DNA of 62,737 nucleotides from Verrucomicrobiota bacterium (GTDB taxonomy: Bacteria; Verrucomicrobiota; Verrucomicrobiia; Limisphaerales; UBA1100). The stretch lies in contig JASLKQ010000006.1 of NCBI GenBank assembly GCA_030747505.1, positions 1-62,737 of the forward strand. The letters run 5' to 3'. The notes below the pieces were generated by a model. The model saw only the letters and a program-made list of their open reading frames with translations. It had not been told where the DNA came from and did no database searches. Below, one piece after another: positions 1 through 62,737 of the stretch (the stretch's first letter is position 1; every line of letters starts with the position of its first letter). The position numbers were made by a program, and so were the translations under genes.

Positions 1-680
1 CGGGGCATATCCTTTTTGATCCCCCGCCAGTCTGTGAAAACGTTCCGGGTGGATATCAGGACCGTCTCGCCCAGAAGAGCATCGCCTCCACAGTGATGAC
101 CGTAGCTGCCGGCATAGGTGCTAACGTAATGACATCTTCCTCCACCTGCTGATTGCGCTCCGTAGTTAGCCCGACCCCATCCGGGAGCCACTCCCTTAAG
201 CTTCCCTTGCACTTTCTCAAGGTCATTATAACGCTTCATCTTTGGATCAGACGGCGAAAGAACTGTATTTACATTCTGCAAATCCCCACGAATAAGCGGA
301 TTGGTCAGCACAAACCTGATGTCTGAACTGTGCCACCAATGCATCCAACGATAGTTCGCTCGTGTTTTTTGGTACTCACCCTGAGAGCCATGTTTGCCGG
401 TGTATACAGCACGTCCAAGCTGCTCATAATCGGAGTTATAAGACTGAATCGCGTCTACATCAGAAGCTACATGCCAAGGCATCTGGTTATCCATTTCAGT
501 GGCAAAGCCCGTGTAAGCCTTCGCCAGAGAACCGCAATTATTGGAGCACTTCATGCGGTTGGCTTTCTTCTTGGCCTTGGCCAAGGTGGGGAGAAGCATA
601 CTGGCAAGTATGCCGATGATCGCAATGACCACGAGAAGCTCGATCAGAGTAAATCCTCGTGCTTTTGTATGTTTTTTCAT
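1..680 (-). CDS. Pseudopilin-like secreted protein, partial (C-terminus off the left edge)
   Basis: The frame is open from an ATG at 678-680 to the window edge and is missing from the ORF track, probably because it has no stop. The N-terminus reads [20 protein letters not shown] followed by [17 protein letters not shown]. This is a short basic leader, a G/F prepilin cleavage point, Glu at +5 and one hydrophobic helix, which is the type IV pilin / type II secretion pseudopilin signature. The mature part is rich in Trp, His, Gly and Asn (for example [10 protein letters not shown]), like the large PVC-group family of exported proteins with a prepilin leader. About 226 codons are visible. PVC genomes carry many such paralogs whose substrates or roles are unknown, so calling it a structural pilin would be unsafe. 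It is transcribed away from the LRR gene; the shared 446-bp gap should hold its promoter and leader. Confidence 0.85.
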
Positions 681-1126
681 TTTTTTGGTTGAATTATGAA
701 CTTACAAGGTAAGCTCAGGGTTGCATTTTCTGTTTCTAACCCGCCCGAAGTTAGGCAGCAACTTCACAAGCCACAGCCAGACCCATTGCGGGTACTCAAT
801 GGCACACCTAAAGCATAGACTATGCCATTTTCATATTAAATGATAAGTGCCTTTATAGTGACCTTAAAACCCTAAAATTAACCTGACTAACCAGATTTTC
901 CGCCTGAATGTGAAATACAAAACTTGCTGGCGATGTCCGCACCCCAAAAAATGTCATAATTAACGCGCAAATGTCGTGATTCTCACGCGTTTTTTCACCG
1001 GCAAGGCGAAGACCCATGAGACTCACGGTTTTTATCTGAGGCCGGACCTTCCCTCCCAAAAGTCACCCCCATATTTTTCCTGTCACCTCACCCTTAACAC
1101 GCAGTATGGTCCGTGCCGGAGAAAAA
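681..1126. promoter_or_regulatory. Divergent intergenic region with dyad symmetries
   Basis: No convincing gene lies between the pseudopilin and LRR starts; the 68-codon minus ORF at 853-1059 resembles nothing I recognise. Visible structures are CCATTG-8nt-CAATGG at 783-802 and GCATAG-a-CTATGC at 813-825, with ATGGCA/TGCCAT arms spanning 799-828. All lie 100-150 bp upstream of the pseudopilin ATG, where they could be an operator or a leader hairpin. I could not match them to a known riboswitch, including the c-di-GMP GEMM class that often precedes pilin-like genes. Confidence 0.3.
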
Positions 1127-1864
1127 ATGACTGACTCAAGCGCCCCAGAAGAAGCCCCTCAAGAGCCTGATCCTTTGGTTGCGGCGCTGGAAGAACATCA
1201 GGGCAATCTTTACTGGGCGGTGAAATCAATCGCCCGGCGAGTGGAAACCAATGCCAAGGGAGAAGTTACACTGCTTTTTATCAAATATCCGGTAAAAGTG
1301 AGCGATGAGGGATTCAGGTTAATCGGGCAACTCAAGAAACTCGAGAGCCTCGATGCCACCGACGCCGCAATCACCGATGCGGGTTCCGTTCATTTGGCTG
1401 AGCTTCAGCACATGAGAGAGTTAATCCTAGATATTACGGCTCTGGGTGATGAAGGACTGTCTGCTATCAGTCAGTTGCAGTCCCTAAAACGTCTTTCCCT
1501 CTCAGCTACACGGGTCGGAGATCTGGGGTTAAAGGTCATTGCCAAGCTGCACGGCCTGGAATCTCTGGATCTTTCCGGGACAAACATCACACATGTCGGG
1601 CTGAAGTATTTGCGGCCCCTCTCAAACCTTACTCACTTGGATTTGGGAGAGAATGGTATACGCGATGACGGAATTATCCACCTCCGGGCGTTCCAAAAAT
1701 TGCAAAGCCTAACCTTAAATTATAATCGGCTGACCGACCACTCAGCCGATTGGCTCAAGGGCTACAAACAATTGAAGTTTTTAAACCTGAAGGGCAACCT
1801 CATCTCCGACAAAAAAAAGGCGGAACTGATCGAGTGCATGCCACGTACCTCGATCAATACGTAA
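1127..1864 (+). CDS. Leucine-rich repeat protein
   Basis: The protein has about 245 residues with no signal peptide and no membrane segment. After an acidic, Pro/Glu-rich N-terminus come roughly six 23-26-residue leucine-rich repeats of the ribonuclease-inhibitor/GALA-like type (L.sLdas.aaItDaG..hLaeL..L). The repeats are clear in stretches such as LESLDLSGTNITHVGLKYL and LTHLDLGENGIRDDGIIHL. Such repeats form a curved solenoid used for protein binding; no enzymatic domain accompanies them. The ORF track starts at 1106, but the ATG at 1127 is preceded by GGAG at a spacing of about 5 nt, so I prefer it. The gene stands alone, pointing toward the convergent mnmG. LRR proteins of this kind are abundant in Planctomycetes and Verrucomicrobia, and the partner cannot be predicted. 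Confidence 0.8.
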   Translation: MTDSSAPEEAPQEPDPLVAALEEHQGNLYWAVKSIARRVETNAKGEVTLLFIKYPVKVSDEGFRLIGQLKKLESLDATDAAITDAGSVHLAELQHMRELILDITALGDEGLSAISQLQSLKRLSLSATRVGDLGLKVIAKLHGLESLDLSGTNITHVGLKYLRPLSNLTHLDLGENGIRDDGIIHLRAFQKLQSLTLNYNRLTDHSADWLKGYKQLKFLNLKGNLISDKKKAELIECMPRTSINT

Positions 1865-1921
1865 AATTCTCTCAGTTTCTTACGCAATGGGGCTTATATT
1901 AACCTGCTCATAAAATAACCC

Positions 1922-3874
1922 TTACAAGTCTCCACAACAGGAACTATGTGTCCCTTCTGCCGCTTCAGTAGACACCGACTCCTCGATCGGTCCCCGCTTC
2001 ATGTGCACCATCACGAGACTCACATCAGCAGGCGAAATGCCTGAGATTCGGGAGGCTTGACCCAAGGTGGCGGGGAGATGCTCCAATAGTTTCTGGCGCG
2101 ACTCATTGCGTAAGCCTTTAATTACCGCGTAATCCACCCAACTGGGAATCTGCTTATCTTCCATCTGGCGAAACCGCGCGACCTCATCCTCCTGCCTATT
2201 AATATATCCTTCGTATTTTATAGTAATTTCTACCTGGCGCTTTATTTCTTCCTCCAGCGTTTCGTCCCGCGAAGGTAACTGATCGTAGGTCATTTCGCTG
2301 CGCTTCAAAAGTTGAGACAAAGAACCGTGCCCCTCATTTGTGGAATTCAGCCTTTTTATCTCCGATTCGATGGTCCTCTTCTTCTTGGAAAAAATATCGA
2401 AATAGCTCTTTTTTATAACTCCTATATCGTTGCCGATTTCAGTTAAGCGCATGTCTGCATTATCCTGGCGCAACAAAAGCCGGTATTCAGCCCGGCTGGT
2501 AAACATCCTGTAGGGCTCTGCGGTTCCCTTGGTAATCAGGTCATCTATCAGCACTCCGATGTAGGCCTGGTCACGCCTCAACACAATCGGCTCCTTGCCC
2601 TGAACTTGTCGGACAGCGTTGATTCCTGCCATCAGCCCTTGAGCCCCTGCCTCTTCATAGCCGGACGTCCCATTGATCTGACCGGCCAGATAAAGGTTCT
2701 TACAAGGCTTGGTCTCAAGAGAAGGATTCAGTTGCCTTGGAGGAGCATAGTCATATTCCACAGCATAAGCAGGCCGAAGAATTTCAGCGTTTTCACAGCC
2801 CTTAATCGTGCGCACCAAATCATATTGAACCTCGAAAGGCAGACAGGTGGAAAGACCATTCACATACACTTCATCAGTGGCAATCCCCTCAGGCTCGATA
2901 AAGATATGGTGAGATTGCTTGTCGGCAAAACGCATGATTTTATCCTCAATAGCCGGACAATAACGCGGCCCAACCCCCTCAATTTTACCAGAGTACAGTG
3001 GAGATTTTTGTATATTATCGCGGACGATGGCGGCTGTCTGCTCATTGGTATATGAGACCCAGCACTTCAATTGGCCATTAAGACGATCAAGGATAGATCC
3101 TGGCGGGTATTTGCCATCAGAAAGACTATTCTCCGAAGAGTTGAGAGATGATTGTTCCACGTGGAACAAATCGTCTTTCCAGAAGGAAAAATAGGGCACG
3201 GGCTCATCTCCCGGCTGCTCCTCCAAAACCGAAAAGTTAATGGAACGCTTCAGCAGGCGTGGCGGAGTGCCGGTCTTTAGTCGCCCCAGCTCGAGCCCCA
3301 CTTCAGCCAGTGCCGCCGATAGACCTGTTGCAGCACTTTCCCCAGAACGCCCACCTTTTTGCTGGGCCTCACCCACATGGAGCAACCCTCGCAGAAATGT
3401 CCCCGTGGTGATCACAACCGACTGACCATGGTATTCCACCCCCATCCCGGTCCTGACCCCATAAACCTCCCGGTCCTTGTGTAAAAGACAGTCCACCTGA
3501 CCCTGTTGAATGGTTAGATTAGGCTCCTTTTCACACACCCATTTCATCCGAAATTGGTAGGCCTTTTTATCGCACTGGGCACGAGGTGCCCAAACCGCAG
3601 GACCTTTTTTAAGATTGAGCATTCTGAATTGGAGCCCGGTCATATCCGTGCATTTGCCCATCTCACCTCCCAATGCATCTATCTCACGAGCCAAATGCCC
3701 CTTCGCCAACCCACCAATGGCAGGATTACAGCTCATTTGGCCGATAGTATCGGCATTGGTGGTGAGCATCAAAACCTCCGCCCCCATACGGGCACCAGCC
3801 AGTGCGGCCTCGACCCCAGCGTGCCCTGCGCCGACCACAATGACATCGAAGTCTTTAGGATAACGGAAGCTCAT
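1922..3874 (-). CDS. mnmG: tRNA uridine-5-carboxymethylaminomethyl modification enzyme MnmG (GidA)
   Basis: MnmG is an FAD enzyme that, with MnmE, installs the (carboxymethyl)aminomethyl group on wobble U34 of certain tRNAs. The sequence shows the N-terminal dinucleotide-binding loop [12 protein letters not shown], then the family blocks [23 protein letters not shown] and [15 protein letters not shown], and a C-terminal MnmE/tRNA-binding helical region. At about 650 residues it is full length. The ORF extends to 3928; I chose the Met before [14 protein letters not shown] because it gives the normal short leader. The Met at 3907 has a better GGAAGG-like ribosome site, so the start is uncertain. 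With the 3874 start it overlaps the end of pgi by 20 bp, suggesting co-transcription. A parS palindrome lies inside the gene (3153-3168), encoding part of LFHVEQ. rsmG, parA and parB, frequent neighbours elsewhere, are not here. Confidence 0.95.
3153..3168. other. parS: parS centromere site inside mnmG
   Basis: TGTTCCACGTGGAACA is a perfect 16-bp palindrome, extending to 18 bp (3152-3169) with the flanking T/A. It is the canonical ParB-binding parS sequence: the Pseudomonas form is identical and the Bacillus form is TGTTTCACGTGAAACA. ParB-CTP loads at such sites and spreads to segregate the origin region. A second exact copy lies 1,168 bp away in pgi. A perfect match of this length by chance is very unlikely in 63 kb, and two are essentially conclusive. 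Confidence 0.9.
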
Positions 3875-5477
3875 CTGAATCGGAGCGTGTAAATGTGTAC
3901 TGGGCATCGAAACGCCCTTCCCCGGCAATCTTCTTCAAGCGCCCATTGGCACTTAGATGCTCGCATATCTGATATATTGTCTCTACCTCATCGACTGCCT
4001 GCATTTCCATCGCCAAATCATCCACACACAGCGGATGTCCATCACGCCTCATTAGGCATTCAAATAGATCCATTTGCAGATCAATTACCCGCTGCGCCGC
4101 CTTTTTACCCGCTTCCACGCCTGGTTGATGGTATGCATTAATGTTAACCAAAGATGCATAGAATCCTACTGCCCGCTCATAAAGCGCAATCAAAACTCCG
4201 ATAGAAAATGCTGATACATCCTTCACTGTGATCGTGATCGATTCGCGACCGCCTTCATACAAGGCCCTCCGGGTTCCCTGAAAGAACCCACTGAGATAAT
4301 CCCCAGAGGTAATGGCCTCATGTTCCACGTGGAACAATTCGCCAGATCGCTCTTTTTGGACCTGAATAAAGGTGGCAAAGAAGTTCGGAACTCCGTCCCG
4401 CAGTTGCTGAATATATGCGTGCTGATCGGTCGAACCCTTGTTCCCGTAGACTGCAATGCCCTGATTTACCACGTTGCCCTCCAAATCTTCTTTTTTTCCT
4501 AGCGATTCCATGATAAGCTGCTGTAAATAGCGCGAAAAGAGCTCTAAACGGTCTTTATATGGCAAAATAACCATATCTTTATCACCTTTACCGTTACAGG
4601 AGTGCATCCAGGCTAGTGCGAGCCGGGCAGCCGGGTTGAAATTAATATCTTCCTTTCGGGTTACTTCATCGCAGGCAGCGGCACCAGCCAGCAGTTGATC
4701 AATATCCACTCCCTGAAGCGCGGCAGGTAAAAGACCCACTGTGGAAGTCTCACTGGTTCGGCCCCCTACCCAGTCCCACATTGGAAAGCGTTTCAGCCAA
4801 CCATCCTTCTGGGCGACCTGATCGAGGGCGGACCCTGCCCCAGTAATCGCGCAAGCATGCTCTGAAAAGTTCAACCCAGCTCGATCGTAAGCTGCCTTGG
4901 CTTCCAGCATCCCGTTTCGCGTTTCCTTAGTGCCTCCCGACTTGGAAATGACAATTGAAAGTGTCCTATCGAGAGAATTCCCTATTTCTGACAAATCTTT
5001 ATCGATACCGTTTGGGTCTGTGTTGTCAAAAAACCAAATTTTCATGCGATCTAAGCTTGAATCACCTAATGCATGAGATACGAACTGAGGGCCCAATGCC
5101 GATCCGCCAATCCCAATAATAATGAGGTTCTCAAAAGGGCCCCCTGAGCCAGTGATCTCACCGCTGTGGACGCCCTTGGCAAATTCCTTCACTGAAACTA
5201 CCGCTTCATCAATCTCCTGCTTAATTTGCTCTGTCGGAGCCAGAGCTGAGTTGCGCAACCAGTAATGACCCACCATCCTGTCTTCGTCAGGGTTGGCAAT
5301 GGCGCCTTTCTCCAGATCTGCCATATCAGAAAAAGCCTTACCAATAGACTCTTGATGGGATTCAAAGAACTCATCGGCTAAATCCAAACGGCTCAGGTCA
5401 AGGCTCAGCCCAATTTCATCGTGAAAAGTCGTGCGCTCTTTGTAGCGCTCCCAAAGTTTAAGTGCGTCTGTTTCCAT
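3855..5477 (-). CDS. pgi: Glucose-6-phosphate isomerase
   Basis: The enzyme interconverts glucose-6-phosphate and fructose-6-phosphate in the cytoplasm, for glycolysis and gluconeogenesis. The 540-residue protein shows the two SIS-type sugar-binding blocks of the family: [12 protein letters not shown] with a following helix, and [14 protein letters not shown]. It also has the [13 protein letters not shown] segment and the [18 protein letters not shown] active-site region with the catalytic His. Length fits the long bacterial/plastid-type enzyme. The gene is upstream of mnmG and overlaps it slightly, an unusual pairing of central metabolism with tRNA modification. A parS site (4321-4336) is embedded here and reads as LFHVEH in the protein. 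The start is the ORF-track ATG at 5477, divergent from leuA. Confidence 0.95.
4321..4336. other. parS: parS centromere site inside pgi
   Basis: This is a second perfect TGTTCCACGTGGAACA, identical to the 3153-3168 copy and in the same reading phase of its host gene, so both proteins carry the peptide LFHVE. I saw no other CACGTG core in the window with matching parS flanks. The pair suggests this locus lies in the replication-origin domain. Confidence 0.9.
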
Positions 5478-5569
5478 GGGGGAAGGGGAGCATATACAGT
5501 AAGGCCCCTCATCAGCAAGCTGGCGGTGAAGCCCTTTTTTTGGTAAGGAATTCTCTCCAGAGGGTCAAA

Positions 5570-7141
5570 ATGAGTAAAAATCGTGTCCTAATCTTCGATA
5601 CAACACTGCGCGATGGCGAACAATGCCCGGGTGCCTCCATGAATTTGCGGGAGAAACTGGCTGTAGCCCGCCAGTTGGGTGCACTGAAAGTGGACGTGAT
5701 AGAAGCTGGTTTCCCAGTCATTAGTGATGGCGATTTTACTGCCGTCCAGACGATCGCCAAACAGATCAAGGGTCCTCAAATCGCGGGCTTGGCGAGGTGT
5801 GTTTCCAAGGACATTGATGCAGCTGGAGCCGCCGTGAAGCCGGCTGGAAAACGCGGTAGAATCCACGTTTTTCTGGCGACTTCCAAGATCCACCGGGAAC
5901 ACAAGCTGGGCAAGGCCCAGGATGAAATTCTCCGCCTCGCCGTAGAAGGCGTTAAGCGGGCACGTAAATATGTAAAGGACGTAGAATTCTCTCCGGAGGA
6001 CGGGTCTCGGACCGAACCTGATTTTCTCGTAGAAATCTGCAAAGCCGTCATCAAGGCTGGAGCCATCACCGTCAATATCCCTGACACCGTCGGCTGGGCG
6101 GTCCCTGATGAGTTTGGAGAACTCATCAGTCATTTACATGAAAATGTGCCTGAGTTCCAGAGCGGTAAAGCCATCATCAGTGTCCACTGTCACAATGACC
6201 TGGGTCTGGCGGTTGCCAATTCACTAGCCGCAGTCCGTGCGGGGGCCAGACAGGTCGAGTGTACGGTTAACGGCATTGGCGAACGTGCCGGCAACGCCGC
6301 CATGGAAGAGGTGGTGATGGCCCTCAAAACCCGCAAGAATTTCTACCGCGGATTTTCCTGTGGATTGGAAACCAAAGAGATCGTGAAGGCCTCCAAGCTG
6401 GTTGCCCGGATGAGTGGGCTGGGAGTACAACGTAGCAAGGCTATCGTGGGGGAAAATGCCTTCGCACACTCGAGCGGAATCCATCAGGACGGCATCCTGA
6501 AAAAACGTGAGACCTACGAAATCATGAACCCCAAGCACGTAGGCTGGGGTAAGACCGAGCTCCCCCTCACCAAACATAGCGGTCGTGCTGCCGTAGCCGC
6601 GCGGCTGAAACATCTGGGCTTCAAGATGGATGTAACCGAGGTCAGCTCCATTTTCGATAAGTTTAAGGAAATCGGGGACAAGAAAAAATTTGTCTATGAT
6701 GATGACTTGGCCGCATTGGTCGAAGGCCACATCACCACCGTGCCTGAGACCTGGGCATTGGATTATCTAAACGTGAGTACCGGCAACCAAACCGTGCCCA
6801 CGGCCACGGTACGCCTCACCAAAAAGGACGGCAACAAGACCCGGATCGAGCAGGACGCCGGCATTGGTGATGGCCCTGTGGATGCCTCCCTGAAGGCCAT
6901 TGACCGTATCTCCAAAACGAATGGAAAACTGATGGATTACACCATTAGGGCGGTATCTCAAGGCAAGGATGCTCTGGGTGAAGTTACTCTGAAGGTCGAT
7001 TTCGGTGACGGCGATCTCGTGACGGGGAAGGGTGCCAGCACCGACATTATTGAGGCCAGTGCCCGGGCTTACCTGAATGCGGTTAACCGCTATCTAAACA
7101 ACGGTCGGAAAGGCCGGAGACGTAAGCCACGTCTTCCCTAG
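5570..7141 (+). CDS. leuA: 2-isopropylmalate synthase
   Basis: The enzyme condenses acetyl-CoA with 2-oxoisovalerate, the first committed step of leucine synthesis. The ~523-residue protein begins [21 protein letters not shown], the HMG-like TIM-barrel signature with its catalytic Arg and metal-binding Asp. Metal ligands appear in [15 protein letters not shown], followed by the conserved [10 protein letters not shown] block. The C-terminal ~130 residues match the LeuA dimer domain that binds leucine for feedback inhibition. The ORF track begins at 5462, but the upstream 36 codons look non-coding and overlap pgi's 5' end. The ATG at 5570 follows AGAGGG at a proper distance. Related citramalate synthases share the fold; the length and C-terminal domain favour LeuA. 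No other leu genes are adjacent. Confidence 0.93.
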
Positions 7142-7240
7142 AGTTGAAGATAAAACGATCATTGTCTCAGTTAAAGTGTACCACAGACTTTTCCTTTCCT
7201 AGCACTTGCTTCATTACTACTTGAAGCCTAACGTGGGGCC

Positions 7241-8215
7241 GTGAAGCCTATCTATTTTGCCATAACTTTAATGGCGCTATACACCTGTCTGCACGCCGGA
7301 GACAAAATTGGGGTAGTCCAAAAGGTCGCCCCCAACGTTTACTTTCATCAAGGCAATATCGATAAGGGCCACTGCAATCAGGGTTGGATTATCTTCAGGG
7401 AATTCGTCCTCGTAATCGACAGCAATTTCCCCAGCGGCGCAGCTGAAGTCTTACCGAAAATCAAAGCCACAACCAAAAAACCAATTAAGTATGTGGTGGA
7501 TACCCACCACCACGGCGACCATGCCTATGGGAACCAAACATGGGCAGAAGCAGGAGCCACGGCCATTGCTTCTGAAGGGGCTCTACAGGAAATGAAAAAA
7601 TACGAAACCGGATTTTTTGGAGGACATCCACTGGGCCGATGGGAATGGGCAGCCAAAAGCCGGGCGGATGTACGAAACAGCAAGCTCCTGCCACCCCAGA
7701 TCACATTTAGAAAAAAGATGGTATTTGATGATGGCCAAATGCGCGCTGAGTTACTCTACCTTGGCAACGCACACACGCACGGAGATGTGTTTGTGTGGTT
7801 GCCCAGGGAACGCATCCTGTTTAGCGGAGATGCCTGCGTAAATGGCCCCTACAATTATATGGGGGACGGCAATTCTCTGGACTGGCCAAAGACTCTGGAT
7901 GCCGCCAAAGCACTAAGGCCCAAAACCATTTGTCCCGGGCACGGAGCAATGGCCAATGGCAGTTTGATTGATGATCAAAAAGCCTATTTTATTACGCTCC
8001 AGAAGCAGGTCCTGCCGCTGGTAAAAAGAAAGGCTTCGCTCGAACAGCTGACCGGCCAAGCAGAAGCGATTCGAGCCAAGGTTCTAAAGAATAAAAAAAT
8101 TAGCCGTTACGTTGGAAATAAGTTTGCAGATCAACTGAAAAAAATTTATGGGGATTTTACCGGCCAAACATTGGGGCGCCTTGATGTAGTTAAAGAATCT
8201 GAAAAAAACAAATAA
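7241..8215 (+). CDS. Secreted MBL-fold metallo-hydrolase
   Basis: The 324-residue protein has a short signal peptide (hydrophobic FAITLMALYTCLHAG), so it is exported. The metallo-beta-lactamase core is clear: the zinc motif HHHGDH within YVVDTHHHGDHAYGN, a later His in NAHTHGDVFVW, an Asp in ILFSGDAC, and a final His in CPGHG. This is a complete di-zinc site. The substrate is unknown; B1-like lactamases, quinoprotein-associated hydrolases and lactonases share the pattern. Translation starts at GTG. The next gene, a secreted PHP-domain protein, begins 2 bp after the stop, so the two are almost certainly co-expressed and may act on the same extracytoplasmic substrate. Confidence 0.85.
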   Translation: MKPIYFAITLMALYTCLHAGDKIGVVQKVAPNVYFHQGNIDKGHCNQGWIIFREFVLVIDSNFPSGAAEVLPKIKATTKKPIKYVVDTHHHGDHAYGNQTWAEAGATAIASEGALQEMKKYETGFFGGHPLGRWEWAAKSRADVRNSKLLPPQITFRKKMVFDDGQMRAELLYLGNAHTHGDVFVWLPRERILFSGDACVNGPYNYMGDGNSLDWPKTLDAAKALRPKTICPGHGAMANGSLIDDQKAYFITLQKQVLPLVKRKASLEQLTGQAEAIRAKVLKNKKISRYVGNKFADQLKKIYGDFTGQTLGRLDVVKESEKNK

Positions 8216-8217
8216 CA

Positions 8218-9471
8218 ATGAAACTCACACTTCAATTCATTCTCTTTCTTGCTTTGGTATCTACCCTAGCCGCGGCAGAATCCGGAACCAAATGGTGGAA
8301 AGGTAATTTGCACACGCACTCCCACTGGAGTGACGGAGATGATTACCCTGAACAAATCGCGAAATGGTATAAAACTCACGGCTACCATTTCCTGACCCTT
8401 ACCGATCACAACACCCTGCAAGAAGGCGAACGTTGGATTGATGTCATGAAGAGTAAAGGTGGGCCACCCGCCTTTACCAAGTACTTGAAGGATTGGGGGA
8501 ACGATTGGGTTCAAACCCGAACCCAGGAAGGACGCCAAGAAGTACGCCTGCGCACTTTTCAAGAATTCCGAAAGAAACTCGAAACTCCTGGAAGGTTCTT
8601 ATTAATTCAGGGTGAAGAAGTAACCGACAGATGGAAAACCGCTCCTGTCCATATGAATGCAACCAATTTGCGCGAACTGATTAAGCCTCAGGGAGGCAAC
8701 AGCGTTTATGAAGTCATGCAACGCAATATGAACGCATTGGCCGCCCAACGTAAGGCTACGGGACAACCGATGTTTTTACATCTAAATCACCCGAATTTTG
8801 GCTGGGGAGTCACTGCAGAGGATCTCATGAAAGTTAAAGGAGAGCAGTTTTTTGAGGTCTACAACGGGCATCCTTCAGTCCGCAATATTGGAGATAAAAC
8901 ACATGCCAGCACCGAACGGATGTGGGATATCATTAATACCCGCAGACTCGGAGAACTGAACATGAACATTCTCTATGGATTGGCCACCGATGATTCTCAT
9001 AACTACCACGGAATGACGCCAGCCCGCAGTAACTCAGGACGAGGCTGGGTCATGGTTCGTGCATTAAATCTCGAGCCAACGGCTTTAATTAACGCGATGG
9101 AATCAGGCGATTTTTATTCCAGCACCGGAGTTACCCTGAAAGAACTAAAACAGACAAAAAAGGAAATCTCCATCAACATTGCTTCAGAGAAGGGTGTTCG
9201 CTACACCACTAAATTCATTGGCACGCGCAAAGGATACGACCCAAAGAATGAACCCTACACCGTACCGAGCGGAGCAAAATTACGTGTCACCCACCGCTAC
9301 AGTGACGATATTGGACAGGTCCTAGCTACCGTGAAGGGGCCAAACGCAACTTACCGGTTAAAGGGAAACGAACTATTTGTAAGAGCCCAAATCGTATCAT
9401 CCAAACCACAGAAGAACGCCATCACTCCTAACGCAACCGAGATGGCTTGGACTCAACCTATCTCTCCATAA
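8218..9471 (+). CDS. Secreted PHP-domain metal-dependent phosphoesterase-like protein
   Basis: The 417-residue protein starts with a signal peptide (LTLQFILFLALVSTLAAAES) and then a PHP (polymerase/histidinol-phosphatase) domain. Metal-binding signatures are HTHSHWSDG near the N-terminus, TLTDHN, QGEEVTD, LHLNHPNFGW and a late TDDSHNYHG. This set of His, Asp and Glu can bind two or three metals. The C-terminal ~100 residues look like a beta-rich accessory domain. PHP proteins usually hydrolyse phosphoesters; exported versions in environmental bacteria are uncharacterised. It is coupled to the MBL gene by a 2-bp gap. A minus-strand terminator hairpin begins directly at its stop codon. Confidence 0.85.
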   Translation: MKLTLQFILFLALVSTLAAAESGTKWWKGNLHTHSHWSDGDDYPEQIAKWYKTHGYHFLTLTDHNTLQEGERWIDVMKSKGGPPAFTKYLKDWGNDWVQTRTQEGRQEVRLRTFQEFRKKLETPGRFLLIQGEEVTDRWKTAPVHMNATNLRELIKPQGGNSVYEVMQRNMNALAAQRKATGQPMFLHLNHPNFGWGVTAEDLMKVKGEQFFEVYNGHPSVRNIGDKTHASTERMWDIINTRRLGELNMNILYGLATDDSHNYHGMTPARSNSGRGWVMVRALNLEPTALINAMESGDFYSSTGVTLKELKQTKKEISINIASEKGVRYTTKFIGTRKGYDPKNEPYTVPSGAKLRVTHRYSDDIGQVLATVKGPNATYRLKGNELFVRAQIVSSKPQKNAITPNATEMAWTQPISP

Positions 9472-9516
9472 AAAAAAGCCGGACCAGGTGGCCTGAAGGC
9501 GGCCGTCCTGGTCCGG
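9472..9516 (-). terminator. Rho-independent terminator, minus strand
   Basis: CCGGACCAGG at 9479-9488 pairs exactly with CCTGGTCCGG at 9507-9516, with an inner GGCC/GGCC pairing. On the minus strand the stem is followed by a run of eight U residues (plus-strand A run 9470-9477). It therefore ends a minus-strand transcript, either the candidate small RNA or the 9743-10048 gene. Confidence 0.8.
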
Positions 9517-9632
9517 TGAACACAGAAACAGTACAAGTAGGCTACTGCAGGTAACGGCTCCGATTGTACTGGATCAGAGCCTAAATTCGCTTTTGTTTAC
9601 GGGTCCAGCAGCACCCTCCTTGGTGGTACCAC
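9472..9632 (-). ncRNA. Candidate small RNA ending in a strong terminator
   Basis: The 271 bp between the PHP gene and the cysteine-rich protein has no ORF of note but is highly structured on the minus strand. A perfect -35 box TTGACA (complement of 9664-9669) is followed at a 17-18 bp spacing by a weak -10, predicting a start near 9632. The transcript would contain GGGT-8nt-ACCC, GGCTC-N-GAGCC around the rplU-independent central part, and a competing CAGTACAA/TTGTACTG pairing, then the 10-bp terminator stem and U-tract. It matches no RNA family I can recognise (not SRP, 6S or tmRNA by motif). It could instead be the long 3' UTR of the upstream minus-strand gene. Confidence 0.35.
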
Positions 9633-9742
9633 TGCATGTGAGCTAACCAGCAATTAGCCTGAGTGTCAAGAACAGCATTTGTTGAAATCACACCACTGGT
9701 GGTGTGTATAGAAAAAATCAGGACCAGATGGAGTAGATAAAG

Positions 9743-10048
9743 CTAATCTCCCAATAATTTACGCATTGCCTCTTTTGCCGCATCTTCTCGGCTAATTTCA
9801 CCCTCTGAACGCTCGATCTTTTGGTAATTGCGGCGGGCAAAATCGAAGTATTCGCAGTAATTATTATGGTCCTTTTCATCCACCGGTTCGGCTCTGCGTT
9901 CACGACATTGGTGTGCAACGATCTGGTCATAATGAATGCAATTACGGCAGCAACGAAGGTCGGTATTACAGCCTTCGCAGGCATCACGGCGTCCCGGTAA
10001 ATGGGCCGAAATCCATTCTCTTCCACAACTGAAACAATGGCGCGTCAT
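9743..10048 (-). CDS. Small conserved cysteine-rich (zinc-ribbon-like) protein
   Basis: The 101-residue protein starts MTRHCFSCGREW. It has CxxC pairs at the N-terminus (CFSC), a CEGC group, a CCRNC group followed by IHYD, a QCRERRAEPV segment and NNYCEYFDFARR. Spacing of the cysteines and His suggests two zinc-binding knuckles, with a charged helical C-terminus. I recall similar small proteins with the pattern CxxCxHYD...QCRE..AEPV..K...NYCEYF in several phyla, none with a known role. It is cytoplasmic, with no signal peptide. The alternative minus ORF at 9718-10026 is a frame shadow. It is divergent from the uracil-DNA glycosylase gene. Confidence 0.75.
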   Translation of the reverse strand: MTRHCFSCGREWISAHLPGRRDACEGCNTDLRCCRNCIHYDQIVAHQCRERRAEPVDEKDHNNYCEYFDFARRNYQKIERSEGEISREDAAKEAMRKLLGD

Positions 10049-10132
10049 GCTGACTGGTAGCCTACTTAGGTGAGTAAGTCAGGACAAGTTTTCCGTGTCT
10101 AGACTGGCTCTGAAATTAGCCTTGGACTCCCT

Positions 10133-10924
10133 TTGAGTGCCTACCATCAATTACTGAGTGCAACCATCGATTTTCTGCAACAGCAGAAATCACGTGGCCA
10201 ACGCCATGTGCAGGTAGACCCAGCCAAGTTGGCGGCACTGATGCGCGCTCCACAAGCAACCCAGCCGCATACCGCGACCACTCAACAGCCTTCCTCAGTC
10301 GGCACTAAGGCCGATTCCTTTGCGGCGTTACGCGAAATGGTGCAGACCTGCACGCAATGTCCGAACTTGGTTTCCTCCCGAAAAAACGTGGTTTTTGGTG
10401 TGGGGAACGAGTCGGCAGACCTAATGTTTGTCGGGGAAGCCCCCGGGGAGGATGAAGATGAGCACGGTGAACCTTTCGTCGGCAAAGCCGGTCAACTCCT
10501 TACCAAGATCATTGAAACCATGGGGCTAAAACGCGAAGACGTTTACATCGCCAACATTCTCAAATGCCGGCCCGATACTCCTGGTAAACGATACGGCAAC
10601 CGACCTCCCACTGGTGACGAAATGGCCACCTGCTCACCGTGGCTGCATCGGCAAATCGAATTCATTCAGCCCAAAGTCATCGTAGCCTTGGGTAAAACAG
10701 CGGTGGAGGGTTTGCTAGAGCAGCAAGTAGCCATCACCCGCTTCCGCGGTACTTGGCAGACCTACCGTGACATTCCGCTCATGCCGACTTTTCATCCTGC
10801 CTATCTCTTGCGGAATCAGTCGCTCACCGAAAAACGAAAAATCTGGGAGGACATGCTCTCGGTCATGGGGAAACTGGATTTGAAAATTAGTGAGAAACAG
10901 CAGGGGTTCTTCCTGTCTAAATAG
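10133..10924 (+). CDS. Uracil-DNA glycosylase, family 4 (Fe-S type)
   Basis: The enzyme excises uracil from DNA in base-excision repair. The core matches family-4 UDG: motif A GEAPGEDEDEHGEPFVGKAG, the ILKCRPDTPGKR loop, and motif B HPAYLLRN. Four cysteines are placed to hold a 4Fe-4S cluster: CTQC near residue 72, the Cys of KCRPD, and the Cys of ATCSPW. The ~65-residue N-terminal extension is Gln/Thr-rich and probably disordered. The only start giving the full ORF is a TTG at 10133 with no obvious Shine-Dalgarno. An internal ATG (about residue 37) would still keep the whole catalytic domain, so the start is uncertain. Confidence 0.92.
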   Translation: MSAYHQLLSATIDFLQQQKSRGQRHVQVDPAKLAALMRAPQATQPHTATTQQPSSVGTKADSFAALREMVQTCTQCPNLVSSRKNVVFGVGNESADLMFVGEAPGEDEDEHGEPFVGKAGQLLTKIIETMGLKREDVYIANILKCRPDTPGKRYGNRPPTGDEMATCSPWLHRQIEFIQPKVIVALGKTAVEGLLEQQVAITRFRGTWQTYRDIPLMPTFHPAYLLRNQSLTEKRKIWEDMLSVMGKLDLKISEKQQGFFLSK

Positions 10925-10941
10925 GCTTTTGGCTCGTTTTT

Positions 10942-11778
10942 GTGGCTATTTTGGGTTACAAAAGAGTCGTGCCATTAAAACAAACATTTGGATTCCTAGG
11001 TGCCGGACGCATGGCCTCCGCTCTGGCCGGCGGCATGGTGGAATCGGGCCTTATCAAAGGCCGACAACTGATTGCAAGCGATGTGGTGCAGGTGACCCTC
11101 AAGTCCTTTACCAAGTCCACAGGTGGACGTACCGCCAAGAGTAATGCCGAAGTGCTGCGCAAAGCAGATATTATTATTATCGCTGTGAAACCGCATCAGG
11201 TCATCGATCTTTTGAACGAACTGCCTGATCAAATCAACTCAAAGCACCTTTTTATTTCCATCGCTGCGGGAGTTACGCTGGAGCAGTTGGAGGAATCTCT
11301 TGGAGGCAAGGTTCGGGTCATCCGCGTTATGCCAAATACCCCGGCACTGGTGGGCGAGGGCGCCTCAGGGTTTGCCCGCGGCACTCACGCCAAAGTTGCA
11401 GATGCCAAGCTCACCCAACAAATACTGGAAGCTGTCGGCATAGCAGTGGAGGTCCCCGAACGGCTAATCAATGCGGTGACCGGTTTAAGTGGCAGCGGCC
11501 CTGCCTATGGCTTTCAAATGATTGAGGCCATGAGTGATGGCGCCGTCGCGGCTGGCCTACCCCGCGAACTGGCCACTCCACTGGCCGCACAAACACTTTT
11601 AGGAGCAGCAAAAATGGTGTTGGAAACAGGGGAACATCCCGGCAAACTTAAGGACATGGTCACCAGTCCCGGTGGCACCACTATTGAAGGGCTCCATGAA
11701 ATGGAGGCCGCCGGGGTGCGTGATGGACTGATGAATGCAGTGCGGGCAGCTACTGATAAAGCAGCAAATCTAGGCTAA
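10942..11778 (+). CDS. proC: Pyrroline-5-carboxylate reductase
   Basis: The enzyme catalyses the last step of proline synthesis, reducing pyrroline-5-carboxylate with NAD(P)H. The N-terminal Rossmann fold shows FGFLGAGRMASALAGGM; then come VIRVMPNTPALVGEGASG and the C-terminal family signature GSGPAYGFQMIEAMSDGAV followed by DMVTSPGGTTIEGL. Length (278) is normal. Translation begins at a GTG; the second GTG at 10969 would put the start closer to the usual position and cannot be excluded. It sits 17 bp after the UDG gene and 2 bp before the AI-2E gene, so these three probably form one transcript. Confidence 0.94.
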   Translation: MAILGYKRVVPLKQTFGFLGAGRMASALAGGMVESGLIKGRQLIASDVVQVTLKSFTKSTGGRTAKSNAEVLRKADIIIIAVKPHQVIDLLNELPDQINSKHLFISIAAGVTLEQLEESLGGKVRVIRVMPNTPALVGEGASGFARGTHAKVADAKLTQQILEAVGIAVEVPERLINAVTGLSGSGPAYGFQMIEAMSDGAVAAGLPRELATPLAAQTLLGAAKMVLETGEHPGKLKDMVTSPGGTTIEGLHEMEAAGVRDGLMNAVRAATDKAANLG

Positions 11779-11780
11779 AC

Positions 11781-12995
11781 ATGGCGTTTCCTTCTCCATC
11801 AGAAAAACAGGCCAAAGTGTTGTGGTTTTCAGTCACCGCACTGGCTATCGCTGTATTTCTGGCACTCTTGGCATTGATGTTCTACGGCTTTGCTTGGCTG
11901 CTGGACCGACTATCGCCTGTATTATTGCCACTGGCTGTAGCAGGTATTCTGGCGTTTCTCCTCAATCCACTGGTGAATATATTTGAAGACAAAATGTCAG
12001 CCAAGGTGAGCCGGTTATTTCATAACATCCGGAACCCCAAGCGAGTGAAGGCCATCATACTGGTCTTTATCACTGCCATTGGAATTATCAGCACCCTCAC
12101 GGTGATTGTGTTGCGCACAGTGGTCCCGGATGTAGTCCGCCTCGGCAAGGATGCCCAAATCGAGCAGATTGAACAAAGTACCAAAAAGTGGCTCCTCAAA
12201 AATCAGCAATCCGGTTTGGGAAAATTCATGCAACTTGATCAAGTTGATGCAAGTAGACTTGAGTTGCAGAGCCTCATAAAGCTGGATGCCGTCAGCTTCA
12301 AAGAACTTTCTGCCAAGGGACTTTCTAATGCGATTACCTGGATCGGAATGCTGGCGGGGCTAGCGTTGGTTCCGGTTTATGTGTTTTATTTCCTTCTCGA
12401 GGCTCAAACCATCCAGCGCAAATGGAGCGATTACCTGCCGCTCAAGGAATCCAAATTCAAAGAGGAGTCGGTTTTTATTCTCGAATCATTTAATGACTGC
12501 CTGGTTGTCTTCTTCCGCGGACAAGTACTGGTGGCGATCACCGTCGGAATCTGTTTGGCAATCGGCTTTTCTTTGATCGGTTTGCCCTACGGAATATTAC
12601 TGGGACTGCTGGCGGGGATTGTGGGAATCATCCCTTATTTTGGAGTAATCGTTTCCACTGCACCCGTCCTGCTGCTTTCCTCAACCCAAGGAAACCAGAT
12701 GAGTTTCTTTGGTATTGAACTGGGAGTTTATGCGCCCATCGTGGCCATAGGTGTTTGCGTCGCGGTACTTTTTCTCGAGAAAACAGTGATCCAGCCTAAG
12801 ATCATCGGCGACAGAGTCGGGATGCATCCGGTGGCAGTTATCATCTCGGTCCTAATGGGCACCACTCTGGTAGGTGGGATCATTGGAGGTCTATTGGCCA
12901 TTCCGGTCGCCATGGCGCTGCGCACGGTCCTCTTCCGATACGTATGGGTCAAACGCCAGATACCCCAAACCGCCGTCCAAATGGAAGCACTCTAG
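11781..12995 (+). CDS. AI-2E/PerM family membrane transporter
   Basis: This is a 404-residue inner-membrane protein. Two hydrophobic segments lie near the N-terminus, then a soluble stretch (~residues 75-195), then a cluster of about five or six helices including the glycine-rich hairpin GLPYGILLGLLAGIVGIIPYFG. Next comes VVAIGVCVAVLFLEKTVIQPKIIG, and the C-terminal IIGGLLAIPVAMALRTVL. That order and the GIIPYFG and P-K-I-I-G elements typify the AI-2E (PF01594) family, whose members export autoinducer-2 or act as Na+/H+ antiporters. The substrate here is not known. It is convergent with the HAD gene, with an 11-bp gap and no clear terminator. Confidence 0.9.
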   Translation: MAFPSPSEKQAKVLWFSVTALAIAVFLALLALMFYGFAWLLDRLSPVLLPLAVAGILAFLLNPLVNIFEDKMSAKVSRLFHNIRNPKRVKAIILVFITAIGIISTLTVIVLRTVVPDVVRLGKDAQIEQIEQSTKKWLLKNQQSGLGKFMQLDQVDASRLELQSLIKLDAVSFKELSAKGLSNAITWIGMLAGLALVPVYVFYFLLEAQTIQRKWSDYLPLKESKFKEESVFILESFNDCLVVFFRGQVLVAITVGICLAIGFSLIGLPYGILLGLLAGIVGIIPYFGVIVSTAPVLLLSSTQGNQMSFFGIELGVYAPIVAIGVCVAVLFLEKTVIQPKIIGDRVGMHPVAVIISVLMGTTLVGGIIGGLLAIPVAMALRTVLFRYVWVKRQIPQTAVQMEAL

Positions 12996-13006
12996 GGTAG
13001 TGCCTA

Positions 13007-13585
13007 TTAAGAGGGCAAAACTCCTGGAATTTGGCGCACGTCAACCGCTTCCATGCCCGCAGCAAGGATGGCTTCCATGCCGATATCGGTGTCTTCATAT
13101 GCCCGGCATTCATCTGGGGGCACACCAAGGAGTGCTGCTGCCTTCAAGAAAGTATCGGGCGCTGGCTTATGATTCTCAACATCATCAGCGGTGACCACCG
13201 CCCCAAACCAATCCAAAATCCCCACACCATCCAGGAGCGGCCTAATGTATTTGGTGCGGCCACCCGTCGCAACTGCCATGGGAATTTTACCTCGTGCTTC
13301 GCGAGCAATAGCGGCAATGGGCTCTATCAATTGCGCCTCGGGCATGAGTGGAATATACGCCTCCTCTTTCTGGCGCGAGACTTCAGCGGGGTCAAAATCC
13401 AAGCCCTGCTCTTCCTTAAGCATTTGAAGAATTTTCACCGATGGGACTCCACCCATGGCGTAATGCCGCTCTTCAGTGAACTCGATTCCATTGCGCTTGC
13501 AGGCGATATCCCAAGCGCGCCAATGCAGCGCCATCGAATCAACCAGTGTTCCATCACAATCAAAAATGAGTGCTTTAGGTTCCAT
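13007..13585 (-). CDS. HAD-superfamily phosphatase (beta-phosphoglucomutase-like)
   Basis: This ~192-residue cytoplasmic phosphohydrolase has motif I IFDCDGTLVDSM with the nucleophile Asp, motif II in AVATGG, motif III Lys in HKPAPDTFL, and motif IV YEDTDIGMEAI. A helical cap between motifs I and II places it in the subfamily of phosphoglycolate phosphatase and beta-phosphoglucomutase; the substrate cannot be read from sequence. The ORF track extends to 13627, inside prfA, but the Met directly before EPKALIFDCDG at 13585 is the natural start, 4 bp after the prfA stop. It takes the position after prfA often held by prmC. Confidence 0.88.
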   Translation of the reverse strand: MEPKALIFDCDGTLVDSMALHWRAWDIACKRNGIEFTEERHYAMGGVPSVKILQMLKEEQGLDFDPAEVSRQKEEAYIPLMPEAQLIEPIAAIAREARGKIPMAVATGGRTKYIRPLLDGVGILDWFGAVVTADDVENHKPAPDTFLKAAALLGVPPDECRAYEDTDIGMEAILAAGMEAVDVRQIPGVLPS

Positions 13586-13589
13586 CAAA

Positions 13590-14663
13590 TCAGGCCTCAA
13601 TCGCAGCAAGCTTTTCCTCAAGATCATGCTGAATAAGGGAATTAATCATCTCGTCAATTTCTCCCTCCATGAATTGAGGTAGGCTATGCAGGGTCAGTTC
13701 GATACGATGGTCGCTGACCCTATTCTGAGGGAAATTATAGGTACGAATGCGTTCATTTCGCTCACCGGTCCCCACCTGTGATTTGCGTTGAGCAGCGTAT
13801 TTTGCCTGCTCCTCGGCCAACTTTTGATCTAACAATCGTGACCTTAACACCTTCATGGCCTTGGCCTTGTTTTTATGTTGGGATTTCTCATCCTGACAGG
13901 TGACCACCAAACCCGTTGGCTTGTGAGTAATCCGAACCGCTGAATCAGTCGTATTGACACTCTGTCCCCCTGGCCCACTGGACCGGTATACATCCACCTC
14001 CAATTCAGCAGGATCGATCTCCACATCCACTTCCTCCGCTTCAGGGAGCACCGCCACGGTCACTGTGCTGGTATGATTGCGCCCACTGGCCTCAGTAGCG
14101 GGCACTCTTTGAACCCGATGAACTCCACTCTCAAATTTCATCAGCTTGTAAACTCCCTCTCCGTTGAGAGCAAAGATCACTTCCCGGTAGCCGCCCAGTT
14201 CAGCAGCATTGCCCTCCATCAATTCATGACTCCATCCCTGAGCAGTAGCGTAGTGGGTATACATCCGGTAGAGGTCCCCCACAAACAGGGCTGCTTCATC
14301 ACCACCGGCCCCGGCACGAATCTCAACGATGGTATTACGCGAGTCAGCTGGATCAGGAGGAACCAGGCCGAACTGCAGTTCCTTTTCCAATCGAGAAACT
14401 TCCTTCTCAAGAGCAGTCACCTCTTCTGCAGCCATTTCGGCCATTTCTTCATCTCCTCCATCAACCAAAGCGCGGTTTTCTTCCAGTTCCCCCTTTGCTT
14501 TGTCTAACTGCTCCCCTAGTTGAACAAGGTTTTTAAGGCGGGAATACTCACGCCCCAGTTCTTGTGCCCGCCGATTATTCTCGAAAACCTTGGGGTCCCC
14601 CAGCTCAACTTCCACTTCGGCCATGCGAGCGGCAAACTTGGCAATATGCGGCTGAAGATCCAT
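13590..14663 (-). CDS. prfA: Peptide chain release factor 1
   Basis: RF1 recognises UAA and UAG stop codons and triggers peptide release. The GGQ peptidyl-hydrolysis motif is in [17 protein letters not shown], and the stop-codon recognition tripeptide PAT in [15 protein letters not shown] corresponds to the RF1 PxT motif rather than the RF2 SPF. The N-terminal coiled-coil domain and the length (about 357) are normal. I start at [10 protein letters not shown] (14663) rather than the ORF-track Met seven codons earlier. It lies between rpmE2 and the HAD gene on the same strand, probably in one operon. Confidence 0.96.
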
Positions 14664-14728
14664 GAGGGGCAAAAAAGAAACCACCCGCCTCGGAAATAAC
14701 CGGGCGGGCGATTATTAAAATCGAATGG

Positions 14729-15013
14729 CTATTTCTTTCCTTTAGCCGCACGCGCTTCGGCCATCTTTTTGGCCTTGGCCGCCCGTTGCTGGAACTTGTC
14801 CACGCGGCCAGCGGTATCCACAAAGGTCTGCTGACCGGTATAAAAAGGGTGGGAAAACCCGCTAATCCCCATCGAGTAGAGCGGGTATTCTTCTCCTTCA
14901 AAGGCCCCTGTTTCCTTGGTAGGGGCACAGGAGCGAGTGAGAAACTCATCGCCTGTCCCCGTGTCTCGGAAGATAACCGGTCGATAGTTTTCTGGATGAA
15001 TATCTTTCTTCAT
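14729..15013 (-). CDS. rpmE2: 50S ribosomal protein L31, type B
   Basis: The 94-residue protein starts [21 protein letters not shown] and contains [21 protein letters not shown], the diagnostic L31 block. The zinc-binding CxxC cysteines of type A L31 are absent; a lone Cys is in TRSCAPTKE. This matches the zinc-independent type B (long) form. The C-terminus is a Lys/Ala-rich tail ([15 protein letters not shown]) contacting rRNA. No second L31 gene is visible in the window, so whether it is constitutive or zinc-starvation-induced cannot be told. rpmE next to prfA is a common bacterial arrangement. Confidence 0.95.
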
Positions 15014-15083
15014 GGTTCGCTGCCTTTTGCTAAACAGGGCGCAGGAAAATAGCAGGCAAATCCATCAAAGCAAGCGAAATAGA

Positions 15084-15521
15084 CTATTTTTCAGCGGGTT
15101 CAGTTACAATCTCCCCCTTCCGTTCCCGTTGGGGCATAATGGCACAGGCATCTTTACAGCCGAAAAACCGGCTGAGAATATAGCGGTTACGACTGATCAG
15201 ACCGTACACCTTCTCCGCAACCCAGATGACCCCTGGCACCCACATAAACAGTGAAAAAGGGATGAGAAGCGGCATACGTAACCCCAGAAAGCGCAGGGCA
15301 CGAGCCCCACGCAATACAGTACCATCAATCTTCACGCAGTGGATCGCTTCCATCAGCTTTTCGTGCGTGAGCCCCGGTGCCATTTGCAAACACGCAGGAT
15401 CTGAAGCAGGGACCAATTGCGCCACGTTAAGCCAATCCAGCCACGTCAATACCCGCATCTGAAAGGTACACATGGCACATTCATCATCATATAGAAGTCG
15501 GTGTTTTTTCGGCTCGGCCAT
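15084..15521 (-). CDS. DCC (DUF393) thiol-disulfide oxidoreductase-like protein
   Basis: The 145-residue protein begins with the DCC hallmark: hRLLYDDECAMCTFQMRVL. This is the D-x-x-C-x-x-C active-site-like motif at the first strand/helix of a thioredoxin-like fold. A hydrophobic segment (MPLLIPFSLFMWVPGVIWVAEKVYG) suggests membrane association, as in other family members. The C-terminus has an additional FFGCKDAC cysteine pair. The family's biochemical role is poorly established. It sits 70 bp upstream of rpmE2 on the same strand and is divergent from the BASS transporter. Confidence 0.82.
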   Translation of the reverse strand: MAEPKKHRLLYDDECAMCTFQMRVLTWLDWLNVAQLVPASDPACLQMAPGLTHEKLMEAIHCVKIDGTVLRGARALRFLGLRMPLLIPFSLFMWVPGVIWVAEKVYGLISRNRYILSRFFGCKDACAIMPQRERKGEIVTEPAEK

Positions 15522-15566
15522 TCTCCACTGACAATCTACCTTGCCTCCCCCTAAAATCCAAGCCTG

Positions 15567-16544
15567 ATGAGCCGAACTCTTAACACCCTCACCAACCTGT
15601 TCCCCCTCTGGGTTACCGTGTGCGGCGTACTGGCACTTTTCCAGCCTGCCTGGTTCACGTGGTTTCAGGGACCACTGATTGTTTGGGGGCTGGCAATCAT
15701 CATGCTAGGCATGGGAATTACCTTATCATTGGAGGACTTTAAAAAAGTCGCACGTACTCCTCGGCCGGTCGCATTGGGTGTTATTGCCCAGTTTTGCATC
15801 ATGCCTTTTATGGGTTGGGCCATCGCCTATGCATTGAATCTTCCGACTGAATTCGCTGCAGGACTGATCCTGGTCTCGTGTTGCCCAGGAGGAACAGCCT
15901 CGAACGTGGTGGTCTATATCGCACGGGCAAACATCGCCCTTTCTGTCCTTATGACCATGTGCAGCACTTTCGCCGCCATTGCCTTGACCCCGATCCTTAC
16001 CCAATGGCTCGCTGGCAAATATGTGCCGGTCGATGCATGGGCACTCTTCCGGAGCACTGTCCAAATTGTGCTTCTACCCATCGTTATTGGGATGCTCCTT
16101 AACCGGTACGCACAAAAAACGGTCGAACGCGTTAAGCCAGCCGCTCCACTGGTTGCAGTAATCGCTATTGTACTAATTGTCGCCAGCATCCTTGGCGCCC
16201 GCGCCGAACAGATTCGTGAAAGTGGAGGCATTCTGCTTTTAGCCGTCACCTTGATGCATATGGGCGCTTTTGGCTTAGGGTATGGCATCACGCGTGTGTT
16301 AGGTTTTGAGGAACTGGTCCGTCGCACCGTCGCCATTGAAGTGGGCATGCAGAATAGTGGTCTGGGCAGTGCTCTGGCAGTGAAACATTTCACCCCATCG
16401 GCTGCGACCCCGTGCGCCATTTCGGCGATCATGCATTGTATCCTGGGAAGCTTTTTGGCAGCACTCTGGCGACGCGATGCCGAAAAGTTGAACAACGCTA
16501 AAGAGTCCGATAATCTTGGTCCTAAACCCCAAGACGAATCATGA
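15567..16544 (+). CDS. Bile acid:sodium symporter (BASS) family transporter
   Basis: This is a 325-residue integral membrane protein with about nine or ten helices. The family signature is in GLILVSCCPGGTASNVVVYIARANIALSV, which corresponds to the broken helix lining the sodium sites. The late VGMQNSGLGSALAVKHF block is the second crossing helix. Bacterial BASS proteins move organic anions such as pyruvate, pantoate or bile-acid-like solutes with Na+; the substrate is undetermined here. The stop codon overlaps the start of the pterin dehydratase gene (ATGA), so the two are translationally coupled, although no functional link is known. Confidence 0.93.
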   Translation: MSRTLNTLTNLFPLWVTVCGVLALFQPAWFTWFQGPLIVWGLAIIMLGMGITLSLEDFKKVARTPRPVALGVIAQFCIMPFMGWAIAYALNLPTEFAAGLILVSCCPGGTASNVVVYIARANIALSVLMTMCSTFAAIALTPILTQWLAGKYVPVDAWALFRSTVQIVLLPIVIGMLLNRYAQKTVERVKPAAPLVAVIAIVLIVASILGARAEQIRESGGILLLAVTLMHMGAFGLGYGITRVLGFEELVRRTVAIEVGMQNSGLGSALAVKHFTPSAATPCAISAIMHCILGSFLAALWRRDAEKLNNAKESDNLGPKPQDES

Positions 16545-16882
16545 GTGAAGAATCCTGTAATTTATCCGAGCGTGAATGTAAACCCTGCCAAGGAGGAGTC
16601 CCTCCCCTAGCTGGTGAAGAATTAACAACCCTGCATAACCAACTGGGAAACAATTGGGAGGTCATTGACGGGCATCATTTGGAGAAGCAATATTCCTTCA
16701 AGAATTTTGCTGAAGCTCTCGAGTTTACCAACAAAGTTGGGGCATTGGCTGAAGAAATCTTCCATCATCCAGATATCTTCCTAGCGTGGGGCAAGGTCAA
16801 GATCTCCATCTGGACTCACAAGATTGACGGCCTAAATGAAGCGGACTTCATTTTCGCCGCCAAAACCGATGCCTTGCAATAA
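16541..16882 (+). CDS. phhB: 4a-hydroxytetrahydrobiopterin dehydratase (pterin-4-alpha-carbinolamine dehydratase)
   Basis: The 113-residue protein matches PCD/DCoH: W-E-V followed by LEKQYSFKNFAEALEFTNKVGALAEEIFHHPDIFLAWGKVKISIWTHK. The active-site set appears as HHP and, after the beta strand, a His in WTHKIDGL. The normal role is recycling the pterin carbinolamine made by aromatic amino acid hydroxylases. No hydroxylase gene is present in the window. PCD homologs in such genomes may also assist molybdopterin metabolism. An unusual Cys-containing N-terminus (SCNLSERECKPCQGG) precedes the core. The start ATG overlaps the BASS stop by 4 bp. Confidence 0.9.
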   Translation: MSEESCNLSERECKPCQGGVPPLAGEELTTLHNQLGNNWEVIDGHHLEKQYSFKNFAEALEFTNKVGALAEEIFHHPDIFLAWGKVKISIWTHKIDGLNEADFIFAAKTDALQ

Positions 16883-16942
16883 AAGCAAGGTCTCACTTGC
16901 CCCTCGGTTGCGGCTACGGCACACTCAGCCCCGCTCCCAGTT

Positions 16943-18400
16943 ATGAAGCAGTACAATAATTTTATTAATGGCCAATGGGTTGCCGCCGCTTCAGGCGACA
17001 CCTTTACCAATTGCAACCCCGCCGACACCCGCGAGGAGGTGTCCGTTTACGCCAAAGGCGGCAAGGGCGACGCACAAGCCGCTATTGAAGCCGCACAAGC
17101 CGCTTTTCCCGGCTGGCGCGACACGACCCCACCTGCACGCGGAAAAATCCTTTCAGCAGTAGCCAATAATCTCGCCAGCCGACAGTCGGAGCTGGCGGAA
17201 TTACTTTGCCGCGAGGAAGGTAAAACTAGAGTGGAAGCGGGCATGGAAGTGGGTCGTACAGTCGATATTTTCAGGTTTTTTGCCGGTCTCTCCTACACCA
17301 TCGGCGGGTCTGTGGTCCCCCACGACCTACCCAATAACATGCTCTATACCAAGCGTGAACCGCTGGGTGTTGCCGCACTGATTACTCCATGGAATTTTCC
17401 CATCGCCTTGCCTGCGTGGAAGTTGGCCCCCGCCTTGGTGAGTGGCAATTCCGTGGTGCTTAAGCCTGCATCCCTCGCCCCGGCGATGACCCTGGAAATT
17501 GCCAAGGCATTTGAGGAAGCAGGCCTGCCTGCGGGTGTTTTAAATGTCGTGGTGGGTAGCGGCAAGGAAGTCGGCGATGAACTAGCCACCAACCCTGCTG
17601 TTCAAGCCCTGTCCTTCACCGGCTCACACGAGATAGGTCAGGGCATCTACCAGCAACTGGCCCCACGCATGACGAGGGCACAGATGGAGATGGGCGGCAA
17701 GAACCCCACTATCGTTTTGGCTGATGCGGACTTGGATTACGCAGCCAAGATCGTGGCCATGGCCGGCTATATGATGACCGGACAGGTTTGCACCGCAACC
17801 AGCCGCGCAATCGTGGAAGAAAGTGTAGCCGACGAATTCACCGAGAAACTGATCGCCGAAGCCCAGTCCCGTAATGTGGGCAACGGCCTTACCGAAGGGG
17901 TGAACATGGGCCCGGCTGTAAGTGCCAGTGAACTGGATGGCAACCTTGAGTATCTACAGATCGCCAAGGATGAAGGAGCTGAAGTCCTTTGGGGTGGAGA
18001 CCGGTTAACTGAAGGCGACCTCGAACACGGTCACTTCATGAGTCCGGCGGTTATAGGCAATGTTAAGAATTCCATGCGGATTGCCCAAGAAGAAGTATTT
18101 GGGCCAGTGATTAGCGTGATAAAAGCCGGTGACTTCGATGAAGCAATTAACGTAGCAAATGATATTGAGTATGGGTTGAGTGCCTCCATCATCACCCGCG
18201 ACATCAATAAAGCCATGCGCTACACCGACCGGATTGAAGCGGGCGTAGTGAAAATCAACCAGATCTCCACCGGCCTTGCCCTGCAGGTGCCTTTTGGGGG
18301 CGTAAAACATTCCAGCACCAACAGTTTCAAGGAGCAGGGTCAGAGCGCGATCGATTTCTACACGCGCATCAAGTCCGTGTACCTGGATTATTCCGGTTAA
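16943..18400 (+). CDS. NAD(P)+-dependent aldehyde dehydrogenase, probable 2,5-dioxopentanoate (alpha-ketoglutaric semialdehyde) dehydrogenase
   Basis: The 485-residue ALDH has the proton-abstracting Glu in MEMGGKNPTIVL (Met replaces the usual Leu) and the catalytic Cys in TGQVCTATSRAIV. It also has the Rossmann loop LSFTGSHEIG, and PWNFPIALPAWKLAPAL and EEVFGPVISV blocks. ALDH sequence alone does not fix substrate. The next gene starts the base after the stop and encodes a KdaD-like 2-keto-3-deoxypentonate dehydratase, whose product is 2,5-dioxopentanoate. A ketoglutarate-semialdehyde role is therefore the best inference. Sugar dehydrogenase and sugar-acid dehydratase genes are not in the window, so the pathway is incomplete here. 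Confidence 0.9.
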   Translation: MKQYNNFINGQWVAAASGDTFTNCNPADTREEVSVYAKGGKGDAQAAIEAAQAAFPGWRDTTPPARGKILSAVANNLASRQSELAELLCREEGKTRVEAGMEVGRTVDIFRFFAGLSYTIGGSVVPHDLPNNMLYTKREPLGVAALITPWNFPIALPAWKLAPALVSGNSVVLKPASLAPAMTLEIAKAFEEAGLPAGVLNVVVGSGKEVGDELATNPAVQALSFTGSHEIGQGIYQQLAPRMTRAQMEMGGKNPTIVLADADLDYAAKIVAMAGYMMTGQVCTATSRAIVEESVADEFTEKLIAEAQSRNVGNGLTEGVNMGPAVSASELDGNLEYLQIAKDEGAEVLWGGDRLTEGDLEHGHFMSPAVIGNVKNSMRIAQEEVFGPVISVIKAGDFDEAINVANDIEYGLSASIITRDINKAMRYTDRIEAGVVKINQISTGLALQVPFGGVKHSSTNSFKEQGQSAIDFYTRIKSVYLDYSG

Positions 18401-19252
18401 ATGAAACTTTGCCGCTTTCAGAATGCTTCGGGTGAAGTTCGTGTGGGGCAAATTGTAGACGAATCGAGTGTTGTCGATCTCTCAGCTGCAGGCATTACTT
18501 CGGTCACCGAACTGTTGGAGGATGAAAACCGCGTTGCCCGTGTCGAATCACAATCAGAAGCGCAGCCCCTCCAGTTGAGTGAGGTCACGCTCCTTACCCC
18601 CGTGGAACAGCAGGAAGTATGGGCTGCAGGAGTTACCTATCTTCGCAGCAAAAAAGCGCGCATGGAGGAAAGCGATTTCTACGCCAATGCCTATGATCAG
18701 GTATATGATGCCCCTCGACCGGAAATCTTTTTCAAGGCGCTGCCTGAAAAGGTAGTGGGGCCGAATGAGCCGGTTGGCATTCGTGCCGATTCCAAATGGA
18801 ATGTGCCCGAGCCTGAGCTAACACTGGTCGTTAACTCGGCCAAGGAGCTGGTCGGTGTCTCCATTGGTAACGACATGAGTTCGCGTGACATTGAAGGCGC
18901 AAACCTCCTCTACCTGCCTCAAGCCAAGCTTTATGATAAATCCTGTGCCATCGGCCCCTGCATTGTGACTGGCGCTAGTGAAGAGGAGATAAGGCAATGG
19001 ACCATTGGGGTGGAAATCTCCCGCCAGGAGGAAGCGGTGTTTAATGGAGAAACCTCCATTGACAATATTAAACGTAGTTTCAGTGAATTATTGGATTATC
19101 TGGGCCGTTCACAGAGTTTTCCCCACGGTGCCATGCTGCTTACGGGTACCGGCGTAGTGCCCGATGATGACTTCACTCTTGAGGCAAACGACAAAGTATC
19201 CATCACAATCTCAGGGATTGGAACGCTCAATAACCCTGTGATTACGGTCTGA
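18401..19252 (+). CDS. Fumarylacetoacetate-hydrolase family protein, probable 2-keto-3-deoxypentonate dehydratase (KdaD-like)
   Basis: The 283-residue protein has the FAH-fold metal site and a pattern I recognise from archaeal 2-keto-3-deoxy-D-arabinonate dehydratase: GVTYLRSKKARMEES, YDAPRPEIFFKALPEKVVG, SKWNVPEPELTLVV, NDMSSRDIEGANLLYLPQAK and GTGVVPDDDF. Those Glu and Asp residues bind Mg2+. The proposed reaction removes water from the 2-keto-3-deoxy acid to give 2,5-dioxopentanoate, the substrate of the preceding ALDH. The two genes abut with no spacer. Alternatives are other FAH-family hydrolases such as acylpyruvases, but the ALDH partner argues against them. Confidence 0.85.
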   Translation: MKLCRFQNASGEVRVGQIVDESSVVDLSAAGITSVTELLEDENRVARVESQSEAQPLQLSEVTLLTPVEQQEVWAAGVTYLRSKKARMEESDFYANAYDQVYDAPRPEIFFKALPEKVVGPNEPVGIRADSKWNVPEPELTLVVNSAKELVGVSIGNDMSSRDIEGANLLYLPQAKLYDKSCAIGPCIVTGASEEEIRQWTIGVEISRQEEAVFNGETSIDNIKRSFSELLDYLGRSQSFPHGAMLLTGTGVVPDDDFTLEANDKVSITISGIGTLNNPVITV

Positions 19253-19354
19253 ATGTAACTACTTTTAGCCTTGTGCGTCACCATACTGCTGGTGCACATT
19301 CTGCACCCCCCCTACTGTAGAAACAGTAACCAACGAACACAGAAAATAAGTACT

Positions 19355-19717
19355 ATGAAAAAAATCATTATGTTAGCCGTTGCGGCTATGCTGGCATTCA
19401 ATGTGTCTGCTGCTGACGACGACAAGAAACCGGCCAAGAAGGGCCGGCGTGCTGGTGGCATTCAAGCCATGCTCAAGCAATTGGACCTGACCGCCGACCA
19501 AAAGAAGGCTCTGGCCGAGTACAACAAGGAAAATAAAGGAAAAAGTGCTGAGGCGCAAAAGCTGGAAGGCAAGGAGCGCAGAGCGGCGATGAAGAAAATT
19601 GCTGAAGCCCGCAACGCGAAGCTAAAGGAAATCCTCACTGAGGAGCAGGCCAAGAAGCTAAAGGAACTGCAGGCAAAAGCCCAAGCAGACCGCAAGAAGA
19701 AGGCCGAGACTAAGTAA
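19355..19717 (+). CDS. Small secreted LTxxQ (Spy/CpxP-like) protein 1
   Basis: The 120-residue protein opens with a signal peptide (MKKIIMLAVAAMLAFNVSAADD). The mature part is almost all Lys, Glu and Ala: LKQLDLTADQKKALAEYNKE, a helical linker, then LKEILTEEQAKKLKELQ. The paired LTxxQKK motifs resemble the LTXXQ periplasmic chaperone/sensor family (Spy, CpxP). It should be an all-helical periplasmic protein. The ORF track begins 28 codons earlier, but the Met at 19355 starts a perfect signal sequence. It is first of four neighbouring genes of this type and lies 27 bp before the second. Confidence 0.75.
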   Translation: MKKIIMLAVAAMLAFNVSAADDDKKPAKKGRRAGGIQAMLKQLDLTADQKKALAEYNKENKGKSAEAQKLEGKERRAAMKKIAEARNAKLKEILTEEQAKKLKELQAKAQADRKKKAETK

Positions 19718-19744
19718 TCAAATACCCTTAGTTAATATCCTATT

Positions 19745-20098
19745 ATGAATAAAATCTGGATTCTACTCTTGGCTGCTGTGTTGAGCTTCAACGCTCAGGC
19801 TGTAGACAAGAAAGCCAAGAAGCAAAAAGGGAATACCGCTTACACGAAGCTAATCGCTGAACTCAAGTTGAGTGATGATCAAAAGCCAACATTCCAGGCC
19901 CTCCAAAAGGAGCAAAAGGAATTCATGGCCGAGCAGAAGAAGCGCTCTGCAGAAGAAAAGAAGACTGCAGGCAAGCCCTTCTGGAAAGCACGTACTGCGA
20001 AGCTCAAGGAGCTCTTCACTGAAGATCAAATGAGCGTTTGGAAGGCGTATCAGGCCAAGCAGAAGGCTGCCCGAGAGAAAAAGGCTCAGGAGAAATAA
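19745..20098 (+). CDS. Small secreted LTxxQ (Spy/CpxP-like) protein 2
   Basis: This 117-residue protein has a signal peptide (IWILLLAAVLSFNAQAVD) and a Lys-rich helical mature region. It repeats the plan of gene 1: AELKLSDDQKPTFQALQKEQ near the start, then a KK-rich middle, then LKELFTEDQMSVWKAYQAKQ. The LSDDQ and FTEDQ elements are the degenerate LTxxQ motifs. Similarity in design and position indicates tandem duplication with gene 1 followed by divergence. A strong terminator (20125-20153) follows, so genes 1 and 2 probably form one short operon. The function in PVC bacteria is unknown; envelope-stress binding is only an analogy to Spy. Confidence 0.75.
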   Translation: MNKIWILLLAAVLSFNAQAVDKKAKKQKGNTAYTKLIAELKLSDDQKPTFQALQKEQKEFMAEQKKRSAEEKKTAGKPFWKARTAKLKELFTEDQMSVWKAYQAKQKAAREKKAQEK

Positions 20099-20124
20099 GT
20101 AATCCCCTTCCTGAAACAATCACC

Positions 20125-20153
20125 AAGCGGTCTTTTAATAGGCCGCTTTTTTT
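20125..20153 (+). terminator. Rho-independent terminator after LTxxQ gene 2
   Basis: AAGCGGTC and GGCCGCTT form an 8-bp stem (one G-U pair) around an 8-nt loop, followed by TTTTT-rich sequence. It lies 27 bp past the gene 2 stop. Confidence 0.8.
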
Positions 20154-20229
20154 GTAGAACCCAGCAATTTTATAAGTGCAAATCAACCGATACGTGCTCT
20201 AATCGAACCCAACAGCCCTTTTTCAACTT

Positions 20230-20985
20230 ATGAAACACACATCTCTCATTCTTTCGACGATTGCCGGAGTGCTGGCAATTTCAACCGGCGCACAAGATAA
20301 ACCAAAGGTTAAGCCACAACGCCTCCAATTGCAGATTCGCCCCGCCGGAGGGGCGTTACTGGCACGCCCAGCCATTCTCCCGCGAGGCGTTCAGCTAAAC
20401 CTTACTGAAGCGCAGCAGCAACAAATTGCCGCCTTGCGTAAAGACCACAGTGCCGCCATCCGGGAGATCATCCAAAACCGTGAACTGGACCCGCAGGATC
20501 GGCGCGATCAGATGCGTGATCTTTCCACCGATTTGCAGGAGGGCATTAAGGCAGTCTATACGCCAGAGCAGAAAGCTCAGTTAGCCAAAGCCGAACAGGA
20601 TGCAGCCCAGCGCCGCGAAGAGATGCAAAAACTGCGCATCGTGTTATCTGATGAGCAGAAAGCAAAAGCAAGAGAGCTGAGTGCCAAACGCATGGATGCT
20701 CTAAAGCAAGCCCGAGCGTTGCCTCAGGAAGAAAGGCAGGCTGCCTATAAGAAAGCTTCAGATGAATACCGCAAGCAATACGACAAAATCCTGACCAAGG
20801 AACAGAAGGAGAAGCAAAAGCAACTGCGCGAACTTCAGGGGAATAGACAGAACGTCCGAATCCTACCGATCCCTTTCGGGGGGCAAATACGACCACCACA
20901 ACCACGCCGCATCCAGCCCGCACCCGGTAAAGATCAACCACGACAGGTAAAGCCGCGGCAGGTTCAACCCCGTAAAGTTGATTAA
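20230..20985 (+). CDS. Secreted multi-LTxxQ protein with basic Pro/Gln/Arg tail
   Basis: The 251-residue protein carries an N-terminal signal (LILSTIAGVLAISTGAQD). The helical body holds four related motifs: LNLTEAQQQQIAAL, VYTPEQKAQLAK, VLSDEQKAKARELS and ILTKEQKEKQKQL, spaced 35-60 residues apart. This is a tandemly expanded LTxxQ protein compared with its neighbours. The last ~45 residues are strongly basic and Pro-rich (RPPQPRRIQPAPG and repeated PRQVKPRQVQPRKV), with little structure expected. Such a tail could bind peptidoglycan, polysaccharide or nucleic acid; that is inference. A terminator follows at 21021-21049. Confidence 0.75.
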   Translation: MKHTSLILSTIAGVLAISTGAQDKPKVKPQRLQLQIRPAGGALLARPAILPRGVQLNLTEAQQQQIAALRKDHSAAIREIIQNRELDPQDRRDQMRDLSTDLQEGIKAVYTPEQKAQLAKAEQDAAQRREEMQKLRIVLSDEQKAKARELSAKRMDALKQARALPQEERQAAYKKASDEYRKQYDKILTKEQKEKQKQLRELQGNRQNVRILPIPFGGQIRPPQPRRIQPAPGKDQPRQVKPRQVQPRKVD

Positions 20986-21020
20986 TACTTTTAAGTATCC
21001 TAAATTTGCTTCCCCTCAAG

Positions 21021-21049
21021 AGTGGCCCCCAATTAGGGGCCGCTTTTTT
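21021..21049 (+). terminator. Rho-independent terminator after LTxxQ gene 3
   Basis: GTGGCCCC pairs with GGGGCCGC (one G-U) across a short AATTA-type loop and is followed by six T residues. It lies 36 bp past the stop of the multi-LTxxQ gene. Confidence 0.85.
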
Positions 21050-21100
21050 ATTGCCAACGCCCCGCCGAACGGTAGTTTTTAGTCAGTAGGAGTCTCTGAA

Positions 21101-21691
21101 ATGCACACGAGCAGCGTGAAGAGTTTACCATTGGTTATCTTGTCGGGTTTTATTCTTTCAGGAATCCATGCCCACACTCAGTCTATGGCGAAAACAGGGT
21201 TCGGCCAGATTATTGAGGCGCTGAATATCTCCGATCAGCAAAAACTTCAAATTGAAGTAGGCATACACAGCCATCTCACCAATCTTGTGGCCATAAGCCG
21301 AAACCCAAATCTGACCCAACAGAAAAAAACCGATGAGTTAACCGGCATCCTCAGAGGGATTGACCTGGAATTTAAGCGTTTCTTGTCACCGACCCAACAA
21401 CGGGAGTATGAGGTTTTGCGCGACAATCTGTTTCTCTCTTCGGGCGAAGAATCCGGTGTCTTTCTATCAAAAAAACTCAAGCTGTCTTCACGGCAAAAAG
21501 TAACCGTACTCCCCTTGCTTCGCCAACACCTCATTCAAATGAACAGCATTCGTAATAATCCCCAGCTTGATCCTGTCCTGAAAAAGAGATCCATGCATTT
21601 TACCGAACGTAATTTCAATACTCTCATCCGAAAGCTCATTTCTCCCGATCAGTATCAAGAATGGCTGAGGCTGCAAAAGCAGAGTCCGTAG
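21101..21691 (+). CDS. Secreted LTxxQ-like protein 4
   Basis: The 196-residue protein has a hydrophobic export signal (LPLVILSGFILSGIHAHT). Its body is helical with repeated degenerate motifs: ALNISDQQKLQIEVGI, RFLSPTQQREYEVLRDN, KLKLSSRQKVTVLPLL and KLISPDQYQEWLRLQ. The spacing (motif, ~50 residues, motif, then the same again) suggests an internal duplication of a two-motif unit of the kind seen in genes 1 and 2. GGAG lies about 8 nt before the ATG. It has its own position after the terminator, so it is probably transcribed separately. No catalytic residues are visible. Confidence 0.7.
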   Translation: MHTSSVKSLPLVILSGFILSGIHAHTQSMAKTGFGQIIEALNISDQQKLQIEVGIHSHLTNLVAISRNPNLTQQKKTDELTGILRGIDLEFKRFLSPTQQREYEVLRDNLFLSSGEESGVFLSKKLKLSSRQKVTVLPLLRQHLIQMNSIRNNPQLDPVLKKRSMHFTERNFNTLIRKLISPDQYQEWLRLQKQSP

Positions 21692-21756
21692 TATAAATCA
21701 AAGTCCCTTATGCTTCTTGGGGACATCTCCAACTTGTCGCATATCCCGCTGGGCAC

Positions 21757-22470
21757 ATGATGGGACTCATGCGATGGTTATGCATATTGGCGGTCCTGAA
21801 ACTTCCCCTTGTTGCGGAGTCTCCGAAGGAAATCCTGGTATTGTGGCGCACGCTCCCCAAGCTGGCCAAAACCACCCCGGATAAAGCGTACAATAAACTC
21901 AGTACCTGGCTGCCGGAACTGGGATTACGAGGCCTTTATGCCAAGGCACAATTCGCTCTTAACCTCAGCCAACTGGAACAGGTTTCGGGCCACAAAATCT
22001 ACCTTGCCGGACCGCATAAAGAGGGAAAACTCAACCTAAATGCCCGGAGCGATTTCGGTCATTATAACCCGAAGTTCCTGCAATGGGCTGCTGCCAACGG
22101 CATTCCCGGACTCAAGGATGCCAAACTTCGCGGGGAATTACAGCCGGTATACGAAAAGTTTCTGCGCAGTCGTGCCCGTTCCTTTTATGCTGCCCACAAA
22201 AACCTACATACCAACCCCAAGCGCCTGCAGAGAGCCTTGGATAAATACAACGATTTAATGGCTGCAGAAAAACCCGCCTTTGCGATGCAGGAATTCTTCC
22301 GGGCAGATTCAGACCGGATGAAAAATTCCGATCTGGATTGGTATGAAACAAATGTAGCCCACGTCTTCTGGCTACGCCGATCTTTGGATGGCTCGGCAAA
22401 GTCCTGCCACAGTCTTGTGGTTGCTCTCCTGCAAACTCACGATGCCAAGTGGTTAAAGCAAAACCGCTAG
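21757..22470 (+). CDS. Hypothetical secreted protein
   Basis: The ~237-residue protein begins with a signal sequence (RWLCILAVLKLPLVAES) and then a helix-rich, basic mature region. There are several aromatic clusters (FGHYNPKFLQWAAANG, SDLDWYETNVAHVFWLRRSLDGS). The latter half, ending SLVVALLQTHDAKWLK, looks like a compact helical domain. I do not recognise a family. Three in-frame Met codons sit at the start (21757, 21760, 21769) and the exact one is uncertain. It follows the LTxxQ cluster in the same orientation and may be functionally associated with it, which is inference from position only. Confidence 0.6.
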   Translation: MMGLMRWLCILAVLKLPLVAESPKEILVLWRTLPKLAKTTPDKAYNKLSTWLPELGLRGLYAKAQFALNLSQLEQVSGHKIYLAGPHKEGKLNLNARSDFGHYNPKFLQWAAANGIPGLKDAKLRGELQPVYEKFLRSRARSFYAAHKNLHTNPKRLQRALDKYNDLMAAEKPAFAMQEFFRADSDRMKNSDLDWYETNVAHVFWLRRSLDGSAKSCHSLVVALLQTHDAKWLKQNR

Positions 22471-22620
22471 GCAGTAAATATTAGAAAATCTAATTTGCGC
22501 TATCAGGCAACCAGTGGAACCTTGTACTTAGCCGAGATGGACAGGACCCCATTTTCGGCATGTTACGAGACACAGATACCAGCCCGGTTATCGGCGGTTG
22601 CGTCCAAAATACAGTCGATA

Positions 22621-22745
22621 GGTCTGGAGCGGCGGAATTGAGCAACAGGGGGCATGGCCTCTTTTAGAGACCCTTGCCAGCGGGAGTTTCAGAACTCCTG
22701 CAGTGTCCCCAGCGTCCCACAGTTCAGTTCCGCCGCTTTCTTTTT
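22621..22745 (+). ncRNA. Candidate structured RNA (or dispersed repeat) with 14-bp closing stem
   Basis: AGCGGCGGAATTGA (22628-22641) pairs with TCAGTTCCGCCGCT (22724-22737) over 14 positions with one G-U, and is followed by TTTCTTTTT. Inside, GGGGGCA/TGTCCCC forms a second helix that encloses two hairpins: CTCT-TTT-AGAG and GCGGGAGTT-TCAG-AACTCCTGC. This nested four-helix layout with a U-rich end is typical of an independent small RNA. It matches no family I know. Being inverted-repeat bounded, it might instead be a MITE-like genomic repeat. It slightly overlaps the 3' end of the opposing methyltransferase gene. Confidence 0.4.
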
Positions 22746-23538
22746 ACCGAACCCAGAGTTCACTTTTTTCCGCCGGTTGGTCGGTGCGCCGGGCTCGCAA
22801 TTGAATGTAGGGAGCCACATATTGCCCGCGATATTCAAAGCTCCCGGGCTGAGCTGAGGAATCGGCAAACTTGGGCTCAGTCACTGCCTCAATCGCAAAA
22901 CCTGACTCGCACAACCCGCCAAGTAAATCCCCCCATCGGTGCAAAAATTCCATGGTGCCCTGCTCACGGTGGGGACCGGAACGTTTAGCCGGAGAAAGCG
23001 CCCCGTCCAGATAATAGGGCGAATCAATCACGAACCCGTTTGGCGCAGGGGCTAAATCAATCTGCAGGTTGGTCGGCTGTTTGTGCCGACTGATATAGAC
23101 TCCTCCAGGTTGCATCACGCGTGCCAGTTCGCGGTAGGCAAGACGAATATCGGGAACGTAACAGGTGCTGACCGGCTGCATCACTGCCTCATACCCAGCC
23201 TCGGACAACATGGACAAGTCATCAATGGAAGTCTCCACCGTTTGCACCTGTAACCCTCTTGCCTTGGCAAGTTCGTAATCAAGCTTGAGCATCTCGGGGC
23301 TGATATCCACTACCGTGACCTGCGCCCCCGCACTAGCGAGCATCGGACCATGGCGACCACCGCCTGCCCCAAGGCAAAGAATGCGTTTACCCGTAACATC
23401 GCCACCCAGCCAACCAAGAGGGTCGAGAATTTCCAGGGGCCGTGACATTTCATCATCAGTCGCGGCAACCGTGAAACGTTTGCCTCCTCGAACGCGGGCA
23501 TCCCATGCGGCTCGGTTGTGGTCGTGAATTGGATTCAC
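22744..23538 (-). CDS. Class I SAM-dependent methyltransferase
   Basis: The 264-residue protein has the class I fold: motif I ILCLGAGGGRHGPMLASAG, motif II VTVVDISPEML, and the motif following the fourth strand around QPVSTCYVPD. A C-terminal cap ends in a sheet strand (VAPYIQLRARR). The substrate is not predictable; the N-terminus (HDNRAAWDARV) is typical of small-molecule methyltransferases rather than RNA enzymes. It ends 4 bp before the sulfatase start region and runs in the same direction, so it is probably read from the same transcript in the order M1 peptidase, sulfatase, methyltransferase. Confidence 0.85.
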   Translation of the reverse strand: MNPIHDHNRAAWDARVRGGKRFTVAATDDEMSRPLEILDPLGWLGGDVTGKRILCLGAGGGRHGPMLASAGAQVTVVDISPEMLKLDYELAKARGLQVQTVETSIDDLSMLSEAGYEAVMQPVSTCYVPDIRLAYRELARVMQPGGVYISRHKQPTNLQIDLAPAPNGFVIDSPYYLDGALSPAKRSGPHREQGTMEFLHRWGDLLGGLCESGFAIEAVTEPKFADSSAQPGSFEYRGQYVAPYIQLRARRTDQPAEKSELWVR

Positions 23539-23541
23539 GAT

Positions 23542-24930
23542 TTATTTTTTCTTCGGCTTAGGACGGGCAGTGAAAAGCGGAAATTTTTCTGAAGGAGTAT
23601 GGGCGCTGCGAAAAAGAGGAGTGATGCGCTTCACCACATCCGGGTGATCGGCAGCAATATTCTTGGTTTCGCCAATATCAGTCTTCAGGTTGTAGAGATT
23701 AATGGGAGCATCAGGGTTCCCCCGTACTTTAAGGCGGATCGCTTTCCAGTCTCCCATGCGTATGGCCTGTGTATTGCCATAGGAATGGAATTCCCAATAG
23801 AGGTAGTTATGTTTCATTTGTTTGCCTCCGGTCAAAGCAGGCACGTAGGAAATTCCATCAGAATGTTTGGGCGTCGCAATCCCGGCTAAATCGCAGAGAG
23901 TCGGCATGAGGTCCCAGTGGGCACAGATGTGATCATTCACGCTGCCGGCCTTTACCTTGCTAGGCCAATGAGCAATAAGCGGCACACGAATCCCTCCCTC
24001 ATACAAATCTCTTTTGTGCCCTCGCAAGGGACCGTTGCTATTGAAAAAACCAGGCTGATGCCCCCCTTCGTAGTGAGGGCCATTATCACTGGTAAATAGC
24101 ACGAGCGTGTTGTCAGAAATTCCTAGTTCATCCAGCAAGTCGAGCAATTCGCCGATGCCGCGGTCCATACGGGTCATCATTCCAGCAAAGGCGGCTACGG
24201 GGTTGCGAACCTTTGTCCCGTGACTGTATTTCCCAATCTTGTCTTCAAACTGTGAAAACTTTTCCCGGAACGGGGCCACATCCTCCTCGGGACACTGCAT
24301 TGCCGCGTGCGGAATGGTAATGGGCAGGTAGGCAAAGAAGGGTTTCTTGGCATTATCCCGAATGAACTTGAGGGATTGTTCATGGATGAGGTCATGCGAA
24401 TAGGTTTTCCCGTCCAGCATCACTTTATTGTCATTGTGCCACAAATGCTTTGGATAAAACGTGTGTGCTTGCCGCTGACAATTGTAACCGTAGAATTCAT
24501 CCCAACCCTGATTGACCGGATCGCCGGTGGAGCCTGGCGCTCCCAATCCCCATTTACCAAACATACCTGTGGTGTAACCGGCTTTTTGAAGCAGCTTGGG
24601 AATGGTCACCAGATCTGCCGGAATAGGCGATTGTCCTTCGGGCTGAACCTCGCGGTTGCCGCGCACATAAGCGTGACCGGTATGCACACCATTCATCAGG
24701 CAGCAGCGGGTCGGAGCGCACACAGTACTGCCAGCATAGTGCTGTGTAAACTTCATCCCTTTGGCTGCCATCCGGTCAATATTGGGGGTCATGAATTTCT
24801 CCTGCCCAAAACAGCTGAAATCTCCGTACCCGGCATCATCGACCATGATGAAAATAAAATTCGGCCTTTGCTTCGCCTCAGCCATCAGGCCAGCAAGCAT
24901 TATTACGAGAGTAGGAATGAGTTTTTTCAT
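23542..24930 (-). CDS. Secreted sulfatase
   Basis: The ~462-residue enzyme has a signal peptide (KKLIPTLVIMLAGLMAEAK) then PNFIFIMVDDAGYGDFSCFG, whose DD binds Ca2+. The formylglycine motif is in STVCAPTRCCLMNG (C-A-P-T-R), the site converted by FGE. Further conserved parts are GKWGLG, PFFAYLPITIPHAAM and LFTSDNGPH. It is a type I arylsulfatase-family enzyme, likely acting on sulfated polysaccharides or aryl sulfates outside the cytoplasm. The exact subfamily cannot be fixed by eye. The ORF track begins 17 codons upstream; the Met at 24930 starts the signal peptide. An FGE-type maturase is not in the window. Confidence 0.93.
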   Translation of the reverse strand: MKKLIPTLVIMLAGLMAEAKQRPNFIFIMVDDAGYGDFSCFGQEKFMTPNIDRMAAKGMKFTQHYAGSTVCAPTRCCLMNGVHTGHAYVRGNREVQPEGQSPIPADLVTIPKLLQKAGYTTGMFGKWGLGAPGSTGDPVNQGWDEFYGYNCQRQAHTFYPKHLWHNDNKVMLDGKTYSHDLIHEQSLKFIRDNAKKPFFAYLPITIPHAAMQCPEEDVAPFREKFSQFEDKIGKYSHGTKVRNPVAAFAGMMTRMDRGIGELLDLLDELGISDNTLVLFTSDNGPHYEGGHQPGFFNSNGPLRGHKRDLYEGGIRVPLIAHWPSKVKAGSVNDHICAHWDLMPTLCDLAGIATPKHSDGISYVPALTGGKQMKHNYLYWEFHSYGNTQAIRMGDWKAIRLKVRGNPDAPINLYNLKTDIGETKNIAADHPDVVKRITPLFRSAHTPSEKFPLFTARPKPKKK

Positions 24931-24986
24931 AGGATAAATCAGGTATCGTAAATTTATGGCTTTAAAGAAAAGCTTAAGCAAAACCG

Positions 24987-27380
24987 CTAGTCCTTCTTTT
25001 TTTCTTCTGGCTTCTTCTTCTGAGCGTCTGCCTTTTTCTTTTCTTCCTCCTGCTTGCGTTTTTCCTCTTCGCGCTTGGCTTGTTCCTCTTCGCGCTTGGC
25101 TTGTTCCTCTGCCTTCTTCTTGTCCCGCAACGGATTGCCCGACTTCGATGGCTTGCTCAAACGGAATTGATGTTCGCGGATGCGCCTTGGAAAGAAATTA
25201 TTTTCGATGTCGACATCGGCGGTTTCCCGGTGTGGGTCGATCTCAATCTTGGCAATTTTCTTTTCTGTTACCAGCATCTTGGATACTGCCTCGGGATTGC
25301 GACGCCAGATTTGGGCAGGTAACCGAAACTCTTCGGTGCTTTCATCCTCAAAGGTGGCTTTAATCACAACTGGCATTACTAACCCCCCATTGTTCTTGAG
25401 ATCGATCTTGTAGAAGTGCTGTTTCTCCTTAAGCAGGGCCTTCTCCTTATCACTCAAACCCTTGAGCATTTTCTCATAAGACTCCCGGTCTTTGTCTGTG
25501 ATTTCGAGCTCATCAAACTCGTTGTAGAAATCCTTAAGCTCCGGAAAAGAATCAACCCGCTTGGGCAATGATTTGTTCCGGTTCTGAAAAAGGCGTTTAG
25601 GCTCTTCATCACGTTTATTTTTCTTGGCGGTTTTTTCCTTGTAGGGATCACGTGTGTCCACTGAATAACGATGAATGTTCTCAATGGAAATATCGGTGTG
25701 GTCGGTGCCGTAAAACCAACCGCGCCAGAACCAGTCCAAATCCTGCCCGCTGGCATCCTCCATGGTCCGGAAAAAGTCAGCAGGAGTGGGGCGCTTGAAC
25801 TTCCAACGCTGTGCATACTGCTTGAAGGCATAGTCAAACTGCTCGCGACCTAGGACGCTCTCACGCAGGATATTCAGAGCCAGCGTAGGCTTGGTGTAAG
25901 CATTGTACCCGGTGCTCTGAAGAGAATCAGCCCCCGTCATAATCGGCATCTTGTTTTCCTGCTTCAGGTATCCAAGCAATCCTCCCTCCCGCTCAGGCAT
26001 GATTCGGGAGGGATAATTCTCTTCCCACTCCTGTTCGGTCAAAAACTGGACAAAGGAGTCCAAGCCCTCATCCATCCACATCCATTGGCGTTCATCCGAG
26101 TTGACAATCATGGGAAACCAATTATGCCCCACTTCGTGGATGATAACTGAGATAAGACCGTACTTGGTTCGTTTAGAATAAGTCCCGTCCTTCTCTGGTC
26201 GGGGTCGTTGCCAGCAGATCATCGGATATTCCATTCCTCCAATAGGAGCGTTAACTGATATGGCAACCGGGTAGGGATAATCGAAGGTAAACTTGGAATA
26301 GACATCAACTGAATGGGCCACCGCATGAGTACTATAGCGGCTCCAAAGAGGCTCTCCCTCCTTTGGCCAATAACTCATGCACATAATCTTACGTCCGTTG
26401 AGGTCAACTCCCATGGCATCCCAGAGAAACTTACGGGAGCTGGCAAAAGCAAAATCTCGAACGTTGTCCGCCTTATAAACCCAGGTCTTTTTACCCTTGG
26501 CCTTTTGCTTTTCATTCGCCTTGGCCTCTTCAAGATTCACAATGAAAACCGGTTTCTTGGCATTCCGCGCCTTCGCTAAACGGGCCCGCTGCTCCTTGGT
26601 GAGAATCTTTTCAGGATTTTGCAGCTCCCCGGTAGAGGCAACAATATGGTCTGCGGGGGCAGTGATTCGCACAAGGTAATCTCCAAACTCCAGAGCGAAT
26701 TCACCTGTGCCTAAGTACTGCTTATTTTGCCACCCATTCACATCAGTATAGGCACACATACGGGGAAACCATTGGGCTAAAGCATAAAGATGGTTCTTAT
26801 CCTCCTTAAAATATTCGTAGCCCATGCGCGCGCGCATCTTGGTGGCATCTACGATGTTAAAATTCCAATCGACTGAAAAAGTGATCTTCTGCCCCGCCTT
26901 TAACGGCTTAGGGGGAATAATGCGCATCATTGTCTGCACGATCACATGTTTCAGAGGCTTGCCAGAGGCATCCTTTACTGCGGTGATCTTGTAACCTCCA
27001 TCAAACTTTTGCGCCTGAAGCATGCCTTCAAATGCGTTGAAGGACAAACCGCTGATTCCGGAGGTCGTACGCGATTGCGCAGCAATCATCTTGGGATCAA
27101 AAAGGTTCTGATCGAGCTGCATCCAGAGGTAGTCCAGCGTGTCTTTCGAATTATTATGGTAGGTGATCTTCTGGCTGCCGATGATGCGGTGCTTCTCTTC
27201 ATTGAGTTCCACATCGATGACATAATCGGCACGCTGCTGCCAATACCCTGGGCCTGGAGCTCCGGAAGCACGGCGCTGCTCGTCAGGAGTGGGCAGTAAA
27301 TCATCAATTTGTTTAAAAGGATCCCGAGGCGCAGCCTGAAGGGACAGCACGAGGGCAAAGAAAATAAGCTTTTTCAACAT
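24987..27380 (-). CDS. Secreted M1-family zinc metallopeptidase
   Basis: The 797-residue protein has a signal peptide (KKLIFFALVLSLQAAP) and a gluzincin active site: HEVGHNWFP, with the third zinc ligand Glu in WMDEGLDSF 18 residues further on. The substrate-side block IGGMEYPMICW corresponds to the GxMEN aminopeptidase motif, here with MEY instead of MEN. The C-terminal ~45 residues are a low-complexity Lys/Glu run (repeated QAKREEE) with no known fold. M1 enzymes are usually aminopeptidases, and the ME[Y] change may alter N-terminus recognition. A hairpin just before the start codon may mask its ribosome-binding site. Confidence 0.9.
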   Translation of the reverse strand: MLKKLIFFALVLSLQAAPRDPFKQIDDLLPTPDEQRRASGAPGPGYWQQRADYVIDVELNEEKHRIIGSQKITYHNNSKDTLDYLWMQLDQNLFDPKMIAAQSRTTSGISGLSFNAFEGMLQAQKFDGGYKITAVKDASGKPLKHVIVQTMMRIIPPKPLKAGQKITFSVDWNFNIVDATKMRARMGYEYFKEDKNHLYALAQWFPRMCAYTDVNGWQNKQYLGTGEFALEFGDYLVRITAPADHIVASTGELQNPEKILTKEQRARLAKARNAKKPVFIVNLEEAKANEKQKAKGKKTWVYKADNVRDFAFASSRKFLWDAMGVDLNGRKIMCMSYWPKEGEPLWSRYSTHAVAHSVDVYSKFTFDYPYPVAISVNAPIGGMEYPMICWQRPRPEKDGTYSKRTKYGLISVIIHEVGHNWFPMIVNSDERQWMWMDEGLDSFVQFLTEQEWEENYPSRIMPEREGGLLGYLKQENKMPIMTGADSLQSTGYNAYTKPTLALNILRESVLGREQFDYAFKQYAQRWKFKRPTPADFFRTMEDASGQDLDWFWRGWFYGTDHTDISIENIHRYSVDTRDPYKEKTAKKNKRDEEPKRLFQNRNKSLPKRVDSFPELKDFYNEFDELEITDKDRESYEKMLKGLSDKEKALLKEKQHFYKIDLKNNGGLVMPVVIKATFEDESTEEFRLPAQIWRRNPEAVSKMLVTEKKIAKIEIDPHRETADVDIENNFFPRRIREHQFRLSKPSKSGNPLRDKKKAEEQAKREEEQAKREEEKRKQEEEKKKADAQKKKPEEKKKD
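25062..25110. repeat. 21-bp tandem repeat in the peptidase tail
   Basis: TTCCTCTTCGCGCTTGGCTTG occurs exactly twice (25062-25082 and 25083-25103), then a partial third copy (TTCCTCT). It encodes QAKREEE units of the charged C-terminal tail. Exact DNA identity implies a recent slippage duplication. Confidence 0.85.
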
Positions 27381-27386
27381 AGGAAT

Positions 27387-27406
27387 GGCTCCGATTTACC
27401 GGAGCC
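27387..27406 (-). promoter_or_regulatory. Hairpin overlapping the Shine-Dalgarno of the M1 peptidase
   Basis: On the minus strand GGCTCCG-6nt-CGGAGCC forms a perfect 7-bp stem ending 6 nt before the ATG. The only good ribosome-binding sequence, GGAG, lies in its 3' arm at an 8-nt spacing, so folding would hide it. A U-run precedes, rather than follows, the stem, so it is not a terminator for the upstream gene. Confidence 0.5.
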
Positions 27407-27433
27407 AGTCGAAAAAAGCAATGCGAACGCAGT

Positions 27434-28174
27434 CTATCTTTGAGAATTCAATTTCATGAGCAAATGGAGAATCTCAATATAAAGCCATATAAGCGTAACC
27501 ATCAGGCCAAAGGCTCCAACCCATTCCATATATTTGGGAGCTCCTCTTTCTGCGCCGTTTTCAATGAAATCGAAATCCAGCACCAAATTTAGCGCAGCAA
27601 TGATGCAAATAAAGACACTTATCCCAATACCAATGGGGCTCGCATCATGAATGAAGGGGACTGTGATCCCGAACATACCAAGAATAAACGTCGCCAAATA
27701 AATGAGAAATATACCTCCGGTTGCCGCAGTCACCCCCAATTTAAAGTTCTCAGTCGCTTTGATTAATCCACTCTGATAAGCCGCCAACAACGCAAAAAGA
27801 ATACCAAAGGTCAATCCTGCAGCCTGCGGCACAACCCCTGGTTGATATTTGTTTGCAATGGCTGAAATGCCTCCAATAAACAGTCCCTCCAGTAATGCAT
27901 AGATTGGCGCAGTAAACGGAGCCCATTGTGGTCTGAAAATAGTTGCCAATGCAAAAATCAGACCTCCAATTAATCCACCAAACATAAAAGGCATCGGGCT
28001 GGAGTTCCCACTGAAAACCATGTGCCATGTCATGGAAGCAGTAGCCAGCAACAATAATAAAAGGAACCCGGTCTTGTGGACCGTTCCCATTAAGGTCATT
28101 CGCTCGCTGGAAACATCAAAGCCAGTATAATCTGAAAAGGTTTTGTCGTTTAATGCAGGATTTCCTGATCTCAT
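27434..28174 (-). CDS. Bax inhibitor-1/YccA family membrane protein
   Basis: The 246-residue protein has a soluble N-terminus of about 30 residues with several polar residues (NDKTFSDYTGF), then seven hydrophobic helices. Family landmarks are a glycine-rich second helix, the GLFIGGISAIANKYQPGVVPQA block, and the C-terminal DFDFIENGAERGAPKYMEWVGAFGLMVTLIWLYIEIL with the conserved acidic pair that forms the pH-sensing calcium site. It is an inner-membrane protein of unknown physiological role, possibly a cation leak channel. It lies 53 bp upstream of the peptidase gene on the same strand. Confidence 0.92.
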   Translation of the reverse strand: MRSGNPALNDKTFSDYTGFDVSSERMTLMGTVHKTGFLLLLLLATASMTWHMVFSGNSSPMPFMFGGLIGGLIFALATIFRPQWAPFTAPIYALLEGLFIGGISAIANKYQPGVVPQAAGLTFGILFALLAAYQSGLIKATENFKLGVTAATGGIFLIYLATFILGMFGITVPFIHDASPIGIGISVFICIIAALNLVLDFDFIENGAERGAPKYMEWVGAFGLMVTLIWLYIEILHLLMKLNSQR

Positions 28175-28304
28175 AAAGTTCCTCCTATCAGTTGATATTT
28201 TTAACTAACGCCCCGAAGGCAAGGTAATAGCACAAAAAAATCTTCCCGTCTATGATGCGGTTTTGCCTCGCCTCAAGCACAGCGGTCCGACACCATGAAC
28301 GGCC

Positions 28305-29798
28305 ATGGCTGACACGCCCTACCAGACTGCTCCCGTGAAAAGTGAGACGATGCCCAAAGGTATTCCTTACATCATCGGCAACGAAGCAGCCGAGAGATTT
28401 TCCTTTTACGGTATGCGCTCGGTCTTGTTTGTCTTCATGACAACCTACCTGATGCAGCCCGGCGGCGCACTGGACACCTTTACTGATCAGGAAGCGAAGA
28501 AGTGGGTCCATTACTTTGTTGCCTCCGCCTATTTCTTTCCAGTCATTGGAGCGCTAATCTCCGACTCTCTTTGGGGCAAATACCGTACGATTATCACTCT
28601 GTCTTTAGTATATTGTGCAGGACACGCCTGCTTGGCATTTATGGGTGTCATGGGAGACACAAAGGCGTGGCTGATTGGCGGATTACTTCTGATCGCCGTG
28701 GGATCAGGAGGCATCAAACCCTGCGTTTCCGCCCATGTCGGTGATCAGTTTGGTAAATCCAATGGTTTTCTATTGAGCAAGGTTTTCGGTTGGTTTTATT
28801 TTTCAATTAACCTCGGTGCTTTTTTGAGCGGCATGCTCACCCCGTTTTTATTGGAAGCATCCGCAGGGGAAGGCATGGGGGCCAAGGTCTACCCACATGT
28901 CCAATGGTTGGTCGGGGAAAAAGAACCTGGCGATATCATATTTGGCCCACACTACGCTTTTGGGCTGCCAGGGATATTAATGGCTCTGGCTACCTGGGTT
29001 TTCTGGATGGGGCGCAACAAATTTGTTCACATCCAGCCAGAAGGCCCCAAAAAGTATTTCAGCGAAACCTTTTCCACTGAAGGGGTTCAGGCAATCGGAC
29101 GAATCAGTATCATTTTTGCTTTCATTATCATCTTCTGGTCTTTGTTTGATCAAATTGGCACCACATGGCTCATTCAAGCCAAGAGCCTAAACAGGATAAT
29201 CCCGGAAGGGTTGCCACTGATTGGAGGCCAGGAGCTTTTGCCGGCCCAAATTTCAGCAGTTTTTAACCCACTATTCATTCTGCTCCTGATTCCCGTATTT
29301 AACTATGGGGTGTATCCCCTTATTGACCGGGTGTTTCCATTGACCCCATTGCGCAAGATCGGCATCGGACTGTTTGTTATGAGTGCGGCCTTCGCCACGG
29401 TGGCGCTGGTACAGATGTCTGTCGACGCCGGCAACACTCCTCACATGGGCTGGCAGATCCTCGCTTGTGCCTTGTTAACTTCAGCAGAGGTTATGGTTTC
29501 TATCACAGGATTGGAATTTGCCTATACGCAGGCCCCCAGACAGATGAAGTCCTTTATTCTGTCACTATTCCTGTTGACCGTTTCGCTGGGGAATGTCCTC
29601 ACAGGCGTAGTCACGAGCCTTACTACAGATACTGAAGGCGAATCCAAATTCAGCCTAACCCAGGAGCTCTGGTTCTGGGCAGGCCTGATCTTTGTTGCCG
29701 CAGCAATCTTCGTCCCTGTAGCTAAATCATATCAGCCCAAGGAATATCTTCAGGAAGAAGATGACTCCGAGAAAGATTTGGAACCAGAAAAGGCCTAA
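28305..29798 (+). CDS. POT/PTR family proton-dependent oligopeptide transporter
   Basis: This 497-residue MFS-type protein has about 14 helices. Family motifs are ERFSFYGMRSVLFVFMT in the first helix (an ExxERFxYYG variant) and GSGGIKPCVSAHVGDQFG, the PTR2 signature. FYFSINLGAF lies on helix 5, and EGLPLIGG and a long middle loop fall between halves. It imports di- and tripeptides with protons; related family members carry nitrate or drugs. The C-terminal ~20 residues are acidic. It is divergent from the BI-1-like gene with a 130-bp shared upstream region, and is followed by the rplU promoter region. Confidence 0.92.
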   Translation: MADTPYQTAPVKSETMPKGIPYIIGNEAAERFSFYGMRSVLFVFMTTYLMQPGGALDTFTDQEAKKWVHYFVASAYFFPVIGALISDSLWGKYRTIITLSLVYCAGHACLAFMGVMGDTKAWLIGGLLLIAVGSGGIKPCVSAHVGDQFGKSNGFLLSKVFGWFYFSINLGAFLSGMLTPFLLEASAGEGMGAKVYPHVQWLVGEKEPGDIIFGPHYAFGLPGILMALATWVFWMGRNKFVHIQPEGPKKYFSETFSTEGVQAIGRISIIFAFIIIFWSLFDQIGTTWLIQAKSLNRIIPEGLPLIGGQELLPAQISAVFNPLFILLLIPVFNYGVYPLIDRVFPLTPLRKIGIGLFVMSAAFATVALVQMSVDAGNTPHMGWQILACALLTSAEVMVSITGLEFAYTQAPRQMKSFILSLFLLTVSLGNVLTGVVTSLTTDTEGESKFSLTQELWFWAGLIFVAAAIFVPVAKSYQPKEYLQEEDDSEKDLEPEKA

Positions 29799-29826
29799 AA
29801 TTGATAACTTATACCCAAAAGCGCTA

Positions 29827-29855
29827 TTGACACTACCTCCTATTTTTGGTCTCAT
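29827..29855 (+). promoter_or_regulatory. Promoter for the rplU-rpmA cluster
   Basis: A perfect TTGACA (29827-29832) is followed after exactly 17 bp by TCTCAT (29850-29855, four of six consensus bases). The predicted start near 29862 leaves a ~30-nt leader. It also shows why the long ORF-track start at 29846, which lies within this promoter, is wrong. Confidence 0.5.
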
Positions 29856-29890
29856 CCGCCTCCCTTTTCACGAATTTTTTGTATTTTCTG

Positions 29891-30205
29891 ATGTATGCAG
29901 TATTTGAAACCGGCGGCAAGCAGTACCGCGCCTCAGCTGGCGATCTGGTTAAGGTAGAGAAGCTCGGTAGCGAGAACGGTGCGACCGTAACGTTTGATCG
30001 TGTGTTGCTTGTCAACAATGACGGCAAAGTCACTGTTGGAACACCAACGGTGGACAAGGCCTCGGTAACTGCCGAAGTAATCGAGTCTGAACGCAAGGAC
30101 AAGAAACTTATCATCTTTAAGATGAAACGGCGTAAAACTTATCGCCTTAAGAAAGGCCACCGTCAGCGCCACTCAATCGTAAAGATTACCGACATCAAGG
30201 CCTAA
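29891..30205 (+). CDS. rplU: 50S ribosomal protein L21
   Basis: The ~104-residue protein begins [20 protein letters not shown], a textbook L21 start, and ends with [24 protein letters not shown], the rRNA-binding basic loop (family signature). It stabilises 23S rRNA in the large subunit. The ORF-track start 15 codons earlier is rejected since it falls within the promoter. It is followed 13 bp later by rpmA and then obg, the conserved order in most bacteria. Confidence 0.97.
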
Positions 30206-30218
30206 CTCAGGATTAATT

Positions 30219-30485
30219 ATGGCACATAAAAAAGGACAGGGCTCCTCCAAGAACGGCCGCGACAGTAACGCCAAACGACTGGGTCTCAAGCGTGGGAACC
30301 AGCAGCTCGTCGAAGCGGGAACCATCATCGTGCGCCAACGCGGAACCCAGCACATTGCCGGAGAGAATGTAGGTATAGGGCGTGACCATACGCTTTTCGC
30401 GAAGGAAACGGGTCGCGTTCGTTTCGACCGCAACAAAGGCAAAAGCCGGGTGAATATCGATCCGGTTGAGGTTGTGCAAAACTAG
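30219..30485 (+). CDS. rpmA: 50S ribosomal protein L27
   Basis: The 88-residue protein starts [22 protein letters not shown]. The flexible N-terminal arm reaches the peptidyl-transferase centre. There is no N-terminal cleavable extension of the Firmicutes type. The body includes IIVRQRGTQ and the [16 protein letters not shown] region. It is in the rplU-rpmA-obg order, with a terminator after it. Confidence 0.97.
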
Positions 30486-30510
30486 CCACCGCGCCAAACA
30501 CCATTCCTCC

Positions 30511-30537
30511 GGCGAGGTTCACCGCCTCGCCTTTTTT
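30511..30537 (+). terminator. Rho-independent terminator after rpmA
   Basis: GGCGAGG-6nt-CCTCGCC is followed by a T-run of six. It separates the ribosomal genes from obg, so obg expression would need read-through or its own promoter. Confidence 0.85.
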
Positions 30538-30560
30538 GTTGTCTCATATACAATCCCCTC

Positions 30561-31691
30561 ATGTTCATCGATCAGGTGAAAGTCTATGCGCGCGCCGGCC
30601 ACGGCGGGGCCGGTTGCGTATCCTTTCGCCGAGAGTCCTATGAGCCAAAAGGGGGCCCCGACGGAGGCAACGGAGGGCGGGGAGGCAACGTCATCCTTGA
30701 AGCCAGCCACGATATCAATAACCTGATCGCCCAATTCTACGTGCCACGCCTGATTGCCAAAAACGGCAACCCCGGCGAAGGCCAAAAGAAAAGTGGTCAT
30801 GCGGGCAAAGATCTCACCATCAAAGTTCCATGCGGCACAATCGTCTGGAAATTACCCAACCCAAATGAAGAACAAGAAGACCCTGCCCCTGAACTGGTTC
30901 AGGGAGAGGAAGGAGAACAAGCCCTCTTAATCGATTTCGATACAAAACCGCTTGATGAAGGCGAGAACACACCTTCCCCGGAACTTTCCATTGGAGAAAA
31001 TGCTGAGCTAGTCACTGACCTTACTGAGGGTGGGCAGCAATTCGCCCTCTGCAGCGGTGGGCGCGGAGGAAAAGGCAACCATCACTTCACTTCTTCCACC
31101 AACCAGGCTCCTCGCCATTCCCAGCCCGGAGAGCCTGGTACCGAAGGCCATTATCTTCTGGAACTACAAATGGTGGCCGACATCGGTCTGGTTGGCTATC
31201 CCAACGCCGGCAAAAGTACCCTGCTTAATGCCATTTCACACGCCAAACCCAAGATTGCCCCCTATCCCTTCACCACCCTGCATCCGCAGATTGGGGTGGT
31301 GGAAATGGATGGATGGGAACGCTATACCGTGTGCGACATTCCCGGCATCATTGAGGGAGCCCACAACAACGTCGGGCTGGGCCACGCGTTTCTGCGACAC
31401 ATCCGTCGGTGTGGCACCTTATGTATCATTCTAGATATGGCGGGCATTGACGACCGTAACCCCTGTGATGATTACGAAAAGATCCTCTATGAACTGGAGC
31501 AATACGATCCCGAGCTCGCCGCCAAACCGCACCTCATAGCCGCCAATAAAATGGATGAAGACGCGGCAGAACCAAACTTAAAGCTTTTCCGCAATCGCTT
31601 TCCAAAAGTGGAAGTCTTGGAAATTATGGCGGCCATTGATGAAGGAATCCCTGAACTCAAGGAACGATTCAGGGAATTAGCAAAAACGTAA
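30561..31691 (+). CDS. obgE: GTPase Obg/CgtA
   Basis: This is a ribosome-assembly and stress GTPase. The N-terminal glycine-rich Obg fold is clear (ARAGHGGAGCVSFRRESY, PDGGNGGRGGNVI), as is the G domain: G1 GYPNAGKST, G3 DIPGIIEG, G4 ANKMD. Compared with standard Obg, about 50 acidic residues (NPNEEQEDPAPELVQGEE and on) are inserted between the CGTIVWKL strand and NAELVTDL of the glycine-rich domain. The C-terminal OCT domain is absent, as the protein ends just after the G domain. Length is 376. It sits downstream of a terminator 24 bp away from rpmA's. Confidence 0.95.
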   Translation: MFIDQVKVYARAGHGGAGCVSFRRESYEPKGGPDGGNGGRGGNVILEASHDINNLIAQFYVPRLIAKNGNPGEGQKKSGHAGKDLTIKVPCGTIVWKLPNPNEEQEDPAPELVQGEEGEQALLIDFDTKPLDEGENTPSPELSIGENAELVTDLTEGGQQFALCSGGRGGKGNHHFTSSTNQAPRHSQPGEPGTEGHYLLELQMVADIGLVGYPNAGKSTLLNAISHAKPKIAPYPFTTLHPQIGVVEMDGWERYTVCDIPGIIEGAHNNVGLGHAFLRHIRRCGTLCIILDMAGIDDRNPCDDYEKILYELEQYDPELAAKPHLIAANKMDEDAAEPNLKLFRNRFPKVEVLEIMAAIDEGIPELKERFRELAKT

Positions 31692-31735
31692 ATCGGCTTC
31701 CCCCCTGCCTTCCCTTCACCTATTCTCCGCTGCCC

Positions 31736-32839
31736 ATGTTACGAGCTGGAATTGTTGGTCTGCCTAATGTTGGTAAATCCACCCTGTTCAATGCGCTAAC
31801 CCGCACGCGCAAGGCTGAATCAGCCAATTATCCATTTTGCACCATCGACCCCAACGTAGGCGTGGTCACCGTGCCCGATGCCCGCCTTCAACCTCTCTCC
31901 CAAATTGAGCAATCCGCGGAAATTATTCCTGCTGCGGTGGAGTTTGTGGATATTGCGGGCCTTGTCGCCGGCGCCTCCAAAGGGGAGGGGATGGGTAATC
32001 AATTTCTCAGCCACATCCGTGAAGTGGATGCGGTTGTCCAGGTGGTGCGGTGCTTTGAGGATACTGAAATCCACCACGTAGTCGGCAGCGTGGATCCGGT
32101 ACGTGACATCGAAACGATTACCACCGAACTCATCCTCGCAGATCTGGAAAGCCTCCGCCGACAAATCCCCAAGCTCGAAAAAGATTCCAAGCGGGGAGAC
32201 AAGGAAGCTTCATCAAAGCTTGCTCTAGCTCAAAAACTGGAGCCTCATTTGGATCAGGGTAAACCAGCCATTACCCTTGAGCTGGAAGAAGAGGAGAAGC
32301 TTGCCGCCAAGTCCCTTTTCCTCCTGTCAGGCAAGCCCACCATTCTGGCTGCCAATGTAAAAGACAGTGATCTGGCCGAGGCGGACAGCAATCAGTACGT
32401 GGAAACTGTGCGTGCCTATGGGCGCGAACATCATGGATGTGACACAGTGGTTATCAGTGCGCAAATTGAAAGTGAGCTGGCTGATCTCGATGAATCTGAC
32501 GCCAAAGAATTCCTCGCTGATCTTGGTATCACCGAAAGCGGAGTCGGCCAACTCATTCAGGCTGCCTATCATCTCCTGGGACTACAAACCTACTTCACTT
32601 GCGGCCCCAAAGAAACCCGGGCCTGGACCATCCACATTGGGCAAACGGCCCCACAAGCGGCAGGAGTAATTCACACGGATTTTGAACGCGGTTTCATCAA
32701 GGCTGAAACTGTGGGCTATGAAGACCTGATGGCCAACGGATCCATTCAGGCGGCCAAGGAAAAGGGATTATATCGTCAGGAGGGAAAAGATTATGTCGTG
32801 CAGGACGGCGACGTGATTCTGTTTAAATTCAACGTCTGA
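31736..32839 (+). CDS. ychF: Redox-regulated P-loop ATPase YchF
   Basis: This Obg-related protein prefers ATP over GTP. The G1 loop is [15 protein letters not shown], switch region [14 protein letters not shown], and the G3 [20 protein letters not shown]. The G4-equivalent is NVKD rather than NKxD, typical of YchF. A C-terminal TGS-like domain ([17 protein letters not shown] to the end, [11 protein letters not shown]) is complete. The length of 367 is normal. It regulates stress responses through an unclear ribosome-associated function. It shares a convergent 66-bp gap with the YiiX-like gene. Confidence 0.96.
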
Positions 32840-32882
32840 AGACTCGCCCTCCCTCATCTTGCTCCATTGTTCCCGCTCTATG

Positions 32883-32905
32883 GCTGCTGCCTTCTTCGCA
32901 GCAGC
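32883..32905. terminator. Hairpin between convergent ychF and YiiX-like gene
   Basis: GCTGCTGC and GCAGCAGC form a perfect 8-bp stem around a 7-nt loop, immediately before the minus-strand stop codon (32906-32908). There is no U-run on either side, so it may be a weak bidirectional terminator or just a stem. Confidence 0.35.
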
Positions 32906-35077
32906 TTATTCGTTGAAGGCCTTTGGCCGGTCAACCGATTCGAGGCACTTCTCCAAAGACACCTCATTTGATTCGCTTGCGCCGGGAAGCGTGTCGAGAA
33001 AAAAAACAAACTCCAACTGGGGATTGGGATTCTCATATTCGTTTGCAAACTTCCGCATAATCCCCAGTGGGGTGACCACCTTTTTCCCAAGCACCGACTC
33101 CATCTGAAAATCCAGCAACCCCTCATAGGCGTGATAGACCAGCTCACTGCAAACCAATTTGGACGCCGTGTTAAAATCGAAATTAAAATCATAGGGCTTT
33201 CCGTAATCAGCAAAGGCACGTCGAATGGCCGTTGCCTTTTGGGACGGACTCAGGTTTGGGCGTAACACAGCCACGTAATCAGCATGCAACGAGTGCTCTG
33301 CACTGGCAAAGACCACCCCGTCACTGACGGCCTCCAGAATCACCCGGGGATGCCCGTGGTCGCGCCTAATATACGCCTCCCAAGCAGCGCCAGGTTTTCG
33401 CTCAGGTAATTTCTTCAGATCGGAAACAAGTCCTTGCTCGAGGGCTTCCAGCTGCTCTTTCTTGCCAATGTATAGTGCAGTATGAGGCCAAAACCCCGGC
33501 AAAAAAGCGTTGGATAAAAACCAATTACGACGTTCTAGGATGATATCCCCAGGTTGCAGTTCATGTTTCTTGAGCGTTTGCTGAACAAGCGACACGGGAA
33601 TAAACGGTTGACGCCTTACAATACGCGTGTCTCCAACAAAGGTGGCCACTAACTCCTGTGCTCCGTATACCGGTTTGTATGCATCTTCTTTCAATCGGCG
33701 GCCCACGCGTGACAACCATGCTATCCTGTGGCTAATGGCTTTTGTTTTTTCCTCAACCACAAATCTACCAGCCTGAATTTGGCCATAAATCCATTCCAAA
33801 TCTTCTTCAGAAAAAACCTCTTCCTCCTCCCATTTGAACCGGTTTCCGTCAAATACTCGTCCTTGCTCTTTGAACTTTTTAATGTGATCGCGTGAAGCAA
33901 CGCTTTGGTACACCTCTTCAAACATTCCCGGCCTTAATCCCAATTCCCCCTCGTTTAGCTTGGCCCGCGCATATTTATTTTCCATGTAGTCCAATACAAA
34001 TTGTCGACCCGCTGCCAACGCAACTGCTGCAGATCCATAACCCAAAAGGTATGCCCGGACCCGGGTTCCCTCTTCCTTCACTGAGTCATAGCTAGAATAA
34101 AAGACTGCCATCTGGATAAGTACTTCACGGTGATACAGGTACTCAGCAAATAAACTCCGAATGTCACTGTCTTGTGTTGGCGTATACATTACGCGCCCTT
34201 CCCTCGCCCAGTTTGAACGAATCTCTTTGTCAAGTTGCTCTGATTGATTTTGAAGTTTTTCCAAGCCTTCGGTCAGTTCACGTAACTTTTTAAAATCGGT
34301 TGTGATTCGTTCTTCCAGCTTTTCGTTAGCTAATGACCCCAACGCCTGCGGCGGTTGTTCAAAAGGGCTGGGAGGCGGCACCGATAAACGGCCAACATAA
34401 AAACTTCCCGCGCTCAAAGTCATCAAGCCGCTTGCAATCAAAGCCGTCCGCATCCATTTTGGCAGCGGTCGAGAAGCTTTCGGGCGCCCTTTCATCCACC
34501 GCCCAATGATCACCGCTGAGCCAATCAACGCACCGGCTGACATCACAGCGGCCAGCACATGCCACAATCCCGGCAAGGTCGCCATTGGGTTTTCCCTAAT
34601 TGACAGCCACCCCAACAATAATCCCAACCCGGCTGTGAACCCCAGTGTGGTCAGGCCTGATTTCCATTCCCACCGTGCCCCCGACCGCCACAAAACCTGC
34701 AGCCATCCCAATCCCACTGCCGCCACGATTGTTGCCCACCACAACCGCCAACCAATATATCCAATATTATGCCAGGAATTTTCGCGCCAGCTTTCTGACC
34801 ACACCAACATTTGATAAAACACCTGCGATGCAGCAACGAATCCTAGCGCCACTCGACCGAGCCGGGTTAGTCGCCCGTCAACCGGATGCGCCATTCGTGC
34901 AAAAGCGGCCCCGGTGAGGACCCCAAAGGCACAAAAGGCCAATTGACCCATTGGAGACTGAAAACGCCCCAACAAAAACCCGGCCAATAATAGGAGAAGC
35001 ATTACCAGAGCCGCACTCCACTGAATCAACCGATACCAAGGGCGCCAAACAACCTCCTTTCCTTCTCCCTCCATCAA
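32906..35077 (-). CDS. Polytopic membrane protein with C-terminal YiiX/NlpC-P60-like hydrolase
   Basis: The 723-residue protein has about seven hydrophobic helices in the first ~240 residues (for example LIQWSAALVMLLLLLAGFLLG, RTALIASGLMTLSAGSFYVG). Then comes a coiled-coil stretch (EKLQNQSEQLDKEI), a large helical region, and a C-terminal domain of about 200 residues. That domain matches YiiX/YebB-like permuted papain hydrolases: LQPGDIILERRNWFLSNAF, PGFWPHTALYIG with the active His, and LVCSELVYHAYEG with the nucleophile Cys. Family members are periplasmic amidases or lipid-modifying enzymes. The fusion to a membrane bundle anchors it at the inner membrane, with unknown substrate. The predicted start MMEGEGKE is preceded by a short divergent region shared with a sugar isomerase. 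Confidence 0.72.
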   Translation of the reverse strand: MMEGEGKEVVWRPWYRLIQWSAALVMLLLLLAGFLLGRFQSPMGQLAFCAFGVLTGAAFARMAHPVDGRLTRLGRVALGFVAASQVFYQMLVWSESWRENSWHNIGYIGWRLWWATIVAAVGLGWLQVLWRSGARWEWKSGLTTLGFTAGLGLLLGWLSIRENPMATLPGLWHVLAAVMSAGALIGSAVIIGRWMKGRPKASRPLPKWMRTALIASGLMTLSAGSFYVGRLSVPPPSPFEQPPQALGSLANEKLEERITTDFKKLRELTEGLEKLQNQSEQLDKEIRSNWAREGRVMYTPTQDSDIRSLFAEYLYHREVLIQMAVFYSSYDSVKEEGTRVRAYLLGYGSAAVALAAGRQFVLDYMENKYARAKLNEGELGLRPGMFEEVYQSVASRDHIKKFKEQGRVFDGNRFKWEEEEVFSEEDLEWIYGQIQAGRFVVEEKTKAISHRIAWLSRVGRRLKEDAYKPVYGAQELVATFVGDTRIVRRQPFIPVSLVQQTLKKHELQPGDIILERRNWFLSNAFLPGFWPHTALYIGKKEQLEALEQGLVSDLKKLPERKPGAAWEAYIRRDHGHPRVILEAVSDGVVFASAEHSLHADYVAVLRPNLSPSQKATAIRRAFADYGKPYDFNFDFNTASKLVCSELVYHAYEGLLDFQMESVLGKKVVTPLGIMRKFANEYENPNPQLEFVFFLDTLPGASESNEVSLEKCLESVDRPKAFNE

Positions 35078-35159
35078 GGCACTGTAATATAATTGTATTA
35101 ATTATCCAATCCGCAAATCCCTTTGCACATGCTTAACCAGCGGCTACCATCTGCCCTCC

Positions 35160-35966
35160 ATGAAATTCTGCCTGAACACCAGCACCATTAAACCACAGCC
35201 ACTGCTCAGGAAAATTGAGCTGGCCGGACTGGCCGGTTATGACGGCATCGAACTCTGGATCAATGACGTGTACGACTTTATTGGCCGTGGAGGAGAAGTC
35301 CGTGAAGTGGAGCAGGCACTTCAGGGTAACGGCCTAATCGTTCCCAGCATGATTGCCATCAGGCAATGGGGTGAAACCAATGGGTGGGAATATGAACTGA
35401 TTAAGGATGAAGCACACCGCCGATTTGCCCTGGCGGCCCGGCTCGGAGCACCTTACATCGTCGCCACCCCTCCTCTGGAAATTGAGGAGCAGGATCATTT
35501 ACCTGAACGTTACTGTGACCTCCTGCAAATCGGGCGGGAAGAAGGGGTTAAACCCACCTTTGAGTACATCAGCTTCTTTAAGAGCGTAAATAATCTGGCC
35601 GATGGATGGCGGATTATTCAGGAGGCAGACGATAATGATTCTTCCATCATTCTAGATGCGTTTCATAACTGGAACAGCAATTCATCCCTAGATGATTTAC
35701 GCGCCATCCCAGAAGAAAAAATCAGCCACTATCACATCGACGACGCTCACCCGGATATCGCTCCTACCAAACAAAAAGACCCTGATCGTGTAATGCTGGG
35801 AGACGGCCAAATTGACCTCATTGCAGAACTTAAACTCCTGAAGGAAAAAGGCTATGATCGCACCATGAGCCTCGAACTGTTTAATGAAGCGCTGTGGAAT
35901 CAGGATCCGCTCGAAGTCATTGCCACCGGTTTGGAGCGTATGAAGTCACTCTGGGCTAGTGCCTAG
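35160..35966 (+). CDS. Sugar phosphate isomerase/epimerase (xylose-isomerase-like TIM barrel)
   Basis: The 268-residue protein is an AP-endonuclease-2-type TIM barrel. Metal-ligand-like residues are at strand ends: TFEYISFF (Glu), IILDAFHNWN (Asp, His), SHYHIDDAHPD (His, Asp), and MSLELFNEALWNQ (Glu). Substrates of such enzymes are usually sugars or inositols. The specificity cannot be read. Its C-terminal codons overlap by 4 bp the end of a convergent sodium/solute symporter gene. That symporter could supply its substrate, but there is no sequence proof. Confidence 0.85.
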   Translation: MKFCLNTSTIKPQPLLRKIELAGLAGYDGIELWINDVYDFIGRGGEVREVEQALQGNGLIVPSMIAIRQWGETNGWEYELIKDEAHRRFALAARLGAPYIVATPPLEIEEQDHLPERYCDLLQIGREEGVKPTFEYISFFKSVNNLADGWRIIQEADDNDSSIILDAFHNWNSNSSLDDLRAIPEEKISHYHIDDAHPDIAPTKQKDPDRVMLGDGQIDLIAELKLLKEKGYDRTMSLELFNEALWNQDPLEVIATGLERMKSLWASA

Positions 35967-38131
35967 GCGAAATGGTACATCATGAAAACTGCGCTTGAAG
36001 CGAGGAGCCCTGCCCAAAAGAGATCCTCCCGTAAAAAGCTGTAGGCTCGGCCCTTGGCTGCGGCAGACAGCACAACCTTGAAGAGTGAATCGAGGAACAT
36101 CATGAAAGTCCAAATGGCCCCCAAAACTCCTGCCCCCATAGGACTAATAATCTTACCGGTCATTAAAACCGCCAGCAGGATAAAGATTAGCACGGACCCC
36201 AGAAGCTTCATGCCAAAGTGCTGCAAGTCCGATTCCCGCATTATCTTGAGTCCCACCCACGTGTATTTCGCCTTATCATCGTTGGGCTGAGTCGCAAGAC
36301 TGGTGATAACGTTGGCTGCCAGCGCACAAAGAAAGGCGATGAAAACAGCGTGAAAAGGGTTTAAACTCGTGCCAAACCTCATGACAATCTCTTTGGCAAT
36401 CGACCCTTCCCCCGCCGTAACCAAAGCATAGAGGCTAGGCAGCCCGTAGGATACAACAACTCCTGTAATGATTGACACAAACCCTGCCGTTGGCGTAGCG
36501 CGTGACCACAGCATCCCCACCATGAAGGCAGCCACCAGCCCTGAAACCAGCTTTGCCTGATGGCCAAGCACGTAATTCATGAACGGCTCATCGGCATTAG
36601 GATCAAAGACCACAATTGTTAGGATTGCCGAACCAAGCACAAGAATTCCAATAATAACTTTACCAAGGCGGACCAGTTTTTCATCGCTGGCTTCGGGATT
36701 CACAAAACGCTTGTAGCCATCAAAGGTGATCAAAGTGGCAGCTGAATTCATCATCGAGTCCACACTGGAAAGAATCGCTCCAATTAAACCAGCGGCCACC
36801 AGTCCCACCAATCCCGGCACAGCCAAAGGCGCAACCACCTCTCGCATCAACATGGGGAACGCCGTGTCCCCCGCCAACTGCACCCCGGGCATAAGCTGCT
36901 GAAAGAGGTAATAAGCGGCGATGCCGGTTCCGATAGAAATGAACGGGATCAAGAGCTTCACAAAACCTGCGGCAATAATACCCGTTCGCGCGTCCTTAAG
37001 CGAACGAGCTGCCAAGGCTCTCTGGACTATAAACTGGTTGGCTCCCCAATAATAAAAGTGAAGGACTAATACCCCTGAAAGCATTCCGGTCCACGGATGC
37101 TTCGGATCATCCATGGGTTTGTAGAGATGCATGAGATCCCTCCCTTCAACAATCTCCTTTAACTTGTTCTGGTCAAAATCAATCATCATCGACCAACTGC
37201 CGATAAGGTTGTGGTTAAACGTGCACCAGGCCACGATAAGCATTCCCAGCAGGATCAAAACCGACTGAATAACGTCAGTAATAATAACCGCCCTTAACCC
37301 TCCCACAATTGTGTAGGCACCGGTCACCAGGGCCATAATAAGAATGCCCCAGATGTACAGCTTGCGATCCACCTCGACTCTCTTGAGCAACCCCCACTTG
37401 GCTTCAATCGAAGGTATCTGGTTTTTAATTTCCTGAAAAGGAGGAGGCGTCCCTTCAGGATAAAGTTCGGCGTAAGCATCGTTATAAGTCGCCTCCGTGA
37501 ATTGTCCGGCTTTCTGGGCCAGGCAAATAGGGCCGTACTTTTCCCATGCATCCAAAACCTCGGTCCGGGCTTCAGCTTCGCTGGCGGTTAGATCATTTAA
37601 ATCCCTTGAAGGAATCTTGCCCGTATTCTCCAGTTGGGACGCATACTGGGCCTGAAGGATTTCAGCTTTGTCTACCAAGAGAATGTTTACAGCTCTTGAG
37701 CCGAGGTAGAATGCCGGCAACATCATCACCAGCACGATGATAGTCACCATAATCCCGGCATAAGCCACACGACTCCGGTCATCAAAGCGCCGGTTCAGGT
37801 AATCGGACAGGGTAAAGATGTGCAGCTTGCGGTAAACCGGTAAAAAGAAATAACACAACAGCAACAAGCCGGCGATGGCCGTAATCTCCAAATGACTGAT
37901 AACAAAGCCTGCCCCAAAGCCCACCGCCATCATTCCCACCATGTGATTGGCCGAAACATTAGATCCAAAAATAGAACCAGCCACCGCCCACCACGGAGTA
38001 TCTTTCCCTGCCAAGTAATAATCCTGTGCCGACGAGCCGTCGTTACGGCCGACCCATAGCCCTACGGCCATCACCCCAAACAGGATTCCAAAAAAAACAA
38101 TAAAATCGGCTGTTGAAAGAATGCCTTCCAT
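35963..38131 (-). CDS. Sodium:solute symporter (SSS/SGLT family)
   Basis: The 722-residue transporter carries about 14 helices. SSS landmarks include DYYLAGKDTPWWAVAGSIFGSNVSANHMVG in the first helices, AYTIVGGLRAVIITDVIQSVLIL, and the late LVAAGLIGAILSSVDSMMNSAATLITFDGYKRF which is the SSS core. Between helices 4 and 5 is a hydrophilic insertion of ~100 residues (rich in Glu, for example EAEARTEVLDAWEKYG) that most family members lack. Likely substrates are sugars, inositols or sialic-acid-like compounds. It is convergent with the 35160-35966 isomerase. Confidence 0.93.
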   Translation of the reverse strand: MEGILSTADFIVFFGILFGVMAVGLWVGRNDGSSAQDYYLAGKDTPWWAVAGSIFGSNVSANHMVGMMAVGFGAGFVISHLEITAIAGLLLLCYFFLPVYRKLHIFTLSDYLNRRFDDRSRVAYAGIMVTIIVLVMMLPAFYLGSRAVNILLVDKAEILQAQYASQLENTGKIPSRDLNDLTASEAEARTEVLDAWEKYGPICLAQKAGQFTEATYNDAYAELYPEGTPPPFQEIKNQIPSIEAKWGLLKRVEVDRKLYIWGILIMALVTGAYTIVGGLRAVIITDVIQSVLILLGMLIVAWCTFNHNLIGSWSMMIDFDQNKLKEIVEGRDLMHLYKPMDDPKHPWTGMLSGVLVLHFYYWGANQFIVQRALAARSLKDARTGIIAAGFVKLLIPFISIGTGIAAYYLFQQLMPGVQLAGDTAFPMLMREVVAPLAVPGLVGLVAAGLIGAILSSVDSMMNSAATLITFDGYKRFVNPEASDEKLVRLGKVIIGILVLGSAILTIVVFDPNADEPFMNYVLGHQAKLVSGLVAAFMVGMLWSRATPTAGFVSIITGVVVSYGLPSLYALVTAGEGSIAKEIVMRFGTSLNPFHAVFIAFLCALAANVITSLATQPNDDKAKYTWVGLKIMRESDLQHFGMKLLGSVLIFILLAVLMTGKIISPMGAGVLGAIWTFMMFLDSLFKVVLSAAAKGRAYSFLREDLFWAGLLASSAVFMMYHFA

Positions 38132-38244
38132 GGCGGTCTGTCACTAGGGTCAATTATGCTTTATATTCACCGGATTTCCAATGACAAAAGCCTTGCTAGG
38201 AGACGTTGACTGACCCACCTTTTGCTCTCCCCTCCATTGTTTTT

Positions 38245-38313
38245 ATGAAACGCATATTATTGATACTTCTTTTTATCTCACCATGTGGGGCACGCTGGTG
38301 GTGGAATAGATAA
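38245..38313 (+). CDS. Possible 22-codon micro-ORF (hydrophobic leader-like peptide)
   Basis: In the 248-bp gap before the cupin gene an ATG opens a 22-codon frame encoding MKRILLILLFISPCGARWWWNR. The pattern (Lys-Arg, hydrophobic run, SPCGA, then WWW) resembles a truncated signal peptide. There is no strong Shine-Dalgarno, and it may be a remnant or chance. It is too short for the ORF track. Confidence 0.2.
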   Translation: MKRILLILLFISPCGARWWWNR

Positions 38314-38379
38314 ATTGCGTTGAACCCATGACCCATTTGAGCTAACCACTGCAGCCCGTTATCAAACCAAAACTAGACC

Positions 38380-39660
38380 ATGGCTATTGCTCCCAAATCC
38401 GTTAAACAACTCAAGACCGTCAAAAAGAATGTGCGCAAACATGTGGACGCTGCGTTGGAGGCGACCGGAGGACTGCTGCGCTTGGCTCCAGCATGGGTGC
38501 CGCGTTCCTTCCTGCAACCGGGTCTGCGGTTAAAGCTGCATCCCGATGACACCTATGCCTATGGCCTCAACCGAGGCGGCATTGACGAACGCTGGTTTGG
38601 CTCCACCACCGAAGCTGCCAACGAGGGCCGAGTGCCCGATGAGGGTTTAAGTTATGTGGTGCATGGACGCAACCGGTTCACCCTGCGTGATGCGGTAGCC
38701 GAGTGCGGCGCGGACATTATCGGCAAACGGATTTGGAAGAAATACGGTAAATGGCCTGTATACTCCAAGTTCTTCGACAACATGGGGCCCATCCCGCATC
38801 ACATGCACCAAAATGCAAAGCAGGCAAAGCTTGTGGGGCAGGAAGGGAAACCTGAAAGTTACTACTTCCCTCCGCAACACAACAACGTAGGCAACAATTT
38901 CCCCTACACCTTCATGGGCCTTGAGCCGGGCACCACGAGAGCGCAGGTACGCAAATGTCTGGAGGATTGGAACAAGGGCGACAATGGCATTCTGGATTTG
39001 TCGCGCGCCTATCGCCTGAAGCCTGGTACCGGCTGGCTGATTCCTCCCTGCATTTTGCATGCCCCGGGCAGCCTATGCACCTATGAACCGCAGTGGGGCA
39101 GTGATGTCTTCGGCATGTACCAGAGTCTGGTGGAAGGACGCGAAGTACCGTGGGGCCTGCTGGTCAAAGACATGCCCAAAGGCAAGCATAAGGATCTGGA
39201 TTTCATCGTCGATCAGCTCGACTGGGAGGGCAACTTGAACCCCAAATTCAAGGATAGTCACTACCTTGAGCCGGTCCCGGTGGCCGACACCCGTAAGGGG
39301 GGCTATGTGGACCGATGGATTGTTTATGGCCGCATCAAGAAGGAGCAACTTTTCACCGCCAAGGAGCTCACCGTCGACCCCGGCGCCAAGTGTACCCTAA
39401 AGGATAAAGGCGCCTGGAGCGGCATCTGTGTGCAGGGCAAAGGCACCATCAACGGCCAGCCCTTGAATAGCCCCAAGCTCATCCGTTTCCACGAGTTGAC
39501 TGAGGACGAATATTTCTGCACCGAAGACGGTGCCAGATCAGGTGTCACTTTTGAGAACACCAGCGACACAGAGCCCCTGGTGCTTTTACGCTACTTCGGA
39601 CCGGAGACAAATCCGGATGCGCCAAGGATGGGCGCCTACCGGAAAAACAAATTCAACTAA
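38380..39660 (+). CDS. Cupin protein resembling phosphomannose isomerase
   Basis: The 426-residue cytoplasmic protein has two predicted cupin-like halves. The first carries a probable metal site at GPIPHHMHQNAKQAKLVGQEGKPESYYFP (His-x-His, then Lys/Glu). The pattern is like type I mannose-6-phosphate isomerases, which use His, Gln, Glu and His. A long ILHAPGSLCTYEPQWGSDVFGM segment follows. A second beta-rich half (KELTVDPGAKCTLKDKGAWSG) has lost obvious His ligands. It may be an isomerase or a sugar-binding relative; I cannot choose. The next gene (ThuA, secreted) starts 8 bp later, suggesting co-expression. Confidence 0.6.
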   Translation: MAIAPKSVKQLKTVKKNVRKHVDAALEATGGLLRLAPAWVPRSFLQPGLRLKLHPDDTYAYGLNRGGIDERWFGSTTEAANEGRVPDEGLSYVVHGRNRFTLRDAVAECGADIIGKRIWKKYGKWPVYSKFFDNMGPIPHHMHQNAKQAKLVGQEGKPESYYFPPQHNNVGNNFPYTFMGLEPGTTRAQVRKCLEDWNKGDNGILDLSRAYRLKPGTGWLIPPCILHAPGSLCTYEPQWGSDVFGMYQSLVEGREVPWGLLVKDMPKGKHKDLDFIVDQLDWEGNLNPKFKDSHYLEPVPVADTRKGGYVDRWIVYGRIKKEQLFTAKELTVDPGAKCTLKDKGAWSGICVQGKGTINGQPLNSPKLIRFHELTEDEYFCTEDGARSGVTFENTSDTEPLVLLRYFGPETNPDAPRMGAYRKNKFN

Positions 39661-39668
39661 ATTAAAAC

Positions 39669-40439
39669 ATGAAACCCAAGCTTATCCCTCTTCGTTTATT
39701 CATCGCCACCATGGCGGCCTTGGCCATTCAGGTTGGCTTTGCCGCGGACAAGAAACAAAAGCCGCTGCGCGCTTTGTTGATCACCGGCGGTTGCTGCCAT
39801 AACTACATCTTCCAGAGCCAAGCGTTGATTGATGGAGTGGCTAAGCATGCGAAGGTTGACTGGACTGTCATCAATGAAGGCGGCAAGGGAACCAAGGCGA
39901 TGATCCCGCTTTACAAGAATGCAAACTGGGCCAAGGACTATGACGTGGTGGTACACAACGAATGCTTTGCCAACACCAGCGACAAGGAGTACGTGCAATC
40001 CATCACCAAGGCGCATGAGGCGGGCGTTCCGGCAGTAGTGATTCACTGCGCGATGCACACGTACCGGGCGGCGAGCTTTGATGATTGGCGCAAATTTTTG
40101 GGCGTGACCAGCAGGCGCCACGAGCACAAGAGTGAGTACCCGGTGAAGAAGGTCATGAAGCAGCATCCCATCCTCAAGGGGATGCCGGATAACTGGAAAA
40201 CGCCGAAAGATGAACTTTATGTTGTTGAAAAGCTCTGGCCCAGTGCCAAGGCGCTTGCCACCTCCGTAAGTGAACGCGACAAAAGGGAACACGCGGTGAT
40301 CTGGACGCACCAGTACGGCAAGGCACGTGTGTTTGGCACCACCTACGGGCATTCTGATGAGACCTTCAAGGATCCTGTTTTTCTCAATTATGTTTCTCGC
40401 GGACTGCTTTGGGCCGCTGGCCGCCTGAACGAGAAGTAA
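39669..40439 (+). CDS. Secreted ThuA-domain protein
   Basis: The 256-residue protein has a signal peptide (RLFIATMAALAIQVGFAA) and then a ThuA (class I glutamine-amidotransferase-like, PF06283) domain: RALLITGGCCHNYIFQ, YDVVVHNECF, PAVVIHCAMHTYR, and HPILKGMPDNWKTPKDELYVVEK with a final YGHSDETF. The nucleophile-like Cys of GATases is at IHCAM. ThuA proteins are linked to trehalose/sugar degradation but their chemistry is unproven. It directly follows the cupin gene, and these two probably act in the same pathway. Confidence 0.9.
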   Translation: MKPKLIPLRLFIATMAALAIQVGFAADKKQKPLRALLITGGCCHNYIFQSQALIDGVAKHAKVDWTVINEGGKGTKAMIPLYKNANWAKDYDVVVHNECFANTSDKEYVQSITKAHEAGVPAVVIHCAMHTYRAASFDDWRKFLGVTSRRHEHKSEYPVKKVMKQHPILKGMPDNWKTPKDELYVVEKLWPSAKALATSVSERDKREHAVIWTHQYGKARVFGTTYGHSDETFKDPVFLNYVSRGLLWAAGRLNEK

Positions 40440-40542
40440 TTACTGCCACCAAAAAGTTTCCGCAAAGGGCGAGGACTACCCCCCCTTTTTCTTGTGTTTA
40501 AATCCCAAGCAGGCATAGTGCGCAGCGCCTGAGGAGGTTTGG

Positions 40543-42378
40543 ATGCGTTCCCTACGAAATATAGCCATTATTGCGCACGTAGATCATGGCAAAACTACAC
40601 TCGTAGATTGCCTGCTTAAACAATCAGGGACTTTCCGCGCCAACCAAGCCATTGCCCAAGAAGATCGCATCATGGATTCCATGGATTTGGAGCGAGAGAA
40701 GGGCATCACCATCAAGGCAAAAAACGCTGCGTTTGAGTGTTGCGGCCAGTATGTCAATATTGTTGATACCCCGGGTCACGCCGACTTTGGAGGCGAGGTT
40801 GAAAGAGCTTTAAGCATGATCGACAGCGTGCTGCTATTGGTCGACGCCAAGGACGGCCCTCAGGCACAAACCCGGTTTGTGTTAAGAAAGGCATTGGAAA
40901 TTGGTATACGGCCTATCGTCGTCATTAATAAGATAGACCGGGAGCATGCTCGGCCTGATTGGGTGCATGATCAGGTGCTGGAGCTCTTTTTTGCGCTGAA
41001 CGCAACAGAGGAGCAGCTGGATTTTCCGTTTGTTTATGCCAGTGCCAAAGACGGATATGCCACACACGATCCCAGCATGCGGGAGGGAGACATGACTCCG
41101 CTTTTTGACATGATTTTAAAACATGTCCCCCCTCCGCACGTCGAGGAAGGGGCCGGGTTTCAAATTGCTGTCGCTAATGTCGATTACTCCGATTATCTGG
41201 GACGCATTGCCTTCGGAAAAATTCGCAGCGGCTCTATTTGTGTTGGGGATGCGCTGCATAGCTTACAGGACAAAAAAATAACGGGCTCCGGCAAGGTTAC
41301 CGCTCTCTTCCAGTTCGAAGGGCTAAAACAAATCCAGATTGAAGCAGCTCAAGCAGGCGATATCGTCGGAGTCGCCGGCCTGCCAGACGTTTTAATTGGA
41401 GAAACCTTGGTTGATAATCCTGAAAGACCCTCTCTGCCATTCAAACCCATTGACCCACCAACCATTAAAATGGCTTTTGCAGTCAATAACGGCCCGTTTG
41501 CCGGCCAAGATGGGAAGAAGGTCACCGCACGACAAATATGGGACCGACTTGAGCGGGAAGGAAGAGCCAACGTATCGGTTCAAGTTGCGCAAACAGACGA
41601 GAGTACCGTTTTCCACGTCACCGGGCGCGGAAGCATGCAGATAGCCGTACTCGTTGAACAAATGCGCCGAGAAGGGTATGAGGTTTTGGTCAGTCGTCCT
41701 GAAGTATTAAGACACCAGAACGAAAATGGTCAGTGGGTTGAACCCATGGAAAAAGTCTTTCTGGAAGTTCCTGCCGAAGCTGTTGGAGATGTGATGGAAT
41801 CATTAGCCAACCGCAAGGGGACCGTGATCGACATGGCTCCGGTCACTGACAGAATGACTATTCAAGCCATTGCCCCGACACGCGGACTCGTCGGGTTCGA
41901 GGTCGAGTTACTCAACCTGACTCGCGGCGAAGGACTCATGAGTCATTTGTTTCATGAATACGGTCCGGAAACCGGGGAGATTCAGTCTCACCGCAACGGG
42001 GTTTTATACAGCATGGAGGACGGAGATGTGACTGCTTATGCCCTGGATCAATTGCAAAACCGCGGCAAGTTGCTGGTTGTCCCGGGCGACAAAGTGTACA
42101 AGGGTATGATTGTCGGGGAAAACTTACGTGACAACGATCTGCCAGTTAACCCTGTACGATCAAAGCACCTCACCAATATTCGTTCACAGGGAGATGGTAA
42201 AGGCATCATGCTGAAAGCTCCCCTAAGCCTGAGTCTGGAGCGCGCTCTGGAATATATTGCCACCGATGAGTACGTTGAGGCTACTCCCACCTCTCTTCGC
42301 CTTCGGAAAAAAATACTCGATGAACACGAGCGCAAACGGTCCGAAAAATCGCTAGCGGCGCAAACTGCAAATCCCTAG
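40543..42378 (+). CDS. typA: GTPase TypA/BipA
   Basis: This ribosome-associated translational GTPase of 611 residues is complete. G1 is IIAHVDHGKTTLV, switch I EREKGITIKAKN, G3 DTPGHADFGGEVE, and G4 INKIDREHA. Domains II, III and V and the CTD are all present, including EPMEKVFLEVP and the ATPTSLRLRKKILDEHERKR near the C-terminus. It affects 50S assembly and low-temperature growth. A strong Shine-Dalgarno GAGGAGG lies 7 nt ahead of the ATG, which fixes the start. Confidence 0.97.
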   Translation: MRSLRNIAIIAHVDHGKTTLVDCLLKQSGTFRANQAIAQEDRIMDSMDLEREKGITIKAKNAAFECCGQYVNIVDTPGHADFGGEVERALSMIDSVLLLVDAKDGPQAQTRFVLRKALEIGIRPIVVINKIDREHARPDWVHDQVLELFFALNATEEQLDFPFVYASAKDGYATHDPSMREGDMTPLFDMILKHVPPPHVEEGAGFQIAVANVDYSDYLGRIAFGKIRSGSICVGDALHSLQDKKITGSGKVTALFQFEGLKQIQIEAAQAGDIVGVAGLPDVLIGETLVDNPERPSLPFKPIDPPTIKMAFAVNNGPFAGQDGKKVTARQIWDRLEREGRANVSVQVAQTDESTVFHVTGRGSMQIAVLVEQMRREGYEVLVSRPEVLRHQNENGQWVEPMEKVFLEVPAEAVGDVMESLANRKGTVIDMAPVTDRMTIQAIAPTRGLVGFEVELLNLTRGEGLMSHLFHEYGPETGEIQSHRNGVLYSMEDGDVTAYALDQLQNRGKLLVVPGDKVYKGMIVGENLRDNDLPVNPVRSKHLTNIRSQGDGKGIMLKAPLSLSLERALEYIATDEYVEATPTSLRLRKKILDEHERKRSEKSLAAQTANP

Positions 42379-42504
42379 CAAAAGTGGAGTTTTAGGGTTG
42401 AACGCTCCTGCCGGGTTGCTACCTTGTCGACCGACTTCCGCCTCTTTTAATAACGGCTCCCGTGTCGTTGCCTGTTGCGGACGTAATAATTTAAATACAG
42501 CATC

Positions 42505-43533
42505 ATGAGTAAATCCCCTAAACTCCACAATGCCATGTGGCCCGGACTCGTCGGAAAAGGCGACGAGGAAGGCCAGGAACCCCCTATCAGCCTTGAGCAT
42601 ATGCTCGATCTCACTGCCGCCGCCGAGGTGGATGGCCAGAAGTTTGATGGCATCGATTATTTCCTTTTCCTGCCACACACAAACCCAGAAGCCAGTGATG
42701 ATGATCTAAAAAAGATTGCCGACCTTATCCAAGGCAAAGGTTTCGACATAGGCTCCCTTGTGGCTCCTGTTTGGCCCGGAACCGTGGGCGACTCAGCCAT
42801 GGGCAGTGCCGAGCAGCGCGGCAAGTTTCTTGACGCCGTTAGAATGGCCTGTCGGATCGCAAAAACATTCAACCAACACGGTGCGCGCAAACGGGGCGTC
42901 ATCCGTATCGACTCCGCAGAGTTCGGAGTAGAAAAATGGCGCGAAGATGCACCTGCAAACACGGCAACTATCGTGGAAACCTTTAAGGAAGCGGCAACCA
43001 TAGCCGCCGGCGAGGGCGAACGCCTTGCCGCCGAAGGGGAGATTTGCTGGGCCGGTATGCACAGTTGGAAAGATATGCTCGACGTCCTTGAAGGCGTTGG
43101 CATGCCAGAAGCCCTCGGCTTCCAAGCCGACCTTGCGCACACCTATCTGTACACGCTTGGCTACAATGCGCCGGAGCATGCGCTCCTTCAGGAAGGCTAC
43201 AGCGATGAAGAATTCTGGTCGGCTTACGAGAAGATGACCGATGCCTTACGTCCGTGGACAATTGATTTTCACGTTGCCCAAAATGATGGCGAAGTTCACG
43301 GGGCCGGCAGTCACGACAAGACGGGTAAACACTGCCCGGCTGATGATCCTAACGGCAAACTGGACATCACCCGTTGTGCCGGCTACTGGCTTAAGGATGC
43401 CACCGACCGGGGCATCGAACACATCTGCTGGGACGGATGCATGTTTCCCAATGCCACCCTCGAAGACCCCAACACTTGGAATGCCATTCTTAAAGCCATG
43501 ATTGACGTTCGCAACGCACACGGCTGGGAATAA
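42505..43533 (+). CDS. Sugar phosphate isomerase/epimerase (TIM barrel)
   Basis: The 342-residue cytoplasmic protein is another AP-endonuclease-2-like barrel with divergent active-site blocks: [49 protein letters not shown] and [15 protein letters not shown]. It is longer than the 35160-35966 isomerase. It lies 12 bp before a Gfo/Idh gene; an isomerase and an NAD(P)-linked dehydrogenase in one transcript is the usual design of inositol or uncommon sugar catabolism in PVC bacteria. The substrate remains unknown. Confidence 0.82.
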
Positions 43534-43545
43534 TTTTTTGATACC

Positions 43546-44688
43546 ATGAGCGATAAAAAACCTCTGAATATTGGACTGGTGGGCTATGGCTTTATGGGCC
43601 GCACTCACTCAAACGGTTATAAGCGTGTTAGCGACTTCTTTCCCGACTTGGAGCATCGGCCCGTACTAAAAGCCGTGTGCGGCCGCACCCAGGACCGCAC
43701 CAAAGCCTTCGCCGAACAGTGGGGTTTTGAAAGTCATGAAACCGACTGGCGCGAGCTGGTCAAGCGCGACGACATTGACGCAATCGACATCTGCACCCCC
43801 AATGATCAACACGCCGAAGTGGCCATTGCTGCCGCTGAAGCAGGCAAAATGGTTCTCTGCGAGAAGCCGCTGGCCCGGACGGCTGAAGAGAGTGCTCCGA
43901 TGGTTGATGCGGTGGAGAAGGCCGGCGTAGCCAATACCGTCTGGTACAACTACCGGAGAGTCCCCGCCGTTACGCTCGCCAAACAAATTATTGATTCAGG
44001 CAAACTCGGACAAATCTTCCACTACCGCGCCAATTTTCTGCAGGACTGGACCATTAGCGCAGATCTACCGCAGGGTGGCGAAGGGCTCTGGCGGCTGGAC
44101 GCAGCAGCAGCTGGCAGCGGTGTCACGGGTGATTTATTGGCCCACTGCGTTGACACGGCCATCTGGCTCAATGGAGGTATCCGAGATGTGTCGGCTGTCA
44201 CCGAAACCTTCATCAAGGAACGCGTACATACTGCCACGGGTGAAAAGCAGGAAGTCACCATTGACGATGCCTGCATCTTCCACTGCCACTTTGCCAATGG
44301 ATCGCTGGGCCTGTTTGAATCCACGCGTTATGCCCGTGGCCACAAGGCGCTTTACACCTTGGAGATCAATGGCGCCGATGCCTCCATCCGCTGGGATCTG
44401 CACGACCTCAACCGGCTTGAGTTCTTCGATCACAGTGATGAATCAACTACACGAGGTTGGCGCAGCGTGCATATCACCGATGGCGACATGCCTTACATGG
44501 ACAAGTGGTGGGTACCCGGTCTCTGTATCGGCTACGAACACACCTTTGTGCATCAAGTGGCCGACTTCCTCGGAAGCCTGGATACCGGCACTCCATGCAA
44601 CCCCACCTTCCGTGACGCACTGGAAACCGCCAAAGTCTGTGATGCAGTCCTCGATTCGGCGAAAGACCGCGCCTGGAAGAACGTGTAA
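43546..44688 (+). CDS. Gfo/Idh/MocA family oxidoreductase
   Basis: The 380-residue protein has an N-terminal Rossmann fold ([16 protein letters not shown]) with the EKP motif in [14 protein letters not shown]. The C-terminal catalytic domain contains [14 protein letters not shown], the D-x-x-x-H site. It has no signal peptide, unlike the 61227 paralog. A probable sugar or inositol dehydrogenase, coupled to the isomerase immediately upstream. A strong terminator follows it (44707-44734), marking the 3' end of this two-gene operon. Confidence 0.93.
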
Positions 44689-44706
44689 GAAAATCCATTT
44701 TAAATC

Positions 44707-44734
44707 ACCCGCACTGAATGGTGCGGGTTTTTTT
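44707..44734 (+). terminator. Rho-independent terminator after the isomerase/Gfo-Idh pair
   Basis: ACCCGCAC pairs with GTGCGGGT across a TGAATG loop, followed by a T-run of at least seven. Confidence 0.9.
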
Positions 44735-44780
44735 ATTGCCTTACCCCGTGAGCAGAACCAAATGTTTCCCTGATTTATCC

Positions 44781-45287
44781 ATGGAACCACGCATTCGGAT
44801 TGAGACAGAAATGGATCAAGCAGCCATTCGAGATATTAACGTAACCGCTTTTGGATCCGAAACAGAAGCGGACCTGGTGGAGGATTTGCGCACAGAAGGA
44901 TACGCACGATTATCTCTGGTAGCAGAAATTAATGATGTGCTAACTGGACACGTCCTTTTCAGCACCATGAGTATTAAGGGAGAATATGGAGCAGTGGATG
45001 CACTGGCCTTGGCCCCGTTGGCAGTGCGACCAGAATGGCAACGAAGAGGAATTGGATCGCGTCTTGTTGAAGACGGCCTGGAACAATGCCGCAAGGCGGG
45101 GTGCCAAATTGTACTGGTGGTGGGGCATCCGAAATTTTACGGGCGCCTTGGGTTTTCCGCCAAGCTAGCAGAGGCAATTGCTTCACCCTATTCAGGGGAA
45201 ACATTTATGGCTCAAGGACTATCACCAGATGCACTGCGTGGGGTAAAAGGAACAGCTCAATATCCACAACCTTTTTCACTATTATGA
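44781..45287 (+). CDS. GNAT-family N-acetyltransferase
   Basis: The ~168-residue enzyme shows the acetyl-CoA loop of GNATs at VRPEWQRRGIGSRLVEDGL (motif A R/Q-x-x-G-x-G) and the following VVGHPKFYGRLGFSAKLAEAI region, typical of YhbS-like transferases. The substrate is unknown. The ORF track starts 21 codons before, within the terminator; the ATG at 44781 is better placed. The preceding terminator means it must have its own promoter. Confidence 0.9.
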   Translation: MEPRIRIETEMDQAAIRDINVTAFGSETEADLVEDLRTEGYARLSLVAEINDVLTGHVLFSTMSIKGEYGAVDALALAPLAVRPEWQRRGIGSRLVEDGLEQCRKAGCQIVLVVGHPKFYGRLGFSAKLAEAIASPYSGETFMAQGLSPDALRGVKGTAQYPQPFSLL

Positions 45288-45357
45288 TTCTGGCTAGCTT
45301 GATGACGCAGTGCATCCATGAATTATTCCCTCAGATAAGGCCGAGGATATAAACCCC

Positions 45358-45918
45358 ATGGAGAAGGACAGAACAAAGTGGAATCGAAAATTCTCTGAAC
45401 GCCTCGGGGAACTGAATGAGCCTGAGCCATTTGTGGTTCAGTCCGCTGACCAATTGCGCCCCGGCAGCGTGCTGGACCTGGCCTCGGGCGATGGACGCAA
45501 TGCGGTTTATTTGGCAGCCGGTGGTTTCTCGGTGTGTGCAGTCGATATCTCCGAGGTGGCCCTTAAGCGATTGGCGCAGTTTGCAAAGAGACGGCAGCTT
45601 CCCATCCAAACCCGCCAAATGGACTTGGATGAGACAAGAGACCTTGATGCCTTGGGGGCATTCGACAATCTCTTGGCCTGCCATTATAAGCCGGCTCCCG
45701 ACTTGCTGGACCGTTTTCCTTTGCTGGTACGACCCGGCGGCATGGTGATCCTGTGTGTATTCAACCTACGCCAACATCATGAGCACGGTTTCTCATTACG
45801 GTATTGTGCTCAAGATGAGGAATATCTGAACTCCCTGCCCGGGTTCGAAGTACTGCAATACGAAAAAATGGCGGATAATGGCGCCTACTTGGACGGTTAT
45901 CTCTTCAGAAGAAAATAA
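45358..45918 (+). CDS. SAM-dependent methyltransferase (TehB-like)
   Basis: The 186-residue class I methyltransferase contains motif I VLDLASGDGRNAVYLAAGG and motif II VCAVDISEVAL, then NLLACHYKP and PGGMVILCVFNL. Its compact size and lack of extra domains resemble the TehB group, which methylate small molecules including tellurite or thiols; the native substrate is unclear. It lies 70 bp after the GNAT gene in the same direction. Confidence 0.85.
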   Translation: MEKDRTKWNRKFSERLGELNEPEPFVVQSADQLRPGSVLDLASGDGRNAVYLAAGGFSVCAVDISEVALKRLAQFAKRRQLPIQTRQMDLDETRDLDALGAFDNLLACHYKPAPDLLDRFPLLVRPGGMVILCVFNLRQHHEHGFSLRYCAQDEEYLNSLPGFEVLQYEKMADNGAYLDGYLFRRK

Positions 45919-46099
45919 CCTAATTCCATGACACCTCCCACATTGGAATGAGCTCATAAACACACACCTTAACGAGTTTTCCTGATTTTTTACGGGAATT
46001 TACTTGAATAGCCTGTTAGGATGTGGCGTCTTTATTCCTCTAGGCCGATTTTCTGAAAAAATCCGGTTTAATACAGAAATTAACGAAAAGGAACTCGAA

Positions 46100-46537
46100 A
46101 TGTTGAAGCATGTTATTACTGGTACTCTTTTGGCAATGATACTGATGCTGGGTATCAACGCATCGGCGGCAGACCTCCCAAAGCAGAAGATTTGCCCATT
46201 GATGATTGAGGAAGAGATTGATCCTGAAGACTTTGAGGTCGTGAATTACAAAGGCGTGAAAGTCCTGATGTGCTGCAGCACCTGTAAGAAGATGTGGGCG
46301 CAGAACCCTAACTACTTTGCGGTTGTAAGCGTGAAGGAAGCACCCCAGCTCAAAGCGGTAGCGTCCAAAGAAATCAAGCCGATGAAGCAGCTCTTTTGCC
46401 CGGTGTACACTGACACGCGCGTACATCCCAAGAGCCCTTCGATGGAGTACGAGGGCAAGAAGATTTACTTCTGTAAAGATCGCGCCAAGTCTCGTTTTGA
46501 GGGCAACCCGGCGAAGTACGCCAAGAACCTCAAATAG
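46100..46537 (+). CDS. Secreted two-domain TRASH/YHS-like metal-binding protein
   Basis: The ~145-residue protein starts with a signal peptide (HVITGTLLAMILMLGINASAA). Two similar ~45-residue units follow. Unit one runs KICPLMIEEEIDPED, NYKGVKVLMCCSTCKKMW, and a paired NPNYF; unit two runs LFCPVYTDTRVHPK, EYEGKKIYFCKDRAKSRF, and GNPAKYAK. That is the TRASH/YHS plan of CP-x-n-Y-x-G-K-x-Y-F-C. The probable ligands are soft metal ions such as copper. The first unit has additional cysteines (MCCSTC), the second one fewer. The Met at 46100 with AGGAA ahead is chosen over the long TTG ORF. A terminator follows. Confidence 0.8.
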   Translation: MLKHVITGTLLAMILMLGINASAADLPKQKICPLMIEEEIDPEDFEVVNYKGVKVLMCCSTCKKMWAQNPNYFAVVSVKEAPQLKAVASKEIKPMKQLFCPVYTDTRVHPKSPSMEYEGKKIYFCKDRAKSRFEGNPAKYAKNLK

Positions 46538-46561
46538 CGTTTCAGTCGGCACAATTTCTGC

Positions 46562-46586
46562 GCCCCCGTTTTCGGGGGCTTTTTTT
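46562..46586 (+). terminator. Rho-independent terminator after the TRASH/YHS gene
   Basis: GCCCCCG-TTTT-CGGGGGC is followed by seven T residues. Its T-run overlaps the minus-strand stop codon of the convergent addA gene at 46585-46587. Confidence 0.9.
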
Positions 46587-49500
46587 ATGCCTCCATCACC
46601 TGAGCCGGCCGGGTAAAGACAAGGAGGCAGGTGATGTCATCCTCCTCTAGACCAGTAAGCCGGGCAAGCACACGGCGATAGAGCGCGAGTTGAGGCTGGT
46701 GACGCTGAATGGCCTCTGTCAGTCCCTTGCCATCCACGCGGTCGGTCTTGAAATCGATGATTTCTGCATTGTCCTTGCGCAACACCACGCGGTCGAACAC
46801 GCCTGAACAAAACTCGCCATCGACCACGAGTTCAAATGCACGCTCACGCCATACCTCGGCTTGAGAGTCCGGCTTAAATAGCTCACCAATTTCCTTCGTA
46901 TCAAGACAGCGCGCCACCTCGTCTGCCGCAGCTGTATTTTTTTGGCGGAATTGTTTTAATAGTTCTGGGCTTGTCTCATCGTTCCATTCGATCTGCTCAA
47001 AAATTTCATGTACCGCCCTCCCAAATGACGCCGCATCAGAACCATGCGGCGCGAACAGACTGGCACCACGCAGAATAGTGCCGCCATGAGAGGAAGGGCG
47101 AAGATGAGCCATGCGAGGGTGGCTGCGTTTGTTCGTAATGAGGTCCGGTTCAATGACAGGAGGGTCTTCCTTGGCCGGCTTTTCTTCCACCCAACCGAAG
47201 TCACCTTCCTCAAATATTTTTTTGGCCGGCAGGGGCGAGTCCTCAAGTGGCTTGCCATCGCCTTTTGCCAATGTCTCGGTGAGTAATTGGGAGTAATTAT
47301 TGGAGGAACCTGAAGGCGTGGTGGTGATGACATACAGGCCCTGCCGGGGTCGTGTAAGCGCCACGTACAATTTGCATAAATTTTCGTAGCATGCCTCGGA
47401 TCGGGCTTGGGCTAACGCGGAGCTGAGCTGGGGGTCAGCAGTGCAGATTTCCTTTGGCGGCAGATCGAGAATCCATTCGGCTTCGCCCTCGTCATCGGTG
47501 TGGGTATGCAGGGCGTCCCTGCGTGTTCCGTCTAGGCGACTACCCTCAAGGTCAGGCACAATGGTGAGATCGAAGGTGAGCCCCTTGGCCTTATGGATGG
47601 TCATCACCTGCACCACGTTCGCGCCGGATGCGCCAGCAAGTTCCTGTGCGGGAACAAAACGAAGGAACTCATCAATGTTGCGGCTGCCGCTTTCATCAAA
47701 CTGTCGCGCCAATTCAATGAATTGGCGGGCTCTCCAAAGGCTAAAGTCGTTGAGTTGTGCCTTCAGTTGCGCGATCCATTCGCGAGCCACCTCCTCAAAT
47801 CCAACCTGATGAATATTGCGCTGTAGCTCGCGCATGGCATCCTCCCACTGGTCAGCCTCAGCGGGCAACAGCGCCCCAAGGGGCGTCATCCGGACGTGAC
47901 CACGGCTGAATCGGTCGGTTGGATGCGCCGCACAGTTAAAAAGCGAGAGCAGTGCGGCCCCCAGTGGATTATCCGCGCCCGGGTTGGTTACTGACTCCCC
48001 CACTACCGGCAGGTCCGTCAATGCACCGCGCAAATGATCCACCACCTCGCGCACCGCCTGATTTGTCTGCACGAGAACGGCGCATTCCAGGCCATTGGCA
48101 ATCGGCTGGAGACGCTCAAGCAAATTGGCCACCAACGGCCAACGCTGATCCTTCTCCTCCACGGTCAGGTACAGCGAATGCCCTTTGGTTTCCTTTAGCG
48201 GCTTGGCCGAGACATGTTCATTCCAGATCTTGTTCCAGCGTTTGGCCGCGGTTTCATTTTCATCGTATTTACGCAATGTGGCAGCATCGCCGAAGACGGC
48301 GTTGATCAGCTTAAGTACATTCGGGCAGGAGCGCCATGATTCATCCAGTGAACGAATATCAAACTCCTGGCCGGTGCCCTGCTCGTATCGTTTTGCCACG
48401 CGATCAAACAGCTGCGGATCGCCGCCTCGCCACTGATAAATGGATTGCTTCTGGTCCCCCACACAAAAGAAGGTGCGCGCTCCATCGGGATCCTGGGCAA
48501 CCTCGTCGATGAGGTTTTCCACCACGTGCCACTGCACCGTGCTGGTGTCCTGAAATTCATCCAGCAACCAATGGTCAAACGCTCCATCAAGGCGATACTC
48601 AAGGTCGAGTTGCCCACTTCCCAGGGGGGGTCGACCCTCGCGAGGGGCAAGCAGTACCGGCAAATCCGCAAAAGTCAGCCGACCCACCCGGCGCACCTGC
48701 GCGTCATAGCGCTCTTCAAACGCCCAAAGCAGCCCATGGATGCCCTGTGCACACGCAAGCTTTATGGTGAGTTCTTGAGCCACGCAATGGCGCAGAATAC
48801 GCGCAAGTTTCTGGCTGAATTCCGGGGAGGGGCAATAAGCCTTACGGCTATAGATAAATTCCCATTCACCGCGTTCCATCGCCTCGAGGTTTTCCACGGC
48901 CAACCTCACCAGCGTTGGGGATCTGGCGAAAAGATTTTTTCTGGGAGCCCAGGTTGCAAGGTGGTCGGCCACTCTCCCCCAGTTATTTTGCAGGGCCGCA
49001 GTAAAACCCTGATCGGTTTCCAAGTGCGGTCGCCAGTCGGCGACCATGTCCGGCAACGATACCTTTTGCTCAGTCCATGGGTTGCCGGTCGGCCAAATCA
49101 ACGCAGGATCTCCCCATCGATTGGCATCAGGCACGCGCAGGAGCAGCTCATGGCAGCTCTTGAGATGCTCCTCAAATGAGCCGACAAAATTCCGGCTGTC
49201 CTGACCCGCGGTGGAGAGTCGGAACGACTCAATCAGGTCATCGCGCTCCTTCGGGCGCGTTTCGTGATGAGTCAGCAGGTTTTCAAGCACGTGCAGCCGT
49301 GCCTGTTGCTTGTGAAATTCACTCATCATCTCAAACTCGGCTCCGAGTCCAAACTCCATCGGGAAGAATCCCAGCACACGATGGAAAAAACTATCGATGG
49401 TGCCCAATGAAAGCCGTCCCATGCCGTCTACCAACGTGCGCAACGCTCCCCCAAACGTGGCTTGCGAGGTGCCCGGCATTCCGATGTCGCCGGCCAGTTT

Positions 49501-49710
49501 CTTTGCAGCCTTTGTGTCCTGCGCGGCTTCGGCCAGCTTTGTCAGTATTCCCTCGAAAAATTCGCCGGCTGCCTTGCGCGTGAAAGTCAGGGCAATGATT
49601 CGTTCGGGCAACTGGCCGCAAACCAGTAACTCGATGAAACGGTTGGTCAACTGGTATGTCTTGCCCGAGCCCGCCGAGGCGCGAATCATCACGTGTTGAA
49701 TCTTCTTCAC
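46585..49710 (-). CDS. addA: AddA-like UvrD-family helicase/nuclease
   Basis: This 1041-residue SF1 helicase has Walker A ASAGSGKTYQL at residues 11-21, motif Ia LTFTRKAAGEF, motif II LLDEFQDTSTVQW, and FFCVGDQKQSIYQWRGG. Motif V is VMTIHKAKGLTFDL and VI is LYVALTRPRQGLY. The C-terminus has a RecB-type nuclease motif, FDRVVLRKDNAEIIDFKTDRV. Together these define AddA, which processes double-strand breaks with AddB. It starts within the last codons of addB (4-bp overlap), so the two are translationally coupled. Chi recognition cannot be judged here. Confidence 0.9.
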   Translation of the reverse strand: MKKIQHVMIRASAGSGKTYQLTNRFIELLVCGQLPERIIALTFTRKAAGEFFEGILTKLAEAAQDTKAAKKLAGDIGMPGTSQATFGGALRTLVDGMGRLSLGTIDSFFHRVLGFFPMEFGLGAEFEMMSEFHKQQARLHVLENLLTHHETRPKERDDLIESFRLSTAGQDSRNFVGSFEEHLKSCHELLLRVPDANRWGDPALIWPTGNPWTEQKVSLPDMVADWRPHLETDQGFTAALQNNWGRVADHLATWAPRKNLFARSPTLVRLAVENLEAMERGEWEFIYSRKAYCPSPEFSQKLARILRHCVAQELTIKLACAQGIHGLLWAFEERYDAQVRRVGRLTFADLPVLLAPREGRPPLGSGQLDLEYRLDGAFDHWLLDEFQDTSTVQWHVVENLIDEVAQDPDGARTFFCVGDQKQSIYQWRGGDPQLFDRVAKRYEQGTGQEFDIRSLDESWRSCPNVLKLINAVFGDAATLRKYDENETAAKRWNKIWNEHVSAKPLKETKGHSLYLTVEEKDQRWPLVANLLERLQPIANGLECAVLVQTNQAVREVVDHLRGALTDLPVVGESVTNPGADNPLGAALLSLFNCAAHPTDRFSRGHVRMTPLGALLPAEADQWEDAMRELQRNIHQVGFEEVAREWIAQLKAQLNDFSLWRARQFIELARQFDESGSRNIDEFLRFVPAQELAGASGANVVQVMTIHKAKGLTFDLTIVPDLEGSRLDGTRRDALHTHTDDEGEAEWILDLPPKEICTADPQLSSALAQARSEACYENLCKLYVALTRPRQGLYVITTTPSGSSNNYSQLLTETLAKGDGKPLEDSPLPAKKIFEEGDFGWVEEKPAKEDPPVIEPDLITNKRSHPRMAHLRPSSHGGTILRGASLFAPHGSDAASFGRAVHEIFEQIEWNDETSPELLKQFRQKNTAAADEVARCLDTKEIGELFKPDSQAEVWRERAFELVVDGEFCSGVFDRVVLRKDNAEIIDFKTDRVDGKGLTEAIQRHQPQLALYRRVLARLTGLEEDDITCLLVFTRPAQVMEA

Positions 49711-52508
49711 GCCACCTCCTCCACCGGTTGCGCTGCTGTCAACTCAGGCAGGCCAAACAGAATGCCCTCAAATTCATCGTAATCCACCTTGGACCGCGGC
49801 GGCCAAAAAACACCCGACTGCACATCCTTCACCACCCCGCGCGCGCAGATGAGTGCGGCCTCAAGTATCTCACGATCAAATGGATCCAGTGGCGCGACGC
49901 CCATGTCCGCACCGACAGCAGGCAGATTAAAATATCCCAGCGTCAAGTCCGACCCGTACTCCGTTTCAAGCGCCCAGGCATAGAGCGGCAGTTGCAGGTT
50001 CGTCCAGCGGTACGCCTTATCATCGATTTCAAACCGCGCATAGTCCGGCACCGTTTCGGCGTCCCGCTCCTCCCGATATTTCCGCCAGTGCTGGCTGGCA
50101 GGTTGCTTGGCGGTGTTGGAAGTCTTGTAGTCAAGCACACGTACCGCGCCGGTGTCGGCATTGCGCTCTATCCGGTCGATGCGTCCATTAACCGGGATTC
50201 CGTCGAGTTCCTCATTGAACTGTCTTTCAGAACCGATAATTTCCCAGCCATCGGTCCGCTCGATTGCCTGTTGCCGGGCGGCATGGTGCAGCCGTTGCCG
50301 GGCAATCCCCTGCTGCACCAATAACGGGAGAGGTGGATGCTTTCCAAAATTCTGTTCCATTTGCTGGCCGAGGAGCCTAACCAAAGTTGCATGGATCGCC
50401 CCGGGATCCTTCAGCTGCCGGGCTTCTTCATCCCTGCCGAAAGCATCAAGCACATTGTGCATCAGCGATCCAAAGCCGCGCGCATCCATCTCACGTTGCT
50501 CCAAGTCCGGTAATTCCATCCGCAGCACATGCCGCAGATAAAATCGATAAGGGCAGGCCAGGTAGCTGGTCATGGAGGTGGCACTGAGTTTTTCCATCGG
50601 CTGGATCAATCCCGGCTTCAGTTCCCATGCCGGCTTCCATGCCGGTGGCTGCGGTCCGGGCGACAGTTTATCAAAGAGGCGCTCAACCCGCCTTGGCAAC
50701 TCTCTGTCTATGCAGCCGAAGAGGAGTCGCGAAGGCTTGAGCGGATCACCGTTTGCACACTGTCGACCCACCAGGATATCGACCCGCCCTTCATTAGCCC
50801 GTGTTCTTAGAAGCAGTTCCAGTAGCCACGCATCACGGGCAAAGCGGTCGCCGTTGGTTCGCAGGCCAAGGCGCTCGCGAAGTTTCTCAGGAAGAAACCG
50901 GTCGCCGTGTATTGATTCGGGCAAGTGCCCCTCATTGGCCCCGGCCACGATAAGGTGTGGAGCATCCTCCCATGCCAACTCCAGCCAACCTTGAATATCC
51001 ACCGCTTCCTGATGTCTTTCAGGGAAAATCGGCTCGCGTTCCACCAACTCCAACAACAACGTCAGTGCCTCGGAGGCCGGTGGCCGCTCTTGATCGCCCA
51101 ATACAGACTCCCACTCGGCAAGGCGCGCCATGAACAGACGCGCGGATTCCAAGTCGGCGGAGTCCTCCTCGCGCCCTTCGGTAAAGGTTCGGTCGGTAAA
51201 AGCCTCCTGCAAAAACTCCACCAATCCCCCGGACAACGGTGTTTTTTCAATACGATCCAGCGCCCTCTCCAGCTGTCGCAGCACCGCTCGCGCGTGGCGA
51301 CGGTTTCCAATATGTTTCCCTTCAAAAAACAACTGCGCCGCATCCCCCAAATTAACCGGCAGATGACTTGTGCGGATTTCATCAAGCCCCTTCAAGAGCC
51401 GCGTCGGGGACAACTCATCGACTTGGCCGCGAGCCCAGCCCCAAGCATCGGGCAGTCGCAACAACGCATCTGCGTGGCTGAAACTGCGCTGCTGTAGCAG
51501 GGCTTGGAGTGCTTTCAGGAACGCCAGCATGGGGGCGTGACGCAGAAGCCTCCCTTCAGGATTGAAGCAGGGAATATCCGCATCAGCCAAGGCGCGCTCA
51601 AGATGCGGTGTCACCGCAGTGTCCACGACTCCCACAGCCAAGTGACTTGGGCGGTTGTGGTTATATGGAGCGAGTCGTGAGACAGTCTCGCTTGCCTGCG
51701 CCACCTCGTCGAGGCAGGTGTTCAATTGCCCGTCGTCCAACGGTAGTTCCCGGGTGGCCCAACATTCAGGTTTAGGCCGTCCCCAATCATCAAAGAGTTC
51801 TTTTCCCCCTTCCGGTCCAAAAACAGTCACCTCCACCGGCACTCCCTCCGCCACCAATTTTTCCAGTGCCCGCTGAATTAGAGTCGGCAAATCCGGAATC
51901 CCCAGGATGACCATCCGGTTGATGCCTGGCGGCAACACGGGGGATCGCGCAGCTTGGCGTTTGGCATCATGAAGATCCGTTTGACCATCCAGTAGATTTC
52001 TATAAGCCGCCTCCAGATTCTTCAGCCCCTGCCATCGTGCCGATTCCTCCTGGCACACTTCACTGTCAGCCACCGCTGTAAAGTCCAGATCGCCTTCGGC
52101 CAACGTCCCACGCAGTTCATGCAGTGTTCTGGCCATCTCCCTGCGCCAAGTGTAATCCGGATTCCTGGGTGCCTGTGAAAATAGGCTGGGAAACCGGCGT
52201 AAATCCACTTCTTCCAGAACGCGGTTCCAGTACCACAAACAGGCCAATTCCGGTGCTGCGTCATCACTCGGACGCACAAGATGCCAAGGGGTGGTGGTCA
52301 TGGACGGGAAAAGCGCTCCCCCGCGTTGGTCCATTTCCCAAGCCAACGCCTCGCGCAACCGCCGTCCCGCTTGACGGGTGGGCAGCAGCAGCCAACTGGC
52401 GCTCAAATCCAAAACCCCCTCCGGAGCATCAGAGAGCAGCCATTCCACCGCCACCGGCAGAATTGGACGATCCCATGGCAGACTGACGATCTCGGGACGT
52501 TTGTTCAT
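49707..52508 (-). CDS. addB: AddB-like PD-(D/E)XK nuclease
   Basis: The ~933-residue partner of AddA has a degenerate helicase body (no Walker A) and a C-terminal nuclease: SYLACPYRFYLRHVLRMEL, GFGSLMHNVLDAFG, and VRVLDYKTSNTAKQ with the Asp and Lys of the catalytic site. Typical AddB proteins end with three cysteines that, with the one in CPYRF, hold a 4Fe-4S cluster. Here the corresponding end (GVFWPPRSKVDYDEFEGILFG) lacks them. The start at 52508 (MNKRPEIVSLPW) is preferred to the ORF-track Met 13 codons earlier. It is divergent from the CDP-alcohol phosphotransferase gene, with an 88-bp gap past its ATG. Confidence 0.82.
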   Translation of the reverse strand: MNKRPEIVSLPWDRPILPVAVEWLLSDAPEGVLDLSASWLLLPTRQAGRRLREALAWEMDQRGGALFPSMTTTPWHLVRPSDDAAPELACLWYWNRVLEEVDLRRFPSLFSQAPRNPDYTWRREMARTLHELRGTLAEGDLDFTAVADSEVCQEESARWQGLKNLEAAYRNLLDGQTDLHDAKRQAARSPVLPPGINRMVILGIPDLPTLIQRALEKLVAEGVPVEVTVFGPEGGKELFDDWGRPKPECWATRELPLDDGQLNTCLDEVAQASETVSRLAPYNHNRPSHLAVGVVDTAVTPHLERALADADIPCFNPEGRLLRHAPMLAFLKALQALLQQRSFSHADALLRLPDAWGWARGQVDELSPTRLLKGLDEIRTSHLPVNLGDAAQLFFEGKHIGNRRHARAVLRQLERALDRIEKTPLSGGLVEFLQEAFTDRTFTEGREEDSADLESARLFMARLAEWESVLGDQERPPASEALTLLLELVEREPIFPERHQEAVDIQGWLELAWEDAPHLIVAGANEGHLPESIHGDRFLPEKLRERLGLRTNGDRFARDAWLLELLLRTRANEGRVDILVGRQCANGDPLKPSRLLFGCIDRELPRRVERLFDKLSPGPQPPAWKPAWELKPGLIQPMEKLSATSMTSYLACPYRFYLRHVLRMELPDLEQREMDARGFGSLMHNVLDAFGRDEEARQLKDPGAIHATLVRLLGQQMEQNFGKHPPLPLLVQQGIARQRLHHAARQQAIERTDGWEIIGSERQFNEELDGIPVNGRIDRIERNADTGAVRVLDYKTSNTAKQPASQHWRKYREERDAETVPDYARFEIDDKAYRWTNLQLPLYAWALETEYGSDLTLGYFNLPAVGADMGVAPLDPFDREILEAALICARGVVKDVQSGVFWPPRSKVDYDEFEGILFGLPELTAAQPVEEVA

Positions 52509-52635
52509 GTTTAAGTATACGCCAAAAAACAGGCGATCACTGAGCATGCCCCACCCCTTGGGACATTTACAGTCCGTTCCATTGGAATTCTACTTGCTTT
52601 GATTCTGCGGGGGGGTTTGGTTTGTCTTCCCTACA

Positions 52636-53721
52636 GTGAGTTACCCAGCCTTGTTGATAGCTGATAATCCGGCCTGTGAGTCTACCCTGGCAACATTGAC
52701 GGTCCTTGAGCGTCTTGTAATCGCGACTCACAAAGCCGGGGCCAAGACGATCACAATCGTCCATTCTGGAAAACCTCCGGACTTGGCACACGCCAACAGA
52801 CTGAATATCGCTTACAAACTAACCGAAACAGTCCCACCCTTGCATGAACCCACTCTGCTTTTGGCAGGGAACTTGGCCGCGCAGGAAGCGGATCTCGCCC
52901 GGGTACTGAGCAAGAAGGGCCGACTGTATACTCCAGCCCGGGAGCCGCTACCCTGTGGTGTGGCCATTGAATGGGCTGACGAGCTTGATGCCTCCTTGCC
53001 TCAGCACCCCAAAATCGAGGCCTTCGGTGTTGGCCAAGTGGTAAAAGACAGCCTTAGCGCAATTCAAGCCGAGGATGCTTTATGGGACACCATGGGGAAG
53101 GAAACCGACAGCGTTGTTGATCACAACTTCAACCGTCCCATTGGACGCGCCATGTCAAAAGCCCTCATCCATACATCTCTTTCTCCAAATGCCGTGTCCG
53201 TGATAGGCACAATCATCGGTGTCCTTGCCGCATGGTGTTTCACCCACGGCGAAGCGCACCTGATGATCTTGGGAGCCCTATTGTTGCAGCTCTCTGCAGT
53301 AATCGATTGTGTTGATGGAGACATAGCCCGGATTCTACACAAAGAAACTAAAGCCGGCAAATGGATCGATCTGGGAGGAGATCAGCTGGTGCATCTGCTG
53401 CTTATCACAGGCATAGGAGTGGGGCTATACCGCATGACGGAACAAACCGGGCCGACCTTATGGCTCGGGTTGGGGGCAGCACTCGGCGTGGTGATGTCGT
53501 TCCTAACCATTCTGCGAGCAGAACAAAGCCCCCTCCCTCTTCCTCGTCTAAAAAAATTCCTCTCCAAAACCGCCAACCGTGATTTTTCCGTGCTCCTGAT
53601 TGTCTTAGCCATTGTGGAACGCGTGCAATGGTTTCTATGGATCGCCTTCTTGGCTGTGCATATATTCTGGCTCTACGGCGCCTGGCTGCGATGGCAGGAT
53701 GAGCAGGAGCAGTCCCAATAA
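52636..53721 (+). CDS. CDP-alcohol phosphatidyltransferase family protein with N-terminal extension
   Basis: The 361-residue protein has the CDP-alcohol phosphotransferase motif D-x2-DG-x2-AR-x8-G-x3-D-x3-D in DCVDGDIARILHKETKAGKW with the following DLGGDQ, and several helices after it. The first ~150 residues are soluble and not helical-membrane, with no Rossmann or nucleotidyltransferase motif I could confirm. The architecture, a soluble domain followed by a CDP-alcohol domain, resembles bifunctional inositol-phosphate cytidylyltransferase/DIPP synthases but lacks clear cytidylyltransferase signatures. It starts at GTG (52636). It makes either a phospholipid or a phosphodiester solute. Confidence 0.8.
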   Translation: MSYPALLIADNPACESTLATLTVLERLVIATHKAGAKTITIVHSGKPPDLAHANRLNIAYKLTETVPPLHEPTLLLAGNLAAQEADLARVLSKKGRLYTPAREPLPCGVAIEWADELDASLPQHPKIEAFGVGQVVKDSLSAIQAEDALWDTMGKETDSVVDHNFNRPIGRAMSKALIHTSLSPNAVSVIGTIIGVLAAWCFTHGEAHLMILGALLLQLSAVIDCVDGDIARILHKETKAGKWIDLGGDQLVHLLLITGIGVGLYRMTEQTGPTLWLGLGAALGVVMSFLTILRAEQSPLPLPRLKKFLSKTANRDFSVLLIVLAIVERVQWFLWIAFLAVHIFWLYGAWLRWQDEQEQSQ

Positions 53722-53970
53722 AAAATCCCCGTGATCCCTTCTTTTCGCGGCCGGGCTGGAGCTTTTTGTTGGTTTATTCAGCGGACTGGTTGGAGCGATA
53801 TCCTTAGAACTTGGATGGCTCTTTGCTCAGACTAGGGGCAGGGGAGGCGAAAGGAGCTGGAATCCTCATCCGGCCCCGCCCTGTAAACCACAATCTCTCA
53901 AACTCAAGCTTGCGAAATAATAAATTACCAAGCAACATTCAGAACTCCCTCGTTGGACTAATTGCAAAAG
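53722..53970. other. Intergenic region before the MlaA-hydrolase gene
   Basis: This 249-bp region has no convincing gene. The 83-codon ORF starting at 53811 is in another frame of the mlaA start and is disregarded. GC-rich segments with possible pairing (for example GGGGC at ~53836 with GCCCC-type sequence at ~53874) may fold into a leader, but I could match no known element. Confidence 0.3.
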
Positions 53971-55785
53971 ATGTTTTTGCGTACCTACATCCTAATATTG
54001 CTTCTGTTTTCAGTTGGCTGTGCCAGTTGGCAATCGGATTCTGCCTTAAAGGATCTGCCTGAGCCGTCTCACCCGGAAGACGTGCAGCTCCTGCTCCAGA
54101 CTGCTCCAGACCCTTTAGAGCAGATGAATCGTGCGTTCTTTGCGCTAGATAAAACGCTTTTTACCTATGCTCTGGAACCCATATGGTCCAGCTACAACGC
54201 AGCGGTGCCTCAAAAGGCACGAAAGGGCATTCGGCACTTCAGTGACAACCTTAAATATCCAGTCCGACTGACAGGCAATCTCCTGCAAGGCGAGTGGAAA
54301 AATGCCGGCACGGAAACCAAGCGGTTTTTTATCAATACCACCGTAGGGATACTGGGCTTTTCCGATCCAGCCGCCGACAAGTATAACATATATCTGGCTG
54401 AGGAAGATCTCGGGCAGGCACTTGGCAGATGGGGCTGGAAAGAATCGGCTTACCTCCATGTACCGGTTTGGGGAGCCTCCTCTCCCCGTGATGTCGTTGG
54501 AGGAGTCGGAGCAATCGCGCTGAACCCGTCCTCCTGGGTTTATGGAGCTGGCGCAACCTTCAGGTTCAACGATAAATCGTTCAAATCCGAGTCAACCCGC
54601 AAGTTGCTTGCCGTGGAGCTTGACCCCTATTCACTCAACAAACTTTATTACAGCCGGAGGCGTGCTATTGAAATCGCCAACACACAGCCTGCCATGGAGG
54701 GAGAAGACACCCCGCAAACCCAGACCCTGCAGGCAATATCCAATCGTCCTCAGGATGGCAAGTTCCCCAACAAAGCCGGAATAATAAAGGTTCAGCCCAC
54801 AGGCTTTCGCAAACCTCTCCCTGCCTCAGTGTGGATGCAGTCCAAGCCCGCTCCCATCGCGTTTGTTATCCCCGGACTGGGTGGTCACCGGCTCGGCGCT
54901 CAGGCCCTCGCCCTGGCAGAACTAGCATACCAAGAGGGATATCACGTGGTTTGTTTCAGCAACAACCTAAACTGGGAGTTCATCCTAGCCGCTCCAGCGG
55001 ATTACACTCCTGGATATCTGGATGATGACCTCCAATATCTCCGCCAAATCCACGAAGCGACCATCGTAAAGATCGGAGCAAAGGCAAAAGGGAAGCCTGC
55101 GGTAATGGGCTTTTCCATGGGAGGTTGGTACACTCTCAATTTGGCGGCCACCGGTGCCCCTGAGGAGTATTCCAACGCACTGGCCATTAATCCCCCTCTG
55201 GATCTTAACACGGGCTTGCGCATGCTCGACAAACTGTTTCGCAAACCCGCAGGGGAAGAAAATCTGCAAGCCATCAAGGAATCAGCCCTGGTTAAGTTAT
55301 TGGCAAGTCAGCAGCGTTCCGCTGAGCAAAACATCCTCCCATTCAGTGATCAGGAAGCCTCTTACATTATCGGGCTGAGCTACCGCCTTACCCTCACACA
55401 AACCATTATGGCGAGTCTGGATATCACTCCCAGTTCCAAATCTCACAAAAAAATAGGCACCTTGGGCTGGGAAGATTATTACAGTAAAATTGTTGCTCCG
55501 GCCCTAGCCGCACGGAAAATTAACCCTGAAGCGCTGGATCGTGCCAGCAACCTCCGCACGCGTGAAGCGGGTTTAGCTGCAGCAAAAAACTTGAAACTGG
55601 TGTTAACGGGCAACGATTTTCTCCTTACCCAGGAGGACCTCGCATGGTTTCGGAAACGATTCCCAGACAATCGCACCGTCTACACTGAAACCGGGGGGCA
55701 CATGGGGCAATTGTGGAAGCCCAAGGTGCGGAAGTCGATACGCGCGGCCATTCGGAGGAATCAGTCTGTTTCCTCGTCCAATTAA
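53971..55785 (+). CDS. MlaA (VacJ) lipoprotein fused to an alpha/beta hydrolase
   Basis: The ~604-residue protein begins with a lipoprotein signal (RTYILILLLFSVGCASW). Residues ~40-225 match MlaA: PDPLEQMNRAFFALDKTLF, NLKYPVRLTGNLLQGEWKNAG, FFINTTVGILGFSDPA, EDLGQALGRWG. MlaA extracts misplaced phospholipids from the outer membrane. A ~50-residue linker follows, then a second domain from ~280 to the end with alpha/beta-hydrolase hallmarks: FVIPGLGGHR, nucleophile GFSMGGW, Asp in LTGNDFLL and His in GGHMGQLW. MlaA is normally a ~230-residue single-domain protein. The ORF starts at a TTG at 53962, but the ATG at 53971 is better. Linking lipid extraction with a possible lipase is inference. Confidence 0.85.
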   Translation: MFLRTYILILLLFSVGCASWQSDSALKDLPEPSHPEDVQLLLQTAPDPLEQMNRAFFALDKTLFTYALEPIWSSYNAAVPQKARKGIRHFSDNLKYPVRLTGNLLQGEWKNAGTETKRFFINTTVGILGFSDPAADKYNIYLAEEDLGQALGRWGWKESAYLHVPVWGASSPRDVVGGVGAIALNPSSWVYGAGATFRFNDKSFKSESTRKLLAVELDPYSLNKLYYSRRRAIEIANTQPAMEGEDTPQTQTLQAISNRPQDGKFPNKAGIIKVQPTGFRKPLPASVWMQSKPAPIAFVIPGLGGHRLGAQALALAELAYQEGYHVVCFSNNLNWEFILAAPADYTPGYLDDDLQYLRQIHEATIVKIGAKAKGKPAVMGFSMGGWYTLNLAATGAPEEYSNALAINPPLDLNTGLRMLDKLFRKPAGEENLQAIKESALVKLLASQQRSAEQNILPFSDQEASYIIGLSYRLTLTQTIMASLDITPSSKSHKKIGTLGWEDYYSKIVAPALAARKINPEALDRASNLRTREAGLAAAKNLKLVLTGNDFLLTQEDLAWFRKRFPDNRTVYTETGGHMGQLWKPKVRKSIRAAIRRNQSVSSSN

Positions 55786-55793
55786 CGCACTTC

Positions 55794-57578
55794 ATGTCAT
55801 TGCTTAACCTGAGCGATGTATCCTATTCATGGGATGGAGACCCTCTTCTGGAAGCCGTCACGCTCAATCTTGAAGCAGGCGAGCACATCGGTTTGGTGGG
55901 CCGCAATGGGTGTGGGAAATCCACTCTGCTCAAACTGTTGGAAGGAGCCATTGTCCCCGACCGAGGAGAGGTTCATCGTGCGGGGAACTTGTGTGTGCGG
56001 CGCCTGACTCAGGAAGTTCCTGATGGAGTTGAACAAACAATTGAGGAAATCATCGGGAAAAATCTTGATTACCCTGAAGAGGAAATTTGGCGTAAAGACA
56101 AGGCTTTGGGGGGCATAATGAGGCAAATGCAGCTGGAGGGAAGCAGCCTTTTCTCCTCCCTTTCCAGCGGCATGAAACGCCGAACACTGCTGGCTCAGGC
56201 CATTGTTGATCATCCCGATGTCCTGCTTTTGGACGAACCGACCAACCACCTTGATATTGAGTCCATCACCTGGCTCGAGGGATATCTAAAGGCCTACACA
56301 GGCACCCTGCTGTTTGTCACGCACGACCGAGCATTCCTCCAGGCATTGGCCACCCGCATTCTCGAAGTGGACCGCGGCCGGCTCTTGGACTGGAGCTGCG
56401 ACTACCAAACATTTCTTCAACGCAAACAAACCACCTTGGAAGCGGAGGACAAGCATAACGCGAATTTCGACAAAAAACTCGCTCAGGAGGAAGTGTGGAT
56501 CCGCAAAGGCATTCAGGCTCGGCGCACCCGCAACGAGGGTCGTGTCCGTGCGCTGAAAAAAATGCGTGCAGAACGTCAACAACGCCGCGAACGGGCGGGT
56601 AATGTCCAAATGCAGGCTTCAGAAGCAGAGAGGTCAGGCCAGCTGGTCGTAGAAGCAAAAAACCTATCTTTTACCTATGGAGCCGAGCCTGTTGTAAGAG
56701 AACTTTCCACCTTAATCACTGCCGGAGATAAGATTGGAATCATCGGCCCCAATGGCGCGGGTAAAACAACCCTCATCAAACTCCTCCTCGGAGAGATCCG
56801 ACCTCAGGCAGGCTCTGTGCGGCGGGGAACCAAGCTGGAAACAATTTACTTCGACCAGCTTCGCGACCAGATTAAGGATGAACTCAGTATCATCGAAAAT
56901 GTTGCTGATGACCGTAAAACGATCACCATCAATGGACGCACCAAAAACGTGTATAGTTATCTTGAGGACTTTCTGTTCACGCCGGATCTGGCGCGCAAGC
57001 CGGCAAGCACCCTCTCAGGAGGAGAGCGAAACCGACTGCTACTTGCCAAGCTATTTCAGCAGCCGGCAAACCTGATTGTAATGGATGAACCCACCAACGA
57101 CCTGGATGCTGAAACCCTGGAGCTTTTAGAAGAGGTGATCGCCGCCTTTGCGGGCACGCTATTACTCGTCAGTCATGACCGCGCGTTTCTGAATAATGTC
57201 GTGCAAAGCATCCTTGTCTTCGAAGGGGAGGGGAGGGTTAAGGAGTACGCCGGGGGATATGACGACTACCTTGCCCAGAGCAAAACCGGTTCCAAGGGCA
57301 GGCCCAAGCCGGAAAAGAAAAAACCGCAAAAGCTTGCGGCCAGTTCTGAAAAGAACAAGAAACTTACCTATAAGGACAAACTCCTACTTGAGTCATTACC
57401 AGATAAGATCACCAAACTGGAAAACGAACAAGAGGAGCTCCAGCGGCAAATCAATGACCCGGATTTTTTCAAAAAGCCTCTTGAGGAAACTCGTTCCACA
57501 ACGACCCGTCTGGAAACCATTGAAACCAAGCTGATCGAAATCTACGCCCAATGGGAAGAGCTTGATGCCCGGGCCTGA
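55794..57578 (+). CDS. uup: ABC-F family ATPase (Uup-like)
   Basis: The ~594-residue soluble protein carries two ABC cassettes. Cassette 1 has Walker A GRNGCGKSTLL and LLLDEPTNHLDIESI; cassette 2 has GPNGAGKTTLIKLL, LSGGERNRLLLAKLF and VMDEPTNDLDAETLE. A charged linker between them (residues ~230-305) is the P-site tRNA interaction motif region. The C-terminal ~90 residues are a Lys/Glu-rich coiled coil, typical of Uup, which binds DNA or the ribosome. ABC-F proteins act on ribosomes rather than in membranes. The ORF track begins 27 codons upstream in the mlaA end; the ATG at 55794 starts the normal MSLLNLSDVSYS. Confidence 0.93.
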   Translation: MSLLNLSDVSYSWDGDPLLEAVTLNLEAGEHIGLVGRNGCGKSTLLKLLEGAIVPDRGEVHRAGNLCVRRLTQEVPDGVEQTIEEIIGKNLDYPEEEIWRKDKALGGIMRQMQLEGSSLFSSLSSGMKRRTLLAQAIVDHPDVLLLDEPTNHLDIESITWLEGYLKAYTGTLLFVTHDRAFLQALATRILEVDRGRLLDWSCDYQTFLQRKQTTLEAEDKHNANFDKKLAQEEVWIRKGIQARRTRNEGRVRALKKMRAERQQRRERAGNVQMQASEAERSGQLVVEAKNLSFTYGAEPVVRELSTLITAGDKIGIIGPNGAGKTTLIKLLLGEIRPQAGSVRRGTKLETIYFDQLRDQIKDELSIIENVADDRKTITINGRTKNVYSYLEDFLFTPDLARKPASTLSGGERNRLLLAKLFQQPANLIVMDEPTNDLDAETLELLEEVIAAFAGTLLLVSHDRAFLNNVVQSILVFEGEGRVKEYAGGYDDYLAQSKTGSKGRPKPEKKKPQKLAASSEKNKKLTYKDKLLLESLPDKITKLENEQEELQRQINDPDFFKKPLEETRSTTTRLETIETKLIEIYAQWEELDARA

Positions 57579-57580
57579 TT

Positions 57581-58504
57581 CTACCGGGACTCCTTTAACT
57601 CAACTGCTTCACGAGCCTCTCTTCCCATTTGCAGCACCTCCACGGCCTTTTCCAGAGCAAGCGTCTCAAACCTGATCCGACTGCCCGGACGACACTGCCC
57701 CAGCTTCCACAAGTCTGCAGACAGGACCGATCCCAGCTTCGGATAACCTCCTATTGTTTGGCGATCATTCATCAGCACGATGGGCTGTCCATCTGGAGGC
57801 ACCTGAACGGCCCCCAGACATATTCCTTCGGATAACAGTCCCTCCGAAGGAGCCTCGACCGCGGGCCCTTCCAAACAAATCCCCATCCGATCAGAGCGGT
57901 TGGATACAGTATAGAGACCTCCCAAAAACTTTTCACGGGATTCATGGCTAAACCGATCAAATTGATAGCCCGGCACCATCCTTAATGGCACCTCGTCCTC
58001 ATAACGGGGGACACACTCCAGAGGTAAAGCCCCTGGTGCACGGTCTATCGCAGCACACTCCAAGATTTGCCCCGGGACCAGAGCCTCCCCGATTCCTTCT
58101 CGTAACACCGTAGCAGTACTTCCTAAAACGGGTCTCCCCGTGAAGCCGCCTGCGGTCGCTACATAAGCGCGCATCCCCCTCTCTGCATATCGCAGATCAA
58201 CCACGTCCCCAGGAGCAACCCGGTGGCTCTGCCAAAGTGCCTTGGTGTGTCCATTAATGGTCAGGGGCAATACCGCCCCGGTAACCACAATTGACGTGGC
58301 CACTTCACTTTCCAGCTTTAAGCCTCCCACCGCCACCTCTATCACCGTCTCTCCCGGTTGATTGCCCACCAATCGGTTTGCCCAGTAGAACGCCTCTCCA
58401 TCGACGGGACCACCGGTCGTTAATCCCATGGCGTGATATCCAAAACGCCCCGCGTCTTGAAACTGGCTTAGAATCCCCGGGTCTATCACACCGAAGCCAC
58501 TCAT
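57581..58504 (-). CDS. pxpC: 5-oxoprolinase subunit C (PxpC)
   Basis: The 307-residue protein matches the biotin-dependent carboxyltransferase/allophanate hydrolase C-terminal-like family: VIDPGILSQFQDAGRFGYHAMGLTTGGPVD, GETVIEVAVGGL, and SNRSDRMGICLEGP, near a final QTIGGYPKLGSVLSADL. With PxpA and PxpB it forms the ATP-dependent bacterial 5-oxoprolinase that opens 5-oxoproline to glutamate. The start overlaps the pxpB stop by 4 bp. Its stop lies 2 bp from the convergent uup stop. Confidence 0.93.
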   Translation of the reverse strand: MSGFGVIDPGILSQFQDAGRFGYHAMGLTTGGPVDGEAFYWANRLVGNQPGETVIEVAVGGLKLESEVATSIVVTGAVLPLTINGHTKALWQSHRVAPGDVVDLRYAERGMRAYVATAGGFTGRPVLGSTATVLREGIGEALVPGQILECAAIDRAPGALPLECVPRYEDEVPLRMVPGYQFDRFSHESREKFLGGLYTVSNRSDRMGICLEGPAVEAPSEGLLSEGICLGAVQVPPDGQPIVLMNDRQTIGGYPKLGSVLSADLWKLGQCRPGSRIRFETLALEKAVEVLQMGREAREAVELKESR

Positions 58505-59196
58505 ACATCGCCTCCCAGTTCGAGATATGTCGTCCGGTTAATGGCCTCAAATCGCACACGATCTCCCACTTTTACTGTCATCGCCTCGGTCGCGTGCAGG
58601 TCAAACATCGCGAGAGGGCATCTCCCAATCAAATTCCATCCCCCCGGAGATGTAGCCGGATAAACAGCCGTCTGGTGATTAGCAACTCCCACCGCGCCAC
58701 GCGGCACTTTTTGGCGAGGGGTGTCCAGCCGGGGCGTGGCAATCCGTTCATCCACTTGCCCAAGGTAAGCAAATCCCGGGGCAAAGCCGATTGCATACAC
58801 TCTATACTCTCGGGACTGATGAATCTGGACAACTTCCCCAGTCGTCAGTCCTTTTTCCTTTGCCAGCCTTGCCAGGTCCTCCCCTGCATCGCAGCCATAC
58901 CAAACGGGCAAGGTAATAAGTCGTCCTTCCGGTTCCAGTACAGGCAGATCTTTAACCTGTTCAAGGGCTTCCTGGATTAGTTCACGGCACAACCTGGAGG
59001 CAAGGTGGTTTTGGCGATAAATAATTAGAATAGAAGCATAAGAGACAATGGTGTCCAGCAGCCCTTCCCCCAATCGCTCACGCACGGTTCTGTCCAGCAA
59101 GCGGACCCGTTCGTTCACGGTTTCTGATATCGTATCGCCACAATAAACGATAAACGCGTTTTCTCCGGCCACTTCAATGCGTGGCCACTCATTCAT
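58501..59196 (-). CDS. pxpB: 5-oxoprolinase subunit B (PxpB)
   Basis: The 231-residue protein matches the KipI/allophanate hydrolase subunit 1-like family. It has GENAFIVYCGD near the start, PVWYGCDAGEDLARLAKEKGL, and the signature VYAIGFAPGFAYLGQVDERIATPRL with the following GAVGVANHQTAVYP. It forms a heteromer with PxpC. The 8-bp overlap with pxpA and 4-bp overlap with pxpC indicate a single translated operon. Confidence 0.94.
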   Translation of the reverse strand: MNEWPRIEVAGENAFIVYCGDTISETVNERVRLLDRTVRERLGEGLLDTIVSYASILIIYRQNHLASRLCRELIQEALEQVKDLPVLEPEGRLITLPVWYGCDAGEDLARLAKEKGLTTGEVVQIHQSREYRVYAIGFAPGFAYLGQVDERIATPRLDTPRQKVPRGAVGVANHQTAVYPATSPGGWNLIGRCPLAMFDLHATEAMTVKVGDRVRFEAINRTTYLELGGDV

Positions 59197-59857
59197 TATC
59201 CAGAATTCCCCGAATCAGTGGAAGCAACCCCACTCCCACTGGATTATCCCCATGGACACAAAGTGATTGGGCCTGCAATTCCAACCACTGCCCTGAAACC
59301 GTCCTCACTATTCCTTTTTCAACAAGTAATCTTACCTGTTGGAGTGTTTCATCTTCATTCAGGATCGAGCCCTCTTCATTGCGTGAGAGCAACTCACCTG
59401 AATCAGTATATCGCCGGTCCGCAAAAGCCTCAAATATCAGTCCGGGCGCTTTTTTTCCTTCTCCCGGCAGGGCCTGCACCATAAGCATTCGTCCTTCAAC
59501 TGCCGATTGAATCGCTGACAGCAATTTTTCATCCCGCATCATGTCATGGTACAATGCCCCGTGTGGTTTCACATAATCCACATCCCCCATTTGGGCGAGC
59601 ACCCCCACCTGCCCGGCAACCATTTTACTGATTTCTTCAGGAGAAAGATTCATGGATACCCGCCCGAAGTGTTCCCGGTCCGGGTAGCCCGGATGGGCAC
59701 CGATACTAACCCCGTGCTGGTGCGCCAGAGCCATTGTTTTCCGGATCAAATCCAAGTCCCCGGCATGAGCTCCACAGGCAATATTGGCCTGGTCAATAAA
59801 TGGCATCACGGTCGCCTCATGTCCGGCTCCTTCTCCAAGATCGCAGTTTAGTTTCAT
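59189..59857 (-). CDS. pxpA: 5-oxoprolinase subunit A (PxpA, LamB/YcsF family)
   Basis: The 222-residue protein begins MKLNCDLGEGAGHEATVMPF, followed by ANIACGAHAGD and GAHPGYPDREHFGR, which are the LamB/YcsF family's metal/active-site blocks. It is somewhat shorter than the usual ~245-255 residues, with the C-terminus ending in a Asn/Glu-rich stretch. It performs the ring-opening step with PxpBC. It begins within the end of the rsmB-like gene, overlapping by 4 bp. Confidence 0.94.
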   Translation of the reverse strand: MKLNCDLGEGAGHEATVMPFIDQANIACGAHAGDLDLIRKTMALAHQHGVSIGAHPGYPDREHFGRVSMNLSPEEISKMVAGQVGVLAQMGDVDYVKPHGALYHDMMRDEKLLSAIQSAVEGRMLMVQALPGEGKKAPGLIFEAFADRRYTDSGELLSRNEEGSILNEDETLQQVRLLVEKGIVRTVSGQWLELQAQSLCVHGDNPVGVGLLPLIRGILDNE

Positions 59858-61119
59858 GATTTACGCAGTACCGCACCGAAAAACCCATCGGTACCATCGG
59901 TGTGTGGATACAAACGTAAAAAAGGCTCATCGACCACGAATTCCTTGTGCCCTGATATGAATGTATCCACCTGCCTTTCATTTTCCTCGGGCAAAATGGA
60001 ACAGGTCGCATAAACAAGGCGGCCTCCTGATTTCACCAATCCTGATGCATTCTCGAGAATCGACCGCTGCAGTTCCTGTGCCTCCTTCAACTCCTGAGGC
60101 GTCGTACGCCTTCGCAAATCCGGATTTCTCCTCCAGGTTCCTGTTCCTGTACAGGGCACATCAAGTAAAACCCAGTCGACCGTACCACAGTGCCGTTTTA
60201 CCACGTTGTCGCGTTCGTTTTTAAGCACGCGCATCTGCACATTGCTGACCCCGGCTCGGCCGAGGCGTGGTTTCATTTGGCCCAACCGCTTACTCTGTGT
60301 ATCCCAAGCGAGAATTCGCCCGCGATTTTCCATTTCTGCAGCCAAGGCGAGCGTTTTGCCTCCGGCGCCCGCGCAAAAGTCCACCCCCTTGTCCCCGGGC
60401 TTTGCCTGAACCAGTCCTGCAACCAGTTGGGACCCTTCATCCTGTATTTCAAACCAACCCTGCCTGAAAATTTCCATCGCGAAAAGCGATCCGCGTTTTT
60501 GTAGGCGCACGCCCAGGTCGGAATGCGGGGTTGGCTCAGGCTCCAGCCCTTCTCTGGCCAACTCCTGCAGCAACTCTTCACGGGTAGCCTTAAGGGTGTT
60601 CACGCGAAGGTCAACCGGCGCCTCCCGGTTCATTGCCTCCATCGCCTCAGGCAATGTTTCATCCAACAGCTTCTGTAGGGAGGGCTCCATCCATTCAGGA
60701 TAATGAAATTTCACCGCCCGGGGCATCTCATCATGAAACAGGGACTGGGCGGTATGACTTGTAACCCAGCCCAGTTCAGCCTCACTCAATCTTGCAGGAC
60801 AATACTGCCCGCCATTGTACAGTTCCTGCAATTCCTCAAACCCCATTCCATCGACCAGTACGTGGGCAGCCATCACGCGCACGCGCGGATTGGGCTCCAC
60901 TCCGCCGCGGGTCAACTGCCAGTCTAAGGCCGCTTCATGGCGCAACACTATATAGACAACCCTGTAAATTTCACCCCGATCCTTGGATCCTATGAAGCGC
61001 CGGTGCCTGAAGAACTGGTTCAGCACCCCATCAGCCGAGGCGCGGCTCCCTTGGCCCCAGAGCGACTCCAGCTCCTCCAACACCTCAATTGCTGAGGCGA
61101 CACGTGCACCCGATTTCAT
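59854..61119 (-). CDS. RsmB-like 16S rRNA (cytosine-5) methyltransferase
   Basis: The ~421-residue protein has an N-terminal helical NusB-like domain, then a NOL1/NOP2/Sun methyltransferase: VDFCAGAGGKTLALAAEM, VLLDVPCTGTGTWRRNPDLR, and VYATCSILPEENERQV. The two catalytic cysteines of RNA m5C methylases are in PCTGTG and TCS. The closest role is RsmB (C967 of 16S rRNA). I start at MKSGARVASAIEV (61119); a GTG at 61188 would add 23 codons. It is the first of four overlapping minus-strand genes, upstream of pxpABC, an unusual association of rRNA modification with 5-oxoproline salvage. Confidence 0.9.
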   Translation of the reverse strand: MKSGARVASAIEVLEELESLWGQGSRASADGVLNQFFRHRRFIGSKDRGEIYRVVYIVLRHEAALDWQLTRGGVEPNPRVRVMAAHVLVDGMGFEELQELYNGGQYCPARLSEAELGWVTSHTAQSLFHDEMPRAVKFHYPEWMEPSLQKLLDETLPEAMEAMNREAPVDLRVNTLKATREELLQELAREGLEPEPTPHSDLGVRLQKRGSLFAMEIFRQGWFEIQDEGSQLVAGLVQAKPGDKGVDFCAGAGGKTLALAAEMENRGRILAWDTQSKRLGQMKPRLGRAGVSNVQMRVLKNERDNVVKRHCGTVDWVLLDVPCTGTGTWRRNPDLRRRTTPQELKEAQELQRSILENASGLVKSGGRLVYATCSILPEENERQVDTFISGHKEFVVDEPFLRLYPHTDGTDGFFGAVLRKS

Positions 61120-61226
61120 GTGGCAGCCATTTGACCTGTCCTGCAGCTGGGAAAGAAGATAAAAATGAAGCACGCCAAAGGCTTTCACTTTTTTATCTCG
61201 TTCTTTAGGGTATCTATAACCCTCTC

Positions 61227-62264
61227 ATGAAACGCCGTAATTTCATTTTCAGCACAGCTGCCGCGCTGGCCGCCACGCCCCTCTATGCCAGAGCCAATCG
61301 CCCACGAATCCGCATTGGCCAAATCGGACTGGCACATCCCCATTCGCTGGGGAAATTAAACGCGATCCGTTCTTTGCCCGACACTTATGATCTCGTTGGC
61401 GTGGTGGAACCTGATTTGTCGCTTCGCAAGCGAGCCAAGGGGCTAAATTTCATCTCTCTGAATCAGCTTATGAACACAAAAGGCCTTGAAGCTGTGGCGA
61501 TAGAAACCCGGGTAAAAGACCTGGTTACAACCGCACTTCCAGTAGTGGAAGCAGGTAAGCACATCCATCTGGATAAACCAGCCGGACCGGCACTGGCACC
61601 CTTTCAAAAACTGCTCGACCTGGCAGAACGGCAAAGGCTGACCGTTCAAATGGGCTATATGCTGCGCTATAACCCCGCCTTTACCTTCATGTTCAAAGCG
61701 GTGCGGGAAGGTTGGTTTGGGGAGATCATGGAGATTGACGCAATGATGGGCAAAAAAGCCGGGGACGGGATGCGCAAAGAGTTGGCTGAATTTAGAGGGG
61801 GCGGATTCTTTGAACTGGCCTGCCATATTTTGGATGCTGCAATCCATATTCTGGGCAAACCTCAAGCCGTCCATGGATTCAATCTACGTACCCGAAAAAA
61901 ATCCGGAGACACTTTTGCTGACAATCAGTTGGCAGTTCTAAAATTTGCGAAGGCGACTGCCTGCCTGCGCTGCAATCACAATGATCCCTTCGGATTTCCC
62001 CGTCGGCGGTTCAACATCGCCGGCTCCCGGGGGGGAATGGAGATTCAGCAACTTGAGTCAGGCCGGTTTGTGCTGAATCTTGATCAAGCTCGCGGTGAGT
62101 TCAAGAAGGGCTCCCAAACCGTACAACTGAAGGGAGGACGCAGCTATAGCGCTGAATTCACTGACCTAGCCAGGGCCATTCGGGGAGAAAAGCAACTCGC
62201 TTGGAGCTATCAACACGATCTTGCCGTACACGAAACCCTGCTGAAGATCTGCGGCATGGGATAA
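61227..62264 (+). CDS. Secreted (Tat-type) Gfo/Idh/MocA oxidoreductase
   Basis: The 345-residue protein starts MKRRNFIFSTAAALAATPL, a twin-Arg export signal. The Rossmann loop is IGLAHPHSLGKL, with the DKPAGP motif replacing EKP, and the C-terminal domain has ELACHILDAAIHILG. Tat export permits folding with NAD(P) before secretion, as seen in glucose-fructose oxidoreductase-type enzymes. It is the second Gfo/Idh gene of the window but is not closely similar to 43546-44688. The stop is only 2 bp before a tRNA-Gly 3' end fragment, which marks an integration site. Confidence 0.92.
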   Translation: MKRRNFIFSTAAALAATPLYARANRPRIRIGQIGLAHPHSLGKLNAIRSLPDTYDLVGVVEPDLSLRKRAKGLNFISLNQLMNTKGLEAVAIETRVKDLVTTALPVVEAGKHIHLDKPAGPALAPFQKLLDLAERQRLTVQMGYMLRYNPAFTFMFKAVREGWFGEIMEIDAMMGKKAGDGMRKELAEFRGGGFFELACHILDAAIHILGKPQAVHGFNLRTRKKSGDTFADNQLAVLKFAKATACLRCNHNDPFGFPRRRFNIAGSRGGMEIQQLESGRFVLNLDQARGEFKKGSQTVQLKGGRSYSAEFTDLARAIRGEKQLAWSYQHDLAVHETLLKICGMG

Positions 62265-62266
62265 GA

Positions 62267-62297
62267 TGGAGCGGGTGATGGGAATCGAACCCACGTC
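62267..62297 (-). other. tRNA-Gly 3' fragment (integration/attachment site)
   Basis: On the minus strand this reads GACGTGGGTTCGATTCCCAT then CACCCGCTCCA: the T arm with its TTCGATT loop, the acceptor 3' strand, discriminator U and CCA. The 5' acceptor partner (GCGGGTG) and D and anticodon arms are absent, so it is not a complete gene. The CACCCGC-U-CCA end suggests tRNA-Gly. A tRNA 3' piece directly beside an integrase start is the expected product of site-specific integration into a tRNA gene. Confidence 0.75.
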
Positions 62298-62369
62298 TCG
62301 TTTCCGCCCTGGTGACCCCCTTGTTTTCTGGGGAAAAACACCTAACAACACACCATTGACGCCAGTGAC

Positions 62370-62390
62370 GTTAGCACTTTTGTTAGCACT
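62370..62390. repeat. Direct repeat upstream of the integrase
   Basis: GTTAGCACT occurs at 62370-62378 and again at 62382-62390, separated by TTT, immediately before the integrase ATG. It may be an integrase arm-type binding site or an autoregulatory operator. Confidence 0.5.
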
Positions 62391-62737
62391 ATGGCGAGTA
62401 TCCACAGGCGTTCCAGTTCACCATATTTTCAGGCAGCATTCCGCGATGGGCAGGGACGACAAATCCAGCGCAGCACCAAGGAGAAAGACCGTTCCAAGGC
62501 GTTGACGATCGCACTGGAATTGGAACGGGTAGCAAAGAATCCTGATGAACTAGTCGAAGCGCAAGCCCGTAAAGTTGTCTCGGACCTGATGGAACGTGTT
62601 GGTAATGAACCAATCCGTACCCCCTCGACTGAGGCTTTTCTCCGGGAGTGGATACGCGGCAAGGAACTCAACCGCTCTGAGGGGACAGCAACCCGCTACC
62701 GCAGCGTGGTGGAGCGTTTCTTGAAAGGGTTGGGCAG
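62391..62737 (+). CDS. Tyrosine-type site-specific integrase, N-terminal part (runs off the right edge)
   Basis: The frame stays open from the ATG at 62391 to the end of the window (115 codons) and is missing from the ORF track. It reads MASIHRRSSSPYFQAAFRDG then STKEKDRSKALTIALELERV and SEGTATRYRSVVERFLKGLG. That is the typical arm-type DNA-binding N-terminus (Arg/Ser-rich SPYFQAAFRD) followed by the beginning of the SAM-like core-binding domain of phage-type integrases. The catalytic RHRY domain lies beyond the window. Together with the tRNA fragment 90 bp away it defines the left end of an integrated element extending to the right. Confidence 0.85.
   Translation, partial: MASIHRRSSSPYFQAAFRDGQGRQIQRSTKEKDRSKALTIALELERVAKNPDELVEAQARKVVSDLMERVGNEPIRTPSTEAFLREWIRGKELNRSEGTATRYRSVVERFLKGLG

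Follow-up and report, generated by a model that had tools for sequence, protein, structure and literature searches.

We found that the window, by which we mean the whole 62,737-nucleotide stretch of verrucomicrobial DNA that was analysed, carries a gene that on sequence grounds is a single-chain MlaZ–MlaY fusion. This assignment is made because its hydrolase part is homologous to MlaY of Pseudomonas aeruginosa and the two catalytic triads are in register. Taken together, sequence and structural models make it likely that the protein combines an outer-membrane channel with a periplasmic hydrolase, which would cut mislocalised phospholipids before any carrier receives them. Coupling of extraction to hydrolysis in one chain is the best-supported reading, since it agrees with the two folds, the invariant triad, the exclusive linkage of the hydrolase to MlaA, and the homology to MlaY and MlaZ. 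The mechanism is already known in split form; what looks new is that a one-chain version extends across the phylum and alternates with MlaC.

Architecture and predicted fold

The gene is a single unbroken frame of 604 amino acids on the plus strand, running from an ATG at 53971 to a stop codon ending at 55785, and a TTG at 53962 in the same frame is an alternative start (Table 1). On inspection, the N-terminus, MFLRTYILILLLFSVGC, matched the lipobox pattern with Cys17. A lipobox was also found in the nearest relatives (L037–L047), whereas most of the more distant fusions have an ordinary signal peptide, as does P. aeruginosa MlaZ, whose sequence has no lipobox. The lipid anchor is thus a trait of the window clade and some others. 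In Pfam searches, the MlaA model (PF04333) matched residues 47–232 far above its cut-off (E = 1.5e-49, profile positions 3–193 of 195), and the Abhydrolase_6 model (PF12697) matched residues 299–578 slightly under its curated cut-off (E = 5e-5). No other MlaA gene is present in the window genome.

Table 1 Features of the fusion gene and its neighbours, with positions in the window.
Feature	Position	Strand	Details and basis
mlaZY fusion gene	53971..55785	+	604 aa; ORF list and sequence; architecture recurs in relatives
Lipoprotein signal peptide	53971..54021	+	Lipobox FSVG-C, Cys17; sequence pattern
MlaA (MlaZ-type) domain	54109..54666	+	aa 47-232; PF04333; fold match 5nur_B
Interdomain linker	54667..54780	+	aa 233-270; ordered in AlphaFold model
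Alpha/beta-hydrolase (MlaY-type) domain	54781..55746	+	aa 271-592; PF12697, models, PDB hydrolases, MlaY homology
Ser382, nucleophile	55114..55116	+	GFSMGG/GFSMG elbow; invariant 78/78; aligns with MlaY Ser187
Asp549, acid	55615..55617	+	GNDF; invariant 78/78; aligns with MlaY Asp388
His577, base	55699..55701	+	GGHMG; invariant 78/78; aligns with MlaY His415
CDP-alcohol phosphatidyltransferase (phospholipid synthesis type)	52636..53721	+	PF01066, E 1.1e-12; 250 bp upstream, co-oriented
ABC-F ATPase	55794..57578	+	Pfam; 8 bp past the fusion stop

With an alignment of 58 fusions as input, AlphaFold modelled the full protein as two confident folds (mean pLDDT 91.8, pTM 0.90), joined by a well-ordered linker region (a block of pLDDT 87–94 over residues 231–270). 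In Foldseek comparisons, the MlaA half superposed on 5nur_B, from a porin–MlaA complex, with a TM score of 0.85 and an r.m.s.d. of 2.3 Å at 28% identity. The hydrolase half, modelled alone at a pLDDT of 91.5, found its closest solved folds among esterases, thioesterases, an acetyltransferase and ABHD6, that is, among general alpha/beta-hydrolases; by sequence, PDB matches were weak and no close solved relative of the hydrolase was found. A helical cap is inserted in the modelled domain at about residues 411–537. Ser382 lies at the elbow where strand 377–381 turns into helix 383–394, Asp549 follows the strand 541–546 and His577 the strand 569–572, which places Ser, Asp and His in the canonical order.

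These results agree with a preliminary description of this DNA, which had proposed an MlaA domain and a hydrolase in one polypeptide. The three motifs that it had taken for a Ser-Asp-His set, GFSMGG, GNDF and GGHMG, are real, and their catalytic residues are invariant in the 58 aligned fusions as well as in all 78 hydrolases compared, including split genes, proteobacterial sequences and P. aeruginosa. It had also named a non-hydrolytic second domain as an outcome that would overturn its claim; the alpha/beta-hydrolase fold is confirmed by the AlphaFold models and the Foldseek matches. In L060, L073, L081–L083 and L094, the hydrolase has an insertion right after the nucleophile region that splits the profile match.

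When 146 genomes from the order of the window were searched, 39 held homologues, most of which matched nearly the full length of the query in one open frame. Their identity to the window protein reaches 66% within the genus and falls to about 35% in other families. With only the hydrolase as query, named genomes yielded 66 loci. In 64 of these, both domains share one frame, which a contig end truncates in some cases; of the remaining two, one is a fragment at a contig end and one (L103) is a copy broken in several frames. As the loci were assembled independently, the recurrence of the same frame in 64 of the 66, together with the same-genus relative at 66% identity, excludes a frameshift or assembly join, the artefact by which the preliminary description might have failed. 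It is therefore hardly credible that the gene is an assembly artefact or a degenerate two-gene fusion without joint function: nothing at the window speaks for this reading and the broken L103 relative is all that does, whereas the intact frame recurs in dozens of genomes besides the named loci, the triad is invariant, and the two-domain model is confident. L103 itself, from a Pedosphaera MAG of Lake Baikal, reflects either sequencing error or a pseudogene. A viral or phage origin was rejected, as no relative was present among the viral contigs searched.

Homology to the MlaZ–MlaY pair

P. aeruginosa has a second pathway, in which phospholipids mislocalised to the outer leaflet are taken out by the MlaA homologue MlaZ (PA3239) and passed for destruction to the lipase MlaY (PA3238) (PMC11131202, PMC12569750, PMC11977310). 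The triad of MlaY is Ser187, Asp388 and His415, and MlaY and MlaZ together rescue an E. coli pldA mutant (PMC11977310). We located this pair in a P. aeruginosa record (L112, NZ_CP137508.1), where a hydrolase gene is followed 3 bp later by a VacJ/MlaA gene. The hydrolase carries S187, D388 and H415, as published for MlaY, and is thus MlaY. The record is labelled a plasmid, and the pair lies there beside chromosomal-type genes and a recombinase. MlaY-type and MlaA-family genes are adjacent in Skermanella as well as in P. aeruginosa.

BLASTP comparison of the window hydrolase with P. aeruginosa MlaY gave an E value of 8e-21 at 26% identity, with Ser382, Asp549 and His577 aligning one-to-one with the MlaY triad, and the profile of the hydrolase family matched MlaY at 3e-66. 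Because identity is only 26%, the substrate of the window hydrolase could differ from that of MlaY. The enzyme might be a lysophospholipase, an acyl-transferase or another lipid or thioester hydrolase, to which MlaA would offer no more than an anchor in the membrane or a place of delivery; its substrate would then not be surface phospholipids. The range of closest solved folds (thioesterases, esterases, an acetyltransferase and ABHD6), the weak PDB sequence matches and the low identity to MlaY all leave room for this reading, which we nevertheless consider unlikely, since the hydrolase is linked exclusively to MlaA across the phylum and is homologous to MlaY, whose mutants in P. aeruginosa lose cardiolipin degradation (PMC11977310).

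Distribution and descent in Verrucomicrobiota

We searched one set of 289 genomes of the phylum for MlaA, MlaC, the hydrolase, MlaD and PldA, which were present in 115, 32, 83, 269 and 24 genomes, respectively. Every genome with the hydrolase also has MlaA (83/83). Of the hydrolase matches, 79 were fused to MlaA and 7 adjacent to it, and one, a fragment, lay on another contig. Among the MlaA genomes, 83 have the hydrolase and 31 have MlaC, with both in a single genome. MlaC thus occurs in 1 of the 83 hydrolase genomes versus 30 of the 32 other MlaA genomes, where it lies next to MlaA. This exclusivity was significant at the level of genomes, genera and families (Fisher p = 4e-24, 9e-15 and 2e-6), a series in which shared ancestry is reduced, not removed. 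PldA occurred in none of the 83 hydrolase genomes, although it is concentrated in one family. Where MlaC is present, it tends to be accompanied by a neighbouring short MlaD of about 150–250 aa.

The window genome, a 91%-complete draft, gave no match to MlaC (PF05494), and its MlaE, MlaF and a 399-aa MCE (MlaD-type) protein are encoded in one cluster (L107, G000:C253:29264-32062). The MCE protein has a long helical-looking tail, like the elongated MlaD of Veillonella. Outside the main set, MlaC is present in 3 of the 10 fusion genomes reached through the named loci (two proteobacterial genomes and one Planctomycetota MAG), so the exclusivity of MlaC and fusion is not universal; P. aeruginosa also has MlaC besides mlaY–mlaZ (PMC11131202, PMC12569750, PMC11977310). 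A class of MlaA lacking any partner was considered and rejected. There were two candidates only: the MlaA of G414, which is truncated at the end of its contig and groups within the fused clade, and that of G417, which lies beside an RND-type transporter. The latter gene, without MlaC or MlaY, overlaps the RND/MMPL-type transporter gene (L131, G417:C1:4932500-4937000), possibly a third kind of partner.

Fusions occur across much of the phylum, and next to the fused clade stand split pairs, in which mlaZ and mlaY are neighbouring genes. In the tree of MlaA domains, the fused domains form one clade (support 98/99), which is adjoined by the split Verrucomicrobiota pairs in the order mlaZ then mlaY. 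In the hydrolase tree, the fused domains likewise form one group (99/93). The simplest reading of these sequence relationships is that neighbouring genes fused once and that the fusion spread vertically, perhaps also horizontally. Proteobacterial MlaZ, encoded in the order mlaY then mlaZ, is placed on the MlaC-linked side of the MlaA-domain tree (96/94, on long branches), and the MlaZ–MlaY partnership may therefore have been assembled more than once. A genome of the same order as the window has a split mlaY–mlaZ pair in the proteobacterial order with an IS-like transposase (L032, G133:C203:1-5000), likely a proteobacterial contamination.

Separate-gene orthologues, which the preliminary description had taken as evidence against its proposal, do occur, in 7 Verrucomicrobiota genomes and in Proteobacteria. 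They are neighbouring genes, however, and thus support the coupling of extraction to hydrolysis instead of refuting it.

The genes next to the fusion are conserved over a narrower range. Among the loci tested, the phosphatidyltransferase adjoins the fusion in L037, L038, L041–L044 and L047, and the ABC-F ATPase, which is probably co-transcribed with the fusion gene, is kept only in the nearest relatives L037, L041 and L042. The phosphatidyltransferase has an N-terminal extension of about 170 aa; towards its C-terminus, it resembles inositol-phosphate transferases (bifunctional IPCT/DIPPS). Its presence raises the alternative that the fusion acts with this neighbour to trim or remodel lipids that have just reached the outer membrane and does not remove mislocalised ones. 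A co-oriented gene of the phospholipid-synthesis type next to the fusion in the window clade, and the MlaE, MlaF and long MCE proteins of the window genome, would fit such a role. We regard it as quite improbable, since the phosphatidyltransferase link is limited to the near clade among the loci tested while the fusion is phylum-wide. Neither neighbour is needed for the MlaZ–MlaY argument.

Proposed mechanism and comparison with known systems

In the mechanism that we propose for the single-chain MlaZ–MlaY protein, a mislocalised phospholipid of the outer leaflet would enter the MlaA-type pore and move inwards. The tethered hydrolase would then cut it on the periplasmic side, with no handover to MlaC, and the lysolipid and fatty-acid products would be recycled. 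An outer-membrane location, a phospholipid substrate and direct handover from pore to active site are the assumptions of this scheme. The presumed role is maintenance of outer-membrane asymmetry, with degradation taking the place of MlaC shuttling. For the window genome, in-place degradation of surface lipids probably replaces MlaC shuttling. For much of Verrucomicrobiota, Lentisphaeria-type lineages included, we see about an even chance that a single-chain extract-and-degrade machine has replaced return through MlaC and is the only MlaA-dependent route to asymmetry.

How lipids pass from the MlaA channel to a partner is not fully settled, and the coupling of MlaZ to MlaY is a proposal based on genetics. 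The natural one-chain version offers a ready-made object for structure determination and reconstitution, in which the lipid path is fixed in cis. That the phylum divides almost perfectly into genomes with MlaA and MlaC and genomes with MlaA and the hydrolase suggests that one and the same extracted lipid may meet either of two fates. The freely readable papers searched, in which the original study of MlaYZ in P. aeruginosa (Guest et al. 2023, doi 10.1073/pnas.2302546120) is represented by later accounts, held no description of the fusion or of its alternation with MlaC. In a survey of Mla systems that used the same Pfam models, the words 'fusion' and 'hydrolase' are absent from the text (PMC10665443).

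With the classical MlaA of E. coli, Klebsiella and relatives (PDB 5nuo, 5nur, 8i8r, 8i8x), the window protein shares the MlaA domain and fold and, in the window clade, the lipobox; it differs in its additional C-terminal hydrolase and in a genome without an MlaC partner. The MlaA–MlaC pairs of Verrucomicrobiota have a homologous MlaA domain, yet theirs is a short single-domain MlaA beside mlaC, usually with a short MlaD, and belongs to a different part of the tree.

PldA (OMPLA) is the outer-membrane phospholipase A, a beta-barrel protein (PF02253). What the window protein shares with it is only the proposed job of destroying phospholipids that reach the outer leaflet; the alpha/beta fold of the window enzyme is unrelated to the beta-barrel, and profile searches gave no PF02253 match in the window protein or the window genome. 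A hybrid of MlaA and PldA is thus ruled out, as there is no beta-barrel phospholipase signal and the enzyme half is MlaY-like. From the combined MlaA/PldA function of the preliminary description, the MlaA part and, as a proposal, a PldA-like purpose stand, but not a PldA-like enzyme. Its proposed coupling of extraction to hydrolysis is upheld as a reading, although the principle was already known from MlaZ–MlaY.

The closest known system is the MlaZ–MlaY pair of P. aeruginosa, which likewise joins an MlaA-family protein to a homologous alpha/beta-hydrolase, encoded together and with triads that align. In P. aeruginosa, two genes in the order mlaY–mlaZ exist beside a full MlaA/MlaC/MlaBDEF system, whereas in the window one chain has the order MlaZ–MlaY, its hydrolase is 26% identical, and the fusion is the only MlaA of a genome without MlaC.
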